39,889 bases of DNA, from positions 1 to 39,889 of IMG/VR virus record IMGVR_UViG_3300043446_003606; one strand, given 5' to 3'. A program made the position numbers and the translations under genes. This DNA is from a virus. Of the stretch, positions 1-39,889 are shown in pieces. Under the pieces are notes generated by a model. That model ran no database searches. It was not told the origin of the DNA and saw nothing but the letters and a program-made list of their open reading frames with translations. The number at the start of each line of letters is the position of its first letter. The first letter of the stretch is position 1.

Positions 1-85
1 CCAGTTCAGCGCCGGCCAAGGGCTGAGGTAAATCTACTTGTAAACCCTTGCGGGCGGTGATTCTTGATATTTGTACAATTGCCAC
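1..85 (-). CDS. Virion (tail-type) protein, N-terminal fragment
   Basis: This is the first 28 codons of a gene that runs off the left edge. It starts at a GTG and reads V-A-I-V-Q-I-S-R-I-T-A-R-K-G and on to LPQPLAGAEL. An opening of this type (xIVQIS+I..R.G...DLPQ...GAELG) is, as I recall, typical of structural or tail-fibre-associated proteins of T4-like marine phages. An AAGGA Shine-Dalgarno lies about 7 nt before the GTG. A late-type octamer overlaps the end of the upstream exonuclease gene. The rest of the protein is not visible, so the function rests on the N-terminus alone. Confidence 0.6.
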   Translation of the reverse strand, partial: MAIVQISRITARKGLQVDLPQPLAGAEL

Positions 86-104
86 AGTGTGATTCCTTGA
101 GGTA

Positions 105-830
105 TCACATATTTAGCAAGTAGTACTGTTCGACCTTTTTCCACCATAAGTCACGATATTTGTCAAATTCTGCACCTTGCAACACAAATTCTTGATACTC
201 TGGGGGCTTGATAATGTTCATGTGCTCATCCACTGTGGGTTTGACGCACATTAAAACCACGCCTTTTTTGATGCGGGTGCCATGTAATTCGTTGTGTGCT
301 TCGGCATAGGCGCACAACTGCACAAAGTAATCATCAATCCACTCGCGACGTTTGGGCCGGTTGGTTTGTTTGTAGTCTAAAATGGCTTCTTCGTTTAGGT
401 GTATGCCTGCGCCGTCCGTGGTGCCTGCGTAGACCTGGGGTAAATACAGGGGCACTTCAATACCCCAAAACTCTGTGACATTTTTCAGACCCTGTTGTAT
501 CACAGTCTCAGCCATGGCATGTGAAGCCCAGGAAAAAGGATTTGACCCACGTGGTTTGATCACACCATCTCTCACAAAATGTTCAAGAAAAGTGTGCATG
601 CGTGTGCCACGATTGGCAGCTTCAGTGGTAATGGCCTGTGCTTGTTCGTGCCCCACTCTGGCTCGCCAGTTTTGTAGAGCCCGTTTGCTCTCCTCACTTT
701 TGGTGGCATCCAGTATGGTTGTGACACTGGGCAGTCGATGGCCATCCGGAGTGGCATACAGTCTGCGGCCATCTATTGTGACACGCGGTACATGCTCATA
801 GTTGAATTTCTGGTTTAACAATGTTGTCAT
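105..830 (-). CDS. PD-(D/E)XK exonuclease (Cas4/RecB-like)
   Basis: 241 aa. The core motifs of the PD-(D/E)XK superfamily are visible: GxxxH near 75-79 (GTRMH), Asp139 in GTTDGAG, Asp152-Tyr-Lys154 in ILDYKQ, and a following Gln171 in a YFVQLCAY helix, as in the RecB/Cas4 nuclease branch. No four-cysteine Fe-S cluster like that of true Cas4 is seen. In T4-like marine phages such small nucleases are thought to act in DNA recombination or host DNA degradation; that role is inferred. The 3' end contains a late-type octamer that probably drives the next gene. It follows the 328-aa hypothetical, overlapping it by 35 nt. Confidence 0.75.
   Translation of the reverse strand: MTTLLNQKFNYEHVPRVTIDGRRLYATPDGHRLPSVTTILDATKSEESKRALQNWRARVGHEQAQAITTEAANRGTRMHTFLEHFVRDGVIKPRGSNPFSWASHAMAETVIQQGLKNVTEFWGIEVPLYLPQVYAGTTDGAGIHLNEEAILDYKQTNRPKRREWIDDYFVQLCAYAEAHNELHGTRIKKGVVLMCVKPTVDEHMNIIKPPEYQEFVLQGAEFDKYRDLWWKKVEQYYLLNM
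110..117 (-). promoter_or_regulatory. T4-type late promoter, GCTAAATA
   Basis: The octamer GCTAAATA (T4 late consensus TATAAATA) sits inside the last codons of the exonuclease gene. It lies 24 nt before the GTG of the virion fragment, leaving room for a short leader with an AAGGA ribosome site. Assignment is by motif and position only. Confidence 0.45.
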
Positions 831-1782
831 ATTTTAATTGGTTAATTTTGGCGATATGGTAAAGTTTTTTTATTTTACTGTTTTTATCTGAATCATAGTA
901 CAGAGAAAGCAAACTGTCAAAAATCATTTTTTGTCGCAATTGAGGACTAGATGCATTGTCGTAGCTTTCATCAAGCACTGAATCAAATGTCAAAAAACCA
1001 AATTTTCTCAACCTGGCCAAACTGCCTGCACCGGCATATAGTACAAATGGTTTGCCAGTGGCTAAACATCGACTTGTTTTTTCAGTAAAAAAATCAGCAG
1101 AATTTTCATCAGTTTCGGCCACGCATTCAATGTAGTACTGTGGCCACAAATGATGATACGTGGTCAAAGACAGCATCCAAGACAAAAACTTTCCGCCTTG
1201 ATCGGCCAGCAGTTGATCTTGATCAAACTGTTTGCATCTTAACCAATCAAGTTGAGATTGATATGCCCCATTGACCATTGAGTAACTTTGTTGAACGTGC
1301 TCAACTGGTGATCCAAAGATCAAAAAGTTATCATTGATGAAATTGCGGTCAATGTTGTAAGCCAGGTCAAATCTACTGGGACTAAATCTACCTATGAGCA
1401 AACCTAAAAATTTTGCATTGGTATCAACGGTTAGATCAAACACCCCTGGGTGCAAATATTGTTTGGTATTTTTAAAAATATGATAGAGACATTTCTGATG
1501 ACAAAAGTCATAGGGCCAATGGTCGTGATAAGTTTTAAATGTCACTGCAGATTTTTCTATGATGTTTTGTTCACAAAGCATAGAAAAAAAATTTACAATG
1601 CCTAACTGTTCAACGTTTTCGCCATCGTCAGCATTAACTATAATTTTTTGTCCTTGATAAAAATTATAAAAAAACCCAGTCAGTATTTCTTTGTGCTCTG
1701 TGCTAAAACCATACTTAAATTTATGGCATTCCACTGTGACTTCGTGGGGTTCTACAATGAGAAAATAGTTACTATCTGTCAC
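796..1782 (-). CDS. Hypothetical protein, possibly glycosyltransferase-related
   Basis: 328 aa, GTG start with AGGAAT upstream, 14 nt after the iscA stop. I do not recognise a family with certainty. The C-terminal half has a TEKT...ATGKPF...L..FGF.TFDSVLDESYD pattern around 235-280. Similar strings occur in fucosyltransferase-like or exostosin-like proteins of marine phages and bacteria, where the TEK-T-x-P segment helps bind the nucleotide sugar. The N-terminal half is rich in aromatic residues and histidine. It lies at the distal end of the iscU operon. A glycosyltransferase role is a guess. Confidence 0.5.
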   Translation of the reverse strand: MTDSNYFLIVEPHEVTVECHKFKYGFSTEHKEILTGFFYNFYQGQKIIVNADDGENVEQLGIVNFFSMLCEQNIIEKSAVTFKTYHDHWPYDFCHQKCLYHIFKNTKQYLHPGVFDLTVDTNAKFLGLLIGRFSPSRFDLAYNIDRNFINDNFLIFGSPVEHVQQSYSMVNGAYQSQLDWLRCKQFDQDQLLADQGGKFLSWMLSLTTYHHLWPQYYIECVAETDENSADFFTEKTSRCLATGKPFVLYAGAGSLARLRKFGFLTFDSVLDESYDNASSPQLRQKMIFDSLLSLYYDSDKNSKIKKLYHIAKINQLKYDNIVKPEIQL

Positions 1783-1796
1783 AGTAATTCCTAAAG

Positions 1797-2120
1797 TTAT
1801 ACCCTAAAACTTTCGCCACAACCACAACGATCTCGCTCGTTGGGATTGGAGAATTCAAAACCTTCATTGAGACCTTGGCGTACATAGTCTACATGGGTAC
1901 CTGACAAGTATACATCATGTTTTTTGTCAACCAGCACACAAAAATCATCCTGTGCATAGTTAATGGTGCTGCTGTCAGGTTCATACTGTTTGACATATTC
2001 TAACACATAAGCCAAGCCTGAGCAACCTGTGGTTTTTATGCCAAGTCTAATGCCTGCATAATTTTTAGATGCAACAAGTTTTTGAATTTTATTTTTTGCA
2101 GCCGGGGAGATTGTGATCAT
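1797..2120 (-). CDS. iscA: A-type Fe-S carrier protein, IscA/HesB family
   Basis: 107 aa, the usual IscA length. The three conserved cysteines are present: Cys33 in TGCSG and Cys99/Cys101 in the C-terminal CGCGESF motif. These bind iron or a [2Fe-2S]/[4Fe-4S] cluster and pass it to apo-proteins. The gene sits directly after the radical SAM enzyme and in the same operon as the scaffold IscU, so it probably delivers clusters made on IscU to phage or host enzymes. A late-like ATTAAATA lies 4 nt before the ATG, overlapping the radical SAM stop codon. SufA/ErpA-type carriers are the alternatives within the family; the exact subfamily cannot be set by eye. Confidence 0.9.
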   Translation of the reverse strand: MITISPAAKNKIQKLVASKNYAGIRLGIKTTGCSGLAYVLEYVKQYEPDSSTINYAQDDFCVLVDKKHDVYLSGTHVDYVRQGLNEGFEFSNPNERDRCGCGESFRV

Positions 2121-2124
2121 TGAG

Positions 2125-2132
2125 TATTTAAT
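2125..2132 (-). promoter_or_regulatory. Late-like octamer ATTAAATA before iscA
   Basis: ATTAAATA ends 4 nt before the iscA ATG and includes the TAA stop of the upstream radical SAM gene. If used it would give a near-leaderless iscA transcript. It may also be chance, since TAA stop codons generate TAAATA easily. Confidence 0.25.
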
Positions 2133-3849
2133 CTGGATTGATCTTTAGATCTTGTAAAAATTCATGCAGCTTAGATGATAGAGTCAATTTGCTAAATTGC
2201 GCCTTGTGCTCAACCGGCACAAAAGGTAACAACCCTTTCAAAAATTTTGGATTCAAAACAAGCTGTTCGTAAAAACTGTCAGACTGGATATTGGCTTCGC
2301 TCTCAAATCCAATTGTGTAAAAGAAATCATTGTTTGCGGTCCAGTTGTGGTATAAGTTTTTGTGTAATAATCCATACTGTTCACTCAGCAACAGATTGTT
2401 TACAGCAACGGTTGCATCTAATGTTTTACACTGATTATGATGCAAAAACAAATTGATCAAAATCACTGCCATGTAAAAATTTCCAATCAAATTCATGGTC
2501 ACTATGTCGTGCTGGTCAAATGACACACATGATTTTGGAATTCGAGATTGAAATCTTTTTGAGTTTTGAAGGCGAGTACTGACCACGTACTCAAAGCCAA
2601 ACTTTTGTTGATATTCAGGATCTAATATTGCAGGACTGGTTGGCAATGGTTCATTGATATTGACTGTGGGCCAAATATTGGCTTTGGCCAAAGTACTCAA
2701 AGTGGTTATTAACGAGTCCGGTGTTTGTCCAGGCAATCCGTAAATGATATGGGATTTAATAATCAAGTGTGGATATTGATTACGCAAATCATTGGCCATA
2801 GACAGATGCACTTCCCAACTGACATCTGGCCGGTCAATGTTTTTTAAAATTTGTGGGTTAATATCTTGGATAGAAAATGTCAGCATACGGTGCACCAATC
2901 CACTTTCTACCATGTGCTTCCACATGTGGTAATTGTTTTGCTTTTGTAGTTTGCTCCAACTGGCTGCTATTTTGAAACCAGCATTTTCATTGATATTTTT
3001 CTTGGCAAAATATTCAATTACATCAAGATCCTCGGCATACTGTCCTGTGTTAGCGTCTGCTATGAAAATATTGGTCAATCCCAACTGTTGAAACAAATCA
3101 ATTTCATCCCGATAGGTATTTTTTCTTCTAGAAACCTTGTTGTCAAAACCGCTGTTCCAGTCACAGAATGTACAGGCATATGGACACCCTCTAGTAATTT
3201 CATAAGGCAACCAAATTGGTCCTGCCTGCTTTTTGGCATCTTTGACCATGCGGGCTAGAAACTCTTTATTTGATAAAAAAATACTGCGTTGATTAATTTT
3301 TACTGGGCGATATCCAGCCACTTGGTTTTTTCCTGTCTTTGCATTTTGCCAAGCACAGTTTGATGTATTAAGTGCAATCAGAGACTTTTGGTTTACAAGA
3401 TGTGCCATGATGTCAGCAAATGCCTGCTCGCCAGCACCATACACAGCGTAATCAATAAAAGGCCACTGGGTAAAAAAATTAGGGTTGTTATGCACATCAA
3501 TACTGGGCCCGCCGGCTATAACAGTCAACCGATTTTTTACTTCTGTGGGAATATTGGCCAATTGATCCAGTAAAAAACTATGATTCCAAATATAATGACT
3601 GACACAAAGCACATCGGCCTTGGTGTATTCAATGTGTTTGACCAAATCTTCTGTGGTCAATTGAAACTGAATAGGCAATAACCATTCCAATTGTTGTGCT
3701 GTGGATTGGTCATGTGAGTCAATCCATGTTTTTAAAACCAAAGCAGTTGGGTAAAGATAGTTTCCAAGATCAATATCACCTGCATGGTAAAATAATATTT
3801 TTAATTTTTCTGACGAGGGCATGATATTGCTCTCAACTGTCTCCAGCAT
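2128..3849 (-). CDS. B12-binding-type radical SAM protein
   Basis: 573 aa from the ATG at 3849; an in-frame TTG two codons earlier overlaps the iscU stop. The N-terminal 150 residues look like a cobalamin-binding Rossmann domain (KILFYHAG at the start, ADVLCVSH, VIAGGP, YGAGEQAF). A radical SAM core follows, with the CxxxCxxC cluster cysteines at 222, 226 and 229 (RGCPYACTFCDW). The architecture is that of the class B / RlmN-unrelated 'B12-radical SAM' group, whose members methylate or rearrange unactivated carbons. The substrate is not evident. It lies between iscU and iscA, so it is a likely client of the phage-encoded Fe-S machinery. Confidence 0.85.
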   Translation of the reverse strand: MLETVESNIMPSSEKLKILFYHAGDIDLGNYLYPTALVLKTWIDSHDQSTAQQLEWLLPIQFQLTTEDLVKHIEYTKADVLCVSHYIWNHSFLLDQLANIPTEVKNRLTVIAGGPSIDVHNNPNFFTQWPFIDYAVYGAGEQAFADIMAHLVNQKSLIALNTSNCAWQNAKTGKNQVAGYRPVKINQRSIFLSNKEFLARMVKDAKKQAGPIWLPYEITRGCPYACTFCDWNSGFDNKVSRRKNTYRDEIDLFQQLGLTNIFIADANTGQYAEDLDVIEYFAKKNINENAGFKIAASWSKLQKQNNYHMWKHMVESGLVHRMLTFSIQDINPQILKNIDRPDVSWEVHLSMANDLRNQYPHLIIKSHIIYGLPGQTPDSLITTLSTLAKANIWPTVNINEPLPTSPAILDPEYQQKFGFEYVVSTRLQNSKRFQSRIPKSCVSFDQHDIVTMNLIGNFYMAVILINLFLHHNQCKTLDATVAVNNLLLSEQYGLLHKNLYHNWTANNDFFYTIGFESEANIQSDSFYEQLVLNPKFLKGLLPFVPVEHKAQFSKLTLSSKLHEFLQDLKINPD

Positions 3850-3851
3850 AA

Positions 3852-4223
3852 TCAATGTTTTTTACGATAGTCTTCTATGGCTGCTCGTATAGCATCTTCA
3901 GCAAGAATAGAACAATGAATCTTGACTGGTGGCAATGCGAGTTCTTGAGCAATCTCTGAATTCGTAAGAGTTGCCGCTTGGTCAAGCGTTCGTCCTTTAA
4001 CCCACTCGGTAACGAGAGAACTGGAGGCAATCGCACTGCCGCATCCGTATGTTTTGAACCTTGCATCTGTGATAATCCCGTTTTCAACTTTGATTTGCAA
4101 TTTCATCACATCGCCACAGGCTGGTGCACCTACCATGCCAGTGCCAATGGTGTCGTCGATTTCAAACTTGCCCACATTGCGTGGATTTTCATAGTGATCA
4201 ATTACTTTTTCTGAATAGGCCAT
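3852..4223 (-). CDS. iscU: Fe-S cluster assembly scaffold IscU
   Basis: 123 aa, very close to bacterial IscU throughout. All working parts are visible: Cys36, Asp38, Cys61 and Cys104 ligate the nascent [2Fe-2S] cluster, and LPPVK (97-101) is the site recognised by the Hsp70 chaperone HscA. It should therefore work with host IscS, HscA and HscB, which are not encoded here. The start has a GAAGGAA ribosome site and lies downstream of a consensus sigma-70 promoter. The C-terminal DYRKKH resembles betaproteobacterial IscU, which suggests acquisition from a proteobacterial host. A complete scaffold gene in a phage is unusual. Confidence 0.95.
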   Translation of the reverse strand: MAYSEKVIDHYENPRNVGKFEIDDTIGTGMVGAPACGDVMKLQIKVENGIITDARFKTYGCGSAIASSSLVTEWVKGRTLDQAATLTNSEIAQELALPPVKIHCSILAEDAIRAAIEDYRKKH

Positions 4224-4240
4224 GTGATATTCCTTCGCTG

Positions 4241-4269
4241 ATTATAGCGTATTTACTGCGGTGTGTCAA
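4241..4269 (-). promoter_or_regulatory. Consensus sigma-70 promoter of the iscU operon
   Basis: On the minus strand TTGACA (4264-4269) is followed by exactly 17 nt and TATAAT (4241-4246), a perfect -35/-10 match. It lies 17 nt before the iscU ATG, with a ribosome site between. This indicates early or host-polymerase transcription of iscU, the radical SAM gene and iscA. Confidence 0.85.
4250..4257 (-). promoter_or_regulatory. Late-like octamer AGTAAATA inside the iscU promoter spacer
   Basis: AGTAAATA lies in the 17-nt spacer of the sigma-70 promoter and would start transcription near 4244. It may make the operon both early and late expressed, or be chance. Confidence 0.3.
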
Positions 4270-4279
4270 TGAAAATCGA

Positions 4280-4636
4280 TTACTTGTTCATTCCGCGTTG
4301 CATGGCGGATTTGGCCGAGGCGGCCACAATGTCTTGCGCCTTGTTTACAGGCATTTGGGTTGGGCCATCAGGGCCTTTACCTTTGTATCGAATTACTTGA
4401 GGGTTTTGGGGATCCATGGGCTCCAGCACCGAATCCAAGGGTGGTTGGCTCACAATACTAATAATATTTTTTTCAGTTACTGGAAAGCCTAAACTTCGAG
4501 CAGCAGAAATAAATGCATCAGTACTGATTTGTTTCTGTGCGTTTTCGTCATCCGCCCGGCCACTAAGAAAGTTCACCAAGCCCAATAATTTTTTTGGATC
4601 TGGCGAACTGTTGGATTCGACTTCGTCGATTCTCAT
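4280..4636 (-). CDS. Hypothetical protein, probable virion-associated
   Basis: 118 aa, unrecognised. It begins M-R-I-D-E-V, matching the M-x-[IL]-x-E opening of two other genes in this block. Residues 10-75 look helical and charged; the C-terminal part has a proline-rich linker and a short helix (AQDIVAASAKSAMQRGMNK). The start codon overlaps the stop of the 312-aa gene by 1 nt, so the two are translationally coupled. The context of structural genes suggests a virion or assembly role, which is inference only. Confidence 0.65.
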   Translation of the reverse strand: MRIDEVESNSSPDPKKLLGLVNFLSGRADDENAQKQISTDAFISAARSLGFPVTEKNIISIVSQPPLDSVLEPMDPQNPQVIRYKGKGPDGPTQMPVNKAQDIVAASAKSAMQRGMNK

Positions 4637-5574
4637 TATCTACGTGCTCGTCCCAATGCTGCTTTGCTAGTTGGTGCCACAGTTTCAAGATCGTCACCCA
4701 CTGGTGGCACCCCACCAGAGACTTCACCTGCTGCCATGCCTGCCATTTCGTCGGGTCCAATATCAGCACCAGGCATTGGAGGCGTTGCACCTGGCATGCC
4801 ACTGGCAGCCATACTGGTGTCCAACGGAGCAGGTTGACCTGTCACAACACCCAAAGCTGTTTCCAACTGTTGTTTGGCGCCTTGAAGATTTTGCACAAGT
4901 CCTTGTAATGCTGCGGTCACATCAGTGTTGAATTGCGTGGCTTGCTCCATGCCAATTTGATTACGAATCGAATCCACCAAGGCAGGCAATTCTTTAAACT
5001 GCATCTCTGTGGTGTCTTCCAACATTGACTGCATTTTGTCTACCATGTCTTGTGCTGCTAATACAACTTGTGCTTGTTGAACTTCAGATTCTTTCAAGAA
5101 TTGATATGCTCTACGTAGACGGCTTTCAGCGGCCATCATTGCCTGACCAGCTACCATTTTTTGTTCGTCTGGTGTAAGTGTTTGTCCTGCTGCGCTTTTC
5201 TTCAATGCCTGTGCCATCTTGGGATCTTTGATGTCCACGGTTTTTTGACTACCCGACGGCGGAGGTGTAGTAGCAGTGCTGGTGCTGGGGTTGGTGCTAG
5301 ACGGAGTGGGCGAAATTGGAACTTGTTCTTCTCGAATGCGACTAGACAATGCTTGTTCCATCATTACCAACTTCAAATAAGCAGGATTGCGCTCACTGGT
5401 GTGACGACCAGGTCCACGCTGATGTTCGGCAATCACACCGCGCACACGTTGCAGCATGGCCTGTGCTTCTCGCACTGTGAGTTTGTTTACAGGCATTTTG
5501 GTACCAAAGTAACTTTCAAATACTTGGGCTACTTGGCGGCTCTTTTTTGGTGTGGCCAGTTCGGTTAATTTCAT
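4636..5574 (-). CDS. Hypothetical phage structural or internal protein
   Basis: 312 aa, beginning M-K-L-T-E-L. Residues 1-85 are helical and basic. A Pro/Ser/Thr-rich linker (about 86-110) follows, then a long helical, Gln-rich, coiled-coil-prone middle (about 115-245), and a Met/Gly/Pro-rich low-complexity tail ending in RARR. No enzyme motif is visible. Such proteins occur near structural genes in T4-like marine phages without a known role. AGAGGA precedes the start, and a GCTAAATA octamer sits upstream in the end of the neighbouring gene, consistent with late expression. Confidence 0.7.
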   Translation of the reverse strand: MKLTELATPKKSRQVAQVFESYFGTKMPVNKLTVREAQAMLQRVRGVIAEHQRGPGRHTSERNPAYLKLVMMEQALSSRIREEQVPISPTPSSTNPSTSTATTPPPSGSQKTVDIKDPKMAQALKKSAAGQTLTPDEQKMVAGQAMMAAESRLRRAYQFLKESEVQQAQVVLAAQDMVDKMQSMLEDTTEMQFKELPALVDSIRNQIGMEQATQFNTDVTAALQGLVQNLQGAKQQLETALGVVTGQPAPLDTSMAASGMPGATPPMPGADIGPDEMAGMAAGEVSGGVPPVGDDLETVAPTSKAALGRARR

Positions 5575-6023
5575 TTGGCAAATCCTCTTAGTTGTAGATA
5601 TTTAGCCGAATTTAAACATTTTTCAAGTTCTTGATTCAGCAGTGTAAGGTTTTCAATTTTGGGTGCAAGTTTGGTGCGCACCATTTCACGGAATTCAGGT
5701 TTGACGCTGCGTTCTGCCTGCCCACGACGGCAATGAATATCAGCGGTCAGTGTTTGTTTTTTGATGTCTAGTATGCGAATATTCTGTGCCAGTCGGTACT
5801 GTTGCAGGCGATCTGCCACACACCATGACATGGCAGTTTTTTTACTGCTGAATGTGGCCACTAGGTCATCGCTGTGATACACTGCAAATCCGCCAGATTC
5901 AGGACGCAAATGATATCTGCCAAAAGCCACATATCCGCCATGTTCATCATCAATGATGAGTTCAGTGTATACTCGCTTGAGTTCACGCTCTGCAAAGTGT
6001 TCTAGTTTTTGTTCTCGGGTCAT
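5571..6023 (-). CDS. Hypothetical protein
   Basis: 150 aa, unrecognised. The N-terminal third is charged. The middle (about 25-65) reads as a small beta-rich domain (GGYVAFGRYHL, GGFAVYHSDDLVATFSSKKTA) followed by helices and a likely coiled coil at 110-145. It overlaps the downstream 312-aa gene by 4 nt (ATGA-type coupling) and the upstream 88-aa gene by 4 nt, so all belong to one late transcript. No motif assigns a function. Confidence 0.65.
   Translation of the reverse strand: MTREQKLEHFAERELKRVYTELIIDDEHGGYVAFGRYHLRPESGGFAVYHSDDLVATFSSKKTAMSWCVADRLQQYRLAQNIRILDIKKQTLTADIHCRRGQAERSVKPEFREMVRTKLAPKIENLTLLNQELEKCLNSAKYLQLRGFAK
5599..5606 (-). promoter_or_regulatory. Candidate late promoter GCTAAATA
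   Basis: The octamer lies 24 nt before the ATG of the 312-aa structural gene, with an AGAGGA ribosome site between. It has the same sequence and spacing as the one at 110-117. Confidence 0.4.
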
Positions 6024-6286
6024 AGTGTTTTGACGTAGTGTGCTGCCAACCAGCCTGTTATGGCTAACAGTGTGCCTATAATGCCTATGCCCCAGGCAAT
6101 GAGTTGATCATTACGTTTTTCGTTCATCTTACGCACAATGCCATGCACTTCTGACACCATGTGTTTGACTTCGCCAAGATCTTTTTCCACTGTTTCTACC
6201 TTGAGTTCCAGCATGCGATAACGTTCTGCACACAGTTCCACATGTGCTTCAAGGCTTTTCTTTTCAATGTCAGTGGTATCAACCAT
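6020..6286 (-). CDS. Small coiled-coil membrane protein (C-tail anchored)
   Basis: 88 aa. Residues 5-58 form a heptad-like charged coiled coil. A single hydrophobic helix (about 63-84, LIAWGIGIIGTLLAITGWLA) lies near the C-terminus and is followed by a short tail. The layout resembles phage tail-anchored membrane proteins and some holin or holin-accessory proteins, but one membrane segment does not prove lysis function. A CATAAATA late octamer lies upstream. It overlaps its neighbours on both sides. Proposed location: host inner membrane. Confidence 0.65.
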   Translation of the reverse strand: MVDTTDIEKKSLEAHVELCAERYRMLELKVETVEKDLGEVKHMVSEVHGIVRKMNEKRNDQLIAWGIGIIGTLLAITGWLAAHYVKTL

Positions 6287-6722
6287 CAGAGTTCTCCAGT
6301 GACGTATTTATGGAAGAGAACCAAATGTTTTGATTGCTGCCTTGTGCATGTAATGTATCATTAATCACTGTGGTTTCATCTAGACCAATGATCATAGGCA
6401 CACCATCGCAGTCGGCTCTAAGTCCAGCAAGGTCATCACTGCCAAAGCCACTGCTGAGCACACCTTCTGCCTCAACGTCAAATTCAAAATGCCAACCATC
6501 TGATCGTTTGATAGGCCTTGACACGTTCATGGGCTGTGTGCGCAGGCTAATGATCTGCAACAAACTTTCCCAGTTACGGTGTTGATTTCTTGCACGGTTC
6601 CAGTCGGCCTGAGTATGTAATATCTGGCCGGATCTTGTGGTATAGGGTAGTTGACTTTGTCTGAAGTGTCCTGTGACGCCTGTCCAGGTACAGTCAAAAA
6701 GGGTGCGGCACATGACTTTCAT
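6279..6722 (-). CDS. Conserved phage hypothetical protein
   Basis: 147 aa from the ATG at 6722. In-frame upstream codons fall inside the terminator T-run and the late promoter, so they are unlikely starts. The opening MKVMCRTLFDCTWTGVTGHF and the QADWNRARNQHRNWESLLQIISLR segment recall a conserved T4-like phage protein of unknown role. It is rich in Trp, Arg and Asn and has no recognisable catalytic motif. It is preceded by GTTAAATA and probably expressed late with the structural genes. It overlaps the next gene by 8 nt. Confidence 0.65.
   Translation of the reverse strand: MKVMCRTLFDCTWTGVTGHFRQSQLPYTTRSGQILHTQADWNRARNQHRNWESLLQIISLRTQPMNVSRPIKRSDGWHFEFDVEAEGVLSSGFGSDDLAGLRADCDGVPMIIGLDETTVINDTLHAQGSNQNIWFSSINTSLENSDG
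6305..6312 (-). promoter_or_regulatory. Late promoter CATAAATA
   Basis: One mismatch to the T4 late consensus TATAAATA. It lies 18 nt before the start of the 88-aa coiled-coil membrane protein, followed by a TGGAGAA ribosome site. Confidence 0.55.
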
Positions 6723-6730
6723 TATGTGCA

Positions 6731-6738
6731 TATTTAAC
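6731..6738 (-). promoter_or_regulatory. Late-like octamer GTTAAATA
   Basis: It lies 8 nt before the ATG at 6722 and just past the terminator of the upstream gene, so a separate promoter is needed here. The leader would be only a few bases. Confidence 0.4.
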
Positions 6739-6741
6739 GCC

Positions 6742-6775
6742 AAAAGAAAACCCTGGATTTTTTACGTCCAGGGTT
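6742..6775 (-). terminator. Rho-independent terminator
   Basis: A perfect 9-bp stem, AACCCTGGA (6767-6775 read on the minus strand) with TCCAGGGTT (6749-6757), has a 9-nt loop and is followed by TTTTCTTTT. It ends the transcript of the 144-aa virion protein. Confidence 0.85.
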
Positions 6776-6795
6776 GACTGTTAATCTATGTTAGA

Positions 6796-7230
6796 TTAAA
6801 CGTTGGTGAATGTTGCACTACCAGCAACGTTGGCAGTTGGGATACCAGCGTTGATACCGCCTGTGGCGTTGGCTGTTTGAGCAGCAGCAACCAAGGTAGC
6901 TGTGGTGTATGCACCTGTGGGGTAGATCGCCAAGTTGATGGTGCCGGTAGCTGGGCCAACTTGATAGAAAGCCACTGTGCCGCCTGCGCCGCCGCCAGTA
7001 ATGCCAGCACCAGATTGCACTGCTTGGATAACGTTGTTAACATAACCGTTGACATTGCCACCAGAAGCCAAACTTGTGTTTGCTGTCAAAGTGAAGAAGT
7101 CCAACTTGGGACCAGACAACATCACTGGGCCTTGAGCCGCAATGTTTGCTGTTCCGCTGATGCTGCCATTTGCTACGTCAATAGCAAATACTGGTTGTGT
7201 AGTTCCATTTACTTTTGTAAACTGTGCCAT
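6796..7230 (-). CDS. Probable virion structural protein, small Gly/Ala/Thr-rich
   Basis: 144 aa. The composition is typical of beta-rich virion surface or decoration proteins: abundant Gly, Ala, Thr and Asn, no Cys, very few charges after residue 10. A glycine stretch (AGITGGGAGG) lies near 75-85. The gene stands alone between a perfect TATAAATA late promoter and a strong terminator, with an AAAGGA ribosome site. This monocistronic layout suits a high-copy virion component. The exact place in the particle is unknown. Confidence 0.7.
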   Translation of the reverse strand: MAQFTKVNGTTQPVFAIDVANGSISGTANIAAQGPVMLSGPKLDFFTLTANTSLASGGNVNGYVNNVIQAVQSGAGITGGGAGGTVAFYQVGPATGTINLAIYPTGAYTTATLVAAAQTANATGGINAGIPTANVAGSATFTNV

Positions 7231-7272
7231 GATTTTTTCCTTTTAGTTAAGTGGTCTCGGAGGACCTGCTTT

Positions 7273-7280
7273 TATTTATA
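7273..7280 (-). promoter_or_regulatory. Perfect T4 late promoter TATAAATA
   Basis: An exact match to the T4 late consensus on the minus strand, 42 nt before the ATG of the 144-aa virion gene. It is the best late promoter in the window and the anchor for reading the weaker ones. Confidence 0.8.
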
Positions 7281-7293
7281 CAATCGGTAAAAA

Positions 7294-9210
7294 TCACCCT
7301 GGTTGTGGATTATTTCTGGCTGCATTTCTTGCTGTAAAATCAAATCTGTTCACAGCTTTGCCGTAGCCTGCAGGGGTGGCCATGACCCAGCCCTCGTGCC
7401 CGGGATCTTTCAAATCCAGCTGACGTAATACGTCTAATTTCAAGTCATGTAGCAACAGGAACAGTGTGAACGCTGCTGCCATGCCTTCGGTGTTGCTGGT
7501 AGGGCTTTTCAAGTACTCTACAATATTGGCAAATTTACGTGGGCTTACTTTGGTTTGCAACCACTCGCCAAACCCTGACAACAAGTTGTCAAAGTTTCCG
7601 CCAGGTTGTTTAATTCTGTAATTGATGTAGTCCACGCACAGTTTGGCCAAGTCTGTGATCTGCATGGCTCGCAATTCAGCAGGATTGAACAATGTGTCAA
7701 TGGCAGCACCTTTGCTGGCAATCATGGATTTGATTTGCTTGATCAAATCAGCATTGGGCATGATCTCTTTGCCAAATATGGGCTCAATCAACAGCAGTCC
7801 AGGCACATCATTGAATCGCACACGCTTGAGTGGTTGTTTGGACTCACCAGCATCTGAGTACATGGTGTGCATGGCAATGCCAATCTCGCTGTTGCCTATG
7901 CGTTGTCCCAGAGCACTTTTTGCAGGTATACGATACTGCACTGTGTTGGGCTTGAACACATAGTTGCCGGCTTCAAGCGGAGGGGTAGTTTGGTACAACA
8001 AGTCACCTTGCACATAGCCACGGAAGTTGGTGGGCAAGGCTGCTTCCAGTATGGGAAACAGTCTAGCATAAGTTTGAATCAGCGCACTTCTGTCACCTGA
8101 GCGTGTGCGTTGTATCTGTGCCATCATTTCTGGTGAGGTAGCAAGACCATCATAGCCCTTGGCTTCAAACCCAGATCCATCTGTGAGCACAAACTCTCCT
8201 GTGTCAGGTTTGCGACCAAAATACACAGCAGGCATGCCGTCCCACTTCACGCTGGTTGTGGTACCTGGACTGGTAGCGGCATGATCCAAGATGCTCAGTG
8301 CTTCTGCTGCACCACGTGATCCTTTGCGAAACACTAGATCTTCCAAGTGTTCAATGCCTTTGGCTCTGCCACCCACATTGCCTTCTTCAGCTTCGTAGAT
8401 ACGGTAAGGATTTGCAGGCTCTGCTTCCACCAAGGGTTGCATGCCTTGGTTGACAATTCTGTCGCGTAGTCGTGCTAGGAAGTAAGTGTCTGTGTCTTCT
8501 GTCACAGCGTCTGGCTGTGGTAGGCCTTCCTTGGTTAGGTAATCACGGAAGTCTTTGATCTTGGCTTCCCGATCTTTATCTTTTGCCAGTGCGGCAAATA
8601 TAGTTTCCACTGTGCTGAGATTGTCTCGAGTGGCTCTGGGTCCAAGAATCATACGTGCTGCTTCATCAGGATCCATGGTGACAAGTTGATTGCTGGTGCG
8701 GCTGAACACGCCATTGGCGCCTAACTTCAATCCATGATACTTGGCCAGACTTGACATCAGCACCGCACGGTTCATGCCTTTGTAAACAGATCCTGCACCT
8801 TGATTGTAGTAGAACGTGCCCCAGTCCAAGTTAGGGAAAAACATAAAATCAGTTTGCACATAGCCTAAATCGGGACGTCCTTGTATGGGTGTGCGCAGGT
8901 GTACTTCACCGCCTTTGCGAATCCACTCAGCAGGGTTGAGTTTGTGACTCACAATCCATTGTGTTAGTTTTTGGGCTAACTGTTCTTTTGATACTTGATT
9001 GGCGTCCACAGCAAGATCCATGTCACCCGATGTAGCAGCTTTGCCTGTGCTGCCTAACCAGCGTTCACGTGGGAATTCTATGCCTGTGAGTTGTTCAAGC
9101 CAGGCCACAGTGGCAGGCACATCGCTTTGATTGATACGTTGTGTAAGTGGGTTGCCGTCGGCATCTTTGAATACATTGCCACCTTCTAATAATGTGCGCA
9201 GGCTTTTCAT
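7294..9210 (-). CDS. Two-domain nucleotidyltransferase-like protein (Pol-beta-type plus ligase-like)
   Basis: 638 aa. The N-terminal domain (about 30-170) has a Pol-beta-type nucleotidyltransferase signature: GSTGKAATSGDMDLAVD near 52-68, and a third Asp in VQTDFMF. The second half (about 275-620) has KWDGMPAVYFGR near 325, a KxDG motif like the adenylated lysine of DNA/RNA ligases, then beta-rich VLTDGSGFEAKGYDG. I believe this part matches a phage DUF (possibly DUF6267). The opening MKSLRTLLEGG contains an LxE that resembles a prohead-protease cleavage site, so it could be packaged in the capsid. Substrate unknown. It overlaps the gene before it by 4 nt. Confidence 0.7.
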   Translation of the reverse strand: MKSLRTLLEGGNVFKDADGNPLTQRINQSDVPATVAWLEQLTGIEFPRERWLGSTGKAATSGDMDLAVDANQVSKEQLAQKLTQWIVSHKLNPAEWIRKGGEVHLRTPIQGRPDLGYVQTDFMFFPNLDWGTFYYNQGAGSVYKGMNRAVLMSSLAKYHGLKLGANGVFSRTSNQLVTMDPDEAARMILGPRATRDNLSTVETIFAALAKDKDREAKIKDFRDYLTKEGLPQPDAVTEDTDTYFLARLRDRIVNQGMQPLVEAEPANPYRIYEAEEGNVGGRAKGIEHLEDLVFRKGSRGAAEALSILDHAATSPGTTTSVKWDGMPAVYFGRKPDTGEFVLTDGSGFEAKGYDGLATSPEMMAQIQRTRSGDRSALIQTYARLFPILEAALPTNFRGYVQGDLLYQTTPPLEAGNYVFKPNTVQYRIPAKSALGQRIGNSEIGIAMHTMYSDAGESKQPLKRVRFNDVPGLLLIEPIFGKEIMPNADLIKQIKSMIASKGAAIDTLFNPAELRAMQITDLAKLCVDYINYRIKQPGGNFDNLLSGFGEWLQTKVSPRKFANIVEYLKSPTSNTEGMAAAFTLFLLLHDLKLDVLRQLDLKDPGHEGWVMATPAGYGKAVNRFDFTARNAARNNPQPG

Positions 9211-10070
9211 GGTGTTGATTTTCGAATTTCTGACTTGATAATCTTTATTAATTCAGCTTGAGTGGGATCTGCTGGGGACAGCAATATACCGTTAAGAACA
9301 ACGTCTCCTCTGCGATCTACATTGACTACAGGTGCGGCAGCAGTTGGCGACCCTTGTATCTTTCGAATCAATGCAGCCACCGCAGTTTGCAACGGTGTGG
9401 TATTCAATGTTGTTCTGCCAATTTTAACACTGCCAGTGGTACCAGGTCCTATCACAATAGATGGCATTACTTGCATTCGCTGTCTTTGTGAGCTGGCTGC
9501 AGGATTGAATTGCATCAAGGATCTCATATCGTATGTGGCTTTGGAAAGATCCTTCCATTGTTGAAATTGCCCTTCTGGGGTAGTAGGGGGACTGTAATAA
9601 TTCAGTATGCCTCTAATGGCAGCATTTAATTTGGTCAACAAAGTGTTGGCTTCGGCTCTAGATCGCTTATCTACCATGTCTGGAAAATCATTTAAATTGT
9701 CACCTAACTTTCCATCAAGAAAATATTGAAAAACTCTTGCCATAAAACTGTTTGACAATGCTCGTCTTGTGGCTGGGGGCAATGCCCCCGGAGTTCTTGC
9801 CCCGGCAGATTTCATAGCATTTGCCAGTGATTGATTCCAGTTGGCCATTTCGTTGGCAGCCATTTGATCGATCAAGGGTTCTGCAGCAGCGGCTGCTTTG
9901 GATCGCATGTCTCCATAAGCACTGCTGTCGGCTGCATCATCTGGCATGCTTAGTCCAGCCTGTTGGGCATTGTAAGCGGCTAATTTGTTGCCCAGAGCAC
10001 TAATTGCGGCGCTAGAAACCCAACCGGCTTCTTGTAGGGGGTTTTTAGCAGTAATTTCAAAGATCTGCAT
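9207..10070 (-). CDS. Hypothetical protein, possible internal virion protein
   Basis: 287 aa from the ATG at 10070, chosen because AGGAGA lies 6 nt upstream; an earlier in-frame ATG (10124) has no ribosome site and lies deep in the preceding gene. It begins M-Q-I-F-E-I and has PLQE followed by AG near residue 12, another LxE-type site. The rest is Ala/Gln-rich helical (30-100), then a region ending in a basic DRRGDVVLNG beta segment. No enzyme motif is seen. It overlaps the next gene by 4 nt and is coupled with the nucleotidyltransferase-like protein. Confidence 0.65.
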   Translation of the reverse strand: MQIFEITAKNPLQEAGWVSSAAISALGNKLAAYNAQQAGLSMPDDAADSSAYGDMRSKAAAAAEPLIDQMAANEMANWNQSLANAMKSAGARTPGALPPATRRALSNSFMARVFQYFLDGKLGDNLNDFPDMVDKRSRAEANTLLTKLNAAIRGILNYYSPPTTPEGQFQQWKDLSKATYDMRSLMQFNPAASSQRQRMQVMPSIVIGPGTTGSVKIGRTTLNTTPLQTAVAALIRKIQGSPTAAAPVVNVDRRGDVVLNGILLSPADPTQAELIKIIKSEIRKSTP

Positions 10071-10305
10071 TGGTTCTCCTGACGGACCGTGAAAATTTGC
10101 TAATATCTCTGTGGCGTATTGCATTCAGCAGTTTGCGCTGAAGATTTTCTGCTTGCTCAGCAGAAAACTCACTGTCAATTTGTTCCAGCAAACGAATAGC
10201 TGTTTCGATAAGATTGCTGGCACGAGTTTCTATGATAGCTTTGCGATCACGTTCTATGTACAAACTGTCCAGTTCTTCTAATATGCTTTTTGTTTTCTTT
10301 TGCAT
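10057..10305 (-). CDS. Small conserved phage hypothetical protein
   Basis: 82 aa, almost wholly helical and charged (ILEELDSLYIERDRKAI, ETRASNLIETAIRLLEQI, QAENLQRKLLNAI), ending in basic residues. Similar small proteins with an SRxxNLI..AI.LLEQI pattern lie among structural genes of cyanophage-like T4 relatives, as I recall. Function unknown. It is the first gene of the minus-strand late operon, with a candidate ACTAAATA promoter 20 nt before the start and AAAGG as ribosome site. Confidence 0.65.
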   Translation of the reverse strand: MQKKTKSILEELDSLYIERDRKAIIETRASNLIETAIRLLEQIDSEFSAEQAENLQRKLLNAIRHRDISKFSRSVRRTNADL

Positions 10306-10325
10306 TTGCTCAAGGGCCTTTGGAT

Positions 10326-10333
10326 TATTTAGT
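10326..10333 (-). promoter_or_regulatory. Candidate late promoter ACTAAATA (leftward)
   Basis: It lies 20 nt upstream of the 82-aa gene on the minus strand and stands back-to-back with the rightward AATAAATA, forming a divergent late promoter pair in a 69-nt intergenic gap. Confidence 0.4.
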
Positions 10334-10347
10334 GGAAATGCGGTTAC

Positions 10348-10355
10348 AATAAATA
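10348..10355 (+). promoter_or_regulatory. Candidate late promoter AATAAATA (rightward)
   Basis: One mismatch to TATAAATA, 19 nt before the ATG of the tail-fibre-like gene. An AAGGAAA ribosome site lies between. Confidence 0.55.
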
Positions 10356-10374
10356 TCTAATACAAGGAAACAGT

Positions 10375-11712
10375 ATGACCAGTCAGATCAATCCCAACAA
10401 CATAGATGGCAATTACCCCATTGCAGGTGTAAGCAATAACACTCAGGGCATGCGTGATAATTTTACAAACATCAAACAGAATTTTCAATACGCAGAAACT
10501 GAAATTGATGATCTACAGTCAAAAGTTGTACTCAAGGCCGCGTTGACAGGTACTACCCTAGACAATAATCTTGGCAACAATTTAGTCTACAATGCTCTTG
10601 TCAAGGGCATTTCAGGCACAGTTGTGGCCATTGCCAACACTTCAGGTACCATCACTATAGATTGCAGTGCTGGACCCTATCAAAGCATCAACATGGCAGG
10701 CAACATTGCTCTGAGTTTTACGTCAAACACTTGGCCTGCAGCCGGCACATTGGGTGTGGTACGCACTCAAATCACTGTGGATCAGGCCGGGCGCACACTG
10801 ACTTTGCCGGCCGCTGTCAGCAATGGCATCACCGGCATACAGGGTTACAGCAGCAATGTGATAACATTTGCCAACACCGGTACTTATGAATTTGGATTCT
10901 CGACCACCAATGCAGGCAACGCCATTACAATATTTGATTTAAATCGTCCCTTGAGTTACTATACCAATGCTGTGACCATTGCCGCTAATACTGTGAGTAC
11001 CAGTCCTGGAACTGGGGCATTGGTTGTGTCTGGTGGGTTGGGTGTTGGTGGAAATTTATATGTCAATGGGGACATATACGGCAATGTTTCTGTGACAGAT
11101 ATCAATGTGGTAAGTGTAACGGCTACTGGTAACGTAGTCAGTGGCAATGTCAACACTACAGGTGCTATCACAGCTGTCGGCAATGTCAATGGCGGCAACA
11201 TAATAACCACGGCGTTGGTAAAGGGTGCCACTGTCAGTGCCACTGGCAATGCTATTGGCGGCAATGTTACAACTGCAGGACTGGTGTCTGCCACTGGTAA
11301 TATTGACGGCGGAAACTTGCGCACAAGCGGATTAATTTCTGCTACTGGCAACATCACTGGAGGCAATGTTTTGGGTGGTGCCAATGTCAATGCTACAACA
11401 CTCACAGGTACCACAGTTTCAGTATCAGGCAACATCACTGGTGGCAACGTGTTATCCAGTGCTGTGATATCTGCTGCGGGCAATGCCACCATACTGTCAG
11501 GCACTGCTGTACCAGCAGGTGGTACTGCTGGTGCTGGCTACAAATTTTCAAGCACTACCAATCTTGGTGTATTCTTTGGATCTGGTGCGCCTACTTTGGC
11601 AGCAGCCAAAGGATCACTGTATTTGCGTACTGATGGTACTACCACAAATGATCGTATGTATGTTAACACCAATGGTTCAACCACCTGGACTGCTGTGATC
11701 ACTGCTGCGTAA
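10375..11712 (+). CDS. Tail-fibre-like structural protein with ATGNxxGGN repeats
   Basis: 445 aa. The N-terminus (QINPNNIDGNYPIAG, then QGMRDNFTNIKQNF) is like that of fibre or structural proteins in T4-like marine phages. Residues 50-215 are beta-rich. GTGALVVSGGLGVGGNLYVNG (split here as a motif around 216-238) is a typical fibre segment that precedes a repeat zone of SATGNxxGGNV units (about 249-370). The C-terminal GTAGAGYKFSS...GSLYLRTDG is a common phage tail-fibre ending. Probably an elongated trimeric fibre or adsorption appendage. It is one of few plus-strand genes and has its own late-type promoter. Confidence 0.75.
   Translation: MTSQINPNNIDGNYPIAGVSNNTQGMRDNFTNIKQNFQYAETEIDDLQSKVVLKAALTGTTLDNNLGNNLVYNALVKGISGTVVAIANTSGTITIDCSAGPYQSINMAGNIALSFTSNTWPAAGTLGVVRTQITVDQAGRTLTLPAAVSNGITGIQGYSSNVITFANTGTYEFGFSTTNAGNAITIFDLNRPLSYYTNAVTIAANTVSTSPGTGALVVSGGLGVGGNLYVNGDIYGNVSVTDINVVSVTATGNVVSGNVNTTGAITAVGNVNGGNIITTALVKGATVSATGNAIGGNVTTAGLVSATGNIDGGNLRTSGLISATGNITGGNVLGGANVNATTLTGTTVSVSGNITGGNVLSSAVISAAGNATILSGTAVPAGGTAGAGYKFSSTTNLGVFFGSGAPTLAAAKGSLYLRTDGTTTNDRMYVNTNGSTTWTAVITAA
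11118..11490 (+). repeat. In-frame tandem repeats in the fibre gene
   Basis: About seven imperfect units of the pattern [ST]-[AV]-[TS]-G-N-x-x-G-G-N-[VLI] with a short variable spacer (such as TTAGLV or RTSGLI) are encoded here. This is typical of a repetitive beta-structured fibre shaft. The DNA units are degenerate and contain ACTGGCAA/ACTGGTAA cores. Confidence 0.7.
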
Positions 11713-11720
11713 TTTTTGCC

Positions 11721-11761
11721 TGGTGTTGTTTGAACCGTAAATATCGGGTAAGGCAACACCA
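11721..11761. repeat. Inverted repeat around the late-like promoter of the DnaE-like gene
   Basis: TGGTGTTG (11721-11728) and CAACACCA (11754-11761) form a perfect 8-bp inverted repeat. The 25-nt centre contains CGTAAATA (11736-11743). The arms could form an RNA hairpin at the end of the fibre transcript, or be a protein site. Confidence 0.5.
11736..11743 (+). promoter_or_regulatory. Late-like octamer CGTAAATA
   Basis: It sits 27 nt before the ATG of the DnaE-like gene, in the centre of an 8-bp inverted repeat. Two mismatches to TATAAATA, so the call is tentative. Confidence 0.35.
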
Positions 11762-11770
11762 AAGGCAACC

Positions 11771-13471
11771 ATGACAGACTTAGAACAAATTGAAGCACTG
11801 CTAAAACAATTCCGCAGACCTTGTCCACAAACAGAACAATACACCAACAGACTCACAGAAGAATTTGAAGTAATCATCAGTCAGAGATTCACCGAATACT
11901 TTTTAAAAATACGCCGAGTATTGGATCTCAACTCAGACATTCCCCACATGACACGAGGATCAGCAGGCTCCAGCCTGGTGTGTTATCTCATGGGCATCAC
12001 AGATGTTGATCCCATAGAGTGGAATATACCATTTGCTAGATTTCTCAATCCACTCAGAGACGACTTGCCGGACGTGGACATTGATGTGCCGCATCACAGT
12101 CAAGAAAGAGCCATGCAGAGAATCTTTGATGCTTGGCCTGGCAAAACAGCCCGCATATCAAACTATGTGCTGTACAAAGAAAAGTCCGCACGTCGAGAAG
12201 CAGCCCGCAGATTAGGTGCCAAAGGCAAACTGCCCCGAGACTTTGACTACAAGACCTTGGGCATAGATGAAACCGAAGCCCGACGCATCGAAAAGAAACT
12301 CATGGGCAAAACACGCTGCCTGTCAAAACACTGTGGTGGGGTCATAGTGTTTGATCGCAAACTACCACAAAGTTTGTTTCGTGAAGACAATCTCATCTTG
12401 CTGGACAAAAACGAAGTGGAAGATCTAGAACATCTCAAAGTGGACATCCTGGCCAATCGTGGTCTCAGCCAACTCATGGAGATTGATCCCACCCGCATGG
12501 TACATGAATATCCCTTAGAAGACGAAGCCACTGCTGACCTGCTTGCACGTGGTGATGTGCTGGGAGTCACACAAGGCGAAAGCCCAGCCATGCGCCGACT
12601 GTTCCGAGCCATAAAACCCACGTCTGTGGCCGACTGTGTGTTTGCCACTGCACTGGTTCGTCCTGTGGCCATGGAAGGTCGACGCAAGGCCTCATGGTTC
12701 CGTGACTGGACAGCAGATGGAGCCAAAGAACGTGCCATTGTGTGCGAGGATGATGCCATAGAGCGTATCATGAAACTGATTGGTGTCAATGCCTACGAAG
12801 CCGACATGTATCGGCGAGCATTTGCCAAAAAGAACGAAGAAAAAGTCATGGAGTTCATGACACGCCTGGGCGACCATCCCTTGAAAGAAGAGATCTATCA
12901 GGAGATGTTGAACCTGTCAGGCTTTGGCCTGTGTCGTGCTCATGCTGTAAATCTTGGCAGGCTGATCTGGGCACTGGCCTATAACAAGGCCCACAATCCT
13001 CGCGAGTTCTGGCGAGCAGCTCTCATGCACTGCCAAGGTAGTTATGCACGTTGGGTATATAGAAACGAAGCCAAACGTGCCGGTTGGGATCTGCGTGAAC
13101 TGGGATTTGATAACTGGATCATGGAAGATCCTGTGTCAGCATTCAAACAACACGGTGCATGGAACACTCCAGGATTCCTGCCCAACATGGGTGTGCGCGG
13201 CCTGTACATGGACCGCTATGAGTTTGCTGGCATAGTGGCCAACAGCCGTGTGTTCAAGCGAGACAAGAACCGCTACATACACTTTATCACCCTGGGCGTG
13301 GGTGAAGGTGAATATGTGGATCTCATTGTGGATCGACCCATCAAGTATGCCAACTCATCGGTGATTGTGGGGCAGGGTGAGATACGCAGTCGAGATGGAT
13401 CACAGTTCTTACAGGTAGATCGAGGCAATGTCAGTGCCATGGCCATTGACGATTATCTCAGCCTGTCTTGA
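11771..13471 (+). CDS. DnaE-like family C DNA polymerase core (no PHP domain)
   Basis: 566 aa, half the length of bacterial DnaE. It aligns by eye with the palm of DNA polymerase III alpha: RGSAGSS (62-68, DnaE PGRGSGAGS), ITDVDP..WN..FARFLNP (76-94), PDVDIDV (100-106) with catalytic Asp103/Asp105, KHCGGVIV (187-193), LKVDILANRGL (222-232) with the third catalytic Asp225, LVRPV (295-299), and SGFGLCRAHAV (383-393, DnaE YgFNKSHA). The C-terminus (about 480-550) looks like the OB fold. The N-terminal PHP/exonuclease and C-terminal tau-binding regions are missing. Activity is plausible because all three Asp are kept. Its 3' end overlaps the convergent helicase gene by 14 nt. Confidence 0.8.
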   Translation: MTDLEQIEALLKQFRRPCPQTEQYTNRLTEEFEVIISQRFTEYFLKIRRVLDLNSDIPHMTRGSAGSSLVCYLMGITDVDPIEWNIPFARFLNPLRDDLPDVDIDVPHHSQERAMQRIFDAWPGKTARISNYVLYKEKSARREAARRLGAKGKLPRDFDYKTLGIDETEARRIEKKLMGKTRCLSKHCGGVIVFDRKLPQSLFREDNLILLDKNEVEDLEHLKVDILANRGLSQLMEIDPTRMVHEYPLEDEATADLLARGDVLGVTQGESPAMRRLFRAIKPTSVADCVFATALVRPVAMEGRRKASWFRDWTADGAKERAIVCEDDAIERIMKLIGVNAYEADMYRRAFAKKNEEKVMEFMTRLGDHPLKEEIYQEMLNLSGFGLCRAHAVNLGRLIWALAYNKAHNPREFWRAALMHCQGSYARWVYRNEAKRAGWDLRELGFDNWIMEDPVSAFKQHGAWNTPGFLPNMGVRGLYMDRYEFAGIVANSRVFKRDKNRYIHFITLGVGEGEYVDLIVDRPIKYANSSVIVGQGEIRSRDGSQFLQVDRGNVSAMAIDDYLSLS

Positions 13472-14864
13472 TCTTGCCCAACAACTGTTTCAACTTGGCT
13501 GACTGCACATCTGCTGATATTTTTCCTGGCTCGTCGGCTGTGACTGCGGAAGGCTCTTCACTAGTAATCTGGCTCTTGGCCTTGATTGATTCATAGATGC
13601 TGGGCGCCCGTTTGCGGAATTCTTGATAATCCGGATCTTCGGCAAGGTCAGTAATGCGCATGGTTTCAATGTTGTACTCCAAATCAATTTTTTGACCAAC
13701 GCCGGTCGAGCTTCGAGACTTCATACATTGTATCTGATACTTGCCACGCTCTTTCATGGCACGGCTAGTAAAGATACCAAACACATTGTCTGCTGTGTTG
13801 ATTTTAGATATACCACCTGAAATGTGGCTGTGATCAAATTCTACTTCTTCCACTGCTGATCTATTCAACTGTGAAGCAGTGACCATGAGTATCTGCAATT
13901 CTTTGGCCAGGTTGCGCAGTTCTTCTGACACATACTTGTCTTTGACAAACAGGTCATTGGGACTGACTTTTGCACTCACAGGCATCAGCAAGTCCAAATA
14001 ATCAATCATCACAAAGTCCACACGTCGACCTGTCTGTATCTGATACTCTTTCAAGTATGCACGTATGTCATTGATGTTGCTCTGTGCTGGCAAACCCTTG
14101 ACCTGATAGTTGCCGGCTTTTTTGGCCACCAACTTGACCTTGAGTTCAGTGGTGTCCATGTCCTTGCGTATTTCTTTGGTGCTCATGTTTGTGAGCATGG
14201 CATCCGTACGCAAACTGGTGAGTTCCTCACTCAACTCCAATGTGATGTACACCCCACTGAGTCCGGCCTGTAACCAGTTTAGTGCAATGTTCATCATAAC
14301 CAAAGATTTACCCGAACCAGATCCACCGGCAAAGATATTGAGTTCACCACGACTGAATCCACCATACAGCAGACGATCCATCTGTGGCCAACCTGTTGAC
14401 ACCTGTCCACCTGAGTTGAAATACTTTTCAATTCGGCTTCGAGGATCAGCAAAGTAGTCTGTGCCCATGTCCTTGGTCAATGATATCTGCACAGCATCTT
14501 TGATCAGTTTCTCCACAGGTTCAAAGTCACCTTTTTCCAACATGTCTGCGGCTTTGAGAATAGCACGTTCCAGTTCTTGACGCTTGGTAAACTGTTCAAA
14601 CTCTGCCATGAACCACTCAAAGTGTCCTTCGTTCAAGTCTGGCACCGGTTGTAATTTGATGCTGGTGGCCGCTGAGATCTGTGTGCGTTCGGGCATGGTC
14701 TTGAATTTGTCTGAGTGTTCTTTGATGAACTCAGCCGCAGGCCGCAAACTCTTGTCAAAGTTCTGCGGGTTGTAGATGTTCTGCACACGCACATAGCTCT
14801 GTGCATCTTCCAACATCATTTCTAGAAATAATCGTTGAACGTCAAGTCCGTATTCTTTTAACAA
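13458..14864 (-). CDS. Replicative DNA helicase, T4 gp41 / DnaB family
   Basis: 468 aa, close to T4 gp41 (475 aa). The RecA-like motor shows Walker A FAGGSGSGKS (178-187), VYITLELSEE (205-214), Walker B FVMIDYLDLL (284-293) and a VTASQLNRSA sensor segment. The N-terminal 150 residues are the helical hexamer collar. The protein moves 5'-3' on the lagging strand and works with the primase encoded immediately upstream, which it overlaps by 23 nt. The tail after 430 is low complexity. The 3' end overlaps the opposing DnaE-like gene. Confidence 0.92.
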   Translation of the reverse strand: MLKEYGLDVQRLFLEMMLEDAQSYVRVQNIYNPQNFDKSLRPAAEFIKEHSDKFKTMPERTQISAATSIKLQPVPDLNEGHFEWFMAEFEQFTKRQELERAILKAADMLEKGDFEPVEKLIKDAVQISLTKDMGTDYFADPRSRIEKYFNSGGQVSTGWPQMDRLLYGGFSRGELNIFAGGSGSGKSLVMMNIALNWLQAGLSGVYITLELSEELTSLRTDAMLTNMSTKEIRKDMDTTELKVKLVAKKAGNYQVKGLPAQSNINDIRAYLKEYQIQTGRRVDFVMIDYLDLLMPVSAKVSPNDLFVKDKYVSEELRNLAKELQILMVTASQLNRSAVEEVEFDHSHISGGISKINTADNVFGIFTSRAMKERGKYQIQCMKSRSSTGVGQKIDLEYNIETMRITDLAEDPDYQEFRKRAPSIYESIKAKSQITSEEPSAVTADEPGKISADVQSAKLKQLLGKIKTG

Positions 14865-15831
14865 GTGCTTTTTTCCTTAGTTCAATTTTGATTCTGCTGG
14901 TTTCTCGCGATTGCATTATAGTTAGCAGAGCTCCAAGTTTACCCAACTTTATCACTGCATCGTTGACGTCTTTGCAACCCTCGGGCCATGTAGGTATGCT
15001 CACCGCCCATCCCAGTTCCACAGCACGATCAATCAGTTCAACACCGGCTGTGTCTTGATCTGGTACCACTGTGATTTCCCGACCAAGGCTGCGTATCAAT
15101 CTTGCCTGTAGATCACTTATGGTGTTGTGCATCACTGCAAGGCCACCTATGCTGAGTGCATCAAATATACCTTCGGTCACAATCACATGCTGCCAGTCGT
15201 CATGCTGTAGGTCTGTACCAAACACATAGCCGGGTTGACTGTGGCTAATGAACTTGGGCTGTTTTCCATCTAGCATCCTGGCAGTGAATCCCACCATGAC
15301 ATTGTTGTAGGTAAACGGTATAATCACCTGTGGGCGAGTCCAGTGAATGCCATCGTTCTGTATGGCAGTGAGCACAGGAAAATCTTCAGGCACATGTCTA
15401 ATACGCAAATAGTTCCACTGTATTGTTTGTTCAGGTGTGACTAGTTCTGCAAATGGCGGCAAGTCGTCAAACTCACCAAATTGAATGTCGCTGATGGCAT
15501 TCCATGTTTGCTGCCGTTCGTTCAGTATGCCATGTATGCTTCGATGCCTCAGGCTTTCCAATCCCAGCATTTCTATTTCTACTTCTGGCACACCCATCCA
15601 ACCCAGCAGTCGGCGTGTTTTGAATGTTACACTGCGACCCAGGATAAAACTGGCTGTGTATGAGCAGTTGAAACAATGATAACTCCAGCCCTGGTCAGAC
15701 GCTTTGAGTCCACCACGCCCTCTTGTGTCTCGTGTTGATCCATTGTGTTGACAACACACTGCATTAAAACTCAACCAGCCTGAAGGTGTTTGTTTACGTT
15801 TGGCAGGCAGATAAGCAAGGATGTCAAGCAT
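14842..15831 (-). CDS. DNA primase, T4 gp61 type
   Basis: 329 aa (T4 gp61 is 342). The zinc-binding element has Cys26/Cys27, His29, Cys53 and Cys56 (CFNC). The TOPRIM domain shows Glu220 in VTEGIFDAL and Asp258/Asp260 in VPDQDTAG, the metal-binding residues for RNA primer synthesis. It pairs with the gp41-type helicase to form the primosome. The start is the ATG at 15831, only 6 nt after a TATACT -10 element with no ribosome site in between, so the mRNA may be leaderless. Confidence 0.92.
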   Translation of the reverse strand: MLDILAYLPAKRKQTPSGWLSFNAVCCQHNGSTRDTRGRGGLKASDQGWSYHCFNCSYTASFILGRSVTFKTRRLLGWMGVPEVEIEMLGLESLRHRSIHGILNERQQTWNAISDIQFGEFDDLPPFAELVTPEQTIQWNYLRIRHVPEDFPVLTAIQNDGIHWTRPQVIIPFTYNNVMVGFTARMLDGKQPKFISHSQPGYVFGTDLQHDDWQHVIVTEGIFDALSIGGLAVMHNTISDLQARLIRSLGREITVVPDQDTAGVELIDRAVELGWAVSIPTWPEGCKDVNDAVIKLGKLGALLTIMQSRETSRIKIELRKKALVKRIRT

Positions 15832-15837
15832 CTAAGC

Positions 15838-15866
15838 AGTATAGCAGGATTTGTGTTGTAAAGCAA
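15838..15866 (-). promoter_or_regulatory. Sigma-70-like early promoter of the primase/helicase pair
   Basis: TTGCTT (15861-15866), 17 nt, then extended -10 TGC-TATACT (15838-15843). The ATG follows after 6 nt, implying a leaderless transcript. The -35 is weak; the TGn extension may compensate. Confidence 0.6.
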
Positions 15867-15869
15867 CAG

Positions 15870-16949
15870 TTAACGATAAAAGATATTGGTCACATAACCG
15901 GTTGTGATCAGCACTGTCACGGCCTGTTGTTCGGTGCCACCAAAGTTCAGGGGCAAGTACCCTGCGCCACCATTTGTGACAGTGATGGCACCAATGCCAC
16001 TTGGACCAACAAATGCCTCGCCCACAGCAGTTGCGCCAGCCCCGTTGCCCAGAATTTGAACACAAGGCGCTGCCATGTAGCCCGATCCTGCATTGGTCAC
16101 TGAGATACCTGTGACAACACCATCAACCACAGTGGCAGTGGCAGTGGCGCCATAGCCTAGGCTGTTGTTTATGCCCAGACGTAACAAGGGATGAAACCCC
16201 ACAACATTGATGTAAAAAGTACCAGTTTCGTCAAAGTACTGGCGGCTTTCAGTAACATCTACCCAGACTGACTCGTAATCTTGTGCACCCTGTACCTTAA
16301 GTGTACCAGTAAAGTGCACTAGATCGTACTTGATTGTGGTCAAGCTGGCGCCAGTGGTGTTGATATGACTTGAATAGTATTCAGTCAAATAATTGCGAGA
16401 CTGTGGTTGCGGAGATAGTGCCCAGTCTGGCCATGATTGTGGTCCAGGCTGCGGCCAAGAATTTTTTCCATTTATAGTGGGAATTGTCACTGGCTGACTT
16501 GGTATAAACTGTGGCAGTACTGAGTCAACTATGTCACAGTTACCTCTAGCGCCAGCATTGTCATCTACAAATGTGGCCTGCACATAGTCGCCTTGAGTGC
16601 GTTCAATACTGTAGCTGGCTGGTTGCGCTAGGATTTCAATGGTGTCTGCGGTGTTCAAAACAACTTTGACTCGGCCCAAAGGTGCACTAAGTACAGTCAT
16701 GTCTTTTTCAAGCAACAGTGTATCACCAGTTTGGTTCAACATTCTAAATTTGAACGTGCTACCTGTTATGTTTACAGGCTTTTCATCTTGGTTGATAAAT
16801 TCAAACAGTAAGACGTTGTCCACGCCCTTGTTGACAGTTAAAGTTTTTGCATACACTGGGTCATACCTCGCTGTGAAATACCCACCACTGGTGTCAATCA
16901 ATATCACCCGAATTATTTGTTGATATAAGTAAATGGTGGTTGAATACAT
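15870..16949 (-). CDS. Virion structural protein (tail/fibre type)
   Basis: 359 aa. The N-terminal half is a beta-rich Ig-like region (LLFEFINQDEKPVNITGSTFKFRML). A Pro/Gln/Trp-rich linker lies at 160-190. The C-terminal part carries two copies of a V-x-[NG]-[AG]-G-[SA]-G-Y motif (SVTNAGSGY near 291 and TVTNGGAGY near 334), a repeat common in tail-fibre and baseplate-linked proteins. GAGGATCC is the ribosome site and CATAAATA a late promoter 16 nt upstream. Proposed location: tail or fibre network of the virion. Confidence 0.7.
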   Translation of the reverse strand: MYSTTIYLYQQIIRVILIDTSGGYFTARYDPVYAKTLTVNKGVDNVLLFEFINQDEKPVNITGSTFKFRMLNQTGDTLLLEKDMTVLSAPLGRVKVVLNTADTIEILAQPASYSIERTQGDYVQATFVDDNAGARGNCDIVDSVLPQFIPSQPVTIPTINGKNSWPQPGPQSWPDWALSPQPQSRNYLTEYYSSHINTTGASLTTIKYDLVHFTGTLKVQGAQDYESVWVDVTESRQYFDETGTFYINVVGFHPLLRLGINNSLGYGATATATVVDGVVTGISVTNAGSGYMAAPCVQILGNGAGATAVGEAFVGPSGIGAITVTNGGAGYLPLNFGGTEQQAVTVLITTGYVTNIFYR

Positions 16950-16964
16950 AGGATCCTCGATACA

Positions 16965-16972
16965 TATTTATG
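16965..16972 (-). promoter_or_regulatory. Late promoter CATAAATA
   Basis: It lies just upstream of the 359-aa structural gene on the minus strand. The same bases include the ATG of the divergent 125-aa plus-strand gene, so the two genes share a 20-nt gap. Confidence 0.6.
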
Positions 16973-17347
16973 GGTAACAACATCTTTGAAAAACTGGCAG
17001 AAAAATACCCGTTTATAACACTGTGCGTGTACGCAAACAATGAATATATCGGTATAGTACAAAATAAAGATGATGCTGTTACGACTATCTACGACTTTGG
17101 TGCTGTGATAACACAAGAAGACAAACTAGAATTCTTGGAGTTGGCCAATACATGGTGGTGGGAGAGCAATCGTAGCATACCCATCAACATATTCTTGCGT
17201 GGTGACTGGGACAAGTTTCGTTCAACTCTGCGCACATTTTCCAACAAAGATCTAGAAATCCTCCATGGCCCTGTGTGCAGTTTGATAGATATTGCTCGCA
17301 AAAAAAACAAACGCAAATCAATTACCTTGGTCCGCCGTATTGAGTAA
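16970..17347 (+). CDS. Conserved T4-like hypothetical protein
   Basis: 125 aa, mixed alpha/beta, with conserved-looking blocks YIGIVQNKDDAVTTIYDFG, WWWESNR, INIFLR and FSNKDLEILHGPV, ending in basic residues. I recall close relatives in T4-like cyanophages, always without a function. It starts 20 nt from the divergent structural gene and has no strong ribosome site. It runs convergently into the miniature DnaE-like gene, overlapping its 3' end by 30 nt. Confidence 0.65.
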   Translation: MGNNIFEKLAEKYPFITLCVYANNEYIGIVQNKDDAVTTIYDFGAVITQEDKLEFLELANTWWWESNRSIPINIFLRGDWDKFRSTLRTFSNKDLEILHGPVCSLIDIARKKNKRKSITLVRRIE

Positions 17348-17896
17348 GTTCATATGCAGTGCAACTAATGCTGCATAGGAAATCGCATGACTCTTTTTAA
17401 ACGTATACCCACGCGATTCGTCCCCATCCCATACTGACGCAAACACTTCTGCCCAGGGTTTTCTTTGCAAGTGTGCCTTGCCTGGACGAATAATACTGAT
17501 AAAAGCAGCCATTCTAGGTATTGAGTCAGGTTTCATCACTGCCAACAAATCTATATAATTGCCCACGTGTACCAGTTGCGCAGCCCAGGCTGGATCTGTC
17601 CACAGTCGACTCCATGGGGGTGTTGCTGACAACATCTCTTCATAGTGTTCAGGATCGCGAATCAACTGATACACACTCATGTTCAGCAAGTCAATTTTGA
17701 AATAGCCACGCTGTTCTGCTGACTCATAGTCAATGGCAGCACAGCCATGCTCAATGTCTTGCGGAATATCTGTGATATAGATACCAGAATTGTGCCGGCG
17801 TACCCGACCATCCACCACTTGTCTGGCAGGTGTGTGATGGATCAGTTCTAGTATTCGACTGCGATCCGGGACGTCAATGTCAATGTCTGCACTCAT
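17318..17896 (-). CDS. Miniature DnaE-like protein
   Basis: 192 aa. It carries, in order, the same motifs as the 566-aa DnaE-like protein with the spacers removed: ADIDIDVP (3-10; Asp4/6/8), RHNSGIYITD (34-43), YFKIDLLN (65-72; third Asp69), IIRPGK (135-140) and YTFKKSHAISYA (164-175). These correspond to PDxDxD, KxGG, FDFLGL, RPG and FNKSHA of DNA polymerase III alpha. The RGS palm segment, fingers insertions, PHP and OB fold are absent, so polymerase activity is doubtful. Similar short proteins occur in T4-like marine phages, as I recall. It overlaps the upstream gene by 4 nt. Confidence 0.7.
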   Translation of the reverse strand: MSADIDIDVPDRSRILELIHHTPARQVVDGRVRRHNSGIYITDIPQDIEHGCAAIDYESAEQRGYFKIDLLNMSVYQLIRDPEHYEEMLSATPPWSRLWTDPAWAAQLVHVGNYIDLLAVMKPDSIPRMAAFISIIRPGKAHLQRKPWAEVFASVWDGDESRGYTFKKSHAISYAALVALHMNLLNTADQGN

Positions 17897-18234
17897 GTTC
17901 TACACAGCGCCACTACAGTTTTTAATTGCTCTTGGGCTTCACGCACAGCACCTAGGGCATCGGCCACAGCAGGATACTGTTCAGCCATGGCACGTGCTTC
18001 CTTTTCTTCCTGCATCTTTTCTCTTGCCCATGTCATAATTTCTTCAGCTTCTCCACTGAGGCCCACACTGGCAGTACCGGTCATGGCCAACCACGACGAG
18101 CCATCATACACTTGCACCTGCTGGTTGTGATATCTCAGCATGCCTGCACTGGGTGCGCCAGCATTGATGTAAGGCCCGCCCACTGAGCTGTTGACTGTGA
18201 CAAATGCACCAGTTGAATATACGTTTGTGATCAT
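17893..18234 (-). CDS. Conserved phage hypothetical protein
   Basis: 113 aa. The N-terminal half has a structural-protein flavour (AGMLRYHNQQVQVYDGSSWLAM resembles a virion beta motif, residues about 30-52). The C-terminal half is a charged helix pair (EEIMTWAREKMQEEKEARAMAEQYPAVADAL). Related C-terminal helices occur in cyanophage hypotheticals. It begins 1 nt after the stop of the zinc-finger protein gene and overlaps the mini-DnaE gene by 4 nt, so it is co-translated with replication genes. Function unknown. Confidence 0.6.
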   Translation of the reverse strand: MITNVYSTGAFVTVNSSVGGPYINAGAPSAGMLRYHNQQVQVYDGSSWLAMTGTASVGLSGEAEEIMTWAREKMQEEKEARAMAEQYPAVADALGAVREAQEQLKTVVALCRT

Positions 18235-18235
18235 G

Positions 18236-18925
18236 TTACCATCCTGCCTGTTTCAATATTTCTCGTGCATACTCTGTGTCAGCGGCATAGTCTGAAAACC
18301 TCTTCTGCCACACATCTGAATCTATGTAAGGCCATATCATGGTCACTTGGTCAGCGGTGAGTTCACTCAAAAACTTCTGTCCTGACTCTGAATTGTATAT
18401 CACCCATGGACTGATGCGTCCTGTGGTGACAGCATAGCACATGGCATGCGGGCTGCCGTATCTCAAACAGTCATTGGCAGCGGCTGAATGCTGTTCGGCC
18501 CAGTCTATGCCAAACTCCACTGCTCGTGCCAAGGCATCTTGCACTGCTTCTACCTGCAAATAATACAACAAGTATTCTGTGTACAGTTGATCTGACGCCC
18601 AGCGATCAATCTTTTTGTTGTGTTTCAGCAGCCACTCCAGGAACTGTCGAGGATTGATCACTCTGGTGGCAAAGCAGTACCTACCAAATTTTACAAAAGC
18701 CTTGTAGTAAGGTGAGTCAGCAAAGTCATCAAATGTTTTTAACTTTGCACTGCCTTGTGCTATTTCATAAAATCTAATGTAGGCATGAAAGCCCAGTTCA
18801 ACACCACGTTCGTTGCGTTCACTGCGTCTGCGTTTGGGTTCACACATGTGCACAGCCATGCTTTCTGGCCGTTTGAAAGTCTTGTGACAGAAGCCACAAG
18901 TGAGTTCACTTAGTGTCTCGGCCAT
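18236..18925 (-). CDS. Conserved T4-like protein with N-terminal C2HC zinc finger
   Basis: 229 aa. Residues 10-28 form a zinc-finger-like element (CGFCHKTFKRPESMAVHMC: Cys10, Cys13, His26, Cys28), followed by a basic stretch. The rest is helical with conserved-looking blocks (FVKFGRYC, WLLKHNKKIDRW, RYGSPHAMCYAVTTGRISPWVIYN). I recall strong relatives across T4-like cyanophages without an assigned role. The zinc finger, and its place between the gp62-like and DnaE-like genes, suggests nucleic-acid binding in replication or transcription. It overlaps the gp62-like gene by 20 nt. Confidence 0.65.
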   Translation of the reverse strand: MAETLSELTCGFCHKTFKRPESMAVHMCEPKRRRSERNERGVELGFHAYIRFYEIAQGSAKLKTFDDFADSPYYKAFVKFGRYCFATRVINPRQFLEWLLKHNKKIDRWASDQLYTEYLLYYLQVEAVQDALARAVEFGIDWAEQHSAAANDCLRYGSPHAMCYAVTTGRISPWVIYNSESGQKFLSELTADQVTMIWPYIDSDVWQKRFSDYAADTEYAREILKQAGW

Positions 18926-19358
18926 GATCTCTGATGTATTGATCTAGTTCTTTCTTTGTGGTCATTGACGCCAGCAAGGCCAGTTCGTCTTCTTTGTATG
19001 TGGGAAACAGTTCAGCCAGCTGCTTTTTGATAGCACTAGCACCTGCACCTGTTTCTTTTTTCTTGGGAGAGATCCAGTTATGTCTGGGCGTACCCATGTC
19101 GGGACTCACAGCAGTGGCACACAACCATTGCAGTTCAGGATGTCGATTGATGTTGAAGAAGTGCTTGTTCAATCGTTCATTGGTGGAGATCAAATAAAAC
19201 TCTTGCAAGTCTCGTGAACCTTCCACACACGACGCCCAACGAATCATGAGATAGTTTGAAAACTTCTTGCGTTCCTCTTCCGTGAGTTCGCGATAGAAAC
19301 GTCTGTTCTTGCGATCCAGTTGTCGCATCTCATTTACAATGTTTAGTTTATCGCTCAC
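18906..19358 (-). CDS. Probable sliding-clamp-loader small subunit, gp62-like
   Basis: 150 aa (T4 gp62 is 187). The middle (YLMIRWASCVEGSRDLQEFYLISTNERLN, then LQWLCATAVSPDMGTPRHNWIS) fits the pattern annotated gp62 in cyanophages and resembles the T4 segment around NYLMAAVPRGKRYGKW. If right, it forms the clamp loader with gp44, which loads gp45; neither of those lies in this window. The start overlaps the stop of the 99-aa gene by 4 nt. The family call is from memory and not certain. Confidence 0.55.
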   Translation of the reverse strand: MSDKLNIVNEMRQLDRKNRRFYRELTEEERKKFSNYLMIRWASCVEGSRDLQEFYLISTNERLNKHFFNINRHPELQWLCATAVSPDMGTPRHNWISPKKKETGAGASAIKKQLAELFPTYKEDELALLASMTTKKELDQYIRDHGRDTK

Positions 19359-19654
19359 TTGTCTACCTTGACTAACTTGTATATCATTATAGCACGTTCT
19401 AAGGCATCTTGTAAAGCAGGATTGGTTTTGGCCATGCGTCGAATATCATTCCACATTTTATCTTCACGTATGTGATCTATCAAGGGCCTACCATCTGAAG
19501 TTCTGTTGTCATAGTCAATTTGATGTCCACTCACAGGGTCATACCCATAGCCTATTAACTGCCGACTACTGGGATCAGCACCTTCTTCTCTGGCATACAC
19601 TTCGTTGCCTACACGTTCGTAAATGTATTTGGCTCCGGGTTTAAGAGTTCCCAT
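19355..19654 (-). CDS. Conserved T4-like hypothetical protein
   Basis: 99 aa from the ATG at 19654. A longer in-frame start would overlap most of the small gene upstream, and the conserved part begins MGTLKPGAKYIYERV. It contains NEVYAREEGADPSSRQLIG, a TSDGRPLIDHI motif and a C-terminal helix (MAKTNPALQDALERAIMIYKL). Close relatives are, as I recall, common in T4-like cyanophages, function unknown. The ATG overlaps the last codons of the 48-aa gene by 14 nt, so it is translationally coupled. Confidence 0.6.
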   Translation of the reverse strand: MGTLKPGAKYIYERVGNEVYAREEGADPSSRQLIGYGYDPVSGHQIDYDNRTSDGRPLIDHIREDKMWNDIRRMAKTNPALQDALERAIMIYKLVKVDK

Positions 19655-19787
19655 ACCAGTAACCATATTGAATGTGTGCCCAACGCAGGAATCTTTCCAG
19701 TCCTTCGCGATCATCAGGATAGCTCTCCAAATAGATCCGCACCATACGATTCAATTCATCAAACATTTGGGGTTCAGTGTAGGGCAT
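19641..19787 (-). CDS. Small hypothetical protein (48 aa)
   Basis: A short ORF starting MPYTEPQMFDELNRMVR and ending RWAHIQYGYWYGNS, then TAA. It fills the gap between the 166-aa gene, whose stop is 3 nt upstream, and the 99-aa gene, which it overlaps. The acidic/basic helix with an aromatic C-terminus looks like coding sequence, and it makes the operon gap-free. It has no clear ribosome site and depends on coupling. No known function. Confidence 0.6.
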   Translation of the reverse strand: MPYTEPQMFDELNRMVRIYLESYPDDREGLERFLRWAHIQYGYWYGNS

Positions 19788-19790
19788 ACA

Positions 19791-20291
19791 TCACCATGAT
19801 TTGTTGTAGTCAACTATTTCGCAGTTACGACTGATGTCTTTGACAAAGTACACACAGTCTGGATCAGGATCATCGCTCAAGGGCACAGCCAACAACTGTC
19901 CATTTTTAAGTTTGGGTGCATACCACGACACTTCGTGATACACATCCAAGATTTCGATATCGGGAAAGCTGGGACGGAAACTTGTGAGTGGATTGAATTG
20001 AAAAACTCGGAATCCACGATCATTGATTGAAGTCAAGGGCAACACTTCCAAATCACCTATTTCAGGTTCGCCTATGAGTATTTGCCAATCCATGGGCATC
20101 TTGATGGTGTTGGTTCCAATGCGCAGTACCAAGGCCGGGGCATTGAAACTTTCCAAAAATATTAGTGGAATAAAATGATAGTCTGGCTCTTGTGGATTTG
20201 AGTTGTCCAATATGGCAAAACGCATGTCATCAACTTCTTCGGGCAAGTGATCTAGGTCATAATGAATGTTGTCTAATGTAAGGATTCGCAT
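19791..20291 (-). CDS. Conserved T4-like hypothetical protein beside uvsW
   Basis: 166 aa, beta-rich. Conserved-looking blocks: YHFIPLIFLESF, MPMDWQILIGEPEIGDLEVLPLTS, NDRGFRVFQFNPL and GQLLAVPL. The same protein sits beside uvsW in many T4-like cyanophages, as I recall, so a role in recombination or replication control is possible but unproven. It starts at an ATG only 6 nt after a TATTAT -10 box with TTGACA 17 nt upstream, so its mRNA is probably leaderless; there is no ribosome site. Confidence 0.7.
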   Translation of the reverse strand: MRILTLDNIHYDLDHLPEEVDDMRFAILDNSNPQEPDYHFIPLIFLESFNAPALVLRIGTNTIKMPMDWQILIGEPEIGDLEVLPLTSINDRGFRVFQFNPLTSFRPSFPDIEILDVYHEVSWYAPKLKNGQLLAVPLSDDPDPDCVYFVKDISRNCEIVDYNKSW

Positions 20292-20297
20292 GTTGTT

Positions 20298-20326
20298 ATA
20301 ATATAGTTTTTTGTGACAAATGTCAA
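20298..20326 (-). promoter_or_regulatory. Sigma-70-type promoter giving a leaderless mRNA
   Basis: TTGACA (20321-20326), exactly 17 nt, TATTAT (20298-20303); the ATG at 20291 follows after 6 nt. The predicted start site is at or next to the initiation codon. Confidence 0.75.
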
Positions 20327-21792
20327 CCTAATTTCATCCAGTCTAGTTTCTCTTGTGTGAAAGGATAGTTGGCTTCCTTGTAGAACTGTTTGCGCTTGGT
20401 CAAATGACGCTTGGCAAACTTACAGGTGGATGTCACGTCCCAGATTTCCACATGGTCTTTATCTTCCGCTTTTCTAATACCACGACCAATGCTTTGGATG
20501 ACTCTAACAAAGCTCTTGCCAGGTTCAACAAGCACAAGATTAAAAATTCTAGGAATATTAATACCCACGGCAGCCACGCCATAGGTAGCCACAATAATTT
20601 TATCAGTTGATTCAGATACTTCATCATATTCTGCCTGTCGTTTTGATCCCTTGGTAGCACCTGACACAAACACAGCCCGATCTCCCAGCCGTTCAACCAA
20701 GGCCTGCCCGGCTGCCACACGGTCTACCAGCACCAGGGTGTTACCGGTTTCGTTCACTCGCCGCACAAGATCTGCCATGGTGTCCAGGCGTCCAGATTCC
20801 TCCAACAAGTATTTGAGTTCGCTTTGATAGTCCTTGTACTCCACATGATCAATCAACTGCACAATGTTCACATGACAGTTGGCCAACACACCCTGTTGTT
20901 GCAGTTCATTTGCGCTAAGTCGGCCAATCACAGGACCCAGGCTCACCAACAGTGCTTGGCTTTCAAATTTCTCTTTGGGCACTGTTCCGGTCAAACCCCA
21001 GCGAATTGGCACTCTGGCCATCACGCCTGTGAGCAAGGTTTTCAGTGCATCTGCCTTGGCCATGTGCACTTCGTCCACAATAACACACACCACATCTTCC
21101 AAGAACTCACCAATGGTGCAGTCGCCTACACCAGCCTTGGTGTTCTTCAGCAGGTTGTTGAGACTCTGCCATGTGCATATGGTGTGCTGACGTCCGTATT
21201 CTTTTCTGTCGCCAAAGTACACACCAACATCCTGTTGCATGTTGATGTAGTCGGCTTCGGTTTGTGTCACAAGACTCTTGTTGGGCACAATCACAATGCT
21301 ACGTCCATAGGGTGTGACTGCATTGCTCAGGGCCGCTGTCATAATGGTCTTGCCTGCGCCTGTGGCCACTTCCTGTATGCACTGTGGATTGGCCAGGAAG
21401 TTGTTGATGATTTCCACTTGATAGTCACGTAGGGCAATGGGTTCACCTGCGGCTGGATGTGTTCTAGGCCATGACACATGTGCAAATGATGTTTCTGTCA
21501 CAGGCTCAAAGTTGAATGTGTTTGAGTAGTCACGCTGATCATCCAAGTCAACGTCGTAGTCAAAACGTTCCAAGATGGGCAGGATCTCTGGCAGTAGATT
21601 CACATAAGTTGACCCGCCCAATTGGAAGTATGCTACCTTGCCATCCCAGCGTCCCAGTCGCACTGCTGGCAAATAACGTGCGGCAGGGTTTTCATATTTG
21701 AAAGCGTTTACCAGAGCCTTGCGAACATTCAAGTCCAGGCCTTCGATCTTGATGTTGACTTCGTCACGTATTTGTATGGTACAGCATTTCAT
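20323..21792 (-). CDS. uvsW: UvsW-type recombination helicase (SF2)
   Basis: 489 aa (T4 UvsW 503). An N-terminal double-stranded-DNA-binding domain (about 1-100) is followed by helicase motifs: a Q-like RDYQVEI (122-128), Walker A ATGAGKT (143-149), DEVH box (240-243), GLTGTVPKE motif III and an IQSIGRGIRK motif VI. UvsW unwinds R-loops and branched intermediates and shifts replication from origin- to recombination-dependent initiation in T4. Its end overlaps the promoter of the 166-aa gene by 4 nt. The 5' end overlaps the 294-aa gene. Confidence 0.93.
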   Translation of the reverse strand: MKCCTIQIRDEVNIKIEGLDLNVRKALVNAFKYENPAARYLPAVRLGRWDGKVAYFQLGGSTYVNLLPEILPILERFDYDVDLDDQRDYSNTFNFEPVTETSFAHVSWPRTHPAAGEPIALRDYQVEIINNFLANPQCIQEVATGAGKTIMTAALSNAVTPYGRSIVIVPNKSLVTQTEADYINMQQDVGVYFGDRKEYGRQHTICTWQSLNNLLKNTKAGVGDCTIGEFLEDVVCVIVDEVHMAKADALKTLLTGVMARVPIRWGLTGTVPKEKFESQALLVSLGPVIGRLSANELQQQGVLANCHVNIVQLIDHVEYKDYQSELKYLLEESGRLDTMADLVRRVNETGNTLVLVDRVAAGQALVERLGDRAVFVSGATKGSKRQAEYDEVSESTDKIIVATYGVAAVGINIPRIFNLVLVEPGKSFVRVIQSIGRGIRKAEDKDHVEIWDVTSTCKFAKRHLTKRKQFYKEANYPFTQEKLDWMKLG

Positions 21793-22648
21793 TTATAGTT
21801 ACTTCACGAACAAATTGTCGTGACCTTATTTGAGAGATTAATTCTTCCTGTGTGCCTGTATATTCTAAATCTGCCACAGGGAATCGCAGTGGTTGTGCTT
21901 GTACATTATACACATTTTCAATGCCATGAGCAAGAAAAAACTCTTGGTGTTGTGCAATGTATTGTTGCATGCTGGTGAGTTTATGTCGCAAATCTTTTTC
22001 AAAAAATGAAACTACAAAATCAGCACTGTAGTATCTGAATGGTTTAAATGCATCATCACCTATATATGTATCATTGTCATGCGAGAGGTCTTCTACTGTT
22101 TTTCCAATCTCACAGTAGTTAAGATACACTGTGCCAAATTTGATATCAAGTACACCGTATTCTTGCATGGTGTTGATATCTAACTGTTGAGTTTTGGGCA
22201 TACCAAACCACGTACAAACAAATCTTGGACTGGGTGCAAACATAGCAGTTTCACACCTATGCACCGCTAGGTTGAGATTTGCTAAAGCTTGCCTGACAGT
22301 GTCAGGTGCAGAGTGCCAATATTCTGATGTTTGTTGATCCAACAGTCCGTGATAACGTTCAAATATGTTGTGCAAATAATTTAGGCAATCTTGAGTGTAT
22401 TCAAACTCGCGGTTGATAATTCTATCATGTGCATTGATCGTGATAATACACTGTTGTATCATTTCAACAGCGCGACGTTGCTCTTGCTGAATTGTGCCAA
22501 ATCCGTAAAATCTATCTGGATTGTCCATGGGCCATGCGTGTCTTTGGCTCATGCGTTCAAGCCATAATTTGGCCAATGGTGTTGATCTTATTTGGAAACG
22601 CAATTCAAAATTGTCACTGCCTAATTTAATTATAAGATACTGAGACAT
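21764..22648 (-). CDS. Conserved phage hypothetical protein
   Basis: 294 aa from the ATG at 22648. An in-frame GTG at 22675 lies inside the -35/-10 region and is rejected. The N-terminus reads YLIIKLGSDNFELRFQIR; blocks WPMDNPDRFYGFG, YLHNIFERYHGLLDQQ, ALANLNLAVHRCE and FVCTWFGMPK look conserved. No catalytic motif recognised. The ATG follows the -10 box by 5 nt with no ribosome site, suggesting a leaderless message that also covers uvsW, which it overlaps by 29 nt. Confidence 0.65.
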   Translation of the reverse strand: MSQYLIIKLGSDNFELRFQIRSTPLAKLWLERMSQRHAWPMDNPDRFYGFGTIQQEQRRAVEMIQQCIITINAHDRIINREFEYTQDCLNYLHNIFERYHGLLDQQTSEYWHSAPDTVRQALANLNLAVHRCETAMFAPSPRFVCTWFGMPKTQQLDINTMQEYGVLDIKFGTVYLNYCEIGKTVEDLSHDNDTYIGDDAFKPFRYYSADFVVSFFEKDLRHKLTSMQQYIAQHQEFFLAHGIENVYNVQAQPLRFPVADLEYTGTQEELISQIRSRQFVREVTINEMLYHTNT

Positions 22649-22653
22649 ACCAC

Positions 22654-22682
22654 AGTATATACTCTCGCAATGCACAAGTCAA
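22654..22682 (-). promoter_or_regulatory. Sigma-70-type promoter giving a leaderless mRNA
   Basis: TTGACT (22677-22682), 17 nt, TATACT (22654-22659), then the ATG at 22648 after 5 nt. The -35 uses the T-run of the preceding terminator, so termination and restart are packed together. Confidence 0.7.
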
Positions 22683-22705
22683 AAAAACAGGGACCGAAGT
22701 CCCTG
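22681..22705 (-). terminator. Rho-independent terminator with UUCG loop
   Basis: On the minus strand CAGGGAC-TTCG-GTCCCTG is followed by seven T. A textbook stable tetraloop terminator that ends the AAA+ ATPase transcript. Confidence 0.92.
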
Positions 22706-22708
22706 TGT

Positions 22709-22741
22709 AAAAACCCGGGGCGGAGCCAACCAATCCCCGGG
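22709..22741 (-). terminator. Second, upstream rho-independent terminator
   Basis: A 7-bp G/C stem, CCCGGGG (22735-22741, read on minus) with CCCCGGG (22714-22720) and a 14-nt loop, followed by TTTTT. With the next hairpin it makes a tandem terminator. Confidence 0.75.
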
Positions 22742-22747
22742 GTAGAA

Positions 22748-22837
22748 TTATTCTAAAACCAAAATAACAAATGCCAACAATACTGCTAACCATGGGTGTC
22801 CAAAGAACACCAACATTAGAACAGCAATCCAAGCCAT
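22748..22837 (-). CDS. 29-residue single-span membrane microprotein
   Basis: An ATG one nucleotide after the stop of the AAA+ gene opens a 29-codon frame: MAWIAVLMLVFFGHPWL and then AVLLAFVILVLE. It is almost entirely hydrophobic, with one His-Pro in the middle and a final Glu, giving one membrane span or a kinked hairpin. Its stop lies just before the tandem terminators, so it is the last gene of this early transcript. It would be missed by usual length cut-offs. Coupled translation with the ATPase gene is likely. Role unknown; a membrane-active accessory or inhibitor is possible. Confidence 0.6.
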   Translation of the reverse strand: MAWIAVLMLVFFGHPWLAVLLAFVILVLE

Positions 22838-22838
22838 G

Positions 22839-23867
22839 TCAGGCATTCTTCATACATGTAGTCTCAGCCATGCGCTTCCAGTTGCCTTCAAAGCTCTTGC
22901 GCAAGTCTGCAATCTTCAGCGCCATACGCAGACTCATCTCACGCAAGCGATTTTGATTAGCTTCCATGAACTCCACAATCTCGTCCTGCACACAGGGTTC
23001 AAAATCGTAGTCTGCAAACAGCACACCGTCCTTGGCAATCTGCTTGATACGCAGGACCTTGTCACGCATGGTGTCAAGTGTCAAGTCCAAGTAGTGACAG
23101 CGTGATTGCAATGCATCCAAGTGATCGCGCAACTTTTGTGACTTCATTGCATCGAACTTGAGGTTGGTGATAAAGATCACTGAGCCTTTGAACTCGAAAC
23201 GATCAGGGATGCCTTCACGACGCAAGGCACTTGACTCACTCAACCATGAAATGGTACGTTTCTTGCCTGAGTCAAGAGCACCTTTGAGCAGGTTAAGGGC
23301 CACGTCATCCAGCAAGATTGAGTCACAGTCATCAAACACCAACACACAATTGGCATCTGAATACTTGTACAAGGTTTGATACAAACCGATGGGTGTTGCC
23401 GAACCTTTCACAACCTCGGCACGGAGACGCTTGCCAGCCAGTTTGTCAAACAATGTGGCCTTTTCAATCTCTTGCTCAACACCAAAACTCTTACCCACAC
23501 CAGGAGGGCCTGACACAATCATGGCACGGATGTCACCGTTGACACAGGCTTTTGTCATCTCATGCAAGATGTCAAAACGTTCACGAATACGTGTCATGAT
23601 TTGTTCTTCAGTTTCGGCTTCTGCCTTGGGGGCAACAAATGCCACGGTGTTTTCTTTGCTCACTGCATCTCCATTGACATACTCGATGTCGCTAATGTTA
23701 TTGACTTTGATACGAACTACATCAAACTCGGGACCAAAATAGCCTGCACTTTTTACAGTGACAAAGCCACCTCGGGCACCAGTTTGAAAACCTTTTACAA
23801 GGGTAAATGTTGCATTTTTAACTGGGTTGTTGCGATACACACCGTTAATCACTCGAATTGCACTCAT
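22839..23867 (-). CDS. AAA+ ATPase, phage conserved
   Basis: 342 aa. An N-terminal beta-rich region (1-80; FVTVKSAGYFGPEFDVVRIKV) precedes a AAA+ module: Walker A GPPGVGKS (120-127), Walker B VLVFDDCD (175-182), sensor-1-like VIFITNL, and a helical C-terminal lid (NQNRLREMSLRMALKIADL). T4-like marine phages carry such proteins without known function; it is not gp44, whose family motifs differ. Its own sigma-70-type promoter and an AAAGGAG ribosome site point to strong early expression. Confidence 0.8.
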   Translation of the reverse strand: MSAIRVINGVYRNNPVKNATFTLVKGFQTGARGGFVTVKSAGYFGPEFDVVRIKVNNISDIEYVNGDAVSKENTVAFVAPKAEAETEEQIMTRIRERFDILHEMTKACVNGDIRAMIVSGPPGVGKSFGVEQEIEKATLFDKLAGKRLRAEVVKGSATPIGLYQTLYKYSDANCVLVFDDCDSILLDDVALNLLKGALDSGKKRTISWLSESSALRREGIPDRFEFKGSVIFITNLKFDAMKSQKLRDHLDALQSRCHYLDLTLDTMRDKVLRIKQIAKDGVLFADYDFEPCVQDEIVEFMEANQNRLREMSLRMALKIADLRKSFEGNWKRMAETTCMKNA

Positions 23868-23912
23868 TGTTGGCTCCTTTGAAATGCGTTGTTGTTTACT
23901 GTTTATGTCTCT

Positions 23913-23941
23913 ATTATAGCAAAAGTTGAATTAATGGTCAA
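23913..23941 (-). promoter_or_regulatory. Sigma-70-type early promoter of the AAA+ gene
   Basis: TTGACC (23936-23941), 17 nt, extended TGC-TATAAT (23913-23918). The 35-nt region is 28/35 identical to the promoter at 24193-24227. The leader is about 40 nt with AAAGGAG. Confidence 0.85.
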
Positions 23942-23955
23942 GTACACAAAAAGTA

Positions 23956-24165
23956 TTACCTTTTGAACTGCTCAAAGAAACGGGTATTTATTTCGTCCAT
24001 TTCTGCTTGCTCTACATAGAAGTCAGTAGTGGGATCGTAGTACTGGCCCTCTCGGTTGTCATAATACAACACACGACCTGAGAAGTTGAACGGGCCTTCT
24101 AGGCCTTTACGTGGACCATACCGGTCACGCATGACGTCCATGGTGTCAACTACACGATATCCCAA
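23956..24165 (-). CDS. Small hypothetical protein (TTG start)
   Basis: 69 aa, initiating at TTG, with AGGAG 7 nt upstream. It is rich in Tyr, Asp and Arg (MGYRVVDTMDVMRDRYG, RVLYYDNREGQYYDPTTDFYV) and ends in a charged helix. It stands alone between two early promoters, so it is likely an early-expressed small phage protein, of the kind that often targets host functions. No recognisable domain. Confidence 0.6.
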   Translation of the reverse strand: MGYRVVDTMDVMRDRYGPRKGLEGPFNFSGRVLYYDNREGQYYDPTTDFYVEQAEMDEINTRFFEQFKR

Positions 24166-24194
24166 GGCCGGCTCCTGTTTGTTTGTAAGCCACT

Positions 24195-24223
24195 AGTATA
24201 GCACAATGGCAATTATTGGTCAA
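24195..24223 (-). promoter_or_regulatory. Sigma-70-type early promoter of the 69-aa gene
   Basis: TTGACC (24218-24223), 17 nt, extended TGC-TATACT (24195-24200). A near copy of the AAA+ promoter 280 bp away. Confidence 0.82.
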
Positions 24224-24241
24224 GTACTACCAAAGTATTAC

Positions 24242-24991
24242 CTAGCACCAGTTGTTGGCAATAATAGAATCGTTAGTACACTCATGCGGTTTGGGTTTTC
24301 CGTGAAATACCAATATGCTAGTATCACCGCCAATGTATAAACTTGAACTAGAGCCAGGTGCGTTGGGTTTTCTTGTGGAAAAATTATAGCCGCCGTTGGC
24401 CACTTGCCAACGCCAACTTTGTAGACGTTGTTGATCAAAGTATCTGCGTTGGGTAGGAGGGGTCACTACTTCCAAGTAATCTTGATCGCCAGGGTATTTT
24501 ACAACTGTAGTGTTAATATCTAATTGGTCAAATTCGCGCCATATATTTGCATACCGGGCAACGTTCCACCACATCACACTAGAATTCATACCCGAATGTG
24601 TTTGACGTTGAAGATATCGAAAATCTCTAATGGTCCAAAAGCTCTCTGTACTCAATGCTGGAATCCAACTTAAATCATTTATGATTACACAGTCAAGATC
24701 AAAATACAACAAATTACCAGTATGATGTTCTGGATTGAACAACTGCATTTTGTACCACCACGAACGCTTGGGCCCACCGATGCCTGGCCATTCTTTCAAT
24801 GCATGCTTGATCATGTGTGATGGCACTGGTCTGTGTTCTTCAGTATAAACATGAAAACGTATGCCCATGGGCAAGTGTCGCGATAACATGTTGTACAGTT
24901 TTTCCACATAGACCCAGTCGTAACCAGTGCCATGAATCACACAGGCACAATCAACTATGCCATCAGTGCTGACTCGATTCTTTTTAGCCAT
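24242..24991 (-). CDS. Glycosyltransferase, GT-A fold (GT8-like)
   Basis: 249 aa. The GT-A pattern is clear: an N-terminal strand (VDCACVIHGTGYDWVYVEKLY), SWWYKMQLF (78-85), the metal-binding D98-L-D100 in LLYFDLDCVI, and a late VFHGKPKPHE segment typical of GT8-like and related phage enzymes. It should transfer a sugar from a nucleotide donor; acceptor unknown. It overlaps the upstream KpsS-like gene by 37 nt. It is the first of a glycan gene cluster. Confidence 0.78.
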   Translation of the reverse strand: MAKKNRVSTDGIVDCACVIHGTGYDWVYVEKLYNMLSRHLPMGIRFHVYTEEHRPVPSHMIKHALKEWPGIGGPKRSWWYKMQLFNPEHHTGNLLYFDLDCVIINDLSWIPALSTESFWTIRDFRYLQRQTHSGMNSSVMWWNVARYANIWREFDQLDINTTVVKYPGDQDYLEVVTPPTQRRYFDQQRLQSWRWQVANGGYNFSTRKPNAPGSSSSLYIGGDTSILVFHGKPKPHECTNDSIIANNWC

Positions 24992-25806
24992 AGTCCTTGT
25001 CTTAGTTCTTCTACAGTGTATTCAGTGTGGCATATTTGAACCAACCATGTTGCTCTGTCCACTTCATAGGGTTGTTCGATGTCAGACATACCCACTGCCA
25101 CAGGATATGCCAGGCTGCTGTGGCTCACAATGGGTCTACATCCTGCGATGCCTGCTTGTATGCCCGGTCCTGAGTTGTGATTCACCACTGCATGACAGTT
25201 AAAGTGCATGTCAAAACTGTCGTAAGTGTTGGCCACTGGTTGTGCTACTTCTATTGAGGTGCCTTCAGGCATGTATGGCATACGCAGTGGGCTTCGTGGG
25301 TGTGCTCGTATGTGTATGGGTCGATCAGTTGAATTGCGTAGATGCTGTATCTGCATCAGCACCCACTCTTCCATGCTGCCTATGTTGGCCACTTGTAGAC
25401 TGTTGCGATGTTGAGCTGCTATGATAATTTCAGGTCGGGGTTTGGTCTGTTGAGCCAGGCTGATTTGTAACTTTTGTGGTCGATCCCAATCCAAATTGTG
25501 TTCATGACCATAATAGCCATCTCTAGTGATATGGTTTACAGCAAGTTTCCAGGTTGTGCCACGATATAACGCACCAATATCTAACACAATCACTGGCCGG
25601 CCTTGACTGCGATAGTGTTCGTATACCGCTTGATTGGGTTTCATTCTGCCATGCCACAACACTGACCAGATCACCGCAGCATCAGCGGTCATGGAATTTT
25701 CTTGCGTTTCAATGCCTGCGGCCTGACAAGCATCCAAAAACGCTGACATCACAAGACGGCTGTTTAAAGCACATTGAGCAGGAAAGTAGGCTAAGGTTTT
25801 AATCAC
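24955..25806 (-). CDS. Capsule-synthesis-like (KpsS-type) glycosyltransferase
   Basis: 283 aa from a GTG at 25806, chosen because the longer frame would overlap the divergent gene. A GT-B-like protein: IHIRAHPRSPLR (about 185) and NHNSGPGIQAGIAGCRPIVSHSSLA (split motif near 225-250) resemble the nucleotide-binding C-terminal half of KpsS/KpsC-type capsule proteins. Three more proteins here (26593, 29240, 30174) share the layout with motif [IV]RxxP/R..R and N-S-[SI]-[AG]-x-x-A-[IV]-x-x-G-x-P. Probable role: Kdo-like or other sugar transfer on a surface glycan or phage structure. Confidence 0.6.
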   Translation of the reverse strand: MIKTLAYFPAQCALNSRLVMSAFLDACQAAGIETQENSMTADAAVIWSVLWHGRMKPNQAVYEHYRSQGRPVIVLDIGALYRGTTWKLAVNHITRDGYYGHEHNLDWDRPQKLQISLAQQTKPRPEIIIAAQHRNSLQVANIGSMEEWVLMQIQHLRNSTDRPIHIRAHPRSPLRMPYMPEGTSIEVAQPVANTYDSFDMHFNCHAVVNHNSGPGIQAGIAGCRPIVSHSSLAYPVAVGMSDIEQPYEVDRATWLVQICHTEYTVEELRQGLWLKRIESALMA

Positions 25807-25814
25807 TGTAAATA
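25807..25814 (+). promoter_or_regulatory. Late-type octamer TGTAAATA, leaderless arrangement
   Basis: TGTAAATA is followed by 5 nt and the ATG at 25820, with no ribosome site. The same octamer and spacing occur before 32579 on the minus strand. Confidence 0.55.
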
Positions 25815-25819
25815 CCGCA

Positions 25820-26602
25820 ATGAAATACTGTGTAGTTACCACATTTAATGCTGCGGGTTACAAGACTTATGGATCTAGAATGATAGATACTTTTTTACAA
25901 TCATGGCCTAAAACAGTTCAACTGAGAGTGTATGCTGAAGGATGTGCAGTCACTCAAACTGCATCAAACTTGCAAATCTTAGATCTAGAAGAGGTCAGCA
26001 CCGAACTGGTTGCATTCAAAAATCAGTGGCGCAATGTGCCCAAGGCCAATGGTGACATTGGACCTGCTGGACGTGGAAAAGAATTCAAATATCAGGCAGT
26101 GAGATTTGCTCACAAAGTCTATGCCATATTCCATGCTGCCAAAACTTGCAATTCAGAATGGTTGATTTGGATGGATGCAGACATGGTGTGTCATTCACCA
26201 ATGACCGAGCAAAAACTGGCAGAATTTTTCCCAGACTCCCGGGATCTTTGTTTTGCTGGACGCAGCAAAAAATTCAGTGAGTGTGGTTTGTATGGTATGC
26301 GCCTGCCTGAACCCGCAGTACAATCATGGTTGACAGATTTTCAACTCATGTACGACGACGCTGAACATGGTATATTCACCTTGCAAGAATGGCATGACAG
26401 TTTTGTGTTTGACACAGTGCGACAGCGGCATAGTCTGCGTGAACTTAATTGGACCGCACACCTAGAAATGGGCGAAGGCCATCCCTTGATCAACTGTGAA
26501 TGGGGCGCCTACATAGATCACCTCAAAGGTCAGCGCAAGGACCTAGGCCGGAGTAAAGCGTCAGATCTACGTGTGCGTCGCACAGAAAGTTATTGGAGAT
26601 GA
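25820..26602 (+). CDS. Glycosyltransferase, GT-A fold
   Basis: 260 aa. N-terminal MKYCVVTTFNAAGYKTYG, FKYQAVRFAHKVYAI (89-103), metal-binding D119-A-D121 in WLIWMDADMVC and a C-terminal HPLINCEWGAYIDHLKG-like block, which recurs in phage-encoded sugar transferases and provides the second metal/phosphate contact. It is the first gene of a plus-strand operon (25820-29267) with overlaps of 10, 8 and 10 nt downstream. No leader or ribosome site is visible. Acceptor unknown. Confidence 0.75.
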   Translation: MKYCVVTTFNAAGYKTYGSRMIDTFLQSWPKTVQLRVYAEGCAVTQTASNLQILDLEEVSTELVAFKNQWRNVPKANGDIGPAGRGKEFKYQAVRFAHKVYAIFHAAKTCNSEWLIWMDADMVCHSPMTEQKLAEFFPDSRDLCFAGRSKKFSECGLYGMRLPEPAVQSWLTDFQLMYDDAEHGIFTLQEWHDSFVFDTVRQRHSLRELNWTAHLEMGEGHPLINCEWGAYIDHLKGQRKDLGRSKASDLRVRRTESYWR

Positions 26603-27402
26603 TATTTCTCAGCAAAAATGGTGATGATGAGTATATTGACATGTACGCTCAAGGACTGGGACTGCAATCAACGCCATTAGAATCCTGGCGTTATGAAGAC
26701 AGCACTGAGCCCCTGATGTTGCGTGGCATTATGAAACACAAAATTATCAAACAGTGTTGGGCAGATGGAAGACCATTTAGATACATGGATTCTGGTTACT
26801 TGGGCAATCGTCCCAGTTATCAAAACCCACATGGTTGGAAACACTGGCACAGAATTGTGCCCAACAACCTACAACATGACACAGTGATACATAGACCCAG
26901 TGATCGATGGAATCGATTAGGACTGGAAGTCTCTCACCGTCGTCGTGGCAGCACAATATTGATTGTGGCACCCGATGACAAACCTTGTAAATTTTACAAC
27001 ATAGATTTAGATACATGGTTAGAAGAAACTATGGCCACAATCAAGCAACATACTGATCGTCCCATCATTGTACGTGAACGAAACAAGAGTCGCACTGATA
27101 GAAAGATCAACCGTGTGGAACATGCTTTAACCGATGTGCATGCTGTGGTGACATTCAACAGCATTGCTGGCACAGAAGCCATACTAGCAGGTGTGCCAGT
27201 ATTTGCACTGGCTCCATCAAATGCTGCTAAACCTGTGAGCAACACTGAGTTAAGTCAAATTGATAATCCGTGGTGGCCGGATCAAGATCAAATACTTGAA
27301 TGGGCTTATCATTTGGCCTATGGTCAATTTCACATAGACGAATTCAAAAACGGCTCAGCTGAACGCATACTTAGAGAGACCGAGGAGATATTGCATGTAT
27401 GA
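26593..27402 (+). CDS. KpsS-like glycosyltransferase paralogue
   Basis: 269 aa. Clear paralogue of the 320-aa protein at 30174-31136: both have RGI.K+K..., [RF]YxD[ST]GYxGN, FYxIDLDxWLEET (about 135-147), TDR.[IV]..R (about 155-161), a [TN][FY]xSIA[GA]xEAIL.G.P block (about 190-208), and an AYHLAYGQF/AKHLAYCQF ending. This is the GT-B-like capsule-synthesis arrangement. It overlaps the neighbouring GT-A gene by 10 nt and the FkbM gene by 8 nt. Confidence 0.6.
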   Translation: MEMIFLSKNGDDEYIDMYAQGLGLQSTPLESWRYEDSTEPLMLRGIMKHKIIKQCWADGRPFRYMDSGYLGNRPSYQNPHGWKHWHRIVPNNLQHDTVIHRPSDRWNRLGLEVSHRRRGSTILIVAPDDKPCKFYNIDLDTWLEETMATIKQHTDRPIIVRERNKSRTDRKINRVEHALTDVHAVVTFNSIAGTEAILAGVPVFALAPSNAAKPVSNTELSQIDNPWWPDQDQILEWAYHLAYGQFHIDEFKNGSAERILRETEEILHV

Positions 27403-28045
27403 ATTCCAAGGGTGGTGGTTCCCTGACAACGAAGACCATTTTCCAAAGATGATAAAAAAGAGCATAGACAAAGGCGGACCCGCTGAGTATCAGTATCAGG
27501 TGCGTGATCGTAGCATGCGATATGTAAAAAATCACAGTGTGGCTCTAGATATTGGTGCCAATGTGGGTTTGTGGAGTCGCAGTCTGTGCCAGAAATTTCT
27601 CACTGTGGTGGCATTCGAACCTGTGGCCATGTTTAGAGAATGCCTGCTACGCAATGTCACTGCTGGCAATCTACAAGTCAAAGACTTTGCATTGGGCGAT
27701 CGACGCACCACTGCTGACATGATAATTACAGAAGGCAACACTGGACACACGCACATTGATCCTGCAACCTTGGGCATTGGCCAAACGCAAGTATACAGAC
27801 TTGATGACTTGGAACTTGACAAAGTAGATTACATCAAAATGGACTGTGAAGGTTACGAGTATCGAATCCTTCAGGGTGCAGAACAAACTGTTCGTCTTTG
27901 TCGCCCAGTGGTTGTGGTAGAACAAAAGCCGCATGATGCTTACAGCGATCAATATGGACAGCATGCTGCCATTGCACTTCTGCAGTCTTGGGGCATGGTC
28001 AGATTAGATCAAGTCAAAGATGATTGGATCATGGGATGGCTGTGA
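27395..28045 (+). CDS. FkbM-family methyltransferase
   Basis: 216 aa. SAM-binding motif I is LDIGANVGLWS (51-61), the hallmark of FkbM methyltransferases; VVAFEPV (about 71-77) is motif II, and DYIKMDCEGYE (about 144-154) the conserved FkbM block. These enzymes usually O-methylate sugars or small molecules. Neighbouring glycosyltransferases make a glycan substrate likely. The start overlaps the end of the KpsS-like gene. Confidence 0.85.
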   Translation: MYEFQGWWFPDNEDHFPKMIKKSIDKGGPAEYQYQVRDRSMRYVKNHSVALDIGANVGLWSRSLCQKFLTVVAFEPVAMFRECLLRNVTAGNLQVKDFALGDRRTTADMIITEGNTGHTHIDPATLGIGQTQVYRLDDLELDKVDYIKMDCEGYEYRILQGAEQTVRLCRPVVVVEQKPHDAYSDQYGQHAAIALLQSWGMVRLDQVKDDWIMGWL

Positions 28046-28713
28046 GTCCTTATTACCTTGACAGCGTTCAGGCAGGACGCCAATTTCAGCAACAAAACAA
28101 AAGTTGGGCAGGTTACGATGTTGTCAAGTACCAAACCCACATCAAAGATCTTGTTGACCGGTATGGTGCCAAAACCATACTGGACTATGGCTGTGGCAAA
28201 GGACTGCAATACAAAGACAAATTGCCTTATGGCATGTGGCCCAAAGATACCATGCCCCATGACCAGTGGCAAACATTTGATCAATACTTGGGTGTCACTG
28301 TGTATTGCTATGATCCTTGCGTGGAAGATTTTGCTACTCCACCTCCGGCTGATGCCAAATTTGATGGGGTGATATGCACACAGGTGCTGAACAGCATACC
28401 TGATGACGACATGACCTGGGTGCGTGAAACGCTGGAGCAACATGCCACTCAGTTCTGCTTTATTGCATTGAACTACCAAAGGCCAGCCAAGTACAAAAAG
28501 AGCCTGTACAATCCTGAATATTTTCGGGCACCGCGCACTAGAGAGTTTTTTCGCAGCCACTATCAGAATTGGTCTGGCAGCGATCTGTTTTGGTGGTTCA
28601 AGGACCGTCCATACTACCCAGAATGGATGGTGGATCAACTTGCCGGTACTTGGCAAGACACGCCAGAAACATTTGTCGATAAGTATGAGTTTGTAGAAGT
28701 CAATCACCGATGA
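28036..28713 (+). CDS. Class I SAM-dependent methyltransferase
   Basis: 225 aa from the ATG at 28036; the longer in-frame TTG start is less likely. Motif I is ILDYGCGKGLQY. VYCYDPCVEDF marks the acidic end of strand 2, and FDGVICTQVLNSIPDDD is motif IV with a 'phage methyltransferase' V(L/F)x.IP.. pattern. The substrate is unknown; the location between FkbM and another methyltransferase suggests a glycan decorated in several steps. It overlaps FkbM by 10 nt. Confidence 0.78.
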   Translation: MAVSPYYLDSVQAGRQFQQQNKSWAGYDVVKYQTHIKDLVDRYGAKTILDYGCGKGLQYKDKLPYGMWPKDTMPHDQWQTFDQYLGVTVYCYDPCVEDFATPPPADAKFDGVICTQVLNSIPDDDMTWVRETLEQHATQFCFIALNYQRPAKYKKSLYNPEYFRAPRTREFFRSHYQNWSGSDLFWWFKDRPYYPEWMVDQLAGTWQDTPETFVDKYEFVEVNHR

Positions 28714-29267
28714 TTATCAATCCAGAATACCAATTACAACTAAAGGAGATGCATGGCCAAGGACGGTTCGTTAGAGGCAGCAAAATGTTGGGAGCCATAT
28801 CCCCCTTTATTGATCAATATCACCCCACCAGTATACTGGATTTTGGTTGCGGTCATGGTGGACTTATTGCCAGCATTGCCCAAGCCTACCCTAACATAAA
28901 TGTACAAGGATATGATCCAGGCAATGCCCAACACAGTCGCATGCCTAAAAGATCATTTGATGCTGTGGTCAGTGCAGATGTGTTTGAGCACATAGAACCC
29001 ATGCATTTGGCAAACACCTTACAGTTAATCAGCAGTAAAATACTTGTGGCCGGATGGTTTAGAATTGCTTGTTACCCTGCGAAAAAACAATTGCCTGATG
29101 GGCGCAATGCTCATTTAATTGTGGAATCACCGGCATGGTGGCGCCAACAACTGTTGGCCAATATGACCGTTGGCATTGTAAAAGAACAAGTATCAGCTAT
29201 TGATAAAAGTCATAAATGGCCTGGTGTGCGAGGGCAAGTCTACGATGTTACTGTGGTGGTCAAATAA
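28710..29267 (+). CDS. Class I SAM-dependent methyltransferase
   Basis: 185 aa. Motif I ILDFGCGHGG (about 41-50), VQGYDPGN (strand 2) and FDAVVSADVFEHIEP (motif IV) place it among UbiE/Methyltransf_11-like enzymes. It shares the GCGxG and YDP signatures with the preceding gene and could be a distant paralogue. It ends by overlapping the opposing 322-aa gene by 28 nt. Substrate unknown. Confidence 0.78.
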   Translation: MIINPEYQLQLKEMHGQGRFVRGSKMLGAISPFIDQYHPTSILDFGCGHGGLIASIAQAYPNINVQGYDPGNAQHSRMPKRSFDAVVSADVFEHIEPMHLANTLQLISSKILVAGWFRIACYPAKKQLPDGRNAHLIVESPAWWRQQLLANMTVGIVKEQVSAIDKSHKWPGVRGQVYDVTVVVK

Positions 29268-30208
29268 GGCAAAAACTTTTGATAAATGCGTCCAGACTGT
29301 GCATCAGCATCGCTCCAGTGTGCGGCTGCTAAATCGTATATCCACTGTTTTCTGTCAAATGTTTTTGGTGATTCAATCTCTGCAATATCATGGTTGGCCA
29401 CTGTCCATGCCACGCAACTAGAGTCATCAACAAATATAGGTATGCCTTCGATCACTGCTGCCACTGATGCTGAACTGTTGAAAAAAACAGCAGCATAAGC
29501 TCCTTGTAAATTGTCAACCAGTTGACTTTGGCTGGGTTCTATCACAGTGATATTTTGACGCCGACCCAGTTTACCAATGTATGCGGCAAATTCATTCATG
29601 TTATACTGTCCTGGATGCGGACGTATTTGTATGGCACGATTGGTTCTTGATCTGATTTGTTGTATTTTTTCTGCTAGCCATGTCATGGGATTCAATGTTT
29701 TCATAGCAAAGCCACCATCACGTTGCATGCATACAAGAATATGACCATTTGAATTATTTTTTGCTGGATTCAGTTGCACACCAAGTCGACTGCTAATTTC
29801 TATCCACTTAGTGGCATCACTGTTGCGATTAGCATACTCAGCACGATCATAAAAAGGACCACCAAGACTGTAACGCAGATACCCACTATTGTTGTCAATG
29901 TACTTCCAACAGCTTGCATCTATACACATGGTATGATTGCCACGGAGTTGTTGATCGGCAATGATTTGTTTACGCAAGGCAATATTACGACCACCTGTAT
30001 TTGTAGTTGCCCAACCCAGCATCACTGCCAATCGAGCAGCAGTATATCGATGTTCCCACTCTACTGCAACAGAGTGTCCAATGTTGCGTACTCCTTGTGC
30101 AAAACTTTCTAAACACTCAATTTTTCTTGTGTGTTTGCGCGGATTGGCCACAGAACTGATATACACAACCACATCAACCACCTTGCAATATTCTCCAGGC
30201 TGTGCCAT
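29240..30208 (-). CDS. KpsS-like glycosyltransferase paralogue
   Basis: 322 aa. The N-terminal half begins VVDVVVYISS. The C-terminal half has IQIRPHPGQYN (about 195-205) and FFNSSASVAAVIEGIPIFVDD (split motif, about 246-266), matching the KpsS-like pattern of its neighbours. The ATG at 30208 overlaps the preceding gene by 35 nt; a GTG at 30172 with AAGG 8 nt upstream is a strong alternative. Predicted to be a GT-B-type transferase of the surface-glycan cassette. Confidence 0.6.
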   Translation of the reverse strand: MAQPGEYCKVVDVVVYISSVANPRKHTRKIECLESFAQGVRNIGHSVAVEWEHRYTAARLAVMLGWATTNTGGRNIALRKQIIADQQLRGNHTMCIDASCWKYIDNNSGYLRYSLGGPFYDRAEYANRNSDATKWIEISSRLGVQLNPAKNNSNGHILVCMQRDGGFAMKTLNPMTWLAEKIQQIRSRTNRAIQIRPHPGQYNMNEFAAYIGKLGRRQNITVIEPSQSQLVDNLQGAYAAVFFNSSASVAAVIEGIPIFVDDSSCVAWTVANHDIAEIESPKTFDRKQWIYDLAAAHWSDADAQSGRIYQKFLPYLTTTVTS

Positions 30209-31136
30209 CGCGCATTTCTGCTTCGGTGAATTGACAGTAAGCTAAGTGTTTTGCCCATGCATCAACTTCGTCAAGACTAGGACGACGAATATTTTCTATT
30301 TCAGAGATTGAGGTACTGCATACCGCGGCTGCCGCATTGGGTCCAAGTGTGATGGCAGGTTTGCCATGCAAAATGGCTTCGCCGGCAGCAATACTGGAGT
30401 AGGTTATCAAACAGTAGATGTCTTGGTCCAAAGCCATTTCTATAGTGTCATCGTTTACTCTAACACTGCGTCCTTGTTTGCGGCGTATCACAACTTCTCT
30501 ATCAGTATAGGCGTTGATTTCAGTTAGAGTTTGTTCCAGCCAGGCATCTAAATCTATGTCATAAAAATTTAACAGTTTTTGACTGGGAGGAGCAAGTAGA
30601 ATTTTACTGCCATCTGCTCGTACTTTCTTTGGGCTAACTCCAGTTTGTGCCAATCTATCTCCAGGTCTATCAATTACAGGACCAAAGTTTTGCACATCGT
30701 TTTGTGTTATTCTATGATACAGTTTCTTTTTGCCATTGCCAAAATATCCAGTGTCAATGTAATAGAAGTCTTTGCCCAATGTCCTGCACGCATCCATTTG
30801 TTTGCGTTTGGTAATACCACGCAGGACCACAGGAGTTGGTGTTGCTTCCGTTTTGCTCCATGTGGTTATTTGGCCACCACAACCGCGTACAAAACTTTCC
30901 AATATAGGGTCGTACATATAACCTTTTCTTTCATAGCGATATTCACTGTCAATAGCATGTATGGCCTGTGTGTCCAGCGCACGAATCTTGGCAACAATGG
31001 TGTCAAGGTTCATGCCATAGTAGTCAGCCGCTGGGTCCACACGATACTTGATTATATTATAGAATATTTCTTTTATTTCCGCTGGTAGTAGATCAAACTC
31101 ATGTTGCTCTACAGGCGCTAGTTCTTCTTCATTCAT
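30174..31136 (-). CDS. KpsS-like glycosyltransferase with extra N-terminal domain
   Basis: 320 aa. Residues 90-315 are paralogous to the whole 269-aa protein of the plus strand (LRGITKRKQ, YYIDTGYFGN, FYDIDLDAWLEQT, TYSSIAAGEAILHGKPAITLG). The first 85 residues (acidic MNEEELAPVEQ, then a helical DPAADYYGM region) are extra. It lies in one operon with the GT8-like and cytidylyltransferase genes, overlapping the GT8-like gene by 8 nt. Proposed as a GT-B-type sugar transferase; donor unknown. Confidence 0.6.
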   Translation of the reverse strand: MNEEELAPVEQHEFDLLPAEIKEIFYNIIKYRVDPAADYYGMNLDTIVAKIRALDTQAIHAIDSEYRYERKGYMYDPILESFVRGCGGQITTWSKTEATPTPVVLRGITKRKQMDACRTLGKDFYYIDTGYFGNGKKKLYHRITQNDVQNFGPVIDRPGDRLAQTGVSPKKVRADGSKILLAPPSQKLLNFYDIDLDAWLEQTLTEINAYTDREVVIRRKQGRSVRVNDDTIEMALDQDIYCLITYSSIAAGEAILHGKPAITLGPNAAAAVCSTSISEIENIRRPSLDEVDAWAKHLAYCQFTEAEMRDGTAWRILQGG

Positions 31137-31818
31137 TTTGTGTTCTTTGCTGACAGTGGTCAGTTAGTGTTCGTTCATGATGCCATTCTTCTGCCTGCGG
31201 GGTGTCATGAAATTCATCAAAGCATGGAGTGCCCAAGGTATAATGTAAGAGCTTGGCGTCGGGGTTTGGCCCGTATTCATCAGGCAACCAATTCCATTCT
31301 TTGGGAAGTTCGCCAATGCGTTCATCATTTAACCAGGTAAATCTATGCAGTTCAGCTCCTGTGGATTTTTGCACAAACTCTGGCGTGAGTTTGCGATTGG
31401 GGAAACTGTTACAGTTCCATAAAATCACACTGCTCCAGTTTTTTCTTGGATAGTCTTCATTCTTGCTGCCAAGATACTTTTCAGTCATGCATGTTTTGTA
31501 GTCGTGTTTGACCACCATGACATCTTTGAGAGAGTCTCTCAAATCCCACAGTTCCACAATATCGCCACGCAGGATCATGTCACCGTCAATGAATATGGCC
31601 CATCCCGAATACCCCATTAAATGTGGAACAAGAAACCGTGTGTAGATAAAGTGATTGCTGCCATCAGTGTGTGTTTCGTCGTAGTCTCGAAACAAGTTCA
31701 AGGCCACAGGAATTATGGCCACTGGTTGACTGGCATGTCTAATGATTGAGTTTACACACACATGATAGGCAATGGCTTCTCTAGGATCGTAGCCCACAAA
31801 CACAGGAATGGGTTTCAT
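31129..31818 (-). CDS. Glycosyltransferase family 8-like
   Basis: 229 aa. The N-terminus PVFVGYDPREAIAYHVCVNSI is typical of GT8-like enzymes (GYD.RE). YTRFLVPHLMGYSGWAIFIDGDMIL holds metal-binding D78-G-D80; WSSVILWNC (about 128-136) and a C-terminal LLHYTLGTPCF complete the set. It should add a hexose to an acceptor glycan. It overlaps the upstream cytidylyltransferase gene by 4 nt and the downstream KpsS-like gene by 8 nt. Confidence 0.82.
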   Translation of the reverse strand: MKPIPVFVGYDPREAIAYHVCVNSIIRHASQPVAIIPVALNLFRDYDETHTDGSNHFIYTRFLVPHLMGYSGWAIFIDGDMILRGDIVELWDLRDSLKDVMVVKHDYKTCMTEKYLGSKNEDYPRKNWSSVILWNCNSFPNRKLTPEFVQKSTGAELHRFTWLNDERIGELPKEWNWLPDEYGPNPDAKLLHYTLGTPCFDEFHDTPQAEEWHHERTLTDHCQQRTQNE

Positions 31819-32579
31819 CGGCGTACAATGTCTTCCTCAACACAGCGTTCACCGTATTGGATTTCAATCAACTTCAGTGGCTGATCAGTTTCATTGCACA
31901 GTTGGTGCCACTCATTCACACGAATAAATGTGTGTTCATGCATGGTCAGTTCACACCGGACTTCTTGATCTGTTGATGCTTCGTCCAAGGTATACACCGT
32001 GGCTTCGCCCTGGGCCACAAACCAGAACTCTGCACGACTGTCATGGCGTTGCATGCTCAGGCATTGACGGGGCATGACAGTGAGTTCTTTGAGTTTGGTA
32101 TTCTCACCCACTTCATGCAGCACACGATAGTATCCCCAGGCACGTTCGGTGCGGGGTGATTTCCATTCTGTCAGTATCCATGAACTAGAATTCTTTTTGT
32201 CCTCGCCGCCTACACCAAACACAAACGCAAGATTGTTGTCCATTACATCCATTTCGGGAATATTTGCAGAAGTTCTATCGCCGCCATTGGCAAAAATCAA
32301 TTCTGCTGTGGGGTAGTGTGCTCGCACCTGTTGTATAAAATGTCTGGCCGAACCGTCTTCGTCGTCAAATGTATAAACCTCATCAACCATGCTGAGATTG
32401 TTGACCACGCACAGTCGTTCATTCCAGGGCATGAAAGCACGGCCTTTTTTGCGTGTGAGCCATTCATCGCTGTTGAGTCCCACTATCAACCGGTCGCCCA
32501 AGGCCCGAGCTGCTTTAAAATAGGCAATGTGCCCGCTGTGAATGGGGTCAAACCCGCCAGTAACTAATATAATTTTCAT
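31815..32579 (-). CDS. Cytidylyltransferase fused to a cupin (PMI-like) domain
   Basis: 254 aa from the ATG at 32579; a longer in-frame start would enter the upstream gene. The N-terminal domain (1-140) is a nucleotidyltransferase: GGFDPIHSGH (8-17, HxGH motif) and N-E-R-L near 53, like TagD/HldE-C. The C-terminal domain (about 145-254) is a cupin of the mannose-6-phosphate isomerase type II kind, with His179, Glu184 and His225 as likely metal ligands. The pair would activate a sugar- or polyol-phosphate and process a related sugar. A TGTAAATA octamer sits 5 nt before the ATG. Confidence 0.75.
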   Translation of the reverse strand: MKIILVTGGFDPIHSGHIAYFKAARALGDRLIVGLNSDEWLTRKKGRAFMPWNERLCVVNNLSMVDEVYTFDDEDGSARHFIQQVRAHYPTAELIFANGGDRTSANIPEMDVMDNNLAFVFGVGGEDKKNSSSWILTEWKSPRTERAWGYYRVLHEVGENTKLKELTVMPRQCLSMQRHDSRAEFWFVAQGEATVYTLDEASTDQEVRCELTMHEHTFIRVNEWHQLCNETDQPLKLIEIQYGERCVEEDIVRR

Positions 32580-32584
32580 GCAGG

Positions 32585-32592
32585 TATTTACA
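32585..32592 (-). promoter_or_regulatory. Late-type octamer TGTAAATA, leaderless arrangement
   Basis: It is followed by 5 nt and the ATG at 32579, identical in layout to 25807-25814. It overlaps the 3' end of the UvsY-like gene. Confidence 0.55.
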
Positions 32593-33040
32593 CCTGGATA
32601 TCTTCCATACCTGCAGTTCTCAGTCGCACCACGTGACCCATTTGCCACTGTTTAGTATCTAGGCCTTTCATGATGCCCAGCCAGCGATTGCGTAACAAGG
32701 CCACTTCGTTGATGATAGTTTCAAAGTCAATGACTTCATCTTCGCCATCCACGTACTTTTCAGCATCACGTGCTGTGAGTGCTCGAGCGTAACCTTCTAG
32801 ATATTTTTTGAAATGTCGGGTACGTATCTTGCGTAGTTGAATGTTGAGATAGTTCAACACAGCCTCTATCTCTTGCAGTTGATTGAACCTGTGTTCTGTG
32901 ATGCCTGGCAAGGCCGTGATGTTCTTTTCCACCACGCCGCCAATACGGCAATCACGCTTGGCTTCATTCAGCTCATTGTCATAGTGAGCAATGAAGTCAG
33001 GTATATTGCCTAAATCTGCTACAACTTTACTGTACCACAT
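32588..33040 (-). CDS. Conserved T4-like protein, possible UvsY homologue
   Basis: 150 aa, helical and basic. Blocks: MWYSKVVADLGNIPDF, ITALPGITEHRFNQLQEIEAVLNYLN, KYLEGYARALTARDAEKYVDGEDEV, and IMKGLDTKQWQMGHVVRLRTAGMED. The last resembles the end of T4 UvsY (ALDAIKSRGFAIKHIQDM). UvsY loads UvsX onto gp32-coated ssDNA, and this gene is in the same transcript as uvsX and gp32. The match is weak and by eye. Relatives in cyanophages are, as I recall, often unnamed. It overlaps the upstream radical SAM gene by 14 nt. Confidence 0.6.
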   Translation of the reverse strand: MWYSKVVADLGNIPDFIAHYDNELNEAKRDCRIGGVVEKNITALPGITEHRFNQLQEIEAVLNYLNIQLRKIRTRHFKKYLEGYARALTARDAEKYVDGEDEVIDFETIINEVALLRNRWLGIMKGLDTKQWQMGHVVRLRTAGMEDIQV

Positions 33041-34208
33041 GTATGTCTAGCCAATCTAAAAACGTTTTTGGAAAGATACTTAAATCTAAATTTCGCCTTG
33101 ACGAAAACTCTTGCAAAAACGTTGCTAAATTTTTTTGATCAATTGGTGATACTTCAAAATTAGATTTTAACAAGTCTATTAGAATTTTAAATTGTTGATT
33201 GTTTTGTTTGTCTAACACTTCTAGTAGATTGTATTTTGAATCTTTGTCCATTTTTTGTACTTCAAGAAATTCAGGCATAACACACAAATTTTCTTCTATC
33301 TCAGCATTGATAAAATTGACAAAATCAACGTATCCAAATGCGGTTAGATTGCTGAGTGTAGAATAAAATTGATACTTGATTCCTGATGTTTTTACATAAT
33401 CTAACAATTCTACCAAATGATCAAAAGAATATCCGTAACGGTTAAATTCATGGAGTTTGCCGATATTCTCTGCGCTGATCCCTAATTTAAAACTTGGATA
33501 ATCTCGCAGTTGATCAATTAATCTTGTAAATTTGTTTTTAGGTATACCAAGACCGGTCATTACAGTGAAGACAGAACTTGGATTGCTTAGTTTTATAAGA
33601 TCAAGCACTTGTGTCTCATACAACAAAGTCTCACCACCAGTGACGTACCAAACTTTTATTTTTTTTGCATGTTCGATCAAATGCCTATACAGTGTTTGAA
33701 ACTTTGAACTTGAATATATGTCATTTTGTTTTAGCTTTTTAAACAATAAATTTTCAGTGCTCAGTGCATAGGATGGTCTAGAATTTTCAAAATTATACTT
33801 GCCATTTTTTTCAATATCATCAGACCAGGCACGGCTAAACATAGGCCCACAGTACGAACAAGTAAGGGTACAGCGATTGCCTAGCGAAATATTAACTTGT
33901 TCTAAATTATCAATCTGAGCTGATTGGTGAGTTTTCTCTGCTCCGCCATTGATTGATCTAATGCTAGGCAATCCAGCATCCTCGTTTTTCCAACACGGTT
34001 TTTCACAGGACAAAACACGAGTATTGGACAGCATCTGCTCGCGCTCGTTGCGTATAACTGATAAATTCAATAACCCATTTTTTTCTAAGTCAACAAAATC
34101 AATTTTGTAGGGGGAGGCACCACAACATGCTGATATAGATGAATTTTGAAATGTCAACGATAATTCAGTAAATTTCCTAGAACAATAATAATTCCGATCA
34201 GTAGTCAT
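33027..34208 (-). CDS. Radical SAM protein with N-terminal accessory cysteines
   Basis: 393 aa from the ATG at 34208, which overlaps the stop of the acidic protein gene by 11 nt; the longer start is in a Lys-rich shadow. Cluster cysteines C113, C117 and C120 (CTLTCSYCG) bind the SAM-cleaving [4Fe-4S]; WYVTGGETLL is the GGE motif. Cys28/29 and Cys68/72 precede the core, an inverted twitch-like arrangement shared with the proteins at 35502 and 37667. Substrate unknown. Its A/T-rich sequence differs from the surrounding core genes, consistent with acquisition. Confidence 0.82.
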   Translation of the reverse strand: MTTDRNYYCSRKFTELSLTFQNSSISACCGASPYKIDFVDLEKNGLLNLSVIRNEREQMLSNTRVLSCEKPCWKNEDAGLPSIRSINGGAEKTHQSAQIDNLEQVNISLGNRCTLTCSYCGPMFSRAWSDDIEKNGKYNFENSRPSYALSTENLLFKKLKQNDIYSSSKFQTLYRHLIEHAKKIKVWYVTGGETLLYETQVLDLIKLSNPSSVFTVMTGLGIPKNKFTRLIDQLRDYPSFKLGISAENIGKLHEFNRYGYSFDHLVELLDYVKTSGIKYQFYSTLSNLTAFGYVDFVNFINAEIEENLCVMPEFLEVQKMDKDSKYNLLEVLDKQNNQQFKILIDLLKSNFEVSPIDQKNLATFLQEFSSRRNLDLSIFPKTFLDWLDIHVVQ

Positions 34209-34461
34209 CTTCTTGATTGTAGTTGTCCTCGTCATCAAACTCTTCTTCTTCCTCTTCGGCATAGTCTTTGTCATTGTCTAGGTATGCTGTAAGAGCTTTC
34301 TTGATGTCTGAATCACCTTTGAAGGCGTCTCGAATCTCGTCTACATCATGATCATGATCGATCAAGATGGCCACAATGCTTTCGGCAGCATCCATACGGT
34401 CTACCACGTTGACATATCGTTTTAGTTCGCCCCAAATTTCGCTTGCTACTTCTGCTGACAT
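34198..34461 (-). CDS. Small acidic conserved protein next to uvsX
   Basis: 87 aa. Residues 1-60 form a helical domain (EIWGELKRYVNVVDRMDAAESIVAILIDHDHDVDEIRDAF, split into two helices). The tail after 65 is nearly all Asp/Glu (EEEEEEFDDEDN). Similar proteins sit beside uvsX in T4-like cyanophages, as I recall. An acidic tail could mimic DNA or bind basic partners such as a recombination mediator. Its ATG is 1 nt after the uvsX stop, with GGAGGA as ribosome site. Confidence 0.65.
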   Translation of the reverse strand: MSAEVASEIWGELKRYVNVVDRMDAAESIVAILIDHDHDVDEIRDAFKGDSDIKKALTAYLDNDKDYAEEEEEEFDDEDNYNQEDDY

Positions 34462-34462
34462 A

Positions 34463-35518
34463 TTATTCCTCCACAGTTTCGGCAGTACTTATTTCAATTC
34501 GTTGATTTTGAAAATCTACCATGACTTTGTCCAAGCAACCATCTTCATTGCTTTCCCAGGCCTTGCGGAACAGTTTGATTACTTCGCCATCTGACGTGGT
34601 AAATGCCAATCTGTTGCCTTCTTTTTTCAACAGGCCTTTTTTCTCAGCCAAGTCTACCAAGCCTGAGTATGGGTTCATACCTGTTTCGTAAGGGATTTTG
34701 ACCTGTACACCTTCAAAGGGTTTGGCATAGCGTGTTTTCATGACCTTGCAAGCTGAGCGAATGCCCATGACATCAGAAATTTTGTTGCCATCTTCGTCCT
34801 CTTTGAGCTTGAGTTTTTTCATGGCTACAACAATTGAGCTGGCATAAATGAACCCTTGGCCGCCGGAGATTTTGTCATCTGGGTCAAACATGTCCTGGCT
34901 TGCATAAGTGTGGTTGGTACATACCAAGCCTACATTGTATGAACCAAACATGTTGACACAGTTACGTACCAGTGCTGTCAACGCCTTGGGTTTACGACCA
35001 AGGTCACCCTTCATTTCGCCAGCATCAAATTGATTAACATCTGTGGGAGTCAACAACATACCCAGTGAGTCGATCACAAACATGACCTTGGGACGTTCGC
35101 CATCAGGCAAGGCCTTGTAGTCACTCATGAATGTTGATATTGTTTTTGCTACGTCATCAATCATGGCCATTGACAGTTTGAGCAGTTTGCTTTCTGATGT
35201 GTCCACGCCCAAAGCCTTGAGCCAGTCTTCGTCCAAGGCATTCTCTGAATCAATCAGCACCACAAAGATACCTTGTTGTTGTGCGTTCTTGATGATGTTG
35301 CCAGAACAGATGTAACTCTTGCCTGCACCTGATTCTCCAGCAAATACAGTGACTTTTCCCAGGGGGATGCCGCGATTGAAGTCGCCTGAGATCAGGTAAT
35401 TCAAGGCGTAATTGCCTGTTGAAATCCAGTCTGTGGGATCGTTAAAGCCAATGCTGAGTCCATCAATGCTTTTGGTGATTTCCTTGCGGAACTTGCTTAC
35501 GTCAAATGGTTTTCCCAT
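34463..35518 (-). CDS. uvsX: UvsX recombinase (RecA family)
   Basis: 351 aa, near T4 UvsX (391). Walker A GESGAGKS (61-68), LIDSENALDEDWL (Walker-A-associated Glu), VMFVIDSLGML (Walker B) and VCTNHTYA, as in T4-like UvsX. It forms filaments on ssDNA coated by gp32 and drives strand exchange and recombination-dependent replication. It overlaps the radical SAM gene upstream by 17 nt and sits in one transcript with gp32. Confidence 0.95.
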   Translation of the reverse strand: MGKPFDVSKFRKEITKSIDGLSIGFNDPTDWISTGNYALNYLISGDFNRGIPLGKVTVFAGESGAGKSYICSGNIIKNAQQQGIFVVLIDSENALDEDWLKALGVDTSESKLLKLSMAMIDDVAKTISTFMSDYKALPDGERPKVMFVIDSLGMLLTPTDVNQFDAGEMKGDLGRKPKALTALVRNCVNMFGSYNVGLVCTNHTYASQDMFDPDDKISGGQGFIYASSIVVAMKKLKLKEDEDGNKISDVMGIRSACKVMKTRYAKPFEGVQVKIPYETGMNPYSGLVDLAEKKGLLKKEGNRLAFTTSDGEVIKLFRKAWESNEDGCLDKVMVDFQNQRIEISTAETVEE

Positions 35519-36659
35519 GATTTTCTTCCTTGTATAAATTTCTAAAAATTGTTCTGCTGTCTAATTTACGTCGTTGATCCATGTCTGCTATTTTTTCAAA
35601 TGCCCCTTGCAAATTTTTAACAAATGGCTGATCTAAATGTGTCAACATGTTTTGATAGCTATTTTCCAATAGGTACCCAGGTTGTTTGCTAATCCGATCT
35701 AATAGAATTTTCTTCACTGAGTTTAACACATTTTCTGGCAAATGTCTAATATTTAGGTATTCTGGCTTGGTCAGAGCACCAATTATAAAACTGTTGTTGT
35801 GAAAACCCTGTGATTTTAAAAAATCCACACAATCAAAAATACTGATATGGTTCAATAAGAAGTGCAACATGTTGAATGATATTTTATGATCAAACTGTTT
35901 AATTGTGCGCAAGTTATTCAAAAACTCTTGCCATGTTCCACCATATCTAATATATTCAAACTCCTGATCCATGCTTTCTACACTCACAGTCCAGTGTACA
36001 TTTTTGAACTCACTGATTAAATCAAAAATATGTGTATCCACATGGCTTAAATTGGTGTTTATTCTCAAGTTAACTTCGGGGTTAACTTGTTTCAACAACT
36101 GTAAAAATTCTAAATTTTCTTTCATCAGCAGGGGCTCACCACCAGCCAGATACACATGTTTTAATTGTGCAGCACGGTCAAAAATATATTGTTTGAATTT
36201 TTGTTTTTTTACATCTTCAGGGGTATTGATTACAATGTTTAGTTCGCTGGCCCACTTACTGCTAAAATCTGGACTGCAATACACACAGGAAAAATTACAA
36301 AGATTGCTCCAACGTATGTCTACAGTGTGCAAATCAAAGTTTGTGGTATCATACAAAGTGTTGTCAACTCCACGCAGTTCTTTGAGATAAAACACACGGT
36401 CACTTATAATGTTAAACCTGTTTTGTTGTTGTTCTAATTCATAACACGGATTACATCGGGAAAACTTTTTTCCTGATTGCATGTCCTCTTTGATTAAATC
36501 ATCTTGCCTGAGTATTTCCTCTATGCTGCTGTTGTTGATATTGCCAATTGGGTCAGCACTGCGGATACAGTTTTTTATCGTGCCATCAAAATTGTACATA
36601 ATACTGGTCCAGGGCACAGGACAAAATGCACGATTAGTCAAGTATTTTTTACGGTCCAT
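35502..36659 (-). CDS. Radical SAM protein with N-terminal accessory cysteines
   Basis: 385 aa. Core cysteines C121, C125 and C128 (CNFSCVYC), followed by a YLAGGEPLL motif near 165. Before the core lie Cys13 (FCPVPW), Cys31, Cys69 and Cys72 (CNPC), suited to an auxiliary Fe-S cluster. FCPVPWTSIMYNFDGTIKNC is typical of the 'twitch' radical SAM family in marine phages and bacteria, although those often modify peptides. It overlaps the SDR gene by 11 nt and uvsX by 17 nt. Substrate unknown. Confidence 0.85.
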   Translation of the reverse strand: MDRKKYLTNRAFCPVPWTSIMYNFDGTIKNCIRSADPIGNINNSSIEEILRQDDLIKEDMQSGKKFSRCNPCYELEQQQNRFNIISDRVFYLKELRGVDNTLYDTTNFDLHTVDIRWSNLCNFSCVYCSPDFSSKWASELNIVINTPEDVKKQKFKQYIFDRAAQLKHVYLAGGEPLLMKENLEFLQLLKQVNPEVNLRINTNLSHVDTHIFDLISEFKNVHWTVSVESMDQEFEYIRYGGTWQEFLNNLRTIKQFDHKISFNMLHFLLNHISIFDCVDFLKSQGFHNNSFIIGALTKPEYLNIRHLPENVLNSVKKILLDRISKQPGYLLENSYQNMLTHLDQPFVKNLQGAFEKIADMDQRRKLDSRTIFRNLYKEENHGKTI

Positions 36660-37200
36660 AGTTCACACCCAACGACAATTCAGCCACATCCAACTCTGGA
36701 CCAGCTGCGTCCAATATACGTACAACTGTTTGAGCCCAATTATCAACATCAGCATATGGCACGGGACTTTGTTGCCCAGGTTGCGTGGCCACAGCACCTG
36801 GTCTAATCAATATCAGTTTTGGCGAATTTTGTAAATGCTGTAATTGGTAGTGTGCCTCTTCTAAGGCAATTTTTTGATTCCTATATGCAATCATATCTAT
36901 ACCTGGCAACGGGCTGACTGGCAGAGTTGTCATTATGGTACTGATGTTTATGATGCATTTGTCCTTTTGCCCTTGCCACCGACGGTACAGTTCAAACAAC
37001 AACTCGGTTTGTGCAAAGCCAGCTTGTGCATTGTTTACAAACATATCGCAAGGTTCAACCTGAGCTATTATTTTGGGAATATTTCTAATGTTGTGCCCGT
37101 GGCGTTTGCTGAGGCCAACAATTTCATGGCCTTGTGATCTATAAACTTTGGACAGTGCTTGCCCAATGCCTGCGGTATCTCCGGTGATTGCTATTTTCAT
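36649..37200 (-). CDS. Short-chain dehydrogenase/reductase
   Basis: 183 aa, shorter than the usual 250. Rossmann motif TGDTAGIG (6-13), NNAQAG (56-61), INIST (83-88) and Y106-x3-K110 (YRNQK) are kept; PGAV (near 133) is the conserved PG motif. It should oxidise or reduce an alcohol or carbonyl with NAD(P)H. It lies between a radical SAM gene and a 2OG-oxygenase-like gene, overlapping both, so it probably acts in the same modification pathway. Short length leaves the substrate loop reduced. Confidence 0.8.
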   Translation of the reverse strand: MKIAITGDTAGIGQALSKVYRSQGHEIVGLSKRHGHNIRNIPKIIAQVEPCDMFVNNAQAGFAQTELLFELYRRWQGQKDKCIINISTIMTTLPVSPLPGIDMIAYRNQKIALEEAHYQLQHLQNSPKLILIRPGAVATQPGQQSPVPYADVDNWAQTVVRILDAAGPELDVAELSLGVNYGP

Positions 37201-37670
37201 TTTAATAAGTGTATGGGTTCATTGTAAAAAGTAAAACTTGCTACCAAACGAGGAAAATTATCTGCTGTGGTTTTTTCTACACTGTGCTCAATCTGAGAAT
37301 TAAACACTATTGGACAATCAAGGTCAAGTATTTCTGCCACCATTTTGTTGTCAACATACCATCTGTTGGCCCAACCTTGTGTATTACGCACAGGCAAATT
37401 CATCTTTGCAACCACAGGTGGTTCATCAATGTGTTTTGAAAGATGGTCGTTGGTTTCAACAATGGTAATGGCAGCATGTCTAGGTATTAGTTTGTTTTTT
37501 TTAAAAAATAACACCAATTCAGGCACATGAGTCAGCAATGCTTTGCAGTCAATAAAATGCCAGCCAAATTCTTTGATATCAATCAGTTGAGTCTTAGTTT
37601 CTAGGTAATTGTAGATACCATCAGATATTGCCTGCATGCAATCACAAGGAACCTTTGCGTAGCATTTCAT
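37197..37670 (-). CDS. 2OG-Fe(II)-oxygenase-like protein
   Basis: 157 aa. A jelly-roll pattern with H80-I-D82 (HxD), H129 and R141 (RLVASF) fits the Fe(II)/2-oxoglutarate triad and salt-bridge Arg. NLPVRNTQGWANRW and IVFNSQIEHSVEK are consistent with aspartyl/asparaginyl hydroxylase-like folds. It may hydroxylate an amino acid, sugar or base. It overlaps the radical SAM gene upstream and the SDR downstream by 4 nt each. The assignment is by motif only. Confidence 0.6.
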   Translation of the reverse strand: MKCYAKVPCDCMQAISDGIYNYLETKTQLIDIKEFGWHFIDCKALLTHVPELVLFFKKNKLIPRHAAITIVETNDHLSKHIDEPPVVAKMNLPVRNTQGWANRWYVDNKMVAEILDLDCPIVFNSQIEHSVEKTTADNFPRLVASFTFYNEPIHLLK

Positions 37671-38614
37671 GCCATGCCTCTTAGCTGTTTTTGTTTGACC
37701 ATAAATGCATCAATGTCTACTTGATTGTTTTTGCCAACAGCAACTTGTCCAGGAATCACTTCTCGATGATTATTTGTCCACGAATTAACATGTTTGATGT
37801 TTAACACATCAGGATCATGTAACAATGCATAGGAATGATCAATACTGTGCTGATTGACAAATGCAATGATATTGTCCAAATCACCAATGTTCAATGCACT
37901 GACTGTGGTCCAGGTATTTAACTTTAGACCAGGCATATATTTGTAAGTCATTAGGTTATTGTAAAACTTATCCCATTTGATAGGCCAGCGGACCATGTCA
38001 TGCACTGCTTCTATGCCATCTAAACTCACAGTGACAGTGACATCAATACCACGGTTTATCAACTGATCAATTTCAGCAATTACCACAGAACAGTTGGTGT
38101 TTATTCTAACACTTTTGACATTGCTGGGAATGTGCCGGAGCAGGGAACGATAGTTTTTACTGGCACTGGGCTCACCACCATTGATGTCTAAATGCACCAC
38201 CCTGTGCAATGGCAACTTCCAAAAACGATCTGTGTTGTCAACAATGGGATAGATCTTGGAATACAAGCTGCCAATCTTTGTGCTTAATTCTGCATCGCAA
38301 GTAAAACAGGCGCTGTTACAGACGTTGTCTAGAACGCCCCCAATTGTTAGATAATCCGCAGTGTTTTGTTTTTGATCAAACATCAAAGCATTGAGTCTAA
38401 TGCTGGAGTTGTTTATGTTTTCTGTTTGTTGGCATCGATAACACTCTTGAGGAAATATGTTTTGCTCAAATTTTGATTTAATATTTTTTAACCAACTGCT
38501 ATTGTCCATGTCTGTCAACGAATCAAACTGCGGGGCGGCTATCATGTGCCCGCAGCGACTCACTGTACCATTGGAATTAAGTCTGACAAAATGATCTAGT
38601 CTAGGGCAATACAT
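37667..38614 (-). CDS. Radical SAM protein with N-terminal accessory cysteines
   Basis: 315 aa. Core cysteines C99, C103 and C106 (CNSACFTC), then LDINGGEPSAS. The N-terminal Cys3 (YCPRLDHFV), Cys21 (RCGHM), Cys58 and Cys61 (CYRC) match the four-Cys pattern of the 385-aa protein, so the two are distant paralogues. TVTVSLDGIEAVHD is the strand-5 block. It overlaps the sulfotransferase-like gene by 14 nt and the 2OG gene by 4 nt. Substrate unknown. Confidence 0.82.
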   Translation of the reverse strand: MYCPRLDHFVRLNSNGTVSRCGHMIAAPQFDSLTDMDNSSWLKNIKSKFEQNIFPQECYRCQQTENINNSSIRLNALMFDQKQNTADYLTIGGVLDNVCNSACFTCDAELSTKIGSLYSKIYPIVDNTDRFWKLPLHRVVHLDINGGEPSASKNYRSLLRHIPSNVKSVRINTNCSVVIAEIDQLINRGIDVTVTVSLDGIEAVHDMVRWPIKWDKFYNNLMTYKYMPGLKLNTWTTVSALNIGDLDNIIAFVNQHSIDHSYALLHDPDVLNIKHVNSWTNNHREVIPGQVAVGKNNQVDIDAFMVKQKQLRGMA

Positions 38615-39221
38615 GTGCTATTACATCAGGATGATTGATCTGATAGTGCTCATATAACTGGTTCCACGTCAATTCTTTATCTACTAGATCCAACAAAATT
38701 TGATCTAAATACAACCAAATTTCAATTGAGTTGTTGTTTTGAAATAATTTTTGTATAAATTTTTTTGTGGGAGTAGTGATTCCCGCATCTTCGTGTATAT
38801 CAGTAATTTTATAAAAGTCTTGAAAATTTCTAAATCTTATTTTTGCATCATCACGTAGATATTTGCTGAGATTTGCTATCCAATAAAACTGTGGCAAATA
38901 ATGTGTGTTTAGGAATTTGTAGCGTTGGGCAAACCAAAATGCAGTAGAATAATCTAATTCAGGGTGATCACGTTGAAGATGTTGCAAGTAAGTGTTGACT
39001 CCACTGACATACCTGGCTCGAGGACTACGGATGTAAACATCTACATGATCAAGAGTGCTTATTTTGTCATCGATAAACACAGCAAGATTGTCTTTTGCCT
39101 GCAGACTCCGCAAACTGGTGCTTCCGTTTTTCTGAATTAGATAAACCCACTGGTTGTGAAGTGGCAAATGTACCACTTCACAACGTTTTGGAAACAGCTC
39201 TGTGTCCAAAGCTGTGCGCAT
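38601..39221 (-). CDS. Sulfotransferase-like protein
   Basis: 206 aa. The 5'-phosphosulfate-binding loop is recognisable in VYLIQKNGSTSLRSL (about 26-40). VYIRSPRARYVSGV (about 62-75) matches the 3'-phosphate-binding segment of PAPS-dependent sulfotransferases. The rest is helical (FRNFQDFYKITDI). It starts at the stop codon of gp32 (TAATG overlap), so it is translated with that abundant protein. Substrate unknown; a family-2-type sulfotransferase is the closest pattern I see. Confidence 0.65.
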   Translation of the reverse strand: MRTALDTELFPKRCEVVHLPLHNQWVYLIQKNGSTSLRSLQAKDNLAVFIDDKISTLDHVDVYIRSPRARYVSGVNTYLQHLQRDHPELDYSTAFWFAQRYKFLNTHYLPQFYWIANLSKYLRDDAKIRFRNFQDFYKITDIHEDAGITTPTKKFIQKLFQNNNSIEIWLYLDQILLDLVDKELTWNQLYEHYQINHPDVIAHVLP

Positions 39222-39889
39222 TACTTGGCTTGACGTGCTCGAATCATGGCCAAAATGTCTTGAGCATTTTGTCCTGACGCTGCTGGCTTGGCCACTGGTG
39301 CGGCTGCCACTGGTGTGTCGTCTTCGTCAAAGTCACTGCTGGCAGCGGGTGCTGGAGTGGCCACTTTGAGTGCAGGTTTGGCCACAGGTGCTGGTGTGTC
39401 TTCGTCCACATGTGCAGTGCCTGTACCACCTGGTGCTGCCACACCAGCCGGACGGAAGTATTGGCCCCAACGTTCGGTGTCATATGGCTGTCCATCCACT
39501 GATGCCTCAAACATCTCTTTGATGACCTTAAGTTCAACGTCTGTGGGTTTCTTGGGCAGGAATGTGCTCAAGTCAAATGCACCATGTGCTGCCACGGCAG
39601 CCTGTTCGGCTTCTGTGAGTGCGGATTCTTTACGTGCCCACTTTGAAGTTGAGTAGTCAGCATAACCACCTTTTGATGTTTTGGTGATACGGAAGTCCAA
39701 GCCACGCAGGGTGTCTGTGGGCATTTCTTCCAATTCAGGATCCATCAGTGCTGCCTTGATAATAGCAAACAACTGTGGTCCAATAATAAAACGTCGGATG
39801 GGATTTTCCGGAGTTTTGTCTTCGCTCAGTGGGTTCTCACGCACAAAGCCTTGGAAAACATAACTGCGTTTTTTCCAGTATTTGCGACC
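39221..39889 (-). CDS. Single-stranded DNA-binding protein gp32, C-terminal part
   Basis: 222 codons up to the window edge; the start lies outside. It reads KYWKKRSYVFQGFVRENPL, then EDKTPENPIRRFIIGPQLF and FRITKTSKGGYADYSTSKW, all characteristic of the gp32 core (OB fold) in T4-like phages. A Pro/Ala-rich acidic linker (VDEDTPAP, DFDEDDTPV) and the tail QDILAMIRARQAK follow. gp32 coats ssDNA and binds other replication proteins through the acidic C-terminal region. The in-frame GTG at 39844 is not the start. Confidence 0.9.
   Translation of the reverse strand, partial: GRKYWKKRSYVFQGFVRENPLSEDKTPENPIRRFIIGPQLFAIIKAALMDPELEEMPTDTLRGLDFRITKTSKGGYADYSTSKWARKESALTEAEQAAVAAHGAFDLSTFLPKKPTDVELKVIKEMFEASVDGQPYDTERWGQYFRPAGVAAPGGTGTAHVDEDTPAPVAKPALKVATPAPAASSDFDEDDTPVAAAPVAKPAASGQNAQDILAMIRARQAK

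What the first reader, a model, noticed from the sequence alone, without database searches (positions are those of the whole stretch)
17318..17896. A second, miniature DnaE-like protein with the same motif order
The 192-aa protein carries DIDID, HNSG, YFKIDLLN, RPGK and FKKSHA in the order and relative position of the 566-aa DnaE-like protein, with everything between trimmed out. Short relatives are, I think, widespread in T4-like phages but unexplained. Two family-C-derived proteins in one phage, one large and one minimal, suggest either partners (core plus accessory) or ancestor and descendant. The motifs of the two proteins match each other better than random (DIDIDVP versus DVDIDVP; IIRPG versus LVRPV).
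Basis: partly seen in the sequence, partly recalled or inferred. Interest (0 to 1): 0.82.

Follow-up and report, generated by a model that had tools for sequence, protein, structure and literature searches.

The report
C-terminal half of split phage polymerase
The 192-residue protein is not a complete miniature DNA polymerase but the catalytic-metal half of a bacterial-type (Pol III alpha) polymerase that giant T4-like phages encode as two separate genes; this split enzyme has been described before, but here it lies a few kilobases from a second, one-piece polymerase of the same family.

Summary
The ORF is real and belongs to the Pol III alpha (C) family, but it is half an enzyme. It carries the catalytic Asps (E. 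coli D401/D403/D405 and D555 equivalents), the K553 equivalent, the RP motif and FKKSH. It lacks the GRGS nucleotide-binding segment. That segment is a separate ~172-aa protein, encoded 11 kb or more away in related genomes, which stops 29 residues after GRGS; the 192-aa family begins just before DxDxD. No fused form and no intein sequence were seen. AlphaFold models of both halves find Pol III alpha chains first in the PDB. Iyer et al. 2021 already described this split minimal Pol III alpha in jumbo phages, so the protein is a new member of a known kind.

The 566-aa protein is a different, one-piece C-family core with a conserved position near the C-half (28 of 30 loci). It is neither the missing partner nor a demonstrable ancestor: a 328-kb relative has N-half, C-half, the 566-like protein and PolB. 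I did not find that combination described.

Most likely mechanism (inferred): the halves associate non-covalently into an active auxiliary polymerase beside PolB. Activity is untested. The window is a fragment and its own N-half was not seen.

The parts
17318..17896 (-). C-terminal half of the split minimal Pol III alpha (192 aa)
   Evidence: PHROG 11778 3.8e-53; 59-row alignment A3 with invariant catalytic columns; AlphaFold2 pLDDT 91, PDB matches ranks 1-14 all Pol III alpha/PolC
17873..17887 (-). DIDID, residues D4/D6/D8 = E. coli DnaE D401/D403/D405
   Evidence: mapping by PDB profile alignment and E. coli numbering; DxDxD kept in all 164 distinct sequences in which the start was readable
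17783..17794 (-). HNSG (residues 35-38), equivalent of HAGG in E. coli DnaE
17690..17698 (-). K67-x-D69 = E. coli K553/D555 (third catalytic Asp)
   Evidence: invariant in A3; E. coli residues read
17477..17488 (-). RPGK (residues 137-140), equivalent of the RPGP motif of DnaE
17387..17401 (-). FKKSH (residues 166-170), equivalent of the FNKSH motif of DnaE
16970..17347 (+). convergent 125-aa ORF of unknown function (PHROG 11637), overlapping the C-half gene tail to tail by 30 bases
   Evidence: present and opposite in 177 of 177 loci with room
14842..15831 (-). DNA primase, conserved neighbour
   Evidence: PHROG 47; 115 of 115 loci with room
13458..14864 (-). DnaB-like replicative helicase, conserved neighbour
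   Evidence: PHROG 19, PF03796; 57 of 57 loci with room
20323..21792 (-). UvsW-like helicase, conserved neighbour
   Evidence: PHROG 16; 94 of 96 loci with room
18236..18925 (-). 229-aa protein with a possible C2H2 finger, conserved neighbour
   Evidence: 178 of 179 loci; zf-C2H2 match is below Pfam's cut-off
11771..13471 (+). 566-aa single-chain PHP-less C-family polymerase core; a separate enzyme, not the partner half
   Evidence: PF07733 1.2e-41, PF17657 5.7e-15; PDB profile match to E. coli DnaE 315-788 at 1e-43

Best explanation
The 192-aa protein is the C-terminal, metal- and template-binding half of a minimal DNA polymerase III alpha that is encoded as two separate genes. Shown: the partner gene (about 172 aa, PHROG 11127) carries the GRGS segment and ends at the point equivalent to E. 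coli DnaE residue ~392; the 192-aa family begins at the equivalent of residue ~400, just before the catalytic DxDxD. The break therefore falls between the two parts of a polymerase-beta-type nucleotidyltransferase active site (GS segment in one chain, the Asps in the other), so neither chain has a complete site. Inferred: the halves associate non-covalently, with no intein, into an active auxiliary polymerase of roughly 365 residues lacking PHP, most of the thumb and the clamp-binding C-terminal region. It works beside the phage's family-B replicase, most plausibly in primer extension at the primase-helicase or in recombination-linked repair, because its two genes sit in the primase/helicase/UvsW cluster and the clamp-loader cluster. 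The 566-aa protein nearby is a third, independent, one-piece polymerase core.
For: Family and motifs. Complementary partner: ORFs ending ..KYNLDIKEFLK*; 86 of 89 N-halves end exactly 29 residues after GRGS; in nearly all C-halves the nearest Met is 1-6 residues before DxDxD. PDB profile searches: the N-half covers E. coli 351-392, the C-half starts at 399. Co-occurrence: 21 of 23 large records (at least 180 kb) in the panel carry both, plus Slicko01 and RAS14; INPHARED counts per host genus match almost exactly. AlphaFold2 models pLDDT 91.2 and 88.7, Foldseek ranks 1-14 and 1-8 all Pol III alpha/PolC. Single origin of the split: clade support 100/99. Gene clusters. PolB in the large genomes. 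Published description: PMC7824862.
Against: No activity or complex was tested, and prediction of the complex was not available. Foldseek E-values of the leading hits are only 0.003-0.09 (C-half) and 0.35-1.2 (N-half), so the strength lies in the consistency of the hits, not in any one score. The window is a 39.9-kb fragment in which no N-half was found, so the pair is inferred for this phage from relatives. Three large contigs carry only one half (G032 and G033 N only, G008 C only); none is known to be complete, and G008 also lacks PolB, as a fragment would.
Confidence: 0.9

Rival explanations
1. The 192-aa protein is a complete, minimal polymerase or nucleotidyltransferase that acts alone.
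For: All catalytic Asps, the K553 equivalent, RP and FKKSH are kept; the model is confident on its own (pLDDT 91).
Against: The GS-bearing segment that completes a Pol beta-type active site is absent, and is found as a separate protein cut at the matching position in the same genomes.
Confidence: 0.04
2. The 192-aa protein and the 566-aa protein are a core-plus-accessory pair, or one derives from the other.
For: Conserved synteny: 28 of 30 566-loci with room carry a C-half. The unrooted tree places the 566 clade between the split and DnaE clades, with unstarred support 87/88 for split+566.
Against: The 566-aa protein is a full core with its own GRGS and Asps. Of the 21 large records with both halves only G013 has a 566-like protein, and LR756508 has a 566-like protein without either half. 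Mean block identity split to 566 is 29%, no higher than split to other DnaE (32%), and the clades are separate. The C-half profile scores the window's 566 protein no better than the best shuffled decoy.
Confidence: 0.06
3. The halves are joined after translation by a split intein, as in cyanobacterial DnaE (known from general knowledge).
For: Split DnaE genes with trans-splicing inteins are the best known case of a divided Pol III alpha.
Against: N-halves stop within 1-3 residues of EFL and C-halves begin a few residues before DxDxD, so there is no room for intein segments. The cyanobacterial break lies elsewhere in DnaE, to my knowledge.
Confidence: 0.01
4. The pair is a catalytically inactive, structural or regulatory remnant of a polymerase.
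For: Most of the thumb, much of the fingers and the clamp-binding region are gone, and a PolB replicase is present.
Against: Catalytic Asps, the K553 equivalent and the RP arginine are invariant in 59 diverse rows, and the motif forms persist in 164 distinct sequences; inactive derivatives usually lose these first.
Confidence: 0.12

Closest known systems
Split minimal DNA polymerase III alpha of group 2.2 jumbo phages (Iyer et al. 2021, PMC7824862)
   Same: [quoted passage not shown] co-occurs with family B polymerase; same phage groups.
   Different: Here the break is located to the residue and shown to be constant in 89 N-halves and 164 C-halves; a 141-kb non-jumbo phage (Slicko01) also has it; in this window's lineage it coexists with a single-chain 566-aa core.
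Bacterial DnaE (E. coli DNA polymerase III alpha)
   Same: DxDxD, HxxG, KxD, RP and F-K-SH motifs in order; fold match; N-half matches residues 351-392.
   Different: No PHP, most of the thumb and fingers trimmed, no C-terminal region, two chains, about 30% identity over shared blocks.
PHROG 11778 (C-half) and PHROG 11127 (N-half), both labelled DNA polymerase
   Same: Family assignment of each half.
   Different: The library does not state that the two are halves of one enzyme.
Single-chain phage DnaE-like polymerases (e.g. Streptomyces phage Nabi, Cronobacter phage Ss1) and the window's 566-aa protein
   Same: C-family catalytic core.
   Different: One chain with its own GRGS segment; separate clades from the split form.

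Membership tests
Split minimal Pol III alpha (Iyer et al. 2021), C-terminal subunit | Separate C-terminal protein with Mg-binding Asps and template-binding part of Pol III alpha | tested here: met
Split minimal Pol III alpha (Iyer et al. 2021), C-terminal subunit | Separate N-terminal NTP-binding (GRGS) protein encoded at a distant locus in the same genome | tested here: inconclusive
   Met in 21 of 23 large related records plus Slicko01 and RAS14; not seen in the window itself, which is a 39.9-kb fragment
Split minimal Pol III alpha (Iyer et al. 2021), C-terminal subunit | Host phage also encodes a family B polymerase | tested here: inconclusive
   Met in nearly all large relatives; not seen in the window, a fragment, whose own record was not scanned for PolB
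DNA polymerase family C (DnaE/PolC) | Three catalytic Asps (E. coli D401, D403, D555) and K553 | tested here: met
DNA polymerase family C (DnaE/PolC) | GRGS nucleotide-binding segment in the same chain | tested here: not met
   absent from the 192-aa protein; present in the separate N-half
DNA polymerase family C (DnaE/PolC) | PHP domain, HhH/OB and clamp-binding C-terminal region | tested here: not met
   no such sequence in 192 aa; no Pfam match above cut-off
DNA polymerase family C (DnaE/PolC) | Template-directed DNA synthesis | not testable with these tools
   needs purified proteins
Split-intein DnaE (cyanobacterial type) | Intein segments at the junction | tested here: not met
   N-halves end 29-31 residues after GRGS; C-halves begin a few residues before DxDxD

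The most novel reading that the evidence does not exclude
One phage lineage runs three different replicative-type polymerases at once - family B, a Pol III alpha core assembled in trans from two genes, and an independent one-piece 566-aa Pol III alpha core - with a division of labour (for example primer extension, bulk synthesis, repair). All four genes are present in the 328-kb relative G013.
Probability: 0.35. Interest if true: 0.7.

Novelty: new member of a known kind. Interest (0 to 1): 0.45.

Why it matters
An enzyme whose active site is divided between two genes at one fixed point, kept so across many phages and hosts, is a natural test of how small and how modular a C-family polymerase can be. 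Iyer et al. suggested the minimal form may resemble an ancestral Pol III; the constant break, single origin and absence of any fused form in the sequences fetched make that claim testable. The coexistence with a one-piece core in the same genome gives an internal comparison between split and unsplit versions.

Tried and rejected
Looked for a fused N+C ORF among the loci fetched: none, though only the best 80 loci per scan were kept. Searched GTDB genome contigs: 12 hits, all in metagenome or uncultured assemblies of unrelated taxa, i.e. probably mis-binned phage contigs, no isolate genome. Considered a DnaQ-type proofreading partner: an exonuclease-family match lies in several isolates' genomes but in only 1 of 13 IMG/VR records tested, so it is not a constant partner. 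Rooting the split/566/DnaE tree: not possible with 126 columns and long branches; direction of evolution left open. Pfam's hit of the 192-aa protein to a methionyl-tRNA ligase anticodon domain (0.0045, below cut-off) dismissed. Prediction of the complex of the two halves was not available. The G008 record with C-half but no N-half was checked: it also lacks PolB, as a fragment would.

Full report
OBSERVATION. The ORF at 17318-17896 (-) starts with ATG, overlaps the stop of the upstream gene by four bases (ATGA) and encodes 192 aa. It carries the listed motifs in the listed order. It belongs to PHROG 11778, labelled DNA polymerase (3.8e-53), with no Pfam match above cut-off. The 566-aa protein at 11771-13471 (+) is an undoubted C-family core (PF07733 1.2e-41, PF17657 5.7e-15; PDB profile match to E. 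coli DnaE 315-788 at 1e-43). The two match each other only weakly (BLASTP E 0.007; profile-profile E 0.0016). A profile of the 192-aa family puts real C-family polymerases in the first 12 places, above 340 shuffled sequences, 17 reversed ones and 486 unrelated ORFs, but the window's own 566-aa protein scores no better than the best decoy. So the homology is real, and it is to the family at large rather than to this neighbour.

HALF AN ENZYME. Among phage isolates the protein occurs in 90 INPHARED records, nearly all jumbo phages (RaK2, 121Q, GAP32, CBB, PA5oct, Atu_ph07, Phosso groups), and in hundreds of IMG/VR contigs. Searching genomes that carry it for PF07733 gave, in each of the six isolates and most large contigs, a second short ORF far away that matches only positions ~19-97 of the model. 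These ORFs are about 172 aa and end just after the GRGS segment, e.g. WGVGRGSSVASYVLFLIGVHKVDSLKYNLDIKEFLK-stop. Over 89 such N-halves, 86 stop exactly 29 residues after GRGS and the rest 30 or 31. In the C-halves the nearest upstream Met lies 1-6 residues before DxDxD in all but a handful; some annotated starts lie a little further upstream. Profile searches against PDB chains place the N-half on E. coli DnaE 351-392 and the start of the C-half on 399. E. coli D401, D403, D405, K553 and D555 were read directly; their equivalents D4, D6, D8, K67 and D69 are invariant in a 59-row alignment. The break thus separates the GS-bearing segment from the catalytic Asps of the polymerase-beta-type active site. 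No ORF matching both halves was found, and there is no room for an intein at the junction.

STRUCTURE. AlphaFold2 gave confident models of the window's C-half (pLDDT 91.2) and of a relative's N-half (88.7). In the PDB, Foldseek ranks 1-14 for the C-half and 1-8 for the N-half are all Pol III alpha or PolC chains; for the C-half the probability falls from 0.54 at rank 14 to 0.02 at rank 15. E-values are modest, so this supports rather than proves.

CO-OCCURRENCE. In the panel, 21 of 23 large records (at least 180 kb) carry both halves; two (G032, G033) carry only the N-half. A further record (G008, 220 kb) has only the C-half and also lacks PolB. None of these three is known to be a complete genome. 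The records were chosen because they hold one half or the 566-like protein, so the counts are conditional on that. INPHARED counts per host genus for C-half and N-half are nearly the same. A 141-kb phage, Alishewanella phage Slicko01, and Stenotrophomonas phage RAS14 also carry both, so the split enzyme is not confined to jumbo phages. PolB is present in nearly all the large genomes.

GENE ORDER. The C-half sits in a constant cluster: UvsW (94 of 96 loci with room), the possible-C2H2 protein (178 of 179), a convergent ORF at its 3' end (177 of 177), primase (115 of 115), helicase (57 of 57). The N-half sits upstream of a Cpn10-like gene (74 of 75) and a clamp-loader ATPase (62 of 63). The two halves therefore belong to two conserved replication clusters.

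THE 566-AA PROTEIN. Of 30 loci with at least 6 kb downstream, 28 carry a C-half 3.6-8.8 kb away. Genome G013 (328 kb) has N-half (141686-142150), C-half (232737-233288), a 566-like protein (226246-227931) and PolB. Most genomes with the split pair lack a 566-like protein, and uncultured phage LR756508 has a 566-like protein but neither half. In a 126-column tree the split rows form one clade (100/99), the 566 rows another, and DnaE rows a third; an unstarred 87/88 branch joins split and 566, so a shared reduced ancestor is neither shown nor excluded. I did not find this combination described, in a search limited to open-access papers.

PRIOR WORK. Iyer et al. [quoted passage not shown] The CBB paper (PMC5259590) had noted the N-half as a truncated Pol III alpha. 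The present protein is a new member of that kind.

MECHANISM. Shown: the anatomy, the constant break, co-occurrence and retained catalytic residues. Inferred: non-covalent assembly, activity, and an auxiliary role near the primosome or in repair. Not shown: any activity, any complex, or an N-half in the window's own genome.

Noticed in passing
window 16970-17347 (+): A 125-aa ORF of unknown function (PHROG 11637) lies convergent to the C-half gene in every locus with room (177 of 177), often overlapping its 3' end.
   Followed up: partly
window 1797-4223 (-): Adjacent IscA-like (PF01521), B12-binding radical SAM and NifU/IscU-like (PF01592) genes: a phage Fe-S assembly set next to a radical SAM enzyme.
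   Followed up: partly
window 33027-36659 (-): Two further radical SAM proteins (one with a SPASM match) flank the UvsX-like recombinase gene.
   Followed up: no
window 31815-32648 (-): A cytidylyltransferase-like domain joined to a cupin/mannose-6-phosphate isomerase C-terminal domain in one protein.
   Followed up: no
NC_042013.1, PP408249.1, OQ508956.1 (records W04, W03, W08): The family-B polymerase match falls in two separate open frames in several of these phages (e.g. 578 and 322 aa in Slicko01), so PolB too may be interrupted or split.
   Followed up: no
LR756508.1 (W07), 47382-49016: A 484-kb uncultured phage has a 566-like single-chain core (38% identical) but no split pair.
   Followed up: partly
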